64,000 nt of DNA from Arenimonas terrae (GTDB lineage: Bacteria > Pseudomonadota > Gammaproteobacteria > Xanthomonadales > Xanthomonadaceae), in contig NZ_SMDR01000001.1 of the NCBI RefSeq assembly GCF_006265115.1, positions 372,001 through 436,000 of the forward strand, given 5' to 3'. The position numbers and the translations under genes were made by a program. Positions 1-64,000 of the stretch are shown here, piece after piece. The notes under the pieces were generated by a model. That model did no database searches, had not been told where the DNA came from, and saw only the letters and a program-made list of their open reading frames with translations. Numbering within the stretch: position 1 is the first letter of the stretch; every line of letters starts with the position of its first letter.

Positions 1-30
1 GAGCGCGAGTTCCTGCTGCTCAACGTCTGA
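1..30 (+). CDS. 3' end of an upstream gene (last nine codons)
   Basis: The first 30 bases read as nine codons ending in ...FLLLNV followed by TGA. This is the tail of a gene that starts before the window. Its position directly before a polyamine aminotransferase suggests another polyamine-catabolism gene, for example a glutamine-synthetase-like gamma-glutamylpolyamine synthetase. Nine residues are too few to identify it, so that is only an inference from context. Confidence 0.4.
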   Translation, partial: EREFLLLNV

Positions 31-66
31 CCCCCGACCTTGCCAACGTCTACTACGGAACTCTCC

Positions 67-1437
67 ATGGACAGCACCCACACCACGCTCCAGCAGCTCG
101 ACGCCGCCCACCACCTGCACCCGTTCAACGACAACGCCGCCCTGGCCAGGAAGGGCACCCGCATCCTGACCCGGGGCGAGGGCTGCTACGTCTGGGACGC
201 CGAGGGCAACAAGCTGCTCGACGCCTTCGCCGGCCTGTGGTGCGTGAACATCGGCTACGGCCGCAAGGAGCTGGGCGAGGCGGCCTCGAAGCAGATGACG
301 CAGCTGGCCTATTACAACTCCTTCTTCGGCTGCACCACCGAGCCGACCGTGCACCTGGCGGCCAAGCTGGCCGAGCTGTGCCCGGGCGACCTCGACCACG
401 CCTTCTTCTCCAACTCCGGCTCCGAGGCCAACGACACCATCCTGCGCATGGTGCGGCACTTCTGGGCGGTGCAGGACAAGCCGCAGAAGAACATCTTCAT
501 CGGCCGCCACAACGGCTACCACGGCTCCACCGTGGCCGGCGCCAGCCTGGGCGGCATGAAGGGCATGCACAAGCAGGGCGGGCTGCCGATCCCCGACATC
601 GCCCACATCGACCCGCCGTTCTGGTTCGGCGACGGTGGCGAGATGGGCGAGGAGGAGTACGGCCTGCTCTGCGCCAAGCGGCTCGAGGACAAGATCCTGG
701 AGCTGGGCCCGGACCGCGTCGCCGCCTTCATCGGCGAACCGATCATGGGCGCGATCGGCGTCTACATCCCGCCGAAGAACTACTGGAAGGAGATCGAGCG
801 CATCTGCCGCAAGTACGACGTGCTGCTGGTCGCCGACGAGGTGATCTGCGGTTTCGGCCGCACCGGCGAGTGGTTCGCCAGCCAGTACTTCGGCTTCCAG
901 CCCGACATCATGACCCTGGCCAAGGGCATCACCAGCGGCTACATCCCGCTGGGCGCGGTGATGTTCAACAACCGCGTGGCCAAGGTGCTGGCCGAGAAGG
1001 GTGGCGAACTCGCGCACGGCTACACCTATTCCGGCCACCCGGTCTGCGCGGCGGTGGCGCTGGAGAACATCCGCATCCTGCAGGACGAGAAGATCGTCGA
1101 CACCTGCCGCGACGATACCGGCCCCTATCTCGCGGCGAAATGGAAAGCGCTGGGCGAGCACCCTTTGGTGGGCGAGGCCCGCATCGCCGGCATGGTCGGT
1201 GCGCTGGAGCTGGTGCCCCGGAAGCCGTCGCGGGAGTTCTTCCCGGAGCGGGGCAGGGTGGGGCAGCTGTGCCGTGACATCGCCCTGAAGAACGGTTTGA
1301 TCCTGCGCGCCACCAACGACTCGATGCTGCTGTCGCCGCCGCTGGTGATCAGCCGCGCCCAGGTCGACGAACTGGCCGAAAAGGCCTGGAAGTCGCTGGA
1401 CCAGACCGCGAAGGAGCTGGGCATCGCCACCGGCTGA
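67..1437 (+). CDS. spuC: class III aminotransferase, putrescine-type (SpuC-like)
   Basis: PLP-dependent omega-aminotransferase of about 456 residues, the usual length for this family. It would move the amino group of putrescine (or a related diamine) to pyruvate, giving 4-aminobutyraldehyde in the cytoplasm. Visible marks are the phosphate-binding stretch SNSGSEANDT, the ADEVICGFGRTG segment with the PLP-contacting Asp, and LAKGITSGYIPLG with the Schiff-base Lys. The ATG at 67 follows a GGAA; an in-frame TTG at 40 would add nine residues and is less likely. The next genes encode a polyamine ABC transporter and an aldehyde dehydrogenase, which fits putrescine better than other amine donors. 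Exact substrate is inferred. Confidence 0.85.
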   Translation: MDSTHTTLQQLDAAHHLHPFNDNAALARKGTRILTRGEGCYVWDAEGNKLLDAFAGLWCVNIGYGRKELGEAASKQMTQLAYYNSFFGCTTEPTVHLAAKLAELCPGDLDHAFFSNSGSEANDTILRMVRHFWAVQDKPQKNIFIGRHNGYHGSTVAGASLGGMKGMHKQGGLPIPDIAHIDPPFWFGDGGEMGEEEYGLLCAKRLEDKILELGPDRVAAFIGEPIMGAIGVYIPPKNYWKEIERICRKYDVLLVADEVICGFGRTGEWFASQYFGFQPDIMTLAKGITSGYIPLGAVMFNNRVAKVLAEKGGELAHGYTYSGHPVCAAVALENIRILQDEKIVDTCRDDTGPYLAAKWKALGEHPLVGEARIAGMVGALELVPRKPSREFFPERGRVGQLCRDIALKNGLILRATNDSMLLSPPLVISRAQVDELAEKAWKSLDQTAKELGIATG

Positions 1438-1501
1438 GCAACGGCTCGGGAATCCGGGCGCAGGCTGGCCCGAGCGGGCTCGTCAGAGCAGGTCCGCTGT
1501 G

Positions 1502-1507
1502 TATGAT
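1502..1507 (+). promoter_or_regulatory. possible -10 box upstream of potF
   Basis: TATGAT lies 49 bases before the potF start, in the 118-base gap after the aminotransferase. No convincing -35 box is visible at the right spacing, so an independent promoter here is only possible. Confidence 0.25.
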
Positions 1508-1555
1508 GGAAACCGCAGGTTCACACTGATCCATCCACCTCGAAGGGGAAGTTCG

Positions 1556-2692
1556 ATGAAGCTCAGGATGTCTGCCTTGCTACTCGCCCTGCTGGCCGCG
1601 GGCTGCGGCCGCGAACAGGCCGCCGATCCGGCCGCCACCGCCGACCCCGCGCCGGCCGCGGAAGCCTCGAAGGTGCTCAACGTCTACAACTGGTCCGACT
1701 ACATCGCCGAGGACACGATCGCGAACTTCGAGAAGGAGACCGGCATCAAGGTCACCTACGACGTGTTCGACTCCAACGAAGTCCTCGAGGCCAAGCTCAT
1801 GGCCGGCAACACCGGCTACGACATCGTCGTGCCCTCGCTGACCTTCCTCTCGCGCCAGATCCAGGCCGGCGTGTTCCTGCCGCTGGACAAGGCCCGCTTC
1901 AAGAACTACGGCAACCTCGACCCGGCCTTCATGGCCCTGCTGGCCCAGAACGACACCGACAACGCGCACTCCATCCCCTACCTCTGGGGCACCACCGGCA
2001 TCGGCTACAACGTCGAGAAGGTGAAGGAAGCCCTGGGCGAGGACGCGCCGGTGGACAGCTGGGCCCTGGTGCTCGAGCCGGAGAACCTGGCCAAGCTCAA
2101 GGGCTGCGGCGTGGCCTTCCTCGACACCCCGTCCGAGATCATCCCGCCGGTGCTGCGCTATCTGGGCGAGGAGCCCAACAGCTTCGACGAGGCGGTGATC
2201 CAGAAGGGCGTGGACCGGCTGCAGCAGCTGCGCCCGCACATCACCTATTTCCATTCCTCGCAGTACATCAACGACCTGGCCAACGGCGACATCTGCGTGG
2301 CCGTGGGCTGGTCGGGCGACATCATCCAGGCCCAGGCCCGCGCCGAGGAAGCCGCCAAGGGCGTCGACATCGCCTACAGCATTCCCAAGGAAGGCGCGCC
2401 GATGTGGTTCGACATGCTGGCGATCCCCAAGGACGCCAAGAACATCGACAACGCCTACCTGTTCCTCGACTACCTGATGCGCCCCGAGGTGATGGCCGGC
2501 ATCCAGAACTACGTCGCCTACGCCAGCGCCAACCAGGCGGCGCTGCCGATGGTGGACAAGGCCATCCTCGAGGACCCGGGCATCTACCCGACCGAAGACG
2601 CGAAGAAGGGCCTGTTCACCCTGGCGGTGCTGCCGCCCGAGGTCGACCGCCTGTTCACCCGGCACTGGACCACGCTCAAGACGGGGCAGTAA
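1556..2692 (+). CDS. potF: polyamine ABC transporter substrate-binding lipoprotein (PotF-like)
   Basis: Periplasmic polyamine-binding protein of 378 residues. The start is the ATG at 1556, chosen because GAAGGGGAAG lies just upstream and because it gives a clean lipoprotein signal ending in the lipobox LAAGC (Cys17). An Ala/Pro linker follows. The mature part begins VLNVYNWSDYI, the hallmark of PotD/PotF proteins, and continues with a two-lobe spermidine/putrescine-binding fold. It delivers substrate to the PotG-PotH-PotI complex encoded downstream. Whether it prefers putrescine or spermidine cannot be told by eye. Confidence 0.93.
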   Translation: MKLRMSALLLALLAAGCGREQAADPAATADPAPAAEASKVLNVYNWSDYIAEDTIANFEKETGIKVTYDVFDSNEVLEAKLMAGNTGYDIVVPSLTFLSRQIQAGVFLPLDKARFKNYGNLDPAFMALLAQNDTDNAHSIPYLWGTTGIGYNVEKVKEALGEDAPVDSWALVLEPENLAKLKGCGVAFLDTPSEIIPPVLRYLGEEPNSFDEAVIQKGVDRLQQLRPHITYFHSSQYINDLANGDICVAVGWSGDIIQAQARAEEAAKGVDIAYSIPKEGAPMWFDMLAIPKDAKNIDNAYLFLDYLMRPEVMAGIQNYVAYASANQAALPMVDKAILEDPGIYPTEDAKKGLFTLAVLPPEVDRLFTRHWTTLKTGQ

Positions 2693-2700
2693 GACCACAC

Positions 2701-2729
2701 GAGGGGCGGGCCGTCGCGGTCCGCCCCTC
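2701..2729 (+). promoter_or_regulatory. intercistronic stem-loop between potF and potG
   Basis: GAGGGGCGG (2701-2709) pairs perfectly with CCGCCCCTC (2721-2729), extendable by one G-U pair. No T-run follows, so it is unlikely to be a full terminator. Hairpins after a binding-protein gene commonly stabilise or attenuate the message so that the binding protein outnumbers the membrane complex; that role is inferred here. Confidence 0.5.
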
Positions 2730-2740
2730 CTCATTGGACG

Positions 2741-3895
2741 ATGACGATGGCAGCAGTGGGCAATGGCGCGGCTTCGGGCGCGCCCAAGAAGGATGACAAG
2801 CTGGGCGCCGACAACTACCTGCGCATCGAGGCGGTGCGCAAGGAATTCGACGGTTTCGTGGCCGTGGACGACGTCAGCCTGAACATCCGCAAGGGCGAGA
2901 TCTTCGCGCTGCTGGGCGCCTCCGGCTGCGGCAAGTCGACCCTGCTGCGCTGCCTGGCCGGCTTCGAGCGGCCGACCAAGGGCAAGATCGTCCTCGACGG
3001 CCAGGACATCGTCGCGCTGCCGCCCTACGAGCGGCCGATCAACATGATGTTCCAGTCCTACGCGCTGTTCCCGCACATGACGGTGGAGCAGAACGTCGCC
3101 TTCGGCCTCAAGCAGGACGGCATGGCCAAGGCCGACATCGCCCGCCGCGTCGAGGAGATGCTCAGCCTCGTGCAGATGGGCAAGTACGCCAAGCGCCGCC
3201 CGCACCAGCTGTCCGGCGGCCAGCAGCAGCGCGTGGCGCTGGCGCGGTCGCTGGCCAAGAGCCCGAAGCTGCTGCTGCTGGACGAACCGATGGGCGCGCT
3301 GGACAAGAAGCTGCGCTCGCAGATGCAGCTCGAGCTCGTGAACATCGTAGAACGCCTGGGCGTGACCTGCGTGATGGTCACCCACGACCAGGAAGAGGCC
3401 ATGACCATGGCCCACCGCATCGCGATCATGGACTCGGGCTGGATCCGCCAGGTCGGCACGCCCGACGAGATCTACGAACAGCCCAACTGCCGCTTCACCG
3501 CCGAGTTCATCGGCTCGGTGAACCTGATCGAGGGCAAGATCAAGGACGACGAGAAGGACTTCATCACCATCGCCAGCCCGGCCCTGGACTGCCTGGCCTA
3601 CGTGGGCCACGGCGTCACCGGCTTCGAGGGTCAGGACGTGGCGCTGGCGCTGCGCCCGGAGAAGATCCACGTCGACAAGGACGAGCCCGCGCAGCCGCAC
3701 AACAAGGTTCGCGGCACCATCGAAGAGATCGCCTATTTCGGCAGCCACTCGGTCTTCCACGTGCGCCTGCCCGGCGGCACCAAGATCCTGGCGAACATGA
3801 TCAACAGCCAGCGCTGGGCCAGCGAGAAGTTCACCTGGAACGACAGCGTCTGGCTGAGCTGGGGCGACCAGGCCGGCGTGGTGCTGACCTCGTGA
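2741..3895 (+). CDS. potG: polyamine ABC transporter ATP-binding protein (PotG/PotA-like)
   Basis: Cytoplasmic ATPase of 384 residues that powers polyamine import. It has Walker A GASGCGKST (about residue 60), Q-loop FQSYALFPH, signature LSGGQQQRVALA, Walker B LLLLDEP and switch His in VMVTHDQEEAM. The last 130 residues match the TOBE-type regulatory domain typical of this subfamily. ATG codons at 2741 and 2747 are both possible; upstream only a weak GGA is seen. The stop codon overlaps the GTG of potH (GTGA), so the two are translationally coupled. Confidence 0.94.
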   Translation: MTMAAVGNGAASGAPKKDDKLGADNYLRIEAVRKEFDGFVAVDDVSLNIRKGEIFALLGASGCGKSTLLRCLAGFERPTKGKIVLDGQDIVALPPYERPINMMFQSYALFPHMTVEQNVAFGLKQDGMAKADIARRVEEMLSLVQMGKYAKRRPHQLSGGQQQRVALARSLAKSPKLLLLDEPMGALDKKLRSQMQLELVNIVERLGVTCVMVTHDQEEAMTMAHRIAIMDSGWIRQVGTPDEIYEQPNCRFTAEFIGSVNLIEGKIKDDEKDFITIASPALDCLAYVGHGVTGFEGQDVALALRPEKIHVDKDEPAQPHNKVRGTIEEIAYFGSHSVFHVRLPGGTKILANMINSQRWASEKFTWNDSVWLSWGDQAGVVLTS

Positions 3896-4809
3896 AGCGC
3901 CTGGCCACCTCGATCCGCAAGCGCCTGCCCGGCCCGCGCTGGCTGGTGATCGCGGTGCCCTATCTGTGGATGCTGCTGTTCTTCGCCATCCCGTTCGCCA
4001 TCGCGCTCAAGATCAGCTTCGCCAGCGCCGCGATCGCCATGCCGCCCTATACCGACCTGTTCAGCTGGGCCGGCGACAAGCTGCAGGTCAGCCTGAACAC
4101 CGGCAACTACCTGTTCCTGCTGCGCGACAGCCTCTACGTCAACGCCTACCTGAGCTCGCTGAAGATCGCGGTGGTGTCGACCTTCCTGTGCCTGCTGGTG
4201 GGCTACCCGATCGCCTATGCGATCGCACGCATGGAGCCCGCCAACCGCAACATCGCCCTGATGCTCGTGATCCTGCCGTCCTGGACCTCGTTCCTGATCC
4301 GCATCTACGCCTGGGTCGGCATCCTCAAGAACAACGGCCTGCTCAACAATTTCCTGATGGGACTGGGCCTGATCGACGAGCCGCTGCAGATACTGCACAC
4401 GCCGGTGGCGGTCTACATCGGTATCGTCTACGCCTACCTGCCGTTCATGGTGCTGCCGCTGTATTCGAACCTGGTCAAGCACGACCACCGCCTGCTCGAG
4501 GCCGCCAACGACCTCGGCGCGCGGCCCTGGAAGTCCTTCCTCACCATTACGCTGCCGCTGTCCAAGGCCGGCATCATCGCCGGCGCCATGCTGGTGCTGA
4601 TCCCGGTGGTGGGCGAGTTCGTGATCCCGGAGATGCTGGGCGGCGCCGACACCCTGATGATCGGCCGGGTGCTGTGGCAGGAGTTCTTCAACAACCGCGA
4701 TTGGCCGGTGGCCTCGGCGGTGGCGATCGTGATGCTGGTGCTGCTGATCGTGCCGATCACGATCTTCCACCGCTACCAGTCCAGGGAAATGGAGTCGAAG
4801 CTGACATGA
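3892..4809 (+). CDS. potH: polyamine ABC transporter permease (PotH-like)
   Basis: Inner-membrane permease of 305 residues with about six hydrophobic helices. The EAA loop that contacts the ATPase is visible as EAANDLGARPWKSFLTITLP. It begins with GTG in a GTGA overlap with potG and ends in an ATGA overlap with potI. Together with PotI it forms the heterodimeric channel of the importer. Confidence 0.93.
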   Translation: MKRLATSIRKRLPGPRWLVIAVPYLWMLLFFAIPFAIALKISFASAAIAMPPYTDLFSWAGDKLQVSLNTGNYLFLLRDSLYVNAYLSSLKIAVVSTFLCLLVGYPIAYAIARMEPANRNIALMLVILPSWTSFLIRIYAWVGILKNNGLLNNFLMGLGLIDEPLQILHTPVAVYIGIVYAYLPFMVLPLYSNLVKHDHRLLEAANDLGARPWKSFLTITLPLSKAGIIAGAMLVLIPVVGEFVIPEMLGGADTLMIGRVLWQEFFNNRDWPVASAVAIVMLVLLIVPITIFHRYQSREMESKLT

Positions 4810-5651
4810 GCGCGGGCCGCGGCAATTCCGGCTTCACCCGCACCATGCTGGTGCTGGGCTTCGTGTTCCTGTACGCGCCCATCCTCAGCCTGATGGTGTA
4901 TTCGTTCAACGAATCGCGCCTGGTCACCGTGTGGTCGGGCTTCTCGGTGAAGTGGTACGGCGAGCTGTTCCGCGACCAGCAGATGATGGCGGCGGCCTGG
5001 GTCAGCATCCAGGTCGCGTTCTGGACCGCCTGCGCGTCGGTGATCCTGGGCACGATGGCGGCGATGATCATGACCCGGTTCCGCCAGTTCCCGGGCAAGA
5101 CCCTGTTCGGCGGCCTGATCACGGCGCCGCTGGTGATGCCCGAGGTGATCACCGGCCTGTCCATCCTGCTGCTGTTCGTGTCCCTGGGGCCGGTGATCGG
5201 CATCGGCGAGCAGCGCGGCATGCTGACCATCTGGATCGCCCACGTCACCTTCTGCATGGCCTTCGTCACCGTGGTGATCTCCTCGCGCCTGCAGGAGCTG
5301 GACCGCTCGCTGGAAGAGGCGGCGATGGACCTGGGCGCGAACCGGCTGAAGGTGTTCTTCGTGATCACGCTGCCGATCATCGCCCCGGCCCTGATTTCCG
5401 GCTGGCTGCTGGCCTTCACCCTGTCGCTGGACGACCTGGTGATCGCCAGCTTCGTTTCGGGCCCGTCTTCGACCACGCTGCCGATGAAGGTGTTCTCGTC
5501 GGTGCGCCTGGGCGTGAGCCCGAAGATCAATGCGCTGGCCACCCTGATGATCCTGGCGGTGTCGGTCGCCGCCCTGATCGGCTGGTGGGTGATGACCCGC
5601 GAGGACAAGAAGCGCCAGCGCGACATGCAGATGGCGCTGCAGAAGGGCTGA
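4806..5651 (+). CDS. potI: polyamine ABC transporter permease (PotI-like)
   Basis: Second permease subunit, 281 residues, starting at the ATG that overlaps the potH stop. It shows an N-terminal transmembrane helix, the family sequence YSFNESRLVTVWSGFS, and an EAA loop EAAMDLGANRLKVFFVITLP. It partners PotH in the membrane. Confidence 0.93.
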   Translation: MSAGRGNSGFTRTMLVLGFVFLYAPILSLMVYSFNESRLVTVWSGFSVKWYGELFRDQQMMAAAWVSIQVAFWTACASVILGTMAAMIMTRFRQFPGKTLFGGLITAPLVMPEVITGLSILLLFVSLGPVIGIGEQRGMLTIWIAHVTFCMAFVTVVISSRLQELDRSLEEAAMDLGANRLKVFFVITLPIIAPALISGWLLAFTLSLDDLVIASFVSGPSSTTLPMKVFSSVRLGVSPKINALATLMILAVSVAALIGWWVMTREDKKRQRDMQMALQKG

Positions 5652-5654
5652 GAC

Positions 5655-7013
5655 ATGACGGTCGAGAACCGAGATCCCTGGACCGGCGAGATCCGCCGGC
5701 ATGAAAAGATCGACGCCGCCGGCATCGAGCGGGCCCTGGCCGCGGCCGACGCCGCCTTCCCGGCCTGGGTCGCGCTGGGCGTGGACGGGCGGGGCGCCTA
5801 CCTGCGGAAGATCGCCGCGTCGCTGCGCGCCCGCCGCGAGTCCATTGCGACCCTGATGACCCAGGACATGGGCAAGCTGCGGCGCGAGGCGCTGGGCGAA
5901 ATCGAAAAATCGGCGGCGGCCTGCGAGTACTACGCGGACAACGCGGCGCGTTATCTCGAGGACCAGGTCATCCCGACCGAGGCGGCGAAGAGCTACGTGC
6001 GCTACGAGCCCATAGGCTGCGTGCTGGCGATCATGCCGTGGAATTTCCCGATCTGGCAGGTGTTCCGCTTCCTGGCGCCGGGCCTGATGGCCGGCAATGT
6101 CGCCGTGCTCAAGCACGCGACCAATGTGCCGCAGTGCGCCGACGCCATCGCCGACGTGCTGGCGGAGGCGGGTGTTCCGGCCGGCGTGTTTGCCGTGCTG
6201 CACATCGACAACGAGCAGACCGCCAAAGTGATCGGCGACCCGCGCATCAAGGCCGTCACCCTGACCGGCAGCGAACGCGCCGGCCGCTCGGTGGCCGCCA
6301 CCGCCGGCCAGCACCTGAAGAAATGCGTGATGGAGCTGGGCGGCAGCGACCCCTTCGTGGTGCTCGAAGACGCGGACCTGGACCGCACGGTGACCATGGC
6401 CGTGCTGTCGCGCTACGGCAACGCCGGCCAGACCTGCATCGCCGCCAAACGTTTCATCGTGGTGGAAGCCATCGCCGACGCCTTCGTGGAGCGGTTCGCC
6501 GCGGCGGCGGCCCGCCTGCAGCCGGGCGACCCGAACGCCGACGGCACCGGCATCGCCCCCATGGCCCGCGCCGACCTGCGCGACGAGCTGCACAAGCAGG
6601 TGCAGGCCAGCATCGCCAGGGGCGCGACGCCGCTGCTGGGCTGCACGCCGGGGCAGGGCGCGACCGTCTATCCGGCCTCGATCCTCGACGGGGTGAAGCC
6701 GGGCATGCCGGCCTACCACGAGGAGCTGTTCGGGCCGGTCGCGAGCATCATCCGCGTCCGCGACGAAGCCGAGGCCATCCGGGTCGCCAACGACACCGCC
6801 TTCGGCCTGGGCGCCAGCGTCTGGACCCGGGACAAGGCGCGCGGTGACCAGGTCGCCCGGCAGATCGCCGCCGGCGCCTGCTTCGTCAACACCATCGTGC
6901 GCAGCGACGTGCGCCTGCCCTTCGGCGGCACCAAGACCTCGGGCTTCGGCCGCGAGCTGGCCGAACACGGCATCCACGAGTTCATGAACATCAAGACCGT
7001 GGTCGTGGACTGA
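5655..7013 (+). CDS. sad: NAD(P)-dependent aldehyde dehydrogenase, succinate-semialdehyde type (Sad/YneI-like)
   Basis: Aldehyde dehydrogenase of 452 residues, slightly short as is usual for the Sad/YneI branch. The general-base Glu lies in KCVMELGGSDPFVV, the catalytic Cys in GNAGQTCIAAKRF, and the C-terminus PFGGTKTSGFGRELAEHG is typical of the branch. It starts three bases after potI, behind AAGG. In this operon it most likely oxidises 4-aminobutyraldehyde or succinate semialdehyde produced from putrescine, feeding carbon to succinate. Which of the two it prefers is not decidable by eye. Confidence 0.85.
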   Translation: MTVENRDPWTGEIRRHEKIDAAGIERALAAADAAFPAWVALGVDGRGAYLRKIAASLRARRESIATLMTQDMGKLRREALGEIEKSAAACEYYADNAARYLEDQVIPTEAAKSYVRYEPIGCVLAIMPWNFPIWQVFRFLAPGLMAGNVAVLKHATNVPQCADAIADVLAEAGVPAGVFAVLHIDNEQTAKVIGDPRIKAVTLTGSERAGRSVAATAGQHLKKCVMELGGSDPFVVLEDADLDRTVTMAVLSRYGNAGQTCIAAKRFIVVEAIADAFVERFAAAAARLQPGDPNADGTGIAPMARADLRDELHKQVQASIARGATPLLGCTPGQGATVYPASILDGVKPGMPAYHEELFGPVASIIRVRDEAEAIRVANDTAFGLGASVWTRDKARGDQVARQIAAGACFVNTIVRSDVRLPFGGTKTSGFGRELAEHGIHEFMNIKTVVVD

Positions 7014-7090
7014 GCGCCGAGACGGAAAGACGCGCCAGCCGCTAGACTGGCCGCCCAACCCGATCCGCCCACCCCCCGGGGAGTTTCCGA

Positions 7091-7573
7091 ATGGACCATC
7101 TTCCGATCCACCGCCCGATGGCCTGGCTGTTGGCCATGGCCCTGGCCGCGGCCGCCATGCCCGCGTCCGCCCAGCAGGGCACGCCCGAAGAGCGCGCCAA
7201 GGCCGTGGCCGAGCTGCAGGCGGCCCTGTCGGCCGTGCAGGACGCGAGCACCGCCCTGGAAAGCAGCCAGGCCAAGCTGGTGGCCGCCCGCGCCAATCTG
7301 GAGGCGGCCGACACCGCCCGCCTGGACGCCGAGAAGCGCCTCAAGGCCAGCGAAACCGGCGCCGCCCGCGGCCGCCTGACCCGCGAGCAGGTGGATGCCG
7401 ACCGCGCCCTGGCCGACAAGGCCTCCGAGGCGGTGGCCGCGGTCCGCGCCGAGATCGCCGCGGTCGAAGCCGAGATCGCCGGCAACCAGGCCAAGCTGGC
7501 GGCCGCCAATACCGCCGTCGAAGCCGCGTCCGCCAGCGCCGCCGCCTACCTCGGCGATACGCCGGCCAACTGA
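7091..7573 (+). CDS. small periplasmic coiled-coil protein, unknown function
   Basis: A 160-residue protein I do not recognise. It has a signal peptide ending in PASA|QQ (about residue 28), and the mature part is almost entirely Ala/Glu/Lys-rich heptad-like sequence, so a long coiled coil is expected. The start at 7091 has GGGGA eight bases upstream; an ATG at 7118 would also keep the signal peptide. Coding bias matches its neighbours. It could resemble Lpp-like or envelope spacer proteins, but no terminal Lys or lipobox is present. Confidence 0.7.
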   Translation: MDHLPIHRPMAWLLAMALAAAAMPASAQQGTPEERAKAVAELQAALSAVQDASTALESSQAKLVAARANLEAADTARLDAEKRLKASETGAARGRLTREQVDADRALADKASEAVAAVRAEIAAVEAEIAGNQAKLAAANTAVEAASASAAAYLGDTPAN

Positions 7574-7660
7574 GCGGGGTTCTGGCCGGCCCGGCCAGGC
7601 TTGCAGGTCGGCGCCCGCGGCCCCAGATCAGGGCCATCCCTTCGCGACGGAGCCACCCGC

Positions 7661-8107
7661 ATGCACACCTGGAAGCTGGTCATCGAACGCGCGGCCCGCG
7701 GCAACGCCGCGCCCGACCGTCGCGTCGAGAAGAGCGAAGCCCAGTGGCGCGAACAGCTGACGCCGGACCAGTTCCGCGTGATGCGCCAGGCCGGCACCGA
7801 GCGGGCCTTCAGCTCCGAGATGTGCGGACTGTTCGAGCCGGGCATCTACGACTGCGCCGGCTGCGGCACGCCGCTGTTCGACGCCAGCCACAAGTTCGAG
7901 TCGCACAGCGGCTGGCCGTCCTTCACCCAGCCGCTGCAGGACAACGTCGTGAACTACCTCAACGACGGCAGCCACGGCATGGTCCGCATCGAAGCCACCT
8001 GCGCCACCTGCGACGCGCACCTGGGCCACGTCTTCCCCGACGGTCCGCCGCCCACCGGCCTGCGCTACTGCATCAACGCGCTGTCGCTGGAGAAGTCGAA
8101 GGGCTGA
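7661..8107 (+). CDS. msrB: peptide-methionine (R)-S-oxide reductase MsrB
   Basis: Repairs methionine-R-sulfoxide in oxidised proteins, recycled by thioredoxin. 148 residues from the ATG at 7661, which has GACGGAG upstream. Two zinc CxxC pairs are visible (CAGC and CATC), then HSGWPSF and the catalytic Cys in GLRYCINALSL. No signal peptide, so cytoplasmic. It is followed by a terminator shared with the convergent ssrA gene. Confidence 0.95.
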   Translation: MHTWKLVIERAARGNAAPDRRVEKSEAQWREQLTPDQFRVMRQAGTERAFSSEMCGLFEPGIYDCAGCGTPLFDASHKFESHSGWPSFTQPLQDNVVNYLNDGSHGMVRIEATCATCDAHLGHVFPDGPPPTGLRYCINALSLEKSKG

Positions 8108-8125
8108 CCCTCCGCAAACGCCACA

Positions 8126-8159
8126 AACAACAACGCCACCCGAGGGTGGCGTTGTTGTT
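8126..8159. terminator. bidirectional terminator between msrB and ssrA
   Basis: A stem of about 15 bp with the core AACGCCACC/GGTGGCGTT and a tiny CGAG loop. It is flanked by T-rich sequence on the plus strand and by the complementary A-rich sequence, so it can end both msrB and the convergent tmRNA transcript. Confidence 0.85.
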
Positions 8160-8162
8160 GGT

Positions 8163-8514
8163 TGGTGGAGGTGGGGGGAGTTGAACCCCCGTCCGAGAGC
8201 ACTCCATCTCCGGTACTACATGCTTAGCTCGTTGTTCGATCTCGTCGGCCGGCAACACAACGTGCGAAGCGCACCGGCAAACACACCCGCTAAGTTCACT
8301 GCTGGTTGGCGGGTCGCCGCCGGCAGCTGTTCCGTGATAATGACCCTACATCCACGAGCACGGGCACAAGTGGGTTCGGGGCTTACGCCTTAAGCGGCGA
8401 GAGCGTAGTTGTCGTCGTTGGCAACTAAAGTTTGCAGCTGGATTAACGAGGAAAGCGGCCCCCTCGGCATGCACCAGTCGACTTCGCAACCCCCGTCGAA
8501 GCCAGGACACCCCC
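8163..8514 (-). ncRNA. ssrA: transfer-messenger RNA (tmRNA, ssrA)
   Basis: Ribosome-rescue RNA of about 352 nt. Read on the minus strand the 5' end is GGGGGTGTCCTGGCTTCGAC, the conserved tmRNA opening, and the 3' end is the T-arm GGTTCAACTCC followed by CACCTCC and an encoded ACCA. The seven acceptor pairs GGGGGUG/CACCUCC close with one G-U. The tag reading frame lies in the middle. Its protein partner smpB is encoded 330 bases upstream on the same strand, separated by a structured repeat. Confidence 0.97.
8390..8422 (-). other. tmRNA proteolysis-tag reading frame (ANDDNYALAA)
   Basis: Ten codons followed by TAA inside ssrA, encoding ANDDNYALAA. It differs from the E. coli tag (ANDENYALAA) by one residue and ends in the LAA degron recognised by ClpXP and ClpAP. 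clpA and clpS are also in this window (50.5-53.1 kb). Confidence 0.95.
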
Positions 8515-8618
8515 GGAAACGCGGAAATCGTTGAATCAACCGACGCCGAGAGTATGGGGCCGCTGCCAGGCCATCACAAGGGCAGGTGGTGAATGCCCGC
8601 CAACGATCTGGAGGACAG
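8515..8618. other. spacer upstream of ssrA
   Basis: About 100 bases between the tmRNA 5' end and the repeat cluster. The ssrA promoter should be here on the minus strand; CATACT (complement of 8551-8556) is a weak -10 candidate. GGGCA (8580-8584) and TGCCC (8594-8598) around GGTGGTGAA may be a decayed copy of the variable hairpin found in the adjacent repeats. No gene is seen. Confidence 0.4.
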
Positions 8619-8730
8619 CCCCCTTGGTAAGGGGGCGCGCCGAAGGCGCGGGGATCGGAAGTGATGAGCCGGGGCCCGCGATCCGCGCAGCGGATCGTGG
8701 GAGTTCCAGGGCGAATGCCCTGGAACTACT
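8619..8730 (+). repeat. composite hairpin repeat, unit A1
   Basis: Four hairpins in a row: H1 CCCCCTT-ggt-AAGGGGG (8619-8635), H2 CGCGCC-gaa-GGCGCG (8636-8650), a conserved linker containing GATCGGAAGTGATGAGCC (8651-8678), H3 CGATCCGC-gca-GCGGATCG (8679-8697), and H4 with 11-bp arms AGTTCCAGGGC/GCCCTGGAACT around a GAAT loop (8702-8727). The next unit follows at a period of 112 bases. Related units lie inverted at 37.8-38.0 kb. Confidence 0.9.
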
Positions 8731-8843
8731 CCCCCTTGGTAAGGGGGCGCGCCGAAGGCGCGGGGATCGGAAGTGATGAGCCGGTGCCCGCCCTTCGCAT
8801 AGCGAAGGGTGGGGTAGTCATTCGGCGAATGCCGAACGACTAC
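8731..8843 (+). repeat. composite hairpin repeat, unit A2
   Basis: H1 (8731-8747), H2 (8748-8762) and the linker (8763-8790) are nearly identical to unit A1. H3 is CCCTTCGC-ata-GCGAAGGG (8791-8809) and H4 has 13-base arms starting GTAGTC and ending GACTAC around GAAT (8814-8843), 12 of 13 positions pairing. H3 and H4 differ in sequence from unit A1 but keep their pairing. The last bases overlap the smpB stop codon. Confidence 0.9.
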
Positions 8844-9352
8844 GCATTTTTATTGTGCCGGCGCATGGTGCGCTCTTTTTCGCGCTGCCAGTCGCGGTCC
8901 TTGCTGGCCTGGCGCTTGTCGTGGCTCTGCTTGCCCTTGGCCAGCGCGATCTCGAGCTTGACCTTGTTGCCCTTCCAGTACACCGCGGTCGGGATCAGGG
9001 TATAGCCGTCGCGCTCGACCTTGCCGACCAGCTTGTCAATCTCGTGCCGGTGCATCAGCAGCTTGCGCGTGCGGCGGTCGTCGGCCACCACGTGGGTAGA
9101 GGCCTGGCTGAGCGGGGTGATCTGGGCGCCGAACAGGAAGATCTCGCCGGCTTTCACCAGCGCGTAGGCGTCGCCCATGTTCATGCGGCCGGCGCGGATG
9201 GACTTGAGTTCCCAGCCCTGCAGGGCGATGCCCGCCTCGTAGCGGGTCTCGAGGCTGTAGTCGTGGCGCGCGCTGCGGTTCAGGGCGATGGTCTTGTTGG
9301 CCGCCTTGTCCTTGCCGCTTCCGGTATTCTTGGCGTCGTTCTTCTTGGACAT
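8840..9352 (-). CDS. smpB: SsrA-binding protein SmpB
   Basis: Partner of tmRNA in trans-translation; brings charged tmRNA to stalled ribosomes. 170 residues from the ATG at 9352, which has a strong GGAAGGA upstream; an in-frame ATG ten codons earlier lacks this. It carries the OB-fold sequence [20 protein letters not shown] and the basic C-terminal tail rich in Lys/Arg that reads the mRNA channel. The N-terminal dozen residues are a lineage extension. The TAG stop lies inside the outer arm of repeat unit A2. Confidence 0.96.
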
Positions 9353-9420
9353 GTTCCTTCCTTGGCGGGCATTGTCGCCCATCGCGGGCCGGCTGGGGGA
9401 GGGCAGGCAGACGGAGCCCG

Positions 9421-9846
9421 ATGACGAGCATCCACCGACACGCGCTGGTCCGGCACTCGGCCCTGCGCATGTACACCCTGGTCAACGACGTCGCCAGTTA
9501 TCCGGCGCGTTTTTCGTGGTGCGAAGACTCCGCCGTGCTGGAAGAGTCCGACACCCACATGCTGGCCCGGCTCGACCTCACCGTCGCCGGCCTGCGCACC
9601 AGCTTCACCACCCGCAACACCCTGGTGGCGCCGACCTCGATCGAACTCAAGCTGGTCGAGGGGCCGTTCCGCAAGTTCACCGGCGCCTGGCATTTCCACA
9701 GCCTGGCCGAGGACGCCTGCAAGGTCTCGTTGACCCTGGACTTCGACGTGGCGGGCGCGGTGCTGGGCACGGCCCTGGCGATCGGCTTCCAGGGCCTGGC
9801 CGACAAGATGGTGGACGACTTCTGCCGCGAGGCGGACCGGGCCTGA
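9421..9846 (+). CDS. ratA: RatA/COQ10-family START-domain protein
   Basis: 141 residues with the pattern of the RatA/YfjG family: [28 protein letters not shown] at the front (split pattern HSA...MYxLVNDV...YPxF.WC) and [12 protein letters not shown] mid-protein. The START-like pocket is related to mitochondrial Coq10, which binds ubiquinone; in E. coli the protein was also reported to affect 70S ribosome assembly. Start ATG has ACGGAG upstream. One base separates its stop from rnfH, and it is divergent from smpB, the conserved gammaproteobacterial order. Confidence 0.9.
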
Positions 9847-9847
9847 A

Positions 9848-10147
9848 ATGGCCGCGCCGCTGCGCATCGACGTGGTCTACGCGCTGCCGGAGCGCTGCTT
9901 CCGGGTGACCGTCGAACTGCCGGCGGGCGCCACGGTGGCCGATGCGCTGGCCGCCGCGGACATGCCGGAACGGGTGCCGGGGCTGGTGGTGGACCCGGCG
10001 CGGCTGGCGGTGTTCGGCAACGCCGCGACGCCACAGACGCCGCTGCATGACGGCGACCGGGTGGAAATCCTGCGGCCTTTGCTGGCCGATCCGAAACAGG
10101 CGCGCCGGAAGCGCGCCCAGACCGCGGCGAAACTCAGCCGCCGCTAG
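9848..10147 (+). CDS. rnfH: RnfH family ubiquitin-like protein
   Basis: 99-residue beta-grasp protein of the RnfH/UPF0125 family, recognised from YALPERCFRVTVELPAGATV, GLVVDPARLAVFGNAATP and HDGDRVEILRPLLADPK. The Lys/Arg-rich tail is usual. Its biochemical role is not established. It is coupled to ratA (one-base gap) and its last 14 bases overlap the end of the convergent bamE. Confidence 0.92.
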   Translation: MAAPLRIDVVYALPERCFRVTVELPAGATVADALAAADMPERVPGLVVDPARLAVFGNAATPQTPLHDGDRVEILRPLLADPKQARRKRAQTAAKLSRR

Positions 10148-10532
10148 GCCGCACGCGCGGCTTGTCCTTGTCGCGGGCGAGGTTGCCGAAGCGGCGCATT
10201 TCCGCCGACAGGGCCTTGTCGGCCTCCGGGAAATATTCGCCTTCCCAGCGCGCCAGCGCATCGCCTTCGAAGTGCAGGGTCAGGGTCTTGATCTCGGTCT
10301 TGCCGACCCGGCGGCGCTCGGTGGCGACGTAGTCCCAGCGGTTCTGGTGGAAGGGATCGGCCACCGGCGGCGAACCGAGCAGGCTGAACACCTGCTGGCG
10401 GCTCATGCCTTCCTTGAGCTGCTCGACGTTCTTGGATTCCAGCAGGTTGCCCTGGAACACGGGCTGCCGGTAGACGATGCCGCAACCGGTCATCAGGAGG
10501 GCGGCGAGGGCGAGCGTGAAGGCCTTGCGCAT
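10134..10532 (-). CDS. bamE: outer membrane protein assembly factor BamE
   Basis: Small lipoprotein of the BAM complex, which folds beta-barrel proteins into the outer membrane. 132 residues; signal peptide ends in the lipobox LMTGC. The SmpA/BamE fold is visible in GNLLESKNVEQLKEGMSRQQV and LLGSPPVADPFHQNRWDYV. Convergent with rnfH and divergent from fur. Confidence 0.95.
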   Translation of the reverse strand: MRKAFTLALAALLMTGCGIVYRQPVFQGNLLESKNVEQLKEGMSRQQVFSLLGSPPVADPFHQNRWDYVATERRRVGKTEIKTLTLHFEGDALARWEGEYFPEADKALSAEMRRFGNLARDKDKPRVRPSGG

Positions 10533-10623
10533 TGCGGTGGTGATCCGGATCGAAGTCGGGCCGATGATACACTACCGCCCGCAGCCGCCAGTCGGCCGCG
10601 ACGGAAAGCATTCAGGAGATCCC

Positions 10624-11031
10624 ATGGAATCGCAGGACCTGCGCAAGGCCGGCCTCAAGGTCACGCATCCCCGCATCCGCATCCTCGACGTGCTCGAGTC
10701 GTCCAGCCCCCGGCACCTGACGGCCGAGGACATCTACCGGCACCTGCTGGACAAGGGCGACGACATCGGCCTGGCCACCGTCTACCGCGTCCTGACCCAG
10801 TTCGAGGCGGCGGGGCTGGTGCTCAAGCACAACTTCGAGGGCGGCCAGGCCGTCTACGAACTCGACCGCGGCGTGCACCACGACCACATGGTGGATGTGG
10901 AGTCGGGCAAGGTCATCGAGTTCACCAGCCCCGAGATCGAGCGGCTGCAGACCGAGATCGCCGCCAAACACGGCTACGTGATCGAAGAGCACTCGCTGGT
11001 GCTCTACGTGCGGCCCAAGAAGAAGAAATAA
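10624..11031 (+). CDS. fur: ferric uptake regulator Fur
   Basis: Iron-responsive repressor of 135 residues. The ATG at 10624 has AGGAGA upstream. The winged helix includes THPRIRILDVLE and TVYRVLTQFEAAGLV; the metal site HHDHMVDVESGKVIEF is present. The CxxC found in this position in E. coli Fur is absent, as in other Xanthomonas and Pseudomonas Fur proteins as I recall them. It sits between bamE and recN, divergent from bamE, so their promoters share the 91 bases at 10533-10623. Confidence 0.95.
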   Translation: MESQDLRKAGLKVTHPRIRILDVLESSSPRHLTAEDIYRHLLDKGDDIGLATVYRVLTQFEAAGLVLKHNFEGGQAVYELDRGVHHDHMVDVESGKVIEFTSPEIERLQTEIAAKHGYVIEEHSLVLYVRPKKKK

Positions 11032-11043
11032 CGCAGCGCCGGC

Positions 11044-12717
11044 TCAGCCGGCCTGGGCGCGGGACAGCATCTGTTTCGCGTTGGCCCGCACTTCGCGGGT
11101 GATCTCGACGCCGCCCAGCATGCGGGCCAGCTCCTCGACGCGCGCCTTGTCGTCCAGCGGCGTCACCGCGCTGTGCGTGCTGGCGCCGGCCACGGCCTTG
11201 CTGACCTGGAAATGATGGTGGCCCTGGGCCGCGACCTGGGGCAGGTGGGTCACGCACAGCACCTGGCGTTCGGCGCCCAGCGCCCGCAGCTTCTGGCCGA
11301 CCACCTCGGCCACGGCGCCGCCGATGCCGGTGTCGACTTCGTCGAAGACCATGGTCGGCACCGCGTCCAGGCCCAGCGCGGCCACTTCGATGGCCAGGCT
11401 GATGCGCGCCAGTTCGCCGCCCGAGGCGACCTTGCGCAAGGGGCGGGGCGGTTGGCCGGGGTTGGCGGAGACCTGGAACTCGCAGCGCTCGGCGCCCTGG
11501 GGCAGGGGCCGGGTCGAATCCTGGGGATCGAGCAGGACGCTGAACACGCCGCCGCCCATGCCCAGTTCGGCCATCAATGCGGCGACCGCCTGGCCCAGCT
11601 TCGCGGCGGCGGTAGCGCGGGATTTCGACAGCTTCGCGGCGGCGGCGGCCCAGTCGGCGGCGGCCTGCTGGCGCTCGCGGCCCAGGCGTTCGGCCCGGCC
11701 GCTGGCGTCGGCCAGGCCCTCGAGCTCGGCCTGCAGGGCGTCGCGGCGGCCGGCCAGGCCTTCGATCGGCAGGCGGTGCTTGCGGGCGAGTTCGTGCAGG
11801 CGGGCCAGGCGGTCTTCGAGCTGCTGCAGGCGCGTGGGGTCGAGGTCGAAGTCGTCGCGGATGCGCTCGAGGCCGGCGCCGGCTTCCGCCAGCTGGATGT
11901 CGGCCGATTCGAGCAGGGCCACGACTTCGGCCAGGCGCGGTTCGTCGCTGCTCAGGCGCGCCAGGTCGGCGCTGACCTGGTGCAGGGCGCGCGACAGCGA
12001 CAGTCCGTCGTCGCCGGCGAGGCGGGCGAGGGCGGATTCGCAGCCCTGCAGCAGGCCGGCGGCATTGGCCTGGCGGCGGTGCGCGGCCTGCAGCTGGTCG
12101 AGGTCGGCGGGGTCGAGGTTCTCGCGGGCCAGTTCGTCGACCTGGTGCTGCAGCCAGGCCACACGTTCGCCGACGTCGCCGGCGCGGGCCAGGTCGCCCA
12201 GCTCGCGGTCGAGTTCGGCCCAGCGGCGGGCGTGTTCGCGCACCTCCGCCAGCAGCGGGTCGTGGCGGCCGAAGGCGTCGAGCAGGGCGAGCTGCTGGCC
12301 GCGGTCGAGCAGGGCCTGGTGTTCGTGCTGGCCGTGGATCTCGACGAGCAGGGCGCCCAGCTCGGAGAGCTGGGCCAGGGTGGCGGGGCGGCCATTTATC
12401 CAGGCCTTGGAGCCACCGTCGGCGCGGATGACGCGGCGCAGCTGGCAGTCGCTGCCGTCGTCCATCTCGTTTTCGCGCAGCCAGGCCAGGGCGGCGGGGG
12501 CGTCGGCGAGTCCGAATTCGGCGGCCAGTTCGGCCCGCTCGGCGCCGTGGCGGACGATGCCGGCGTCGGCGCGCGCGCCGGTCAGCCACATCAGGGCGTC
12601 CACCAGCAGCGACTTGCCGGCGCCGGTTTCGCCGGAAACCACGGTCATGCCCGGCCCGAAGGCCAGTTCGGCAGCGGAGACGACGGCGAAATCCTTGAGG
12701 CTGAGCAGGCTGATCAT
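11044..12717 (-). CDS. recN: DNA repair protein RecN
   Basis: SMC-like ATPase for double-strand break repair, 557 residues from the ATG at 12717. That start gives the family opening MISLLSLKDFAVV; a TTG ten codons earlier is possible but less typical. Walker A is SGETGAGKS, the middle is a long coiled coil, and the C-terminal half has the ABC signature LRKVASGGELARISLA and Walker B MVFDEVDTGIGG. No clear LexA-type site is recognised upstream, though recN is damage-inducible in many species. Divergent from hrcA. Confidence 0.96.
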   Translation of the reverse strand: MISLLSLKDFAVVSAAELAFGPGMTVVSGETGAGKSLLVDALMWLTGARADAGIVRHGAERAELAAEFGLADAPAALAWLRENEMDDGSDCQLRRVIRADGGSKAWINGRPATLAQLSELGALLVEIHGQHEHQALLDRGQQLALLDAFGRHDPLLAEVREHARRWAELDRELGDLARAGDVGERVAWLQHQVDELARENLDPADLDQLQAAHRRQANAAGLLQGCESALARLAGDDGLSLSRALHQVSADLARLSSDEPRLAEVVALLESADIQLAEAGAGLERIRDDFDLDPTRLQQLEDRLARLHELARKHRLPIEGLAGRRDALQAELEGLADASGRAERLGRERQQAAADWAAAAAKLSKSRATAAAKLGQAVAALMAELGMGGGVFSVLLDPQDSTRPLPQGAERCEFQVSANPGQPPRPLRKVASGGELARISLAIEVAALGLDAVPTMVFDEVDTGIGGAVAEVVGQKLRALGAERQVLCVTHLPQVAAQGHHHFQVSKAVAGASTHSAVTPLDDKARVEELARMLGGVEITREVRANAKQMLSRAQAG

Positions 12718-12848
12718 GGGCCGGGCGATTTTGCCTGAAAGGGCCAAGGTTTCGCTGCCCCCCGTCGCCCCACCAGCCGACCACGGCCAGGCCGGACGTA
12801 GGACAATGCCGGCTTGCGCCGGACCCTGGCCGGCCTTATCAAGGGAAC

Positions 12849-13898
12849 ATGGACCTCAGCCTCGACCCCCGCGCCCGGCGCCTGCTGCGCACGCTCATCT
12901 CCCAGCACATCCGGGACGGCGGGCCGGTGGGTTCGCGCACGCTGGCCCGCAGTTCGGGCCTGGACGTGAGCCCGGCGACCATCCGCAACATCATGTCCGA
13001 CCTCGAGGAGATCGGCCTGGTGTCGGCCCCGCACACTTCGGCCGGCCGGGTGCCGACCGCCCAGGGATACCGCGTCTTCGTCGACAGCCTGCTGCAGATG
13101 AAGCCGCTGCAGGACGCCGAAGTGAGCCAGTTGCGCGCCCAGCTGCCGGCCGGTGCCGGCACCCAGGCCCTGCTGTCGAACACCAGCGAGATCCTGTCGG
13201 CGATGAGCCAGTTCGTCGGCGTGGTCACCGTGCCCCAGCGCGGCCAGTTCGCCTTCCGCCATATCGATTTCGTGGCCCTGGACGGCAACCGGGTGCTGGT
13301 GATCCTGGTGTTCACCGACAACGAGGTCCAGAACCGCATCATCACGCCGCGCCGGCCCTACACGCCGTCCGAGCTGGAACAGACTGCTAACTACCTCAAC
13401 GCCCATTTCGCCGGCCGGCCCCTGCACGAGATCCGCGCCACCCTGCTGCGAGACCTGCGCGAGACCCGCAGCGAAATGGACCGGCTGCTCTCGGCCGCGG
13501 TCGAGCTGTCCGAACAGGCCCTGGGCGGCGCGCCCGGCAGCCAGGACGACATGCTGCTGGCCGGCCAGACCCGGCTGATGGGCGTGCAGGAGCTGTCGGA
13601 CCTGGAGCGGCTGCGCGAGCTTTTCGAGGCATTTTCCCGCAAGCGCGAGATCCTCCAGCTGCTCGAGCGCACCCTGCACGCCCAGGGCGTACGGGTCTTC
13701 ATCGGGGAAGAAACCGGCCTGGCGCCGCTGGACGCCTGCACGGTGGTCACCGCGCCCTACGGTGCCAACGGCCGGGTGCTGGGCGTGCTGGGCGTGATCG
13801 GCCCCACGCGCATGGCCTATGACCGGGTCATCCCGATGGTCCAGGCCACGGCCGACCTGCTCGGCGCCGCCTTGAATCCCGACGCCCCGGCCCCATAA
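12849..13898 (+). CDS. hrcA: heat-inducible transcriptional repressor HrcA
   Basis: 349 residues. The N-terminal winged helix shows PVGSRTLARSSGLDVSPATI and HTSAGRVPTAQGYR; the remainder is the HrcA GAF-like domain, with FIGEETGLAPLDACTVVTAPY near the end. HrcA binds the CIRCE inverted repeat before heat-shock operons. No CIRCE (TTAGCACTC-N9-GAGTGCTAA) is visible in this window, so its targets, such as groESL, are likely elsewhere. Start ATG is preceded by AAGGGAAC. First gene of hrcA-grpE-dnaK-dnaJ. Confidence 0.96.
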   Translation: MDLSLDPRARRLLRTLISQHIRDGGPVGSRTLARSSGLDVSPATIRNIMSDLEEIGLVSAPHTSAGRVPTAQGYRVFVDSLLQMKPLQDAEVSQLRAQLPAGAGTQALLSNTSEILSAMSQFVGVVTVPQRGQFAFRHIDFVALDGNRVLVILVFTDNEVQNRIITPRRPYTPSELEQTANYLNAHFAGRPLHEIRATLLRDLRETRSEMDRLLSAAVELSEQALGGAPGSQDDMLLAGQTRLMGVQELSDLERLRELFEAFSRKREILQLLERTLHAQGVRVFIGEETGLAPLDACTVVTAPYGANGRVLGVLGVIGPTRMAYDRVIPMVQATADLLGAALNPDAPAP

Positions 13899-13943
13899 GC
13901 CCACCGACCCCCGCAGGACGCGGGGCCCACACCGGAAAAACCC

Positions 13944-14465
13944 ATGCATCGCGACGATCCCCTCCCGGGCGCCCAGGCGCCCGCCGACGACCTCGCCCCC
14001 GAATCCACGGGCGACCTCGGCGCCGAGCTCGAACAGCTTCGCAACGCGCTGGGCAGCCTGCGCGAAGAAGCCCTGCGCGAACGCGCCGAGCTCGACAACC
14101 AGCGCAAGCGCCTGGCCCGCGACGTCGACCAGGCCCGCCGTTTCGCCAACGAGAAGCTGCTCTCGCAGCTGCTGCCCGTGCTCGACAGCCTGGACGCCGG
14201 CCTGGCCGCCGCCGGCGCAGAGTCCGGCCCGCTCAAGGACGGTCTGGAGCTGACCCTGCGCCAGCTGCTCAAGGTCGGCGAAGACAACGGCCTGCGCCAG
14301 CTCAACCCGCAGGGCGAGGACTTCGACCCGGCCTGGCACCAGGCGGTCAGCCAGATCGCCGCCCCCGACGCCGCGCCCAACACCGTGGTCCAGGTATTCC
14401 AGAAGGGCTATGTGCTCAACGACCGCCTGCTGCGCCCCGCGCTGGTGGTGGTCGCCGCCGGTTGA
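13944..14465 (+). CDS. grpE: nucleotide exchange factor GrpE
   Basis: 173 residues. Releases ADP from DnaK. A disordered acidic N-terminus and long helix ([20 protein letters not shown]) precede the beta-wing, where the family pattern [28 protein letters not shown] is clear. 45 bases after hrcA, with only a weak GGA upstream of the start. Confidence 0.95.
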
Positions 14466-14507
14466 CCGGCCGGGCCGCACCCCGGCCCGAGGGGCGCCAC
14501 GCAAGCC

Positions 14508-14535
14508 CTTGAACGCAACGCTGTGGCCCCCATTT
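14508..14535 (+). promoter_or_regulatory. sigma-32 heat-shock promoter for dnaK
   Basis: CTTGAAC (14508-14514), a 13-base spacer, then CCCCATTT (14528-14535). This is close to the sigma-32 consensus CTTGAAA-N13/14-CCCCAT. It lies in the 129-base grpE-dnaK gap, about 60 bases before the dnaK start. It would let dnaK-dnaJ be induced separately from hrcA-grpE. Confidence 0.8.
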
Positions 14536-14594
14536 TGAAACCAGCCGCGGCCCGCGCCGCCATCCACGAATTCAGAGACTGAGGGAGTAACACC

Positions 14595-16517
<1,923 letters not shown>

Positions 16518-16526
16518 TGAGCAAAG

Positions 16527-16551
16527 CCCGTCCGCGCAGCGCGCGGACGGG
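16527..16551 (+). promoter_or_regulatory. strong stem-loop in the dnaK-dnaJ gap
   Basis: CCCGTCCGCGC (16527-16537) pairs perfectly with GCGCGGACGGG (16541-16551) around AGC. A second, less regular GC-rich hairpin follows (about 16559-16594). There is no T-run, so partial attenuation or mRNA processing between dnaK and dnaJ is more likely than full termination. Confidence 0.55.
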
Positions 16552-16622
16552 ACGGCTGCCCGCGTCGGGCCGGAGATCCCGGTCGGCGCGGGCGTTTTGT
16601 TGCAGGGCAACCCGGATTTCAG

Positions 16623-17747
16623 ATGAGCAAGCGTGACTATTACGAAGTGCTGGGCGTGTCGCGCAGCGCGACCGAGGACGAGCTGAAGAAAGCCTATCGG
16701 CGCGCCGCCCAGAAGCACCACCCGGACCGGAATCCGGGCGACAAGGCTGCCGAGGCCAGCTTCAAGGAGGCCAAGGAGGCCTACGAAGTGCTGTCGGACG
16801 GCGGCAAGCGCCGCATGTACGACCAGCACGGCCACGCCGCCTTCGAGCACGGCATGGGCGGCGGCAACGGCGGCCCCGGCTTCGGCGACGTCAACGACAT
16901 CTTCGGCGACATCTTCGGCGACATCTTCGGCGGCGGCCGCCAGCGTGCGCCACGCCGGGGCGCCGACCTGCGCTACGTGGTCGAGTTGGATCTGGAAGAA
17001 GCGGTGTTCGGCGTCGAGAAGCGCATCGACGTGCCGACCCTGGTGGCCTGCAAGCCCTGCGGCGGCAGCGGCGCCGAGGACGGCAAGGTCGAGACCTGCA
17101 AGACCTGCGCCGGCCGCGGCCAGGTGCGCATGCAGCGCGGCATCTTCGCGGTGCAGCAGGCCTGCCCGGCCTGCGGCGGACGCGGCCAGACCATCGCCAG
17201 GCCCTGCAAGAGCTGCCACGGCAACGGCCGGGTGGAAGAAGAGAAGGTGCTGCAGGTGAAGATCCCCGCGGGCGTCGACAACGGCGACCGCATCCGCCTC
17301 TCCGGCGAAGGCGAGGCCGGTCCGCCGGGCGCGCCGGCCGGCGACCTGTACGTCGAGGTGAGCGTGCGCGAGCACGCGGTGTTCCAGCGCGACGGCAACG
17401 ACCTGTACTGCGAGGTGCCGGTGCGTTTCTCCCAGGCCGCGCTGGGTGCCGACATCGTCGTGCCCACGCTGGGTGGCGAGGCCCTGATCAAGGTGCCGCT
17501 GGAGACCCAGACCGGCAAGCTGTTCCGGCTGCGCGGCAAGGGCGTCAAATCGGTGCGCGCGCATGCCCCGGGCGACCTGCTGTGCCGGGTCGTGGTGGAA
17601 ACCCCGGTCAACCTGACCGCGCGCCAGCGCGAGCTGCTCAAGGAATTCGAGGCGACCTTCGACGGCGAGCACGGCGCCCGCCATTCGCCGCGCTCCAGCG
17701 GCTTCCTCGACAGCGTGAAGGCGTTCTGGGACCGCATGACCTCCTGA
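16623..17747 (+). CDS. dnaJ: molecular chaperone DnaJ (Hsp40)
   Basis: 374 residues, DnaK co-chaperone. J domain at residues 1-70 with the HPD tripeptide ([10 protein letters not shown]), a Gly/Phe region with repeated IFGDIFGD, four CxxCxGxG-type zinc motifs ([32 protein letters not shown]) and the C-terminal client-binding domain. The start ATG is preceded by a weak site. Last gene of the heat-shock operon; a terminator follows. Confidence 0.97.
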
Positions 17748-17776
17748 ATCGTCCCGACACGGTCCCGGCAAATGAA

Positions 17777-17800
17777 AACGCCCGGCTCGCGCCGGGCGTT
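17777..17800. terminator. bidirectional terminator after dnaJ and the M48 protease gene
   Basis: Ten-bp stem AACGCCCGGC/GCCGGGCGTT with loop TCGC, followed by TTTCCTTTT on the plus strand and by TTTT-rich sequence on the minus strand. It serves both convergent genes. Confidence 0.9.
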
Positions 17801-17824
17801 TCCTTTTCCGCGCAGCGTTCGGGC

Positions 17825-18667
17825 CTACTTCGGCCGGTACAGCGGCCGCGCCGGCGCATTGCCGGCATAGGCGTCGAGCTTCTCGCCCATCGTGCCGCCC
17901 AGGCGTTCGATGCGGCTGGACGGGGTCGGATGGGTGGAGAACAGCAGGCCCATCGCACGGTCGTTCGGCGCGGCGCTGTCGAGCGTCTGCAGCACGCCGA
18001 CCAGGCCAAACGGGTTGTAGCCGCCGCGCGCGGCGATCACCACGCCATGCTGGTCGGCCTGGTACTCGTCGTTCTTGTCGATGCCGCGCGCCAGCACCTG
18101 GGTGCCGACCGAGAAGGCCTTGCTGCCGAACCGCTGCACCAGGACGTTGTCGCTGCGTCCCGCGGCCTCGCCGGCGATCTCGGTGGCGAAATCGCGGCCC
18201 ATCGCGCCCTTGATCGCCTTCACCTGGTGCTTCTGCACGACGTGGGCGATCTCGTGGCCGAGCACGCCGGCCAGTTCGCTCTCGTCGCGAAGGCGTTCGT
18301 ACAGGCCCATCGTGATCAGCACCGTGCCGCCGGGCAGGGCGAAGGCGTTGACGTCGGTGCTCTCGACCACGCCGAAGCGCCAGGGCAGGTCGGGGCGCTC
18401 GGTCTGCAGCGCCAGCCAGAAGCCGACCTGGTTGACATAGCGCTGCAGGGCCTCGTCCTTGACCAGGGGCGCGGCACCCAGCACGTTGGCGGCGATGCCG
18501 CGGCCGAGCTGGATCTCTTCGTCCTGGGTGATTTCCTGGCTCGCGTCGGCGGCCTTCTTGCCGAACTTGAACAGATTCTCGGCCTCGCCCAGGCGCCCGA
18601 AGGCGTGCGCGGGGGCGGCTAGTGCGAGCACCAGTGCCGCGGCCAGCAGTTGGGTGGACGTTTTCAT
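17825..18667 (-). CDS. M48-family zinc metalloprotease, secreted
   Basis: 280 residues with signal peptide ending APAHA|FG. The zinc site HEIAH (in LAGVLGHEIAHVVQKH) and the downstream Glu in NDEYQADQHGVV match family M48 (HtpX/LoiP/BepA-like). VNAFALPGGTVLITMGL is the typical preceding strand. There is no lipobox and no TPR domain, so it is closest to LoiP/YggG-type periplasmic proteases that act in envelope quality control. The start overlaps the stop of the upstream SH3-like gene (ATGA) and has GGAGGAGG upstream. Confidence 0.88.
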   Translation of the reverse strand: MKTSTQLLAAALVLALAAPAHAFGRLGEAENLFKFGKKAADASQEITQDEEIQLGRGIAANVLGAAPLVKDEALQRYVNQVGFWLALQTERPDLPWRFGVVESTDVNAFALPGGTVLITMGLYERLRDESELAGVLGHEIAHVVQKHQVKAIKGAMGRDFATEIAGEAAGRSDNVLVQRFGSKAFSVGTQVLARGIDKNDEYQADQHGVVIAARGGYNPFGLVGVLQTLDSAAPNDRAMGLLFSTHPTPSSRIERLGGTMGEKLDAYAGNAPARPLYRPK

Positions 18668-19197
18668 CGCTGCCTCCTCCGGCCGCCGCGGCCTTCTTCC
18701 AGGTAATTCACCTTCTGCGCCGACAGCGGCGCCTGCGCGGCGAACTGCTGCGCCTGGCCGGGATTGGCCGCGAAGCTGTCGAGCAGGGCGACTTCGGCGG
18801 TGTTGGCCGAGGCGTTCATCAGCTGGTCGGCCGAGAGGCCTTTTACGCCGGTGCTGACCGCGTTGCTGCTCGAACCGGTGCGGAAGGCCGCCACCAGCGA
18901 ACCGCCGCCGTCATTGCCGGGCAGGCCGGAGCCGGTGCGCAGGTTCAGCACGCGCGTCCAGCCGGCGACGCCGGCCGGCGTGGTGACGCCGGCCCACGCG
19001 CCCTGGCGGGCGGTGATCTCGACGGTTTCGCGGGCGCTGAGCTGGGCCAGCACCTCGGCCGAACCCATCGGTTCCTTGAGCACCGGCGAGTCCTTGAGCA
19101 CGGTGCCGGTCTCGGCCAGCACCGCGCCGGTGGCCAGCGCGCCAGCGAGCGCCAGCGCCAGCACGTGCGGGCGTGGAGTCCTGGGATTCGATTGCAT
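18664..19197 (-). CDS. secreted SH3-like domain protein
   Basis: 177 residues. Signal peptide ends near VLAETG. Residues about 30-90 look like a bacterial SH3 (SH3b) domain: VLKDSPVLKEPMGSAEVLAQ, then WAGVTTPAGVAGWTRVLNL. The remainder is Ser/Asn/Ala-rich, ending in an Arg-rich tail. Strong AGGAGG upstream of the ATG. It lies 17 bases after the cyclase gene and is translationally coupled to the M48 protease, suggesting the two envelope proteins work together. Function unknown. Confidence 0.75.
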   Translation of the reverse strand: MQSNPRTPRPHVLALALAGALATGAVLAETGTVLKDSPVLKEPMGSAEVLAQLSARETVEITARQGAWAGVTTPAGVAGWTRVLNLRTGSGLPGNDGGGSLVAAFRTGSSSNAVSTGVKGLSADQLMNASANTAEVALLDSFAANPGQAQQFAAQAPLSAQKVNYLEEGRGGRRRQR

Positions 19198-19214
19198 CGT
19201 TTCGTCCTCCTGTG

Positions 19215-21047
19215 TCACGAAGCGGAATGGAGCATGGGTTCGTAGAGGTCCACCGGCTGTTCGCGTCCCTTGACGTGGAACTGGCCGCGGTGGACGAAGC
19301 GGAAGCGGCCGGTCTCGCCGCAGGCGGCGCGCGTCGCGTCCGAGACCAGCACCCGCGCCACGCCCTTGGTGGTGCCCTCGATGCGGCTGGCCAGGTTCAC
19401 GGTGTCGCCGATGGCGGTGTATTCCATGCGCGAATCGCTGCCCAGGAATCCGACCACGGCCGGCCCGGTATGCACGCCGATGCCGACGTCGAAGTCGCCC
19501 AGGCCCTCGCCGCGGGCGGCGAGGTCGCGCTTGAAGGCGTCCAGCGCCAGCGTCATCTCGACCGCCGCGGCCACCGCCTGTTCGGCGTGTCCGGGCGTGT
19601 CGGTGGGCGCGTTCCAGAACGCCATGATGGCGTCGCCGATGAACTTGTCTAGCGTGCCGCCGTTGCGGAAGATCACGTCCACCTGGCGGGTGAAGTAGCG
19701 GTTGAGCAGGTCCACCACCGCCTCGGGCGTGCGCGTTTCCGACAGGGTGGTGAAGCCGCGGATGTCGGAGAACAGGATCGAGATCTGGCGCGCCTCGGGC
19801 TTGCGCTCGCGGCTCAGTTCGCCGGTCTCGACCAGGCCCTCGACCACGCGCGGGTCCAGGAAGCGGCCGAATATGCCGATGGTCGCCTCGCGCTCGCGCC
19901 GTTCCTGCCGGTGCGCCTCGATCGTCAGCAGGCCGAAACCGAGCCAGGCCAGCATCAGCGCCCCGCCGACCGGCGCATGCAGCTGGTAGCCGTAGGCGCC
20001 ATAGGCGCCGGCCAGGCAGGCCAGGCTGACCGCGGCCAGCCACAGGCCGATCACCAGCGGGCTGCGCTTGCGGCGCAGGAATCCGGCGACCAGGCCCGCC
20101 GCCAGCAGGGCCGCCAGCGGCCAGCGCAGGGGCAGGTCGCGCAGCCAGTCGCCGGCGCGCAGGTTGGCGATGGCGGTCGTGATCACGTACACGCCGGGCG
20201 TCAGTTTGCCCAGCGGCGTCGGCCGCATGTCGTTCAGGCCCGGCGCGGTGGCGCCGACGATGAGGATGCTGTCGGCCAGCGTCGGCGCGATCTTCGGCTC
20301 GCGCTGGCCCAGGTCGTCGAGCAGGTCGCTGAAGGAGATCGTGCGGGGCGCGGCGCCGAACCAGTTCAGGCGGATCCGCGGGTCCGGCGGCAGCGCGGCG
20401 CCCCCGGCGCGGGCGATGCTGGCGCCCATGTAAGGCAGGCGCCAGCCGCCGGTCTCGGCGAACAGCCGGTAGTGGCGGCCGCTGCCGTCGGCATCGGCCT
20501 CGAAGTTGATCAGGCCGCCCTGCCAGCTCTCTGGCGCCAGCACCTGCGGCAGCAGCAGTGGTGCGCCGGCGCCCGGCGCAGCGTTCGCGCCGCGTTCGGC
20601 GCCGAAGCGCGGCGGCAGCTGGTCCAGCGGGAAGGCGTTGCCGTCGGGCATTCGGAGGGAAGCGAAAAAAAGGTTGTCCTGGCCCTTGACGATCTCGCGG
20701 AACACCGCGTCGCTGTCGGGGCGGAAGGCGTCTGATTCGTTGAACATAACGTCGAAGGCGACGGCTTTCGGCCGCCAGCGCGCCAGGCCGTCGAGCAGCT
20801 CGCCGTGGATCGCGCGCGGCCATGGCCACGAGCCCGCGATCTCGTTCAGGTCCTCTAGGCTCTTCTGGTCGATGGCCACCAGCACGATGTCGGCCGGCGG
20901 CGTGCGCGACTGCGCGTGGCGGGACAGCATGCGGTCGGCGAGCGCATCGTCGGCGCGGTCGAGCAGGCCGGAGAAGTGCAGGGCCAGCGCCGCCAGCAGC
21001 AGGGCGAGCAGGGGCAGTCGCAGGGGCGTGCGTGGCGATCTGGGCAT
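19215..21047 (-). CDS. CHASE2-domain class III adenylate/guanylate cyclase
   Basis: Membrane-bound signalling enzyme of 610 residues. One N-terminal helix, then a periplasmic CHASE2 sensor (about residues 30-310, with VLVAIDQKSLEDLNEIAGSWPWPR and KAVAFDVMF), then about three more membrane helices (325-405), and a cytoplasmic cyclase domain. The metal-binding aspartates are visible in ILFSDIRGFT (Asp428) and FIGDAIMAFWNAP (Asp472); a VNLASRIEGTTKG segment follows. It should make cAMP or cGMP in response to an unknown periplasmic cue. The start at 21047 fits the hydrophobic leader. First gene of a three-gene operon; divergent from dapB. Confidence 0.9.
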   Translation of the reverse strand: MPRSPRTPLRLPLLALLLAALALHFSGLLDRADDALADRMLSRHAQSRTPPADIVLVAIDQKSLEDLNEIAGSWPWPRAIHGELLDGLARWRPKAVAFDVMFNESDAFRPDSDAVFREIVKGQDNLFFASLRMPDGNAFPLDQLPPRFGAERGANAAPGAGAPLLLPQVLAPESWQGGLINFEADADGSGRHYRLFAETGGWRLPYMGASIARAGGAALPPDPRIRLNWFGAAPRTISFSDLLDDLGQREPKIAPTLADSILIVGATAPGLNDMRPTPLGKLTPGVYVITTAIANLRAGDWLRDLPLRWPLAALLAAGLVAGFLRRKRSPLVIGLWLAAVSLACLAGAYGAYGYQLHAPVGGALMLAWLGFGLLTIEAHRQERREREATIGIFGRFLDPRVVEGLVETGELSRERKPEARQISILFSDIRGFTTLSETRTPEAVVDLLNRYFTRQVDVIFRNGGTLDKFIGDAIMAFWNAPTDTPGHAEQAVAAAVEMTLALDAFKRDLAARGEGLGDFDVGIGVHTGPAVVGFLGSDSRMEYTAIGDTVNLASRIEGTTKGVARVLVSDATRAACGETGRFRFVHRGQFHVKGREQPVDLYEPMLHSAS

Positions 21048-21126
21048 GCGGCCGATGCTGTGGTCGGGTTCCTGACGGAGTCTAGCGGTTTGCCAGGCCG
21101 GGGCGGTTTCCGATAGCGTCCGGGCG

Positions 21127-21864
21127 ATGAATACGTCTGCTCCTGCCCGAGTCCTGATCCACGGCGCCAGCGGCCGCATGGGGCGCGCCCTGCTGCGCCT
21201 GGCCGCCGAACGCGGCGACCTGGTCGTGGTGGCCGCAGTCAGCGCGCGCGGCGCGGCGCTGGCCGAAGCCGGCGCCGTTCCGGTGCTTCCCGCCAGCCGG
21301 CTGGCCGAGGTGCCGGCCTTCGACGTCGCGGTGGACTTCAGCCTTCCCGAAGCCTTCGACCCGCTGCTGGCCCTGTGCCGCGAGCGCGGAGCGGCCCTGG
21401 TGAGCGGCACCACCGGCCTGTCCGGCGGCCAGTATTCGGCCCTCGATGCCGCCGCGGCCCGGATCGCCGTGCTCTGGGCGCCGAACTTCAGCCTGGGCGT
21501 CGCCGTGCTGACCGAGCTGGTTCGCCAGGCGGCGGCGGCGCTGCCGGGCTGGGACGCCGACATCGTCGAGGCCCACCACATCCACAAGAAGGACGCGCCC
21601 TCGGGCACGGCCCTGCACCTGGGTGCAGCCGTCGAGGCCGGCCGGGGCAGGGCGCCGCACTACGCCAGCCTGCGTACCGGCGACATCGTCGGTGAACACA
21701 CGGTGCAGCTGGCCGGCCCCGGCGAGCGCCTGGAGCTGGTGCACCGGGCCACGAACCGGGACATTTTCGCCCGTGGTGCGCTGGAAGCCGCGCTGCGCAT
21801 GGCCGGGCGCGGGCCGGGGCGGGTCGGCCTGGGTGCGCTGCTGCTGGGCGGATCCGCGCGCTGA
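21127..21864 (+). CDS. dapB: 4-hydroxy-tetrahydrodipicolinate reductase DapB
   Basis: Lysine/diaminopimelate biosynthesis enzyme, 245 residues. Nucleotide-binding GASGRMGRAL near the N-terminus, SGTTGL, then the catalytic and substrate-binding segment EAHHIHKKDAPSGTALHLG. Slightly shorter than the E. coli enzyme (about 273), with the region after the His pair compressed. It precedes carA, as in relatives. Confidence 0.96.
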   Translation: MNTSAPARVLIHGASGRMGRALLRLAAERGDLVVVAAVSARGAALAEAGAVPVLPASRLAEVPAFDVAVDFSLPEAFDPLLALCRERGAALVSGTTGLSGGQYSALDAAAARIAVLWAPNFSLGVAVLTELVRQAAAALPGWDADIVEAHHIHKKDAPSGTALHLGAAVEAGRGRAPHYASLRTGDIVGEHTVQLAGPGERLELVHRATNRDIFARGALEAALRMAGRGPGRVGLGALLLGGSAR

Positions 21865-22017
21865 GGCCGGATTTCTCCGCCGCGTTTCCCTTTTGCCCCC
21901 CGTGCCGCTAAAATTCCGGCTCGCCTGAACCCCCTCCCGTACGGACACGGTTTCGACCTGTCCGCGGGTGCTCGCACACCCAGCGAACCGGGTTCCCCCA
22001 TAGCAAGGCGATTCTCC
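21865..22017 (+). promoter_or_regulatory. carA leader with three consecutive small hairpins
   Basis: This 153-base gap holds TAAAAT (21909-21914) with TTTCCC (21885-21890) at 18-base spacing, a fair sigma-70 promoter. Downstream lie CGGACA/TGTCCG (21942-21964), GGGTG/CACCC (21966-21981) and the palindrome GAACCGGGTTC (21985-21995). Pyrimidine or arginine control of carbamoyl-phosphate synthesis would be expected here, but I recognise no ArgR box or known riboswitch. Confidence 0.4.
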
Positions 22018-23145
22018 GTGACCCAACCCGCAATCCTCGCGCTCGAAGACGGCACCGTGTTCGAGGGCGTTTCCGTCGGCGCGCCCGGAACGAGCGTCGG
22101 CGAGGTGGTGTTCAACACCGCCATGACCGGCTACCAGGAGGTCCTGACCGACCCGTCCTACGCCCGCCAGATGGTCACCCTGACCTATCCGCACATCGGC
22201 AATACCGGCATGACCGCCCAGGACGACGAAGCCGAGCGCGTCTGGGCCGCCGGCCTGATCGTGCGCGACGTGCCGCGCCGCCCCAGCAACTGGCGCAGCC
22301 AGGTGGCCCTGCCGGAATGGCTGGCCGCGCGTGGCGTGGTCGCGATCGCCGGCATCGACACCCGCAAGCTCACCCGCCTGCTGCGCGACCGCGGCGCCCA
22401 GAACGGCTGCCTGGTGGCGGGCGAGGGCCTCGACGCCGAACACGCCATCGAGGCCGCGCGCAAGTTCCCGGGCCTCAAGGGCATGGACCTGGCCAAGGAA
22501 GTCTGCACGCGCGAGCGCTACAGCTGGACCGAGGGCGAGCTCGACCTGGACCGCAACCAGTTCCGCCGCGCCGACGCCCGTTTCCACGTCGTGGCCTACG
22601 ACTTCGGCGTCAAGCGCAACATCCTGCGCATGCTGGCCGAACGCGGCTGCCGCATCACCGTGGTGCCGGCGCAGACCCCGGCCGCCCAGGTGCTGGCGGA
22701 AAAGCCCGACGGCGTGTTCCTGTCCAACGGCCCGGGCGACCCGGAGCCCTGCGACTACGCGATCGCCGCCATCCGCGAGTTCCTGGCGGCGAAGATCCCG
22801 GTGTTCGGCATCTGCCTGGGCCACCAGCTGCTCGGCCTGGCGGCCGGCGCGAAGACCCTGAAGATGAAGTTCGGCCACCACGGCGCCAACCACCCGGTGA
22901 TCGACCTGGGCAGCAGGCGCGTGATGATCACCAGCCAGAACCACGGTTTTGCCGTGGACGAAACCACGCTGCCGGGCAACGTGCGGGTCACGCACCGTTC
23001 GCTGTTCGACGGTTCCAACCAGGGCATCGAGCTGGCCGATGCCCCCGCTTACAGCTTCCAGGGCCACCCGGAAGCCAGTCCGGGCCCGCACGACGTCTCG
23101 GGCCTGTTCGACAAGTTCATAACGATGATGTCTGAAAAAAACTGA
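22018..23145 (+). CDS. carA: carbamoyl-phosphate synthase small subunit CarA
   Basis: Glutaminase subunit, 375 residues, starting with GTG at 22018. It hydrolyses glutamine and passes ammonia to CarB for pyrimidine and arginine synthesis. The triad is visible: Cys in [12 protein letters not shown], and His/Glu in [14 protein letters not shown]. The N-terminal domain pattern [18 protein letters not shown] is typical. CarB is not next door: three genes intervene. Confidence 0.96.
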
Positions 23146-23165
23146 AACCTTGGGGAAGGTAGACA

Positions 23166-25082
23166 ATGAAGATGCTGCGCCGTTTTGCCCTTGCAATGAG
23201 CCTTGCCGTCACCGCGCCCGCCGCGGTGCAGGCGGTCGAAGTCCCGGTCGGTGATTTCTTCAAGGATCCCGAGTTCACCGACGTCTCGCTGTCGCCCAAT
23301 GGCGACTTCATTACCGTATCCGTGCCCCAGGGCGACCGCACGCTGCTGGCCGCGTTCCGCGTGGCCGACATGAAGCTGGTGGGCAAGTGGGACTACGGCG
23401 CGAAGAAGCACATCGAAGGCGTTCGCTGGGTCAACGATGAGCGCTTCTTCATGTACGTGACCGAAAAGGTCGGCCGATTCGACCGGCGCGTCGGCAATGC
23501 CGACGTCTACGCCAGCAACGTTGACGGCACGCAGCGTGCGGACATCCCCAACGGAGGCACCTACCAGATCGTCGACAGCACCTGGGACGATCCCAAGACG
23601 ATCATCGTGTCGCGCTCCTGGGATTCCGCGGTGCTTTCGCGCCTGAATGTCTACGACGGCGGCGTGCGCACGATCGCAACCGCCCCGATCCACCAGGGCA
23701 GCTTCGTGCTCGACCACGAGCTGAACGTGCGATTCGCCGTGGGCACCGACGAGAAGAACCAGAACATCACCCTGCGCCGCGTCGGCGACCGCTGGGAGCC
23801 GGTGGCCAAATCCGAGATGGGCGGCGCGATGCGCTGGCCCATGGGCTTCGACCGCGAGAACAAGCGGGTCCTGTTCGCCATCAGCGACAAGGGCGAACCC
23901 TCGCGACTGGTGCTCACCAATCCCGAAGGCGGCGAAGAGACCCGCCTGGCCTGGAACGAGAACGTCGATCCGATCGACTACCTCACCAGCAGCGACGAGC
24001 GCGACCTGCTGGCCGTCGAATACATGGACGGCACGCCGGGTTACACCTTCGTCAACAAGGACCATCCGGAGTCCAAGGTCTACGCTGGCCTGATCAACGC
24101 GTTCCCGGACCACGCGGTGCGTTTCGACGGCATCAGCCGCAATGGCCAGTACATCCTCATCCGCGCCTACAGCGACGTGGATCCGGGCTCCTACTACCTG
24201 TTCGACCGCCAGACCGGCCAGGCGAAGTTCCTGCTGTCGGCGATGGAGTGGATCAAGCCGGAGCAGATGTCGCCGATGGACCCGATCGTGGTCACGGCGC
24301 GCGACGGCACCGAGCTGCACGGCTACCTGACGGTTCCGAAGTACAGCGACGGCAAGAACCTGCCGCTGATCCTGCACCCGCACGGCGGCCCCCACGGCCC
24401 GCGCGACGAGTGGGGCTTCAACCCGGAAGTGCAGTTCCTGGCCAACCGCGGGTTCGCGGTGCTGCAGATCAACTTCCGCGGTTCGGGCGGCTACGGCAGC
24501 GCGTTCGAAAGCGCCGGCTACCGCAAGTGGGGCACGGCCATGATCGACGACATGACCGATGCGGTTAAGTGGGTCGTGGACCAGGGCATCGCCGATTCCA
24601 ACCGCATCTGCACCTACGGCGCCTCCTACGGCGGTTACGCTGCCGTGCAGAGCGTGGTCCGCGAACCGGACCGCTACCGTTGCGCCATCGGTTACGTCGG
24701 CCTGTACAACATGTCGCTCTGGATGAAGGACAGCGACGTCGCCGACCGCGAGAGCGACAGCGGCCGCAACTACCAGGTCCGGGTCTTCCCCGAGGACGAG
24801 GCTGGTCGCCAGGCACAGTCGCCGGCATTCAACGTGGACAAGATCCGCGTGCCGCTGATGCTGGTGCATGGCGCCAAGGACCCGCGCGTGCCGATCTCGC
24901 AGTACGACTTCCTGATGAAGAAGCTCGAGGAAGCCGGCAAGCCGCCGGAAGTCACCATCGTCGAGGACAAGGAAGGCCACGGTTTCTACGACTACCAGAA
25001 CCAGGTCGACCTCTACACCGCGATGGAGAAGTTCCTCGACAAGTACATCGGCACGCCCAAGCCGGCGACCGGCGCACCCTGA
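23166..25082 (+). CDS. secreted S9-family prolyl oligopeptidase-like serine peptidase
   Basis: 638 residues with a signal peptide ending VQA|VE, so periplasmic or secreted. An N-terminal beta-propeller (about 30-370) is followed by an alpha/beta-hydrolase catalytic domain. Triad: Ser487 in GASYGGYAAV, Asp572 in HGAKDPRVP, His605 in EGHGFYDY. Such S9 peptidases (DPP/acylaminoacyl type) are numerous in Lysobacteraceae and cut short peptides. GGGGAAGG precedes the ATG, 20 bases after carA. The base composition of this gene is a little less GC-extreme than its neighbours. Confidence 0.92.
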   Translation: MKMLRRFALAMSLAVTAPAAVQAVEVPVGDFFKDPEFTDVSLSPNGDFITVSVPQGDRTLLAAFRVADMKLVGKWDYGAKKHIEGVRWVNDERFFMYVTEKVGRFDRRVGNADVYASNVDGTQRADIPNGGTYQIVDSTWDDPKTIIVSRSWDSAVLSRLNVYDGGVRTIATAPIHQGSFVLDHELNVRFAVGTDEKNQNITLRRVGDRWEPVAKSEMGGAMRWPMGFDRENKRVLFAISDKGEPSRLVLTNPEGGEETRLAWNENVDPIDYLTSSDERDLLAVEYMDGTPGYTFVNKDHPESKVYAGLINAFPDHAVRFDGISRNGQYILIRAYSDVDPGSYYLFDRQTGQAKFLLSAMEWIKPEQMSPMDPIVVTARDGTELHGYLTVPKYSDGKNLPLILHPHGGPHGPRDEWGFNPEVQFLANRGFAVLQINFRGSGGYGSAFESAGYRKWGTAMIDDMTDAVKWVVDQGIADSNRICTYGASYGGYAAVQSVVREPDRYRCAIGYVGLYNMSLWMKDSDVADRESDSGRNYQVRVFPEDEAGRQAQSPAFNVDKIRVPLMLVHGAKDPRVPISQYDFLMKKLEEAGKPPEVTIVEDKEGHGFYDYQNQVDLYTAMEKFLDKYIGTPKPATGAP

Positions 25083-25092
25083 GGCCCACGCC

Positions 25093-25737
25093 ATGACCCT
25101 TCGCGTATTCCGCAAGCTCTGCCTCGCCGCCAGCCTCGTGCTGGCGGCGGGTCCGGTCCTCGCCGAGACCGCGCAGACCCACGAACAGCGCATCGACCGG
25201 CTGACCGACTCGATGGTGGTGCTGATGCCGTTCGGCACCATCTTCGAAAGCGTCGCCGCGGCCGATCCGAGCTGGCCGGCCATGGAAAGAGCCGACGAGA
25301 TCAGCGCCAGGCAGCTGGTCTGCCTGCGCGGCGAGCTCTCCACCGAGGGCTACCGGCGGTACGCCCGCGGCATGGTGCAGGTTTACGCCGACGCCAACCC
25401 CGGGCGCCTGGACAGCGACATCGCCCTGGTCGAGAGCGGCGTGGCGGAGATGTTCGGCAAGCTCGTCCTGGCCGGTGCGGAGGGCGAGCGCACGGGCGTG
25501 CAGGCCGACCCCGAACAGCTGCTGGCCGGGTACGCGCCCGAGCAGCTCGAGGCCTTCATGACCTTCTTCAGCGCCGAAGAGCACGCCGGCCTGCGCGAGC
25601 TTGCGGGCCTGGGCAACCAGCTCAACACCGCCAAGTCGGCCGAGGAGAACGAGGCGGCCGGCGAGCAGCTCGGTTCCGCGCTGGCCGGCAAGCTGATGGC
25701 GCGTGCGATGGATACCTGCGGCGTCAAGCTGCCTTGA
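25093..25737 (+). CDS. secreted DUF2059-like protein
   Basis: 214 residues with signal peptide ending VLAE|TA. The mature part is largely helical and resembles DUF2059 in pattern (aromatic-rich middle, AGYAPEQLEAFMTFFSAEEHAGL, and a conserved-looking helix after it), but that assignment is by eye only. Function unknown. It follows the S9 peptidase by ten bases, between carA and carB. Confidence 0.65.
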   Translation: MTLRVFRKLCLAASLVLAAGPVLAETAQTHEQRIDRLTDSMVVLMPFGTIFESVAAADPSWPAMERADEISARQLVCLRGELSTEGYRRYARGMVQVYADANPGRLDSDIALVESGVAEMFGKLVLAGAEGERTGVQADPEQLLAGYAPEQLEAFMTFFSAEEHAGLRELAGLGNQLNTAKSAEENEAAGEQLGSALAGKLMARAMDTCGVKLP

Positions 25738-25775
25738 GCACCGGCCACCCCGCCCAACCGAACGGAATGCACTGA

Positions 25776-27173
25776 ATGGCCAGCAAGACCGGATCACGAG
25801 GGAAGCGCGGCGGGTCTTCGATCGGCCCGGCGATCTTCTGGGTCTTCACGCGGCTGGTCCTGCCGCTCGGGCTCATCTACGCCGTGCTGTGGTGGCGTAC
25901 GGGCGTGGCGATCGACCGCCAGCTCGACAGCCTGCGGCCCTTCATGGACATCCGCCGCGGCGGCACCGTGCTGGGCCTCAACGGCGATGTCGGCATCCGC
26001 AAGCTGGTGATCCAGCCCCAGGCCGGGTCGCCGATGCCGGCGATCCGGGTCACCGCCGACCGCGCCGTGCTGCGTACGCCGGGCATCTTCTGGGTGCTGC
26101 GCAGCGCCATCTTCGGCGTGCCGGACGAGATCCCTTCGCGCTTCGGCTTCAGCCTTTCGGGTGCCGGCGTCGACGGTCCGCCGGAGGCGCTGGAAGCCGC
26201 GATGCTGGGTGGGCACGTGATGTTCCCGTTCGAGCTCGCCGGCTGCGAGCCGGGCCTGACGCTCGAGGTCGCCAACGCGCTGGGCCTGCGCGATGCCGAG
26301 GGCAACTTCGCCCTCACCATGGAATACGGCGGCGCCGACCACCTGCGCCTGCGCATCGAATCGGAGACGCCGGGCCAGGCCACGCTAAGCGGCGACATCA
26401 ACCTCAGCCTGGGCCCGGCCGGCAATCCCTCCATGCGCCTGCTGACCGCCGGCTTCGAATCGCTGAACATCCTGATCCAGGACCAGGGATTCGGCGGCCG
26501 CCGCAACGCCTACTGCGCGCGCAAGCTCGGCATCTCGCCGCAGGAATTCGTCGCCCGGCACGTCGAGGCGGTGCGCGCGGGCTTCGCGGCCGACGGGCTG
26601 GTGCCCGGTGCGGCGATGGACCAGGCTTATACCGGCTTCGTGCGCGACGGCGGAAAGCTGACGATCCTGGCGCGACCGCTGCGCCCGGGCCCGCTGGCCC
26701 AGCTGCAGGAGGTCGGTCTCGACGGTCTCGGCCTGTTCGTGGATGCGACGGTGAAGCACAACGACGATTTCACGGCGCCGCTGGTCTTCCTGCCCGCCGA
26801 CCAGTTCGCCTCGACATCGCCCGCCGCGGCCACGGGTGCGCAGGATGCGGCCGCGGTGCCGGCTGTCGCCGCCGCGGAAGCCCCGGCCGCGCCTGCCGAT
26901 GCGACCGCCGACGAAGCGCCGGCCCCCGGTACGGAGATCGCCTACGACGACCTGCCCGCGCACCTGGGCGCGGCGGTCGAGGTCAGCACCAGCCTTGGCA
27001 CCGTGCGCCGCGGCGTGCTCACCGGTGCCAGCTCGATCAGCATCGTCATCAAGCTGGCCCCCGAAGAGGGCGGCTTCCCGCTCTCGATGCCCAAGTACAA
27101 CATCGTCAAGGTCCGCCTGGCGCCGCCCCTCACCGAAACACCGGAAACGCAAGAAAATGCCCAAGCGCAGTGA
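25776..27173 (+). CDS. membrane-anchored protein of unknown function
   Basis: 465 residues that I do not recognise. A basic cytoplasmic N-terminus ([13 protein letters not shown]) and a single helix (about 18-42) suggest a type II anchor with most of the protein in the periplasm. The middle is beta-rich, reminiscent of lipid- or polymer-binding periplasmic domains, but I can name no family. An Ala/Pro-rich linker (about 350-390) leads to a 70-residue C-terminal domain beginning [20 protein letters not shown], which looks like a small beta barrel. Its last 17 bases overlap the start of carB, so the two are likely co-translated. Confidence 0.7.
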
Positions 27174-30100
27174 CATCAAGAGCATCCTGATCATCGGCGC
27201 CGGCCCGATCGTCATCGGTCAGGCCTGCGAGTTCGATTACTCCGGCGCCCAGGCCTGCAAGGCCCTGCGCGACGAGGGTTACAGGGTGATCCTGGTGAAC
27301 TCCAACCCCGCGACGATCATGACCGACCCGGACATGGCCGACGCGGTCTACATTGAGCCGATCAACCCGGCCACGGTCGAGCGCATCATCGCCAAGGAAA
27401 AGCCCGACGCGCTGCTGCCGACGATGGGCGGCCAGACCGCGCTCAACTGCGCGCTCGACCTCGCCGACGCCGGCGTGCTGGAAAAACACGGCGTCGAGCT
27501 GATCGGCGCCTCGCGCGAGGCCATCCGCATGGCCGAGGACCGCGAACTTTTCCGCGTCGCCATGCGCGAGATCGGCCTGGAGTGCCCGAAGGCCGAGGTC
27601 GCGCGTTCGCTCGACGAAGCCATCCGCATCCAGGCGACGGTCGGCTACCCGACGATCATCCGTCCGTCCTTCACCCTGGGCGGCAGCGGCGGCGGCATCG
27701 CCTACAACCGCGAGGAGCTGGTCGAGATCGTCACCCGCGGCCTCGAGCTCTCGCCCACGCACGAAGTGCTGGTGGAAGAGTCGGTGCTGGGCTGGAAGGA
27801 GTTCGAGATGGAGGTGGTGCGCGACACCGCCGACAACTGCATCATCGTCTGCTCGATCGAGAACCTCGACCCGATGGGCGTGCACACCGGCGACAGCATC
27901 ACCGTCGCCCCGGCGCAGACACTCACCGACAAGGAATACCAGCGCCTGCGCGACGCCTCGATCGCCGTGCTGCGCAAGATCGGCGTGGATACCGGCGGCA
28001 GCAACGTCCAGTTCGGCATCAATGCCAACGACGGCCGCGTGGTCGTGATCGAGATGAACCCGCGCGTGTCGCGCTCCTCGGCCCTGGCCTCCAAGGCCAC
28101 CGGCTTCCCGATCGCCAAGATCGCCGCCAAGCTCGCCGTCGGCTACACGCTCGACGAGCTGCGCAACGACATCACCGGTGGCGCCACCCCGGCCTCGTTC
28201 GAGCCGACGATCGATTACGTCGTCACCAAGATCCCGCGTTTCGCCTTCGAGAAATTCCCGGCCGCCGACGCCCGCCTGACCACCCAGATGAAGTCGGTGG
28301 GTGAGGTGATGGCGATCGGCCGGACCTTCCAGGAGTCCATGCAGAAAGCCCTGCGCGGCCTGGAGACCGGCAAGGTCGGCTTCGATCCGACCGGCGCGGC
28401 CGGGCAGGGCGACGAGGGCCTGCTGCGCATCAAGCGCGAGTTGAAGGAGCCGGGCCCCGAGCGCCTGTTCCAGGTGGCCGAGGCTTTCCGCGCCGGCCTC
28501 AGCGTCGAGGACGTATATGGCCTGAGCTTCATCGACCCCTGGTTCCTCGACCAGATCGAGGAAATCATCGCCGCCGAGAAGGACGTCGCCGCCGTCGGCC
28601 TGGCTGGCCTGGATGGCAAGCGCCTGCGCGAGCTCAAGCGCCAGGGTTTCTCCGACGCACGCCTCGCCCAGCTCACCGGCACCGACGAATCGGCGATCCG
28701 CGCCCTGCGCCGGGCCTTCGGCGTGCGCCCCGTATACAAGCGCGTGGACAGCTGCGCCGCCGAGTTCGCCACCTCCACCGCCTATCTGTACTCGACCTAC
28801 GAGGACGAGTGCGAGGCCAATCCCAGCGATCGCGAGAAGATCATCGTGCTCGGCGGTGGCCCCAACCGCATCGGCCAGGGCATCGAATTCGACTACTGCT
28901 GCGTGCACGCTTCGCTGGCGCTGCGGGAAGATGGTTACGAAACCATCATGGTCAACTGCAACCCGGAAACGGTCTCGACCGACTACGACACCTCCGACCG
29001 CCTGTACTTCGAGCCGGTGACGCTGGAGGACGTGCTGGAGATCGTCGACGTCGAAAAGCCCAAGGGCGTGATCGTGCAGTACGGCGGCCAGACGCCGCTG
29101 AAGCTGTCGCGCGCGCTCGAGGCCGCCGGCGTGCCGATCATCGGCACCTCGCCCGACTCGATCGACCTGGCCGAAGACCGCGAGCGTTTCCAGAAGCTGG
29201 TCGAGCAGCTGGGACTGATCCAGCCGCCCAACCGCACCGCCCGCAACGCCGAGCAGGCGATCGCCCTGGCCAACCAGATCGGCTACCCGCTGGTCGTGCG
29301 CCCCAGCTACGTGCTCGGCGGACGCGCCATGGAAGTGGTGTATTCCGACGCCGACCTCTCGCGCTACATCCGCGAGGCGGTGCAGGTCTCGAACGACTCG
29401 CCGGTGCTGCTGGACCGTTTCCTCGACAACGCGGTCGAGGTGGACGTGGACGTGATCGCCGACAGGGACGGCAAGGTGCTGATCGGCGGCATCATGGAAC
29501 ACATCGAGGAAGCCGGCGTGCATTCCGGCGACTCGTCCTGCTCGCTGCCGCCGTACTCGCTTTCGGCCGCGACCCAGGACAAGCTGCGCGTGCAGGTGGC
29601 CCAACTGGCCAAGGCCCTGAAGGTGGTCGGCCTGATGAACACCCAGTTCGCCATCACCACCGAAGCCGACGGCAGCGAGATCATCTACCTGCTGGAAGTG
29701 AACCCGCGCGCCTCGCGCACCGTGCCCTTCGTCTCCAAGGCCATCGGCATCCCGCTGGCCAAGATCGCCGCGCGCTGCATGGCCGGCAAGACGCTGGCCG
29801 AGCAGGGCGCCACGAAGGAAATCGTGCCGGACTACTTCTCGGTGAAGGAAGCCATCTTCCCGTTCGCCAAGTTCCAGGGCGTCGACCCGATCCTCGGCCC
29901 GGAAATGCGCTCCACCGGCGAAGTCATGGGCGTGGGCCGCACCTTCGCCGAGGCCTTCGGCCGCGCCGAGGAAGCCGCCAACATCAAGGCGCCGGTGCCG
30001 GGCAAGGCCTTCGTCTCGGTGCGCGATCCGGACAAGCGGCGGCTGCTGCCGGTTGCCAATGACCTGATCGAGCGCGGTTATTCGCTGGTCGCCACCGAAG

Positions 30101-30399
30101 GCACGGCGAAGTTCCTGCAGGAGCAGGGCATCGCCTGCGAGCGCATCAACAAGGTGATCGAGGGCCGGCCGCACATCGTCGACCTGATCAAGAACGGCGA
30201 GATCTGCTACATCGTCAACACCACCGAGGGCAAGCAGGCGATCGCCGACTCGTTCTCGATCCGGCGCGAGGCGCTGCAGCACCGCGTCACCTATTCGACC
30301 ACGATCCCGGGCGCACGCGCCCTGATCCGCGCGACCGACACCCGCGGCAATCCCCGCGTCTGGTCGCTGCAGGAACTGCACAAGGAGCTTCACGGATGA
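27157..30399 (+). CDS. carB: carbamoyl-phosphate synthase large subunit CarB
   Basis: 1080 residues, full length. Two homologous ATP-grasp halves, each opening with the expected pattern ([20 protein letters not shown] and [20 protein letters not shown]), and a C-terminal allosteric MGS-like domain (about 940-1080) that binds UMP or ornithine. The ATG at 27157 gives the canonical [14 protein letters not shown] start but has only weak SD sequence, consistent with coupling to the overlapping upstream gene. Ends in an ATGA overlap with greA. Confidence 0.98.
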
Positions 30400-30872
30400 G
30401 AGCCCCGCTGACCGTCAAGGGCGCCGCGCGCCTGCGCGAGGAACTGGAAAACCTGAAGTCGGTGAAGCGCCCGGCGGTGATCAACGCCATCGCCGAAGCC
30501 CGCGCCCATGGCGACCTGAAGGAAAACGCCGAGTACCATGCCGCGCGCGAGCAGCAGGGGTTCATCGAGGGCCGCATCCAGGAGCTGGAGTACGTGCTCT
30601 CGCACGCCCAGCTGATCGACGTCGCCAACCTCAACGCCGGCACCCGGGTGGTGTTCGGCGCGATCGTCGAGCTGGCCGACTGCGATACCGGCGACGAAGT
30701 GACCTACCAGGTCGTCGGCGACCTCGAGGCCGACATCAAGCAGGGCCTGATCTCGATCTCCTCGCCGTTGGCCCGCGCCCTGATCGGCAAGCACGAGGGC
30801 GACACCGTCACCATCCAGGCGCCTGCCGGCGCCCGCGACTACGACATCGTCGCCGTCCGCTACGAAGGCTGA
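30396..30872 (+). CDS. greA: transcription elongation factor GreA
   Basis: 158 residues. Rescues backtracked RNA polymerase by stimulating transcript cleavage. The N-terminal coiled coil carries the acidic tip near [18 protein letters not shown]; the C-terminal FKBP-like domain includes [16 protein letters not shown]. Start overlaps the carB stop. Confidence 0.97.
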
Positions 30873-30882
30873 GCGCGGCCCG

Positions 30883-31800
30883 ATGGCGACCCCTGCCGCC
30901 GCGCCCGCGTTGACCCTGCTGCTGCCCGAACGCCGGCGCTACGCCGGCCAGCCGCTGTCGCCCCCCGTCGCGCGGGCGCTGGCGCGCGCCGATGTCCTTC
31001 CGGCGGGCGAGGCGGGCGAGCGGGCCCAGCTGCTGCGCCATTTCGACCTGCTGCCGCGCGGCTGGCCGATGGCCGCCATCACCCGTTCGCTCGACGCGGA
31101 CGACGCCCACCTGCACACCTGGCTGCGCGCCGACCCCGCGCACGTGCGGCCCGACATGACTGGCGCCCGCGTGCTCGCGATCGGTGAGCTGGGCCTGAGC
31201 GCGGAAGAGGCGAACGCGCTGGTCGCGCCGCTGCGCTCGCTGTTCGGCGACGCCGGCTTCCCGATCTCGGCGCCGCAGCCGTCGCGCTGGTACCTGGCGC
31301 TGCCGCGCGAGGCGAAGCTTCCCGAGTTCTCGCCGCCGGAAGCGGTGCTGGGCGACGACCTCTTCAGCCATCTGCCCGATGGGCCCGAGGGACGGCGCTG
31401 GCGCGCCCTGCTCAACGAGGCGCAGATCCTGCTGCACAACCACCCGGTGAACGCGGCGCGCGCCGCCGCCGGGCGAATCACCGCCAACAGCCTGTGCTTC
31501 TGGGGCGCGGGGCGCCTTCCCGACCGGGTGCGGTGCGCGGTTCCGCAGGTGGTCTCGGCCGATCCGGGCGTGATGGCGCTGGCCAGGCTCGCGGGCGCCA
31601 ACCCCGATTCCTCGCGCCACGAACTGCTGCTGGACCTGCGGTCCGAACGCGACTGGACCGTGGTTGAAAAGGCCCTGCTCGAAACCCTGGCCGGGACGCT
31701 GGGCGGCGTGCAGCTGGATTTCGCCGACGGCACGCGCTTGGCGCTCGAATCCCGGCAGCGCTTCCGGTTCTGGCGCCGACCGCTGGCGAAGCTGGCGTGA
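30883..31800 (+). CDS. rpfE: RpfE-like protein (COG4255), unknown biochemical role
   Basis: 305 residues, no signal peptide or membrane helix. It lies between greA and recJ, the position of rpfE in Xanthomonas, where it was named for a minor effect on pathogenicity factors. Relatives are often annotated as phosphoglycerate-mutase-like, and LLNEAQILLHNHPVNAARAA plus TANSLCFWGAGRLP resemble the C-terminal part of cofactor-independent mutases. The N-terminal 150 residues lack a recognisable metal site. Ends in a GTGA overlap with recJ, so it may be co-expressed with DNA repair. Confidence 0.8.
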   Translation: MATPAAAPALTLLLPERRRYAGQPLSPPVARALARADVLPAGEAGERAQLLRHFDLLPRGWPMAAITRSLDADDAHLHTWLRADPAHVRPDMTGARVLAIGELGLSAEEANALVAPLRSLFGDAGFPISAPQPSRWYLALPREAKLPEFSPPEAVLGDDLFSHLPDGPEGRRWRALLNEAQILLHNHPVNAARAAAGRITANSLCFWGAGRLPDRVRCAVPQVVSADPGVMALARLAGANPDSSRHELLLDLRSERDWTVVEKALLETLAGTLGGVQLDFADGTRLALESRQRFRFWRRPLAKLA

Positions 31801-33524
31801 CGCCGGCGCCGATCCGGATCCGCCGGCGCGAGGTCCCCGCCCACGGGCCCTGGCCCGACACGGTGTCGCCGGTGCTGCAGCGCATCTACGCCGCTCGCGG
31901 TGTCACCACGCCGGACCAGGGCGAGCTGCGGTTGGCGCGCCTGCTCCCGCCCGAGGCCCTGGGCCGCGTCGACGCCGCCACGGCCCTGCTGGCCGAGGCC
32001 ATCGCGCACGACCGCCACATCCTGGTGGTCGGCGACTTCGACTGCGACGGTGCCACCGGTACCGCCGTTGCCGTGCGCGGGCTCCGCCTGCTCGGTGCGC
32101 GCCGCGTCGGCTACCAGGTGCCGCACCGCGTGACCCATGGTTACGGCCTGTCGCCGGCCCTGGTCGAGGACCTGGTGGCGATGGCGCCCGACCTCGTGCT
32201 CACCGTCGACAGCGGCATCGCCTGCCACACTGGCATCGCCGCCGCCAAGGCGCGCGGCTGGCAGGTGCTGGTCACCGACCACCACCTGCCGGGCGAACAA
32301 CTGCCCCCGGCGGATGCGATCGTCAATCCCAACCTCGCCGGCGATCCGTTCCCGAGCAAAGCGCTGGCCGGCGTCGGCGTCGTGTTCTACCTGCTGCTGG
32401 CGCTGCGCCGCCGCCTGCGCGACGCGGGCGCCTTCGCCGGCGCCGGACCCGACCTGGCATCCTTGCTCGACCTGGTCGCGGTCGGCACCGTCGCCGACCT
32501 GGTGCCGCTGGACTTCAACAACCGGCTGCTCGTGTCGGCCGGCCTGCGCCGCATCCGCCAGGGCCAGTGCCAGCCCGGCCTGCGCGCCCTGGCCGAACTC
32601 GCGGGCAAGGACCTGGCCACGCTGAGCGCGGGCGACATCGGCTATGGCCTTGCGCCTAGGCTCAATGCCGCCGGCCGGCTCGAGGACATGGCGCTGGGCA
32701 TCGAATGCCTGCTCTGCGACGACCCAACGCGCGCGCGGGAGCTGGCGACCGTGCTCGACCGCATCAATGCCGAACGCCGCGACATGCAGCAGCAGATGGT
32801 GGACGCCGCTGAAGCCCTGGTGGCGGCGCTGCCGCCGACGGCGGGCGAGCGGCCGGTGGTCTACTGCCTGCGCGACGCCGACTGGCATCCGGGCGTGGTC
32901 GGCCTGGTGGCGTCCAAGCTCAAGGAGCGCATGCACCGGCCGGTGCTGGCCTTCGCGCCGGCCGAACCGGGCAGCGACCAGCTCAAGGGCTCGGCGCGCT
33001 CGATCCCGGGCCTGCACATCCGCGACGCACTGGCGGCGGTGGACGCGAAACACCCGGGCTTGATCGAACGTTTCGGCGGCCACGCCATGGCCGCCGGCCT
33101 GAGCCTTGCGGCGGCCGATTTCGAGGCCTTCCGCGACGCGCTGGCTCGGCAGGTCGCCACGATGCTGTCGGCCGAACAGCTGCAGTCGGAGCTGCTGAGC
33201 GACGGCGAGCTGGCGCCCGCCGATTTCGGCCGCGGCCTGGCCGAACAGCTGCGCCTGGCCGGTCCCTGGGGCCAGGGTTTTCCCGAGCCGGTGTTCGACG
33301 GCGTGTTCACCGTGCTGCAGGCGCGGCCGCTGTCCGGCGGCCGCCACCTCAAGCTCAGCCTGCTGCCGGAGCAGGGCGGGGTGCCGCTGTCGGCGATCCA
33401 CTTCGGCGGTGGCACCGACGCGCCGCTGCCGACGCGCATCCGCGTCGCCTATCAGCTCGAGCTCGACGACTGGAACGGACGGCGCGGCGTGCAGCTGCTG
33501 GTGAGGCACTGGCAGCCCGTCTGA
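31797..33524 (+). CDS. recJ: single-stranded-DNA exonuclease RecJ
   Basis: 575 residues, 5'-3' exonuclease of recombination and mismatch repair. DHH phosphoesterase motifs are visible: VVGDFDCDGATGTAVAV, TVDSGIACH, VTDHHLPGE; the DHHA1 part includes SARSIPGLHIRDAL and FGGHAMAAGLSL. Starts with GTG overlapping the rpfE stop. Confidence 0.96.
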   Translation: MTPAPIRIRRREVPAHGPWPDTVSPVLQRIYAARGVTTPDQGELRLARLLPPEALGRVDAATALLAEAIAHDRHILVVGDFDCDGATGTAVAVRGLRLLGARRVGYQVPHRVTHGYGLSPALVEDLVAMAPDLVLTVDSGIACHTGIAAAKARGWQVLVTDHHLPGEQLPPADAIVNPNLAGDPFPSKALAGVGVVFYLLLALRRRLRDAGAFAGAGPDLASLLDLVAVGTVADLVPLDFNNRLLVSAGLRRIRQGQCQPGLRALAELAGKDLATLSAGDIGYGLAPRLNAAGRLEDMALGIECLLCDDPTRARELATVLDRINAERRDMQQQMVDAAEALVAALPPTAGERPVVYCLRDADWHPGVVGLVASKLKERMHRPVLAFAPAEPGSDQLKGSARSIPGLHIRDALAAVDAKHPGLIERFGGHAMAAGLSLAAADFEAFRDALARQVATMLSAEQLQSELLSDGELAPADFGRGLAEQLRLAGPWGQGFPEPVFDGVFTVLQARPLSGGRHLKLSLLPEQGGVPLSAIHFGGGTDAPLPTRIRVAYQLELDDWNGRRGVQLLVRHWQPV

Positions 33525-33597
33525 ACGCACGCCGCGCTTGTCAGTCCGAGCGCGCGTCTGCCACGCTCTGCGGCTTGCCCCCCACTGGAATGCATCC

Positions 33598-34986
33598 GTG
33601 ACCCGAATCGTCCGTCGCTCGGCTGTTTTTTGCGCGTTTGTCCTCTCGTTTTCCCTCGCCGGCTGCGAGCGGACCGGCGCTCCGTCCGCGGACGACGGCC
33701 AGCGTCTGGCACTCGACAAGCCCGCCACCGGCGAGATCACCTCGGGCAATCGCCTGAACTACAGCGACGGCACGCGCACCGCCACCTTCCGCCTCGACCT
33801 GGAGCCGGGCGACGCCGTCGCCATCGAAGCCGGCGCCGCCTTCTGCGGTCGCCTGACCCTGTATTCGCTGGACGCCGACGGCCGCCAGGTGCTGCAGGGC
33901 CCCGCCACCGACGGCGATTGCGTTGAGAAGGACGGCCGCCTGGTGCAGATGCGTTCGAGTGTCAGCCCCGAGGGCGGCCGCTACCTGCTGGCCTTCAGCG
34001 GCCGGGAGCCGGGCGACTTCGGTCCCTACCGCGTGTCGATGTCGCCGCTCAAGCTCGATGGCGATCGGGACCTGGTCGCCGGCGACGAGGTCGCCGGGCT
34101 GTGGTCGGCCGAAAAGACCGTGGCGCTGAAGATCGCCGAGGCCGGGCAGTACCAGATCGACCTGCGCTCCGCCGAGTTCGACCCGACCCTCAAGCTCGAA
34201 GGCCAGGGCGTGTCGCGCGAGAACGACGACGACGGCGAGAGCACCGACGCCCGCCTGACCGCCTACCTGCAGCCGGGCGACTACCGCCTGACCCTGGGCC
34301 GGGTCGGCAGCAACGGCGGCGTGTACCGGCTGTCGATATTGAAGAAGGACAGCGCAGTGGCGCCGGGCCTGGAACTGCAGAACGGCGGTGAACTGCCGAC
34401 CGGCCGGGACGTCACCGGCATGCTCCAGGGCGAACCGGCCAGCTACCAGTTGGTGCTCGCCCAGCGCGCACGGGTGGCGCTGGCTCTGGAAAGCGACGAC
34501 TTCGATACCCGCCTCGACCTGGCCGGGGACGGCGTGCGGCTGAGCGATGACGACAGCGGCGAAGACACCGATTCGCGCCTGGTGACCCTGTTGGAGCCCG
34601 GCACCTACACCGTCACCGCCTTCGACCTGGGCGAAGAGAACGCCGGCCTGTTCACTCTGTCGGCCACCGTCACGCCCGCGTCCGACGCGATGCCGGCGCT
34701 GGTGCCGGGCGTTCAGCAGCCGGGCTCGCTCGCGGTCGGCGAACAGCGGCGCTATCGCCTGTCCGTGCCCGAATCGGCGAGCTATGTGCTGACCATGCGG
34801 TCCTCGGACTTCGACAGCGTGCTGCACCTGCTGCGCGATGGCGAGGTCATCGGCACCGACGACGACGGTGGCGACGACACCGACGCGCGCCTGGAAGTGG
34901 ACCTGGAGCCCGGCGACTACGAGGTGGTCGCCATCACCTTCGGGGGCGACAGCGGCAGCTTCCGGATCCAGGCCGACATCCGCTGA
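33598..34986 (+). CDS. lipoprotein with acidic PPC-like repeats
   Basis: 462 residues from the GTG at 33598. The signal peptide ends in lipobox SLAGC. The rest is built from beta-sandwich repeats of the bacterial pre-peptidase C-terminal (PPC) type, each with DFD.xLxLxGxGV, an acidic DDDxGExTDARL loop and a strand ending LxPGDYxLT. Three clear copies lie at about residues 195-250, 300-350 and 400-450, after a more divergent N-terminal copy. The acidic loops could bind calcium. PPC domains usually sit at the end of secreted proteases; here there is no catalytic domain, so an adhesive or scaffolding role is possible. Own terminator follows. Confidence 0.8.
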
Positions 34987-35001
34987 CGGCGTCGCCCGCC
35001 G

Positions 35002-35057
35002 CGGCGCCCGGCCCCTAGGTGGCGAGGCGCCCCGGCCGGGCGGCCCGGGCGCCGTTT
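35002..35057 (+). terminator. terminator after the PPC-repeat lipoprotein gene
   Basis: CGGCGCCCGG (35002-35011) pairs with CCGGGCGCCG (35045-35054), followed by TTT. The 33-base loop can form inner GC pairs. It separates the lipoprotein gene from prfB. Confidence 0.55.
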
Positions 35058-35114
35058 CCCGACGTCCCCATCCCGCGTGGAGGCGTCCGCGGAGCAGGGA
35101 AGGCGCGGCCTTCT

Positions 35115-35123
35115 GGTATCATT
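35115..35123 (+). promoter_or_regulatory. extended -10 promoter for prfB
   Basis: TGGTATCAT matches the extended -10 form TGnTATaAT, 32 bases before the prfB start. No clear -35 is present, which is tolerated with an extended -10. Confidence 0.5.
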
Positions 35124-35154
35124 CGCGGCCGATCCAAAGCCATTGCGGAACACC

Positions 35155-36277
35155 ATGGAACTCAATCCCATCCGCCAGCGAATCGCCGACCTCAAGGGCC
35201 GGCTGGACTCGCTCAGGGGGTATCTTTGACTACGACCTCAAGGTTGAACGCCTCGAGGAAGTGAACCGGGAGCTCGAGAGCCCCGACGTCTGGAACAACG
35301 CCGAAAACGCCCAGGCCCTGGGCCGCGAGCGCGCCTCGCTGGAAAAGGTCGTGCACGGCATCCGCACCCTGACCGACAACCTGGTCGGCGGCGCCGAGCT
35401 CATCGACCTGGCCGAGATGGAGAACGACGAGGACACCGTCGCCTCCGTGGCCGAAGACGTCGAGAAGACCGCCAGGGAAGTCGAGCAGCTCGAGTTCCGC
35501 CGCATGTTCTCCGGCAAGATGGACGCCTGCAACGCCTTCGTCGACATCCAGGCCGGCGCCGGCGGCACCGAGGCGCAGGACTGGGCCGAGATCCTGCTGC
35601 GCATGTACCTGCGCTGGTGCGAGTCGCGTGGCTGGAAAACCGAGCTGATGGAAGTCAGCGGCGGCGACGTCGCCGGCATCAAGTCGGCCACTTTCCGGGT
35701 CGAAGGCGAATACGCCTACGGCTGGCTCAAGACCGAGACCGGCGTGCACCGCCTGGTGCGCAAGTCGCCGTTCGACTCCGACAACCGCCGGCACACCAGC
35801 TTCACGTCGCTGTTCGTGTCGCCGGAAGTCGACGACAACATCGACATCACGATCAACCCCGCCGACCTCAAGACCGACGTCTACCGTTCGTCCGGCGCCG
35901 GCGGCCAGCACGTGAACAAGACCGAGTCGGCGGTGCGCATCACCCACGTGCCCACCGGCATCGTGGTCGCCTGCCAGACCGGCCGCAGCCAGCACCAGAA
36001 CCGCGACACCGCGATGAAGATGCTGGCCGCCAAGCTCTACGAACTCGAGATCCAGAAGCGCAACGCCGAACGCGACGCGGTCGAGGCCACCAAGTCCGAC
36101 ATCGGCTGGGGCAGCCAGATCCGCAACTACGTGCTCGACCAGAGCCGCATCAAGGACCTGCGCACGGGCATCGAGCGCAGCGACACGCAGAAGGTGCTGG
36201 ACGGCGACCTGGATGAGTTCATCGAGGCCAGCCTCAAGGCCGGACTGCAGGTCGGCGCCAAGCGCTCCGACGCCTAA
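35155..36277 (+). CDS. prfB: peptide chain release factor 2 (RF2), programmed +1 frameshift
   Basis: Releases the finished protein at UGA and UAA. The gene is read as 35155-35226 joined to 35228-36277: 24 codons end at CTT, then an in-frame TGA (35227-35229) is bypassed by a +1 shift. Total 373 residues. RF2 marks are the anticodon-like SPF (LVRKSPFDS) and the GGQ loop ([15 protein letters not shown]). The in-frame stop is regulatory, not a mutation. lysS follows 23 bases later. Confidence 0.97.
35215..35230 (+). promoter_or_regulatory. RF2 autoregulatory frameshift site
   Basis: AGGGGG TAT CTT TGA C: an internal SD-like AGGGGG three bases before the slippery CTT-TGA-C. It is the same as the E. 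coli site. Low RF2 lets the ribosome pause at UGA and slip +1, raising RF2 synthesis. Confidence 0.97.
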
Positions 36278-36300
36278 CCACCGCATAACACGACGACGCC

Positions 36301-37812
<1,512 letters not shown>

Positions 37813-37821
<9 letters not shown>

Positions 37822-37925
37822 GCATTCGCTCAGGTTCCCCCACGGTTCGCTATGCGAACCGCGGGCCCCGGGCTCATCACTTCCAATCCCCCGCGGCTGC
37901 CGCCACGCCCCCCTTACCAAGGGGG
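37813..37925 (-). repeat. composite hairpin repeat, unit B1 (inverted relative to A units)
   Basis: Same order of parts as units A1/A2 when read on the minus strand: H1 CCCTT-acc-AAGGG with flanking C/G (37909-37925), H2 GCGG-ctg-CCGC (37893-37903), linker containing GGCTCATCACTTCCAATCCC (37861-37892), H3 GGTTCGC-tat-GCGAACC (37844-37860), H4 GGAACCTGAGC-attc-GCTCAGGTTCC (37813-37838). The H4 left arm includes the lysS stop codon (37819-37821). Confidence 0.9.
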
Positions 37926-38037
37926 AGGGAGTCTGTGCGTGCGCACAGCCTCCCCCACGATTCGCTTCGCGAACCGCGGGCCCCAATCTGCACTTTCCGA
38001 TCCCCGCGGCTGTCGCCGCGCCCCCTTACCAAGGGGG
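37926..38037 (-). repeat. composite hairpin repeat, unit B2 (inverted)
   Basis: H1 CCCCCTT-acc-AAGGGGG (38021-38037), H2 CGCGGC-tgtc-GCCGCG (38005-38020), a diverged linker (37976-38004), H3 GATTCGC-ttc-GCGAACC (37959-37975, one mismatch), H4 GGGAG-t-CTGTGC-gtgc-GCACAG-c-CTCCC (37927-37954). H1 to H1 distance to unit B1 is 112 bases, as in the A pair. Confidence 0.88.
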
Positions 38038-38163
38038 CTTTCCTCCAGGAGGGTGTACGGCAGGAATGTCGGGCAAGTGCTTGCCGGGGTTGAATTCGCG
38101 GGAGTAAGCTGGGGTCGAGCCGCGATCCGCGGCAATCACGGTGTCCGCACCCGGGAGCTTCAC
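38038..38163 (+). other. rpfG upstream region
   Basis: 126 bases between the repeat cluster and rpfG. AT-poorer promoter elements are not obvious; a TTGAATTCG and a GTAAGCT are the least GC-rich parts. The rpfG-rpfC promoter is expected here. No gene is seen. Confidence 0.35.
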
Positions 38164-39213
38164 GTGAACGTACTGATTGTCGACGACCAGCCTTCGCAGC
38201 GGACGATGTTCCGCCACCTGCTGGAGGACATCAGCCCGGAAGTGAAGGTCACCGATTTCGGCGATCCGGTGGAAGCCCTGCTCTGGTCCCAGCGCAGCTC
38301 GCCGGACCTGCTGCTGCTCGACTACCGCATGCCCAAGCTCGACGGCCTGGAGTTCGCCCGCCGCTTCCGCCGTCCGCTCTCGCACCGCGACGTGCCCATC
38401 ATCCTGATCACCGTGGTCGGCGACGAGCCGATCCGCAATGCCGCGCTCGAGGCCGGCGTCATCGACTTCCTGGTCAAGCCGGTGCGCCCGCGCGAACTGC
38501 GCTCGCGCTGCCGCAACCTGCTGGCCCTGCGCCAGCAGCAGCAGAACCTGAAGTTCCGCGCCCACGAACTCGAGCGCCAGCTGCTCGCGCGCATGCACGA
38601 ACTGGACGAACGCGAGCGCGAGATCCTGCACCGCCTGGCCAAGGCCACGTCCTACCGCGACGGCGGCCATGTCGCGCATTTCGAACGCATGGCGCGCTAT
38701 TCCGCCCTCATCGCCGAAGCCCTGGGCCTGCCCGAGGACGAGGTGAAGATGATCGAGCTGGCGGCGCCGCTGCACGACATCGGCAAGATCGGCATCTCCG
38801 ACAGCATTCTGCTCAAGCCCGGCAAGCTGACCGAAGAAGAGTACGCGGGCGTCAAGCAGCATCCGCGCCTGGGTTACGACATCCTGCGCGACAGCAGCAG
38901 CAAGTTCGTCCAGGTCGGCGCCAGCATCGCGCTCAGCCACCACGAGCGCTGGGACGGCAGCGGTTATCCCGACGGCCTGGCCGGCGAGGAGATCCCGCTG
39001 CCGGCGCGCATCGTCGGCGTGGCCGACGTGCTCGAGGCCCTCACCACCGTGCGGCCGTACAAGGAAGCCTGGACCCTGCAGGCCGCCCTGGACTACCTCA
39101 AGTCCCAGTCGGGCAGCCAGTTCGACCCGACCGTGATCGACGCGGTGCTGAGCCGGCGCGAGCGCATCGAGGAGATCCATCGCTACCTCGGCCCCGGCGC
39201 CGCCCAGGGCTGA
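38164..39213 (+). CDS. rpfG: DSF response regulator RpfG, HD-GYP cyclic di-GMP phosphodiesterase
   Basis: 349 residues from a GTG at 38164 behind GGGAG. Receiver domain (1-120) with phospho-acceptor Asp53 in LLLLDYRMP, a helical linker, then an HD-GYP domain: His204-Asp205 in PLHDIGKIG and the GYP motif at 267-269 (DGSGYPDGL). It degrades cyclic di-GMP when phosphorylated through RpfC. The Xanthomonas campestris protein is somewhat longer (about 378) because of a different N-terminus. rpfC follows 33 bases downstream. Confidence 0.95.
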   Translation: MNVLIVDDQPSQRTMFRHLLEDISPEVKVTDFGDPVEALLWSQRSSPDLLLLDYRMPKLDGLEFARRFRRPLSHRDVPIILITVVGDEPIRNAALEAGVIDFLVKPVRPRELRSRCRNLLALRQQQQNLKFRAHELERQLLARMHELDEREREILHRLAKATSYRDGGHVAHFERMARYSALIAEALGLPEDEVKMIELAAPLHDIGKIGISDSILLKPGKLTEEEYAGVKQHPRLGYDILRDSSSKFVQVGASIALSHHERWDGSGYPDGLAGEEIPLPARIVGVADVLEALTTVRPYKEAWTLQAALDYLKSQSGSQFDPTVIDAVLSRRERIEEIHRYLGPGAAQG

Positions 39214-39246
39214 CGACGCGCAGGCCCTCCGGCCTCCCGCCGCCCC

Positions 39247-41373
39247 ATGATCCGCGCCTTCGCCAACCGCCCGGACAGCGAGCACGGCCAGGCACTGGTC
39301 CGGCTGGCGATCGCGGCGGTGCTGCTGATCTACCTGGCCGGACTGGCCAGCGGCGCCAGTGCGGGGCGCGAGGTGCTGCTCAGCGTCTACGTGCTGCTGG
39401 CCGAGACCGTGCTCGGGCTGGGCCTGGTCATCGCCATCATCATGAACCCGGGCGTGTCGCATACCCGCCGGGTGATCGGCATGCTGGCCGACTACGGCAC
39501 GCTCGCGGCGATGATGATCCTCAAGGGCGAGGTGCTGGCGCCGCTGTACGTGATCATCCTGTGGGTCACGGTCGGCAACGGCCTGCGTTTCGGCACGCAT
39601 TATCTGTTCGCCGCGATCGGGCTGGCCCTGCTCACCTTCGTCACGGTGATCTTCAACACGCCTTACTGGCAGGCCAACCCCTATATCGCCTGGGGCCTGG
39701 TGGTGGGCCTGGTGGCGATTCCCGCCTACCTGATCACCCTGCTGCGCGACCTGCGCCGCGCCGGCGAGGAAGCCCGGCGCGCCAATGCCGCCAAGAGCCG
39801 CTTCCTGGCCAACATGAGCCACGAGTTCCGCTCGCCGCTCAACGGCATCATCGGCATGGCCGAGCTGCTCAGCAGCACCCGGCTGGCGCCCGAGCAGCGC
39901 GAAGCGGCCGACGTGATCCAGACTTCGGCGCAGACGCTGCTGCTGCTGGTCGAGGACGTGCTGGACATCTCGGCCATCGAGGCCGGCAAGCTCCGGCGCC
40001 AGGACTCGGACTTCTCGCTGCGCGAGCAGGTGCGCCGGATCCGCACCATGCTGCAGCCAATGGCGGCCAGCAAGAGCCTGCAGTTCACGGTCGAGGTCGC
40101 CGACGGCGTGCCGCAGCGGCTGCATGGCGATGCCGGGCACCTGAGCCAGGTGCTGCTGAACCTGCTGCACAACGCCATCAAGTTCACCGACACCGGCAGC
40201 GTGCGTCTGGACGTGCTGGTGCGCGAACACCGCGACGGCGTCGTGGCGCTGCGCTTCTCGGTGCGCGACACCGGCGTGGGCGTGCCGGCCGAAGACAAGG
40301 GCCGCATCTTCAAGGCTTTCGAGCAGGTCGACAGCGGGCCCACCCGGCGCTTCGGCGGCACCGGCCTGGGCACGACGATCGCCAAGACCCTGACCGAACT
40401 GCTGGGCGGCCGCATCGACCTGGAGGACAACCCGGGCGGCGGCACGCATTTTTTCGTCGACCTCGAGTTCCCGGTGGTGGTGGACGAGCCCGGAACCGCC
40501 GCCGCGGCCGATGGCGACGGCAAGGTCATCGCCTTCGACGATCCCTTCGTGCGGCACCGGGCGCGTGTCCGGCCGCTGCGCATCCTGGTCGCCGACGACA
40601 TCCCGGCCAACCGGCTGGTGCTGCAGCGCATCCTCGAGAAGGCAGGTCATTCCGCCGTGTTCGCCGAGGACGGCGAGCAGGCGCTGGAGCGCCTGGAGGA
40701 CGAAAACATCGATGCGGCCATCGTCGACCTGCACATGCCGGTCATGGACGGACTTGAGGTGATCAAGCAGGCGAGGGTGATGCAGGCCGGCGGTGCCCGC
40801 ACGCCGATTCTGGTGCTCAGCGCCGACGCCACCGTGGATGCGGTGCGTGACGCCGAGGCCGCTGGCGCCTATTCCTTCCTGACCAAGCCGGTGGTGGCCT
40901 CGCGACTGCTCGAGTCGCTGGCCGAGATCGCCGGTGGCGTGCAGGACGAGCCGGTTGCGCGCAAGGACCGCCTGGTGCCGACCCTGCGCACCGATGTGCT
41001 GGAGGAACTGGCGGGCATGGGCCTGGGCAAGGACTTCCTGCACGATTTCGCGGAGCAGTGCCTCCGCGACGCCAGCCGCTGCCTGGCCGAAGCCGAACGC
41101 GGCGCGGCGACCGGGCGTTGGGAAGCGGTGCGCGAGGCCGCGCATGCGCTCAAGGGCGTGTCTGAAAACCTGGGTGCACAGGCACTGGTCGAACGCAGCA
41201 CCGAGATCATGCGCTCCAGCGACGCGGTGCTCGGGAAGGAATGGCGGCGTTACCTCGGCCTGCTGGGCACGCTGCTGGAAGCGACGGCGGAGCAGGTGCG
41301 GCGCGAGCTGGCGCGAATTTCGGCCATTCCGCAAGGGGATGCCTCCCGCCCGCCGGACCACGAGTCCGGTTGA
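39247..41373 (+). CDS. rpfC: DSF sensor hybrid histidine kinase RpfC
   Basis: 708 residues. About five membrane helices (residues 18-168) form the short sensor region. A HisKA domain follows with His192 in [12 protein letters not shown], an ATPase with N-box [17 protein letters not shown] and [11 protein letters not shown], a receiver with Asp494 in [11 protein letters not shown], and a C-terminal HPt domain with His633 in [13 protein letters not shown]. This is the RpfC architecture: it senses the fatty-acid signal, relays phosphate to RpfG, and at low signal binds and holds back RpfF. Convergent with rpfF. Confidence 0.95.
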
Positions 41374-41424
41374 CGCGGGAGTCCAGGCGGCCGCCGCCCT
41401 TGCACGACGGCCGCCCGGGGCGAC

Positions 41425-42315
41425 TCACACGACCTGGCGCAGTTCCGGCACCTCGCCGACGCGGCGCTTCTGCGCGCGCACCAGGCGCTCCATCGTGCCC
41501 AGGCCGCGTTCGCTCAGGCGCATCGCGGCGTCCACCCAGGTCGTCGTGACGGCCATCAGCTCGTCCAGGCTGACCGGGTTGCAGGTGGCGCGCACGGTGT
41601 TCATCGAACGCAGGGCATTGCCCATGCGCTTGCGGCGGCGGACCAGTTCGCGCGCGGCCTGCAGGCCTTCGCCGCGCGGCACCAGCATGTCCACCACGCC
41701 CATGCGGTAGAGTTCTTCGCTGGAATAGACGTTGCCGTCGAGCATCATGCGCTCGGCCTGGGCCGGCGTGACGCGGCGCGACAGGAAGGTGTAGGCGCCC
41801 ATGCCCGGGAACAGGTCGAACAGGACTTCAGGGAAGCCCATGCCGGTGCCTTCCTCGGCGATGATGGTGTGGCAGCACAGCGCGGCCTCGAAGCCGCCGC
41901 CCAGCGCCTCGCCCTGTACGACGGCGATGCTGTGCACGCGGTCGTCGGCCAGGCGCGCGAAGTGGAACGCAACCGAGACGCAGAGCTGGGCGTAGGCCAG
42001 CAGGCGGGCGCGGTCGCCGGTGCGGATCAGGCGGCTGAAGAGCTCCAGGTCGCCGCCGAGGTTGAACACGTCGGAATGCGAGGCGAGCACCAGGTGGCGG
42101 ATCTCGCCGTTGTTGGCCGGCTCGTTGGCCATGCGCGCGGCGATCTGGCGCTGGCATTCGCGCAGTTCGACCAGCAGCGGTTCGGAGAAGCAGGGGCGGT
42201 AGCCGTTGCGGGTGTTGTGGTGCATGAAGCACCACTCGATGCCGGTTTCGGCCTCGGACTTGTGCTCGATGCTGTTGAAGCTGACCTCTCGGTTGATGCT
42301 CTCGACGATGGACAT
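41425..42315 (-). CDS. rpfF: DSF synthase RpfF (crotonase family)
   Basis: 296 residues from the ATG at 42315, with GGAGAA upstream; six more codons are open before it. It makes cis-2-unsaturated fatty acids (DSF) from acyl-ACP by combined dehydratase and thioesterase activity. The two catalytic glutamates are visible in the conserved segments GEALGGGFEAALCC and GMGFPEVLFDLFPGMGAY, as in X. campestris Glu141 and Glu161. Position next to rpfC and rpfB confirms the call over an ordinary enoyl-CoA hydratase. Confidence 0.96.
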   Translation of the reverse strand: MSIVESINREVSFNSIEHKSEAETGIEWCFMHHNTRNGYRPCFSEPLLVELRECQRQIAARMANEPANNGEIRHLVLASHSDVFNLGGDLELFSRLIRTGDRARLLAYAQLCVSVAFHFARLADDRVHSIAVVQGEALGGGFEAALCCHTIIAEEGTGMGFPEVLFDLFPGMGAYTFLSRRVTPAQAERMMLDGNVYSSEELYRMGVVDMLVPRGEGLQAARELVRRRKRMGNALRSMNTVRATCNPVSLDELMAVTTTWVDAAMRLSERGLGTMERLVRAQKRRVGEVPELRQVV

Positions 42316-42457
42316 GGCGGTTCTCCGGGGCAAGGGTAGGGGCGTCGCCCTACACGGTTGTCAGGAGAAAGGCAAGGGCGACGGGGCGAGTGTACACCCG
42401 CCAGTCAGCTTGGCGATGTGACCCGGTCGACCCTCCGGAGGAGAGGGCGGGCGGCCC

Positions 42458-44140
42458 TCAGGCCGCCGGTTTGACGGCGTCGCGCAGCTCGCGGCGCAGG
42501 ATCTTGCCCACGTTGGACTTGGGCAGTTCGGTCCGGAATTCGACCAGCTTGGGGTGCTTGTAGCCGGTGAGGTTCTCGCGGCAGAAGGCCTTGACCTGCT
42601 CGGCGGTCAGGTTCGGATCCTTCTTGACGATGACCACCTTCACGGCCTCGCCCGACTTCTCGTCCGGCACGCCTACGGCCGCCACTTCCAGCACCCCGGG
42701 CATCAGGGCGATGACGTCTTCGACCTCGTTCGGATACACGTTGAAGCCCGAGACCAGGATCATGTCCTTCTTGCGGTCGACGATGTAGAAGAAGCCTTTC
42801 TCGTCCATCTTGGCCATGTCGCCGGTGTGCAGCCAGCCTTCCGCGTCGATCACCTTGGCGGTCTCCTCCGGGCGCTGCCAGTAGCCGGCCATGACCTGCG
42901 GGCCGCGGATGCAGAGCTCGCCGACTTCGCCGACCGGCAGCTGCTGGCCGGCATCGTCCTTCACGCAGGCCTCGGTGGACGGGATCGGCAGGCCGATGGC
43001 GCCGTTGTAGTCGGCCAGGTCCATCGGGTTCATGCAGGCGGCGGGCGAGGTCTCGGTCAGGCCATAGGCCTCGACCAGGGTCACGCCGGTGACCTTCTTC
43101 CAGCGTTCGGCCACGGCCCGCTGCACGGCCATGCCGCCGCCGAGCGAGAGGTGCATGTGCGAGAAATCCACTTCGTCGAAGCCCGGCGTGTTGAGCAGGC
43201 CGTTGAACAGGGTGTTGACGCCGGTGATGGCAGTGAACGGGATCTTCTTGAGCTCGGCGACGAAGCCCTTCATGTCGCGCGGGTTGGTGATCAGGTAGTT
43301 CAGGCCGCCGAACTTCATGAAGACCAGGCCGTTCGCCGTCAGCGCGAAGATGTGGTACAGCGGCAGCGCGGTGATGATCACCTCGTGCCCGGGCTTGCTG
43401 TTCGTGCCCAGCCAGGCCGAGGCCTGCTGCATGTTCGCCACCAGGTTGCGGTGGGTGAGCATGGCGCCCTTGGCGACGCCGGTGGTGCCGCCGGTGTACT
43501 GCAGGAAGGCGATGTCGTGGCCGCGGATGTCGATGTCCGGCAGCGTGTGCCGGGCGCCGCTGGCGAGCGCCTCGCGGAAGCCGATGGCGCCGGGCAGGTC
43601 ATAGTCCGGGACCTGCTTCTTGATGTGGCGCAGCACGAAGTTGATCAGCGCGCCCTTGGGGAAGCCGAGCATGTCGCCCACGCCGGTGAGGATGACCTGC
43701 TTGACCTGGGTCTGCCCGACCACCTCGGCCACCACGTGCGCGAAGTTCTCCAGCACGACGATGGCGCTGGCGCCCGAGTCCACGAGCTGGTGCTTGAGCT
43801 CGCGGGCCGTGTACATCGGGTTGGTGTTGACGACGGTGAGGCCGGCGCGCAGCGCGCCGAAGATCGCGATCGGGTACTGCAGGACGTTGGGCATCATCAG
43901 GGCGACGCGGTCGCCCTTCTTGAGCTTGAGCTCGTGCAGCAGGTAGTTGGCGAACTGCGTGCTGAGGCGGTCGACCTCGGCATAGGTCAGCTGCTTGCCG
44001 AAATTGGCGAAGGCCGGCCGGTCGCCGTAGGTGGCGCAGGCCTCATTGAGGACCGACACGATGGACGCATACTTGTCCATGTCGATCTCCGCCGGGATAC
44101 CCTGCGGATAATTGGCCAGCCAAGGACGTTCCGAACCCAT
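42458..44140 (-). CDS. rpfB: long-chain fatty acyl-CoA ligase RpfB
   Basis: FadD-like enzyme of 560 residues, the same size as X. campestris RpfB. The adenylate-forming P-loop [18 protein letters not shown], the GEICxRG-type segment [15 protein letters not shown] and the C-terminal Lys in [13 protein letters not shown] are present. It activates free fatty acids, including those released by RpfF, and contributes to DSF turnover. Start at 44140 has GGTAGGT upstream. 142 bases separate it from rpfF. Confidence 0.94.
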
Positions 44141-44693
44141 GCACCTACCCCCGATTGCCGAAAACTGCCGCCCGCAATCCGGGTCGCGCACGCGCGCCGC
44201 GGATTGGAGTATTCACTCGATTGGAGCATACCCCCCGGGGCCAGGCAAGGCGCCCGGCGTACGGAAACGCAGCGTCTTCACACTGCTGCTGGTGGCGCTG
44301 CTGGGGCTGCTCACCGGCTGTTCGCGCGAGCCCCCGGAACAGGCCCTGCGGGCCACCATCGCGACCATGCAGGCCGCCGCCGAGGCGCGCGATTCCGACG
44401 CGCTGGCCGAATCGATTTCGGAGGACTTCGTCGGCCCCGAGGGCATGGACCGGGACACGTTCCGGCGCTACCTGGCCGTGCTCTGGCTGCGCAATCGCGA
44501 GGTCGGGGTCAGCCTGGGGCCGCTGGAGGTCGAGCTGGTGGACGAACGCGCCAATGTCGGCTTCACCGCGGCGGCGACCGGCGGCGAAGGCTGGATGCCC
44601 GACCGCGGCCAGATCTACCGGGTGACCACCGGCTGGCGCATCGAAGGCGGGGAGTGGCGGCTGATTTCGGCGCGCTGGGAACCGACGCTCTGA
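44139..44693 (+). CDS. putative lipoprotein with NTF2/SnoaL-like domain; start uncertain
   Basis: The clear part begins around [20 protein letters not shown], a lipoprotein signal whose lipobox is LLTGC, followed by about 125 residues resembling the SnoaL/NTF2 fold ([20 protein letters not shown], then a Trp-rich end [15 protein letters not shown]). No ATG, GTG or TTG lies in frame just before the signal. The nearest is ATG at 44139, giving an unusual leader of about 40 residues and sharing CATG with the rpfB start on the other strand. A non-standard start near 44223 (ATT) or 44266 is also possible. Function unknown. Confidence 0.55.
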
Positions 44694-44703
44694 CCGGCCA
44701 ATG

Positions 44704-44729
44704 AGAAGGGCGGCCGAGGCCGCCCTTCT
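44704..44729. terminator. bidirectional terminator between the lipoprotein gene and acnA
   Basis: AGAAGGGCGGC pairs with GCCGCCCTTCT around CGAG, followed by TTC on the plus strand and by TCTCAT on the minus strand. It lies between convergent genes. Confidence 0.8.
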
Positions 44730-44754
44730 TCACGCGCCGGACCGGGGGGCCGGA

Positions 44755-47505
<2,751 letters not shown>

Positions 47506-47625
47506 GGACAGGCTCCGGGCTGGATCGGGGAGAGGGCTGGGAGTGGCGCGCAAGGCTGCCGCGCTAGCCCGGCATTATGCCCGAAACCATACCCTCCCGT
47601 CCGCTGCCGGGGCTGCGACCAAGGT

Positions 47626-48240
47626 CTAGGCGCGCGCGGATTCCTGCCATTCGCGCGCCGCCTGCACCAGGGCGCGGCGGCCGAACAGGAAGTCCCAGTA
47701 GCTGCCGCCGAGCTGGCGCCAGAGCACCGCTGCGCGGATCGCCGCGAGCAGGGTGGCGCGCACTTCCCCGACCAGGTCGGGCTGGCCCAGGTAGACCGGA
47801 TTGCCCTGGACCAGCACGCGCGGCCCGATCGGGCTCAGCTCTTTGGCATACAGCTCGCCCAGGCGCGAGAGCACGGTTGGATGGGTCGGGCCCCAGTGGT
47901 CGCGCTGGCGGGCGATCTCCTCCAGGCCCTTGCGCACGCCCTCGACCGCGGCATGGTTGGCAATGAAGCGGCGCTCCAGATGCAGCACGGTCATCGCCAT
48001 GCGGGTGACCGCGGCGTCGCGGCCGCTGCCGCCCTCGAGCTGGTTGACCAGGCGGGCCAGGCCGATGTCGAGCTTGGCGGCGCCGTCGAACACGGCCTCC
48101 GGCGTTTCGGCGTCGAAGCGGAACAGGCTGTCGATGCAGGCACCGAGCGGCCGCGCTTCGGACTGGCCGTTCTGGGCCATCTGCTGGACCAGGTGCACGG
48201 CCTGGAGCAGGCCGGCGAGGGCGAGGGCACGATCCTTCAT
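47626..48240 (-). CDS. hflD: HflD family protein
   Basis: 204 residues, mostly helical, matching HflD ([55 protein letters not shown]). In E. coli HflD is a peripheral membrane protein that affects lysogenisation by lambda; its general role is unclear. It overlaps the mnmA stop by ATGA, the conserved nudJ-mnmA-hflD order. Confidence 0.93.
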
Positions 48241-49397
48241 GCGGGACGGGAGTTCATCTCGAGGGGGGCATCGGTGGCGGCGATCACGGCACCGCCCAGG
48301 CACTCGTCGCCACGGTACAGGACCAGGGACTGGCCGGGCGTGACGGCACGCTGCGGGGACGCGAAGGCTACGGAAAGGCGGCCCTGCGCGTCCAGCGCCA
48401 CGTCGCAGGCCTGGTCGGGTTGGCGGTAGCGGGTTTTCGCCGTGCAGCCGAACTCCGCGGCGGGCGGTGCGCCGGCGACCCAGTGCGCGGTCTCGGTCCA
48501 GAGCCGGCGGGACATCAGGTACGGGCTGTCGCCGCCCTGGTCCACGTGCAGGATGTTGCGCGCCACGTCCTTGCCGACCACGAACCAGGGCGCCGCGGCG
48601 CGGCCGCGCACGCCGCCGATCTGCAGGCCCTCGCGCTGGCCCAGGGTGTAATACCAGACGCCGGCATGCTGGCCCACGACCGCGCCGTCGACGCTGCGGA
48701 TCTCGCCCGGCTGGGCCGGCAGGTAGCGGCCGAGGAAGTCGCGGAAATCCCGCTCGCCGATGAAACAGATGCCGGTGGAATCCTTCTTGGCCGCGGTCGG
48801 CAGCTTCGCCTCGGCGGCCAGGCGGCGCACTTCGGCCTTGGGCAGGTGGCCGATCGGGAACCGGGTGCGGGCCAGCTGCTCCTGGCCGAGCTGGTGCAGG
48901 AAGTAGCTCTGGTCCTTGCCCTCGTCGGCGCCGCGCAGCAGCTGCCAGCGGCCGTCGCGCCGGGCGACCTGCGCGTAGTGGCCGGTGGCGATGGCCTCGG
49001 CGCCCAGGGCGCGGGCCTCGTCCAGGAAGGTCTTGAACTTGATCTCGCGGTTGCACAGCACGTCCGGGTTGGGCGTGCGGCCGGCGCGGTATTCGGCGAT
49101 GAAGTGTTCGAACACGCCGGCCCAGTATTCGCGGGCGAAGTTGCGGCTGTGGAAGGGGATGCCCAGCCGGCCGGCGATGCCCAGCGCGTCGCGGCGGTCG
49201 TCCTCGGCGCGGCAGTTGCTTGTCTGCGTCGCTCCCGGCTTCCTGCCTTCCGCGACGTTCGCACTCCCCTGTGCATCATCGTCCCAGTTCTGCATGAACA
49301 GCCCGGCGATCGACTCGCCCTGGCGCTGCAGCAGCAGGGCCGCGACCGACGAATCGACGCCGCCGGACAGGCCGACGATGACCCGGGCGCTGCTCAT
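48237..49397 (-). CDS. mnmA: tRNA-specific 2-thiouridylase MnmA
   Basis: 386 residues. Thiolates U34 of Lys, Glu and Gln tRNAs. The PP-loop SGGVDSSV is at residues 11-18; the catalytic cysteines are in [14 protein letters not shown] and [12 protein letters not shown]. Between NWDDD (37-41) and Cys62 there is an insertion of about 20 residues (42-61) that E. coli MnmA lacks; its codons (GCA, GGG, AGT, AGG, GGA, ACA) are unlike the rest of the gene. The frame is intact and all catalytic residues remain, so the enzyme is probably active. Overlaps both neighbours by four bases. Confidence 0.95.
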
Positions 49398-49858
49398 GGG
49401 CAGTGGGTGAGGGCCTGCAAGGGGAAACGCCGCCCGGACAGGAAATCCTCGACCGCCCGCCAGACCAGCGGGCTGCGGTGGCGGGCGGTTTCCGCCGCCA
49501 GTTCGGCCGGCGTCAGCCACAGGGCCTGCACGATGCCCTCGTCCAGCGTGCGGTCCGGATGGTGGCGCAGCGGCTCGGCCGCGAAGGCCAGGCGCAGGAA
49601 GTGCCGGCCGTCGGCCGGCGCCTTCCACTGGTAGGCGCCGATGAAGGCGGTCAGGGTCACTTCCCAGCCGGTTTCTTCCAGGGTTTCGCGCAGGGCGGCT
49701 TCCAGCAGGCTCTCGTCGGGCTCCAGGTGGCCGGCGGGCTGGTTGAGCACCAGTTCGCCGCGCACCCGTTCCTCGACCACCAGCAGGCGGCCGTCGCGCA
49801 CCACCACGGTGGCGACGGTGACGTCAGGCTGCCAGAAGCGCCCCTCGCGATAGGTCAA
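49394..49858 (-). CDS. nudJ: NUDIX hydrolase NudJ
   Basis: 154 residues. The Nudix box is complete: [20 protein letters not shown] followed by TGW. E. coli NudJ is a phosphatase on nucleoside and thiamine pyrophosphates and is also encoded just before mnmA. The start is TTG at 49858, fused with the upstream stop as TTGA; no ATG or GTG is suitably placed. The stop overlaps the mnmA start (ATGA). Confidence 0.9.
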
Positions 49859-50328
49859 AGGTCGTCCTTGCCGGTCAGGTCGAGTTCGACCTCGTCCGCG
49901 GCGGTGGCGGTCAGGTCGATGGCTTCGTCCAGTTCGTCGGCGCTGGCATCGGCGGCGATCTTGGTGACCAGCATCGCTACCTTCTCCTGCTTGACCCAGG
50001 AGCCGAGCTTGAGCGTGTTGCTGCGCTCGAGCAGGTCGTTGGCGATGGCGGCCGGGAAGGCCGCGCCTTCGGACTGGTAGCCCGGCGACCAGATCTCGCG
50101 CACGCGCATGTGGTTGGTTTCCTCGACCGCCGAGCGCACCCAGACCAGCTGCGTGCGGTTCTCGTCGATGCGTACGGTGATCTGGAAGTCGCCGTCGTCG
50201 TCGATGGTGAACGGCGTTCCCTTCTTCTCGAGCTGCGCCTTCACGACCGGATCGGCGTCGGCGGCATGGACGGCGGTGGCGGAGACGGCAAGGCAGGCGA
50301 GGGCGAGGCAGGCAGCACGCATGGTCAT
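49855..50328 (-). CDS. secreted YbjN-like protein
   Basis: 157 residues with signal peptide ending VHA|AD. The mature part, with [40 protein letters not shown] and an acidic C-terminus, resembles the YbjN/Tir-chaperone-like fold; this is a by-eye similarity. AGGGGAA precedes the ATG. It overlaps nudJ by TTGA and so heads the nudJ-mnmA-hflD operon. Role unknown. Confidence 0.6.
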
Positions 50329-50457
50329 CGGAGTTCCCCTGGATTGGTATTGGGCCGGCTTTCCGGCCCGGCCATTGTCGGCGCAAACGCGGCGGGGCGT
50401 CCATGCCGCGGCCGGCCGCCGGCCGCGCTCTTGCAACCCGGCGGTCCCGGCCCGATT

Positions 50458-50463
50458 TATACT
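50458..50463 (+). promoter_or_regulatory. -10 box of clpS, possibly a leaderless transcript
   Basis: TATACT ends only six bases before the clpS ATG. A TTGCAA lies upstream but at 21 bases, longer than the usual 17. If this -10 is used, transcription would start at or within a base or two of the ATG, giving a leaderless mRNA; no SD sequence is present. Confidence 0.4.
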
Positions 50464-50469
50464 GCCGGC

Positions 50470-50796
50470 ATGCCCCAAGACCCCCATCCCGAACGCGAAC
50501 ACGACCACGGCCTGGCGGTAGAGACGGCCAAGCCCGAGGTGGTGCGCCCGCCGCTGTACCAGGTGGTCCTGCTCAACGACGACTTCACGCCCATGGACTT
50601 CGTGGTCGAGGTCCTGCAGGTCTTTTTCGCCATGAACCGGGAAAAGGCCACCCAGGTCATGCTCCACGTGCACACCCGCGGCAAGGGCGTTTGCGGCGTC
50701 TACACGCGGGAAGTGGCTGAATCGAAAGTGACGCAGGTCAACGAATTCTCCCGGCAGCACCAGCACCCCCTGTTGTGCACCATGGAAAAGACCTAG
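50470..50796 (+). CDS. clpS: ATP-dependent Clp protease adapter ClpS
   Basis: 108 residues. Delivers N-degron substrates to ClpAP. The acidic, His-rich N-terminal tail is followed by [33 protein letters not shown] and TREVAESKV, the family core. It pairs with clpA downstream and with aat (54.8 kb), whose product makes the N-degrons that ClpS reads. Confidence 0.97.
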
Positions 50797-50834
50797 GCTG
50801 GCCCCATATCGGAGCAAACGTTCCGGAGTAGCCC

Positions 50835-53111
<2,277 letters not shown>

Positions 53112-53132
53112 ACGACCGCGACTGGCCAGGAC

Positions 53133-53159
53133 CAATGCCCGCCTTCATGGCGGGCATTG
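53133..53159. terminator. terminator after clpA
   Basis: CAATGCCCGCC pairs with GGCGGGCATTG over 11 bp, followed by TCTTT. It also sits just beyond the end of the convergent gene at 53171-54397. Confidence 0.88.
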
Positions 53160-53170
53160 TCTTTCCGGGT

Positions 53171-54397
53171 TCAGCGCCATCGGGCCGGTGGCGGCATCCA
53201 CTCGGATGGCGGGGACGGGGGCAGCGGCTCGCCGGGCGGGTGGACCGCGGTCCGATCGATCACCTCGATCTCCGCGCCGGTTGCTTCGGCGGCCTCGGCG
53301 ACCTGTTTGCCTTCGGCCGGCGTTCCGACAAAAACGATGCGTGCATTCTTCATCGAACCCGGCGACCGGGCCCGCAGCGCCTTCACCAGCAGGGCCGCCA
53401 ACCGGTCGGAGGTCGGAGACGCCAGGATGTAGCGGGTGCCCAGGTAGGGCTTGTCCGGGGAATAGCCCAGGATCCAGTCTGAAATGTCGGGGCTTTCATG
53501 GAATCCCGGATCTTCACCGGGGGCTGCCAGCACCATTCCGCCCATCGGTTCGTCGTCGCCCGCGATGCGGTCGCGCAACTCGAACAGGTAGCGGCGCCAT
53601 TCCCTGGTATTCCGGGACGCCGGGGCCGCCAACGGCATTGCCCGGAGCCGGCGCAGTTCCTGCCAATCGGCCAGGCGCTGGTTCTCGCGGGGGATCGCCT
53701 CGGCCATCGCGCGCTTCCACGCCTTGCCGCCCGGAGGCAGCACCGTTCCGTCCGCGAGCCGGATGCGGACGGGTGCGTGTTTGCGAACTTCGTTGCGTAC
53801 GTAGTTGGGATCGGGGTGCACGACCTGGAGTTCGAGCAAGCGACCGCCATTCACGAACCGGTGCTTGCCGCCCCACCAGCGCGAGCTGACGGACCTTGGA
53901 AGGTGGTGGAGATAGGCCGGCGGCAGGATCTCTTCTAGCGACAGCTTTCGCACCAGGCGGCCCTCGCGATCGTAGATGGCGATGGTGTCATCGCCGTATC
54001 CGGCCGAGTGCCAGTTGTCGAACGTGACGAGGAACGAGGCATCGTCCGCCAACAGCGCGGACACCGGCCCGACGTCGTTGACCAGCGGCCTCTGCCAGAT
54101 CAGTCGCCAGGCGCCCCGTTCGGCCCGCTGCTCGACGCGGGCGATCGGCGTTCGTTGGGCCTCGTCAGCACGTTGGCCCGCCGGCTCGACGCCGTCGATC
54201 TTGTCCTGGAAATACGCCAAGTTCCCGCCCAGCGGTCGCGGGGTGACGGTCACCCGGAACTGGCGGTTCGCGGAGAACGTGACCTTGGTTTCCGGCGATC
54301 CCCAGGAATCCGCCGACGCCGATGCCGGAAAGAGCATCGGCACGACAAGGGCAAGGAGGAAGGCAAGCGCGCGTGGGGCGGCGTGGGCTCTGGTCAT
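53171..54397 (-). CDS. secreted protein of unknown function
   Basis: 408 residues that I do not recognise. Signal peptide ends near ASA|DS. The N-terminal half looks like beta-strand repeats (KVTFSANRQFRVTVTPRP; FLVTFDNWHSAGYGDDTIAIYDREG), possibly a propeller-like domain, and the C-terminal part has an alpha/beta look (MKNARIVFVGTPAEGKQVAEA) before a Pro-rich tail. Codon bias is typical of the window and less GC-extreme in places. It lies alone between clpA and infA. Confidence 0.65.
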   Translation of the reverse strand: MTRAHAAPRALAFLLALVVPMLFPASASADSWGSPETKVTFSANRQFRVTVTPRPLGGNLAYFQDKIDGVEPAGQRADEAQRTPIARVEQRAERGAWRLIWQRPLVNDVGPVSALLADDASFLVTFDNWHSAGYGDDTIAIYDREGRLVRKLSLEEILPPAYLHHLPRSVSSRWWGGKHRFVNGGRLLELQVVHPDPNYVRNEVRKHAPVRIRLADGTVLPPGGKAWKRAMAEAIPRENQRLADWQELRRLRAMPLAAPASRNTREWRRYLFELRDRIAGDDEPMGGMVLAAPGEDPGFHESPDISDWILGYSPDKPYLGTRYILASPTSDRLAALLVKALRARSPGSMKNARIVFVGTPAEGKQVAEAAEATGAEIEVIDRTAVHPPGEPLPPSPPSEWMPPPARWR

Positions 54398-54455
54398 TGC
54401 CGGAGTCTAGCGCTGCGCCGGCGATCCCGGACGGACCCGAAGCGGACAAATCAAA

Positions 54456-54478
54456 ACGGCGGCCCAGGGCCGCCGTTC
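54456..54478 (-). terminator. terminator of infA
   Basis: On the minus strand AACGGCGGCC pairs with GGCCGCCGTT and is followed by TTTGATTTG. It lies about 20 bases after the infA stop. Confidence 0.88.
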
Positions 54479-54497
54479 TTGTTGCCAGGACCGCGTA

Positions 54498-54716
54498 TTA
54501 CTTCATGCGGTAAGTGATGCGGCCCTTGGTCAGGTCGTAAGGAGTCATTTCGACCTTGACCTTGTCGCCGGTGAGGATGCGGATGTAGTTCTTGCGCATG
54601 CGGCCGGAGATGTGGGCGGTGATGACGTGGCCGTTCTCGAGCTTGACCCGGAACATGGTGTTCGGAAGGGTCTCGAGCACCGTGCCTTCGAATTCGATGG
54701 AATCGTCTTTGGACAT
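54498..54716 (-). CDS. infA: translation initiation factor IF-1
   Basis: 72 residues, complete. OB-fold sequence [20 protein letters not shown] and [13 protein letters not shown] are near-invariant IF-1 features. Binds the ribosomal A site during initiation. Located between the Clp genes and aat as in related gammaproteobacteria. Confidence 0.98.
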
Positions 54717-54796
54717 TCTTGGTTTCGCTGGACGGAAAAGCCGCCCTTGGAAGCCGCGCATTCTGCCATGCCCTTGCCGGGCTTGCAAAAATTTGG

Positions 54797-55543
54797 TTAA
54801 TCCGGGGTCGGGCCGGCCAGGGCCGCGGCCGGGAAAGCCGCCACCCGCGCGGTCCAGGGCCCCGGTTCGGCCGCCAGGGCGGTCAGCCGGGCGACCTCGG
54901 CCAGGAAGGCGGGGCGCGGCATCCGCCGCCCGCCCAGGCTCAGCAGGTGCGGGTTTTCGACCTGGGCGTCGAGCAGGGGCCAGCCCCATCCGCGCAGGAT
55001 CCGGACCAGGCCGGCCAGCGCCACCTTCGAGCCGCCCGATTCCGCGCTGAACATGCTCTCGCCGAAGAACATCCGGCCCACGGCCACGCCATAGATGCCG
55101 CCGACCAGGCGCGGCCCGTCGAACACCTCGACGCTGTGGGCATGGCCCAGCCGGTGCAGCTCGACGTAGGCCGCGCGCATCTCCGGCGTGATCCATGTGC
55201 CGTCCTGGCCTGGCCGCGGGCAACGCGCGCAGGCGTCGATGACCGCCGCGAAGGCGGTGTCGGCGCGGACCTGCCAGGGGCTGCGGCGCAGGTCGCGGCA
55301 GAGGCGGCGCGACAGCGCGAAGGCGTCGGTGCGGAACACCAAACGCGGGTCCGGGCACCACCACAGGATCGGTTCGCCGGCCGAGTACCAGGGGAAGATG
55401 CCGTGCCGGTAGGCGTTGAGCAGCCGCGCCGGCGACAGGTCGCCGCCCATGGCCAGCAGCCCGTTCGGATCGCGGGTGGCGCCGTCGGCGGGCGGGAAGG
55501 GCGCCGAGGGATCAGGCGGCAGCAGGGGCAGGCGGATCGGCAT
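54797..55543 (-). CDS. aat: leucyl/phenylalanyl-tRNA-protein transferase Aat
   Basis: 248 residues. Adds Leu or Phe to proteins with N-terminal Lys or Arg, creating N-degrons for ClpS-ClpAP. Recognised from [28 protein letters not shown] (read as [11 protein letters not shown] and GIFPWY), WWCPDPR, and [19 protein letters not shown]. Its start lies 32 bases inside the upstream COG3146 gene, so the two are coupled. Confidence 0.96.
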
Positions 55544-56663
55544 CGCGGTAGGGGCTGTGGGCCAGCACGGCCCGATGGTAGTCGGCGGTGCCGGCGCGTT
55601 CGCGGGCGCACCACTCGGCCAGGGCCGGTGCGAACTCCGGGTCGGCGACCCAATGCCGGCTGTGCGTGGTCGCCGGCAGGAAACCGCGGGCGACCTTGTG
55701 TTCGCCCTGGGCGCCGGGTTCGAACACCTGCAGGCCCTCGCGCAGGCAGTAGTCGATGCCCTGGTAATAACAGGTCTCGAAATGCAGGCCGGGCGCCGGT
55801 TGCGCCTCGCTGCTGCCCCAGTAGCGGCCGTACAGGCGGTCGCCGCCGCGCAGGCAAAGCGCGCCGGCCACGGTTTCATCGTCCCTCTCGGCCAGGAACA
55901 GCACCAGCTGGCGCGGCATCGCCGAAGCCAGGTGCCGGAAGAACTCCAGGGTCAGCGCCGGATGGTTGCCGTAGTCGCCGAAGGTGCGGCAGTAGAAGAA
56001 GTGCATCGCCGCCAGGTCGTCGTGGCTGGCCTCGTCGCCGTGCACGGTGCGCAAGCGGTAGCCGGCGCGACGGACCTTGTCGCGCTCCTGGCGCAGGTTC
56101 TTGCGCTTCTTGGGCAGCAGCGCCGCCAGGAAGTCGTCGAAATCGCGCCAGCCGCGGTTGCGCCAGTGGTACTGCACGTCCTGCCGCGCCATCCAGCCGG
56201 CGCCGAAGGCGTCGTGCTCGCCCTCGGGATGGAAGTTCACGTGCACCGACGACAGCCCGTCGCCGCGCGCCCGTTCGACCAGCGCCGCCGCCAGCGCGCC
56301 GCGGTCGCCGGCGTCGCGGGCCAGCAGGCGCGGGCCGGTGACGGGCGAGTAGGGCACGGCCACCAGCCACTTCGGGTAGTAGTCGCGGCCAGCGCGGGCA
56401 TAGGCCGCGGCCCAGGCCTGGTCGAACACGAACTCGCCGTGCGAATTGGACTTCAGGTAGGCCGGTGCCGCCGCCACCAGCGCACCGTCGCGCCAGAGCG
56501 TGGCGTGCCGCGGCGTCCAGCCCCAGCGCGGGCGCAGGCAGCCTTCGCGCTCCAGGCCGGACAGGAAAGCGTGTTCGACGAAGGGATTGCGGCGGTCGTG
56601 CAGCGCGTCCCAGGCGTCGGCGGGAATCTCGTCGAGGCGGGCGTGCAGGCGCAGTTCGGGCAT
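55512..56663 (-). CDS. COG3146 / GNAT-like family protein
   Basis: 383 residues, no signal peptide. Features of the COG3146 (DUF482, peptidogalycan-biosynthesis-like) family: NPFVEHAFLSGLE, YLKSNSHGEFVFDQAWA, FDDFLAALLPKKRKNLRQER and ARGFLPATTHSRHW. The double GNAT fold is related to FemA/B-type aminoacyl transferases, but the substrate is not established. It overlaps aat by 32 bases. Confidence 0.85.
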   Translation of the reverse strand: MPELRLHARLDEIPADAWDALHDRRNPFVEHAFLSGLEREGCLRPRWGWTPRHATLWRDGALVAAAPAYLKSNSHGEFVFDQAWAAAYARAGRDYYPKWLVAVPYSPVTGPRLLARDAGDRGALAAALVERARGDGLSSVHVNFHPEGEHDAFGAGWMARQDVQYHWRNRGWRDFDDFLAALLPKKRKNLRQERDKVRRAGYRLRTVHGDEASHDDLAAMHFFYCRTFGDYGNHPALTLEFFRHLASAMPRQLVLFLAERDDETVAGALCLRGGDRLYGRYWGSSEAQPAPGLHFETCYYQGIDYCLREGLQVFEPGAQGEHKVARGFLPATTHSRHWVADPEFAPALAEWCARERAGTADYHRAVLAHSPYRDADPPAPAAA

Positions 56664-56752
56664 GGGCCGAGATTACCCCGCCGGCCGTGGCGGCGGGGTG
56701 TGCGGAAAGCGGCGCAGGGCGCGCTGCCGGCGGAGGCCGGCGCGCGGCGGGC

Positions 56753-60243
<3,491 letters not shown>

Positions 60244-60246
60244 AAT

Positions 60247-60308
60247 CCGGGGTCAGAGTCCATTTATCTGAGCCCCGCCGGGCTCAGATAAATGGACTCT
60301 GACCCCGG
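60247..60308. repeat. perfect 29-bp inverted repeat
   Basis: The arms (60247-60275 and 60280-60308) are perfectly complementary, with loop CGCC. Each arm runs from CCGGGGTCAGAGTCCATTT at the outside to CTGAGCCC at the centre. It begins four bases after the ftsK stop and has no T-run. The outer GGGGTCAG.GTC motif resembles short repeats linked to REP-type or IS200-like transposases in proteobacteria; that link is from memory. It could also act as a terminator-like structure for ftsK. Confidence 0.9.
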
Positions 60309-60370
60309 GTTGTTGACCCGCGTTCAGCCAGTGCCCGCCAAGCTGCCGCCCAACGCCCACGAGATCCGCC

Positions 60371-61030
60371 ATGAACTTCCTGTCCCGTTCCCTGATCGCC
60401 CTGTGCCTGCTGCCGCTGTCCCTGGCCGCCCACGCCGGCGCCCGCGACCAGCTCGACACCTTCAGCCGCGGCATCGAAGGCCTGTCGGCGAACTTCGCCC
60501 AGCGCGTGTACGGCCCCAACGGCGAGGTCAAGGACAAGTCCAGCGGCACGGTGAAGTTGCGCGCGCCGCGCCAGTTCCGCTGGGAGGTCACCCAGCCCTT
60601 CCCGCAGCTGATCGTCGCCGACGGCGACAACCTCTGGGTCTATGACCCGGACCTGGAGCAGGTGAACGTGCGCAACCAGAGCGCCGAGGAGAACAGCAGC
60701 CCGCTGGCCGTGCTGATCGATCCGACCGAGCTCGAGCGCCAGTTCACCGTGAAAGAGGGCGGCCGTAGCCAGGGCCTGGACTGGCTGGAGCTGAGGCCGA
60801 AGAAGCCCGACGAGGCGCCGTTCGAGCGCGCCCGCCTGGGCTTCGGCGCCGCTGGCCTGGTGCGCATGGATTTGTACGACGGGCTGGGCCAGCGCACCGT
60901 GCTGGGCTTTTCGGCCTGGAAGCGCAATCCCGCCTTCGCGGCCGACACCTTCGACTTCACCCCGCCTGCGGGCGTGGACGTGGTGGGTGAGCCGGTGAAC
61001 AAGGCGCAGGTCGTGCCGCTTACCGACTGA
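60371..61030 (+). CDS. lolA: outer-membrane lipoprotein carrier protein LolA
   Basis: 219 residues. Signal peptide ends AAHA|GA. Carries lipoproteins such as BamE through the periplasm from LolCDE to the outer membrane. The pattern [35 protein letters not shown] and [11 protein letters not shown] is typical of LolA. Standard place after ftsK. Confidence 0.96.
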
Positions 61031-61090
61031 TCCGTCGGGCGCGTCCGGCGCAGGGTCGCCGGGCATCGCCTTTCCGGCGAGAATGCCCGC

Positions 61091-62440
61091 GTGGCCAAGA
61101 AAAAACCCGCCAGCGACACCTCCCTGTTCCAGCCGCCCGAGGGCCTGAAGCCCCTGGCCGAGCGCATGCGCCCGGCCACGCTGGACGAAATGGTCGGCCA
61201 GCGCCGCCTGCTGTCGCCGGGCAGCGCGCTGCGCCGCGCGGTCGAATCCGGCCGCATGCATTCGATGATCCTCTGGGGCCCACCGGGCTGCGGCAAGACC
61301 ACGCTCGCGCTGCTGCTGGCGCGTTACGCCGAAGCCGAGTTCATCGCCATCTCCGCGGTGCTCTCCGGCCTGCCGCAGGTGCGCGAGGTGCTGGCCGCGG
61401 CCGAGCAGCGCTTCAACGAAGGCCGCAAGACCGTGCTGTTCGTGGACGAGGTGCACCGCTTCAACAAGGTGCAGCAGGACGCCTTCCTGCCGCATATCGA
61501 ACGCGGCAGCATCCTGTTCGTCGGCGCCACCACCGAAAATCCCAGCTTCGAGCTCAACTCGGCGCTGCTGTCGCGCTGCCGCGTGCATGTGCTGGAAGCG
61601 GTGTCGCAGGACGACATCGTCCAGGCCCTGAAGCGCGCGCTGGCCGATGAAACCCGCGGCCTGGGCGGGCAGGGCATCGAAGTCGACGACGAACGCCTGC
61701 GCGAAATCGCCGGCGCCGCCGACGGTGACGTGCGCCGTGGCCTGACCCTGCTCGAGATCGCCGCCGAACTGGCCGCCGACGAAGGCGGCCGCATCACCCA
61801 GGCCACCCTGGTGCAGGTGCTGGCCGACCGCACCCGCCGCTTCGACAAGCAGGGCGAACAGTTCTACGACCAGATCTCGGCCCTGCACAAATCCGTGCGC
61901 AGCTCCAACCCCGACGCCGCGCTGTACTGGTTCACCCGCATGCTCGACGGCGGCTGCGACCCGCACTACCTGGCCCGGCGCATGACCCGCATGGCCGTGG
62001 AAGACGTCGGCCTGGCCGACCCGCGCGCCCTGCAGATGGCCATCGAAGCCTGGGCCACTTACGACCGCCTGGGCAGCCCGGAAGGCGACCTCGCCCTCGC
62101 GCAGCTCGTGATCTACCTGGCCAGCTGCGCCAAATCCAACGCCGGCTACGTCGCCTTCAAGGCGGCGCAGGCCGACGTTCGCGAACACGGCACCCAGGAC
62201 GTGCCGCTGCATCTGCGCAACGCGCCGACCAGGCTGATGAGGGAACTGGGCTACGGCAGCGGCTACCAGTACGACCACGACGCGCCCGACGGCATCGCCC
62301 TGGACCAGACGGCGTTCCCGGACGCGATGGGTGAACGCGTGTATTACGAGCCGGTCGAACGCGGCCTCGAGATCAAGCTCAAGGAAAAACTCGACCGCCT
62401 GCGCGCCGCGCGCGAAGCCGCCCAGGCGAAGAAGCGGTGA
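61091..62440 (+). CDS. rarA: replication-associated recombination protein RarA (MgsA), AAA+ ATPase
   Basis: 449 residues from a GTG. Acts at stalled replication forks, related to clamp loaders. Walker [16 protein letters not shown], Walker [18 protein letters not shown], sensor [20 protein letters not shown], and the C-terminal tetramer domain with [20 protein letters not shown]. Ends in a GTGA overlap with crcB. Confidence 0.96.
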
Positions 62441-62826
62441 ACTGGAGCCTGCTGTGGCTGGTGATGGCCGGCGGCGCCCTCGGTGCCGGCGCCCGGCACC
62501 TGATCGGCGGCTGGCTGCTGCGCCAGCTCGGCGATGGGATGCCCTGGGGCACGCTGGCGGTGAACCTGCTCGGCAGCTTCGCCGCGGGTTTCCTGCTGGT
62601 GTGGCTGGAAGGCCGGGGCCCCAGCGCGCTCTACCTGCGCGCCTTTCTGATCGTCGGCGTGCTTGGCGGTCTGACCACTTACTCCGCCCTGACGCTGGAG
62701 TGCCTGATGATGGCGCGTGGGGCGAAGGCCGGTGTGCTGGCGGGGTATCTCGGGCTGACGCTGGTGGGTGGGTTCTTCCTGGTATGGGCGGGCGCGCGCT
62801 TGGCCGATGTCATCAAGTCGGGTTGA
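62437..62826 (+). CDS. crcB: fluoride ion channel CrcB/Fluc
   Basis: 129 residues, four membrane helices. Exports fluoride as a dimer. Conserved points: GGALGAGARHLIGG, GTLAVNLLGSFAAGFL, and GGLTTYSALTLE with the central Thr-Thr-Tyr-Ser. Starts with GTG in the rarA stop. No fluoride riboswitch is seen, since the gene is translationally coupled. Confidence 0.95.
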   Translation: MNWSLLWLVMAGGALGAGARHLIGGWLLRQLGDGMPWGTLAVNLLGSFAAGFLLVWLEGRGPSALYLRAFLIVGVLGGLTTYSALTLECLMMARGAKAGVLAGYLGLTLVGGFFLVWAGARLADVIKSG

Positions 62827-63020
62827 TTTCGCATCTGTCCACGAAATCCTGGTCGATAGGATGGCGTTGGGGGTTGAGCGTAAGGCAGATGAGCACCTAG
62901 GCGCCGATGGCTGGGATCAACGGCGAAGCGGCACAAGAGTCCTTCTGGCACGGCGACTGGGCTGCGGCAATCACTGGCTTAAGTTGAATCCGAAGTCCAC
63001 ATTCGCCGCCGGAGCATTTA
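62827..63020. other. gene-poor spacer
   Basis: About 190 bases after crcB with lower GC content and no convincing reading frame or terminator. It may be remnant sequence. Confidence 0.4.
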
Positions 63021-63578
63021 TCAACCGAGAACTGAGATGGCGGTATCGAGCCAAATGGCGAGCCACGCGGCAAACAAGGAGGAGGCCAGCGCGAGGACGA
63101 AGTACCACTGAATCCGCGCGAACGTACCACGCGATGCCTCCTCCCGCGTCAGGTGTGCCCACACGGACAGGGTGATCGCACACACGTACGCGGGCAACAC
63201 TTCGTCCATCCGGACCGCTGCCAACGCCGGCGCGTCCACGACGTTGCCGACGCGGTTCATCGGCGATGCCGCAATCGCCAGTTCCCATTGGATTGCACGG
63301 GTCCAGACCCACCCCACGAAGGCAAGCACGAGGACAGCGGTCGCTGGCGCCAGGCCGCGAACGAACGACCATCGGCTTCCCCGCGACACCCGCCAAAACA
63401 CCCATGGCACGAGATAGGTTACGAACAGCATCCGTGCCAGCACGACCAGACCCATCGTCACCGGCAGGGCGACAGGCACCGGACCCTCCGCGTGCCGATA
63501 GAGCGCGGAATACAGGAGAGCGGGGAGCAATGCCCCGATGAGGAGCCCGACTGCGATCACCTTGCGCGCGCCAATCAT
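63021..63578 (-). CDS. integral membrane protein of unknown function
   Basis: 185 residues with about five hydrophobic helices (first at residues 5-27) and short polar loops; I recognise no family. GGAG lies 12 bases before the ATG at 63578, with a TTG one codon earlier as an alternative start. Codon use is slightly less GC-biased than the neighbours, as in the adjoining spacer, which hints at an accessory gene. Confidence 0.65.
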   Translation of the reverse strand: MIGARKVIAVGLLIGALLPALLYSALYRHAEGPVPVALPVTMGLVVLARMLFVTYLVPWVFWRVSRGSRWSFVRGLAPATAVLVLAFVGWVWTRAIQWELAIAASPMNRVGNVVDAPALAAVRMDEVLPAYVCAITLSVWAHLTREEASRGTFARIQWYFVLALASSLFAAWLAIWLDTAISVLG

Positions 63579-63596
63579 CAACAGGTTTCTCCGGTT

Positions 63597-63630
63597 AATC
63601 GGGGTCAGGGTCACTTGATTCGAGCTTCGG
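63597..63630 (+). repeat. possible degenerate copy of the ftsK-side repeat arm
   Basis: TCGGGGTCAGGGTCACTTGA resembles the outer part of the 29-bp arm at 60247 (TCCGGGGTCAGAGTCCATTT) but lacks a matching inverted arm. It lies just before the start of the minus-strand membrane protein. Confidence 0.35.
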
Positions 63631-63735
63631 CGCAACTGAGGTGGCGGTTCAGTAGTCCAAGCCGCAACCCGCACGGAGTTGTCGCGTTCGTCGCCCGGGC
63701 GTAGGCTCAAGCCTCCTTGGGGAAGGAGACAAACC

Positions 63736-64000
63736 ATGCGTCTGCTCATCGCCGCCCTGCTCGGCGGCACCGTGCTGTTCTTCTGGGGTTTCGTGTCGCA
63801 CATGATCCTGCCCGTCGGCGAGATGGGGCACGGGCAGGCGGTCAACGAGGATGTGGTGATGGCCGCGCTCAAGGACGGGCTGCCGGCGCAGGAGGGCGTG
63901 TACCACGTGCCGGGTCTCGCGCCGGACAAGTACGAGGACGCCGCCGCCGTTGCCGCCTATTCGGCCAAGGCCACGGCCAACCCGAACGCGGTGATCTTCT
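63736..64000 (+). CDS. small membrane protein, cut by the window edge
   Basis: The reading frame starts at ATG 63736 behind an excellent GGAAGGAGA and stays open for 88 codons to the window end. It begins MRLLIAALLGGTVLFFWGF, one membrane helix, then SHMILPVGEMGHGQAV and a soluble stretch. Proteins with this opening are known as uncharacterised membrane proteins of about 160 residues; I can assign no function. Confidence 0.75.
   Translation, partial: MRLLIAALLGGTVLFFWGFVSHMILPVGEMGHGQAVNEDVVMAALKDGLPAQEGVYHVPGLAPDKYEDAAAVAAYSAKATANPNAVIF

Follow-up and report, generated by a model that had tools for sequence, protein, structure and literature searches.

A dispersed four-hairpin repeat at gene 3′ ends in the Xanthomonadaceae, with a terminal hairpin that may be rewritten from the neighbouring gene

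The Repeat between smpB and ssrA

The window, by which we mean the whole 64,000-nt stretch of Arenimonas terrae DNA analysed here, carries at positions 8619–8843 two head-to-tail direct copies of a non-coding unit, with a period of 112 nt and 89% identity over 83 nt. The pair lies between smpB and ssrA, both encoded on the minus strand. Read on the plus strand, its units (a and b) comprise hairpins H1 to H4 and a linker:

8163–8514, minus strand: ssrA (tmRNA), on the H1 side of the element (ARAGORN; Rfam RF00023)
8608–8618, plus strand: conserved 5′ end of the element, CTGGAGGACAG in the window and CTGGAGGAAAG in many copies (from the flanks of copies)
8619–8635, plus strand: unit a, H1, 7-bp stem
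8636–8650, plus strand: unit a, H2, 6-bp stem
8651–8674, plus strand: unit a, linker
8675–8701, plus strand: unit a, H3, 12-bp stem with one G-T pair on the plus strand, loop GCGCAGC
8702–8727, plus strand: unit a, internal H4
8731–8747, plus strand: unit b, H1
8748–8762, plus strand: unit b, H2
8787–8813, plus strand: unit b, H3, CCCTTCGC/GCGAAGGG variant
8814–8843, plus strand: unit b, H4, whole hairpin
8814–8826, plus strand: unit b, inner (proximal) arm of H4, complementary to the smpB 3′ end at all positions but one
8831–8843, plus strand: unit b, outer (distal) arm of H4, with the smpB stop codon inside (CTA at 8840–8842, TAG on the minus strand)
8840–9382, minus strand: smpB, its 3′ end within the outer arm of unit b H4 (PF01668, E = 5.3e-58)

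A sequence-only reading of this stretch had described two tandem units with a 112-base period, each running H1–H2–linker–H3–H4, and the placement of the parts agrees. It had also called H1, H2 and the linker almost identical between the units, and indeed 57 of the first 58 positions are the same. H3 and H4 differ in sequence and remain paired in both units, with six of the 11 H4 pairs nearest the loop identical; that part of the description extends to copies elsewhere. For each unit and on both strands, the folding energy is more than 5 standard deviations lower than that of 200 dinucleotide shuffles. The conserved 5′ end of the element is missing between the tandem units. Nearly the same stem as that of the internal H4 of unit a is found in the internal H4s of two other loci of the same genome (L002 and L006).

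An intrinsic terminator of smpB was considered for the element and rejected, as the scan gave no terminator-like site inside it on the minus strand. Outside the element, a 19-bp inverted repeat at 8123–8162, between an ORF at 7601–8107 and ssrA, is likely an ordinary terminator.

Distribution in the Genome, Genus and Family

The feature is a member of a dispersed, family-wide, non-coding repeat of about 110 nt, presumably non-autonomous. In its own genome, blastn found 17 matches with E no higher than 6.3e-8, and a covariance model of H1 to H3 built from 16 own copies gave 27, five of them opposite-strand cross-hits over tandem units. After 150 candidates had been scored, the genome was credited with 22 units at 14 loci, one unit being weak and truncated.

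The covariance-model search of the host and its relatives, which the sequence-only reading had proposed, found the repeat in 17 of 27 genomes of the genus (E = 0.01) and in 196 of 296 genomes of the family, representing 25 of 46 genera (E = 1e-8); units of this kind also occur outside the window. At the level of the order, 24 of 150 drawn genomes matched (E = 1e-6), one of which (G347) lies outside the family. Other family genomes hold from 1 to at least 15 units each, with at least 15 in G117 and G150. Copies occur in records of Arenimonas, Xanthomonas, Stenotrophomonas, Luteimonas, Lysobacter, Pseudoxanthomonas and Thermomonas, and in metagenome bins. At three tested genes the element is present in some species and absent from their relatives. 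The family copies studied below come from 100 loci taken from the best-scoring part of a longer list, so that weak copies are under-sampled, and the genome comparison rests on one genome per species.

Rfam gave nothing above threshold on the element, only three weak matches (asX1 among them), and literature text searches returned no description of the repeat and left the H1 sequence string unmatched.

The sequence-only reading was reminded of REP elements by GTGG/GTAG at the H4 edge and suggested looking for a RAYT gene. A REP/BIME-type element moved by a RAYT (Y1_Tnp) transposase would account for GTAG at some H4 edges and for the association between Y1_Tnp and element presence (147/49/47/53; odds ratio 3.4, uncorrected for phylogeny). 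However, GTAG occurs in some copies only and there pairs with CTAC inside H4; many H4s have no GTAG, and there is no unpaired tag. The 22 units here, and 1 to at least 15 in other family genomes, contrast with the more than 100 copies per genome given for REPs in the excerpt of PMC2817692, and the arrays compared run head-to-tail rather than in alternating orientation. Moreover, 49 of the 196 element-bearing family genomes lack Y1_Tnp at E = 1e-6, and 16 of these 49 have at least 5 units. The host genome has two Y1_Tnp genes (L021 and L022), with no unit within the 1.5-kb flanks of either. The REP likeness is thus unsupported; on copy number, layout and missing linkage in the host genome we reject membership in that class, and regard the reading as improbable.

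Other inverted repeats were seen near some units. At L054 and L064 of Arenimonas metalli a GGGGTCAGA...TCTGACCCC inverted repeat lies inside or beside units, interrupting H3 in L054; it resembles the repeats flanking the L021 Y1_Tnp gene (about 1105–1130 and 1968–1995). In the host genome, a truncated unit (L017, 1421–1541) abuts another copy of the GGGGTCAGAGTGCATTTATCTT inverted repeat.

Position at Gene 3′ Ends

The H4 side of the element meets the 3′ end of a convergent gene, and there the outer arm of H4 overlaps a stop codon, the final codons, the T-tail of a terminator or the end of an RNA gene. Protein neighbours in the host genome, assigned by Pfam, are SmpB, EF-Ts, a class II tRNA synthetase (LysS), dCTP deaminase, RlmM, an AcrB-type pump, a CheW protein, a GGDEF-EAL protein and a 2OG-Fe(II) oxygenase; the SRP RNA gene adjoins L009 (Rfam). 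At the protein sites the stop codon lies −8 to +6 nt from the outer edge of H4, a range that leaves out L003 (read by eye) and L008, that takes the distance from the H3 edge at L015, which has no H4, and in which the frame at L010 is unverified. L008, whose EF-Ts neighbour is confirmed by Pfam, was placed by hand and has its stop at −7. The element may supply the stop codon at some sites, as GTAG REPs do.

In relatives, the protein targets include secA (SEC-C domain), a ferritin-like gene of the Dps type and an Fe-S biosynthesis gene of the ErpA/IscA type. Among the 16 loci submitted to Rfam, 12 adjoin SRP RNA and the other 4 RNase P RNA. ARAGORN places tRNA-Lys beside L073 and tRNA-Leu beside L195, and does not confirm a tRNA suggested by eye at L011. 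In one genome a unit abuts the 3′ end of the sRNA gene asX1 (L205, G138:C1:2507537–2507753). When ORFs of at least 120 codons are counted, no more than 72 of the 113 terminal units have a convergent ORF that ends at −45 to +60, and for 42 of these the end is no further than 10 nt from the edge of H4; the same interval holds such an end at 47 of 258 control points.

Part of the linker (such as ACCGTG) complements the last bases of the neighbouring gene in secA copies (e.g., L055 and L180) and at L088 and L196; by this pairing H3 and H4 would be enclosed in a multibranch structure.

Conserved Pairing and the Probable Folding Strand

Across 127 distinct H1–H3 cores, drawn from 135 matches in the 100 loci, 98.6% of cells pair and 21 of the 25 pairs have changed on both sides. 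Shuffled cores gave a mean of 9.1 such pairs, and none of 500 shuffles reached 21. H4 was scored by a separate finder: a hairpin with a score of at least 6 is present in 129 of 140 units (141 collected, one left out for N), compared with 10 of the 141 windows placed 250 nt further along and 6 of the 141 shuffled controls. Thus H3 and H4 pair in copies elsewhere, as the sequence-only reading required. The H4 hairpins represent 112 distinct sequences, with GCGAATGC (29 of 129), GCGCAGC (11) and GCGAAGC (10) as the commonest loops. Loops of the d(GCGNAGC) type are unusually stable in DNA.

On the plus strand, G-T exceeds A-C by 40 to 2 in H1 and by 71 to 6 in H3; there is no G-T excess in H2 (5 to 8) and a weak one in H4 (23 to 13). 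In a set picked by the H1/H2 pattern only, the H3 ratio is 23 to 3, with p = 9e-5, a value that is optimistic because the copies share ancestry. Since G-T is tolerated far more than A-C in H1 and H3, the plus strand seems to be the strand that must fold. From these sequence patterns we infer that the plus strand of the element, antisense to the neighbouring gene, folds single-stranded, as RNA or ssDNA, and would be constrained accordingly. Among 122 rows, the two inner pairs of H2 are swapped between G-C and C-G 28 and 30 times; for each of these pairs a single row is unpaired, and G-U does not occur.

The principal alternative to copying is ordinary compensatory evolution: the element would be a structured RNA or 3′ UTR in which selection preserves all four stems, pair by pair, and H4 would belong to the element and merely overlap the gene end. 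The strong covariation of the H1–H3 cores, the preference for G-T over A-C in H1 and H3, as expected of a folded plus strand, and the folding of the units below their shuffles are all consistent with it, and such stepwise compensation in RNA may act on H1 to H3 in any case. Against it stand the H2 swaps, which occur almost without intermediates, and the fact that the plus strand is antisense to the very gene whose end forms H4. Copies beyond a terminator would fall outside the transcript of the neighbouring gene, and a scan of 8100–9500 for sigma-70-like promoters, the one promoter type covered, gave none. We hold this alternative to be possible, at roughly one chance in three, and return to it with the evidence on H4.

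The Outer Arm as Host Sequence and the Inner Arm as Its Inverted Copy

The inner H4 arm is an inverted copy of the outer arm, which overlaps the gene end. At secA, examined in the best-matching 30 of 59 genomes (29 rows read), the last codons (His-Gly-Gln-Leu-Ser) and the stop occupy one arm of H4. This coding arm, CCACGGTCAGCTCAGC, is present at secA in the element-free relative G041 with only a 10-position partial palindrome. A full inverted copy follows the stop in all four element-bearing rows (G082, G062, G027 and G063) and in none of the 25 element-free rows at the score used. The arm exists without the element in G041 and is accompanied by its inverted copy in four element-bearing relatives, a pattern expected of a template-switch hairpin. 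Three element-free rows contain partial stop-spanning palindromes (L245, score 7.5; L250, 4.5; L252, 3.5), and the imperfect inverted copies in G032 (L250) and G078 (L252) may be remnants.

A second kind of host arm is seen in nine copies (an eight-member cluster and L205): here the outer arm is the T-run behind a GC-rich hairpin, and the inner arm holds the complement. Arms that consist of codons or of terminator T-tails have a function of their own, which argues against H4 being a part of the element that is maintained by pairwise compensation.

Stop-spanning palindromes, defined as starting before the stop and scoring at least 6, were found at 10 of 10 lysS, smpB and secA sites with the element and at 5 of 64 without it (Fisher p = 4e-9), a count in which L097 and L251 were assigned by eye as element-bearing and from which 4 of 25 smpB loci and 1 of 30 secA loci (no motif match) and two of 26 lysS loci (L109 and L116) were left out. 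These sites bear on the idea that the element inserts beside pre-existing palindromes or terminators, both H4 arms being native. Many targets are terminators or RNA genes, and a few element-free sites have partial palindromes, as this idea would lead one to expect. However, 59 of the 64 element-free sites have no stop-spanning palindrome at the score used, on which native palindromes are rejected for most lysS, smpB and secA sites, and the GCGAATGC loop recurs at unrelated genes; we consider this explanation very improbable.

The smpB and lysS sites give additional comparisons. The distal arm at smpB in G015 resembles the empty site in G001, with 8 of 12 positions matching by eye, and the sister genome G003, whose SmpB is 99% identical, has no element at smpB. 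The native state at lysS is uncertain. In G020, a genome with no element match, a perfect 16-bp palindrome spans the last SmpB codons and the stop (L141, contig C32); assembly mixing is possible there, as a second smpB C-terminus lies on contig C111 (L142).

Concerted Change of the Two H4 Arms

Between orthologous H4s both arms have diverged, yet the pairing is kept (18 clusters of sites, 75 distinct hairpins). In comparisons of orthologous H4 pairs, from which the cluster of tandem units is left out, 841 had changed on both sides with both states Watson-Crick, 173 had changed on one side (68 G-T, 20 A-C and 85 other) and 110 had changed on both sides otherwise. When the outer arms were re-dealt within clusters in 200 runs, the first class averaged 135 and peaked at 280, against the 841 observed; the H4 finder favours paired stems, so this contrast is inflated. 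At the pump gene, the H4 stems of four species differ in mid-stem and all pair, with edges and loop conserved. At the CheW gene, G000 and its sister G003 have the same internal H4 and different terminal H4s.

Tandem arrays allow the terminal, gene-side H4 to be compared with the internal one of the same locus. Among 25 tandem pairs, nine have cores at least 92% identical, and in these H4 is changed in four and kept in five (L003, L191, L197, L198 and L219). The clearest change is at L044 in G018, where the cores are identical at 84 of 84 positions, only 2 of 9 H4 pairs are the same and both arms differ. The others are L028 (core 78/84, 4 of 11 H4 pairs the same), L155 (77/82, 5 of 8, the second hairpin being poor) and L002 (81/83, 7 of 10). 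Conversely, the H4s at L006 are alike (9/11) despite a core identity of 70/88. Two-arm replacement is therefore rapid at some gene-side units and not at all of them. Because the tandem pairs are mixed, the terminal H4 may at some sites descend from the element's own H4. Identical tandem cores can also arise from gene conversion, which could add to the two-arm H4 contrast.

For pairwise compensation these arrays cut both ways. The likeness of terminal and internal H4s at L006, L198 and L219 speaks for it, whereas a whole-arm change of H4 beside an identical 84-nt core, as in G018, speaks against it.

A Template-Switching Proposal

As the reading that we tentatively favour, at somewhat under an even chance, we propose that a non-autonomous repeat settles at gene 3′ ends, that its terminal hairpin is rewritten by template switching from the gene end and that its plus strand folds. 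Our confidence in this proposal is lowered because the tandem pairs are mixed; both the mobility of the element and the inverted copying are inferred. According to this proposal, the element would settle directly after a gene 3′ end with its H4 side towards the gene, and a DNA polymerase would use the outer arm of H4 as the template for the inner one. Closed by GC, the tight loop (GCGAATGC, GCGNAGC) could serve as a snap-back primer for template switching during replication. Such switching, at insertion or repeatedly afterwards, would make H4 track the gene end. Template switching is described as making and repairing hairpins, and existing loops have been proposed as intrastrand primers, in the excerpt of PMC8794818.

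The appeal of template switching is that inverted copying by DNA synthesis would account at once for the host arm, the copied arm, the common loop and the concerted change. The sequence-only reading had offered selection on structure or arm-from-arm copying as the two sources of conserved pairing, and both have support: for H4, copying is the better match wherever the outer arm clearly belongs to the host (secA codons and terminator T-tails), and H1 and H3 agree with the folding of one strand. In an unlikely variant, the 3′ end of the target strand would act as both primer and template, snapping back on the GC-closed loop, copying itself and then switching onto the element.

Covarying stems are usually taken as proof of selection on RNA, and here DNA copying may be the cause of covariation. 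The range of unrelated gene ends amounts to a natural series, and the direction of copying can be read from it wherever an arm is coding sequence or a terminator tail. If DNA copying is correct, template switching becomes testable as a continuing force on genome repeats; if the primer–template variant is true, this would be a mobile element with a terminus re-made from the target at each insertion.

Comparison with Known Systems

The asX1 sRNA (Rfam RF02235) gave a full-length weak match to unit b on the plus strand (21.6 bits against a cut-off of 70, E = 0.31). We treat this sub-threshold match as chance and reject asX1 as the identity of the repeat, as asX1 is a separate locus: it matches in 106 of 119 family genomes, once in each except G094 with two, and lies in the host genome at C5:90556–90671 (67.5 bits, just below the cut-off).

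GTAG REPs and BIMEs are likewise palindromic, non-coding repeats near gene 3′ ends and can supply stop codons, often the TAG stop, as given in the excerpt of PMC3733652. Unlike them, the repeat described here has few copies of about 110 nt, four different hairpins and head-to-tail arrays; it has no unpaired tag, its H4 varies with the target and no RAYT gene stands beside a unit in the host genome.

Hairpins made by template switching, with which we group quasipalindrome mutagenesis, have in common with the process proposed for H4 the inverted copying that creates or repairs stems and the stable loops proposed as primers (PMC8794818, in the excerpt considered). Those systems are mutations in RNA genes or reporters, whereas here the process would operate at the terminus of one dispersed element, facing many unrelated gene ends.
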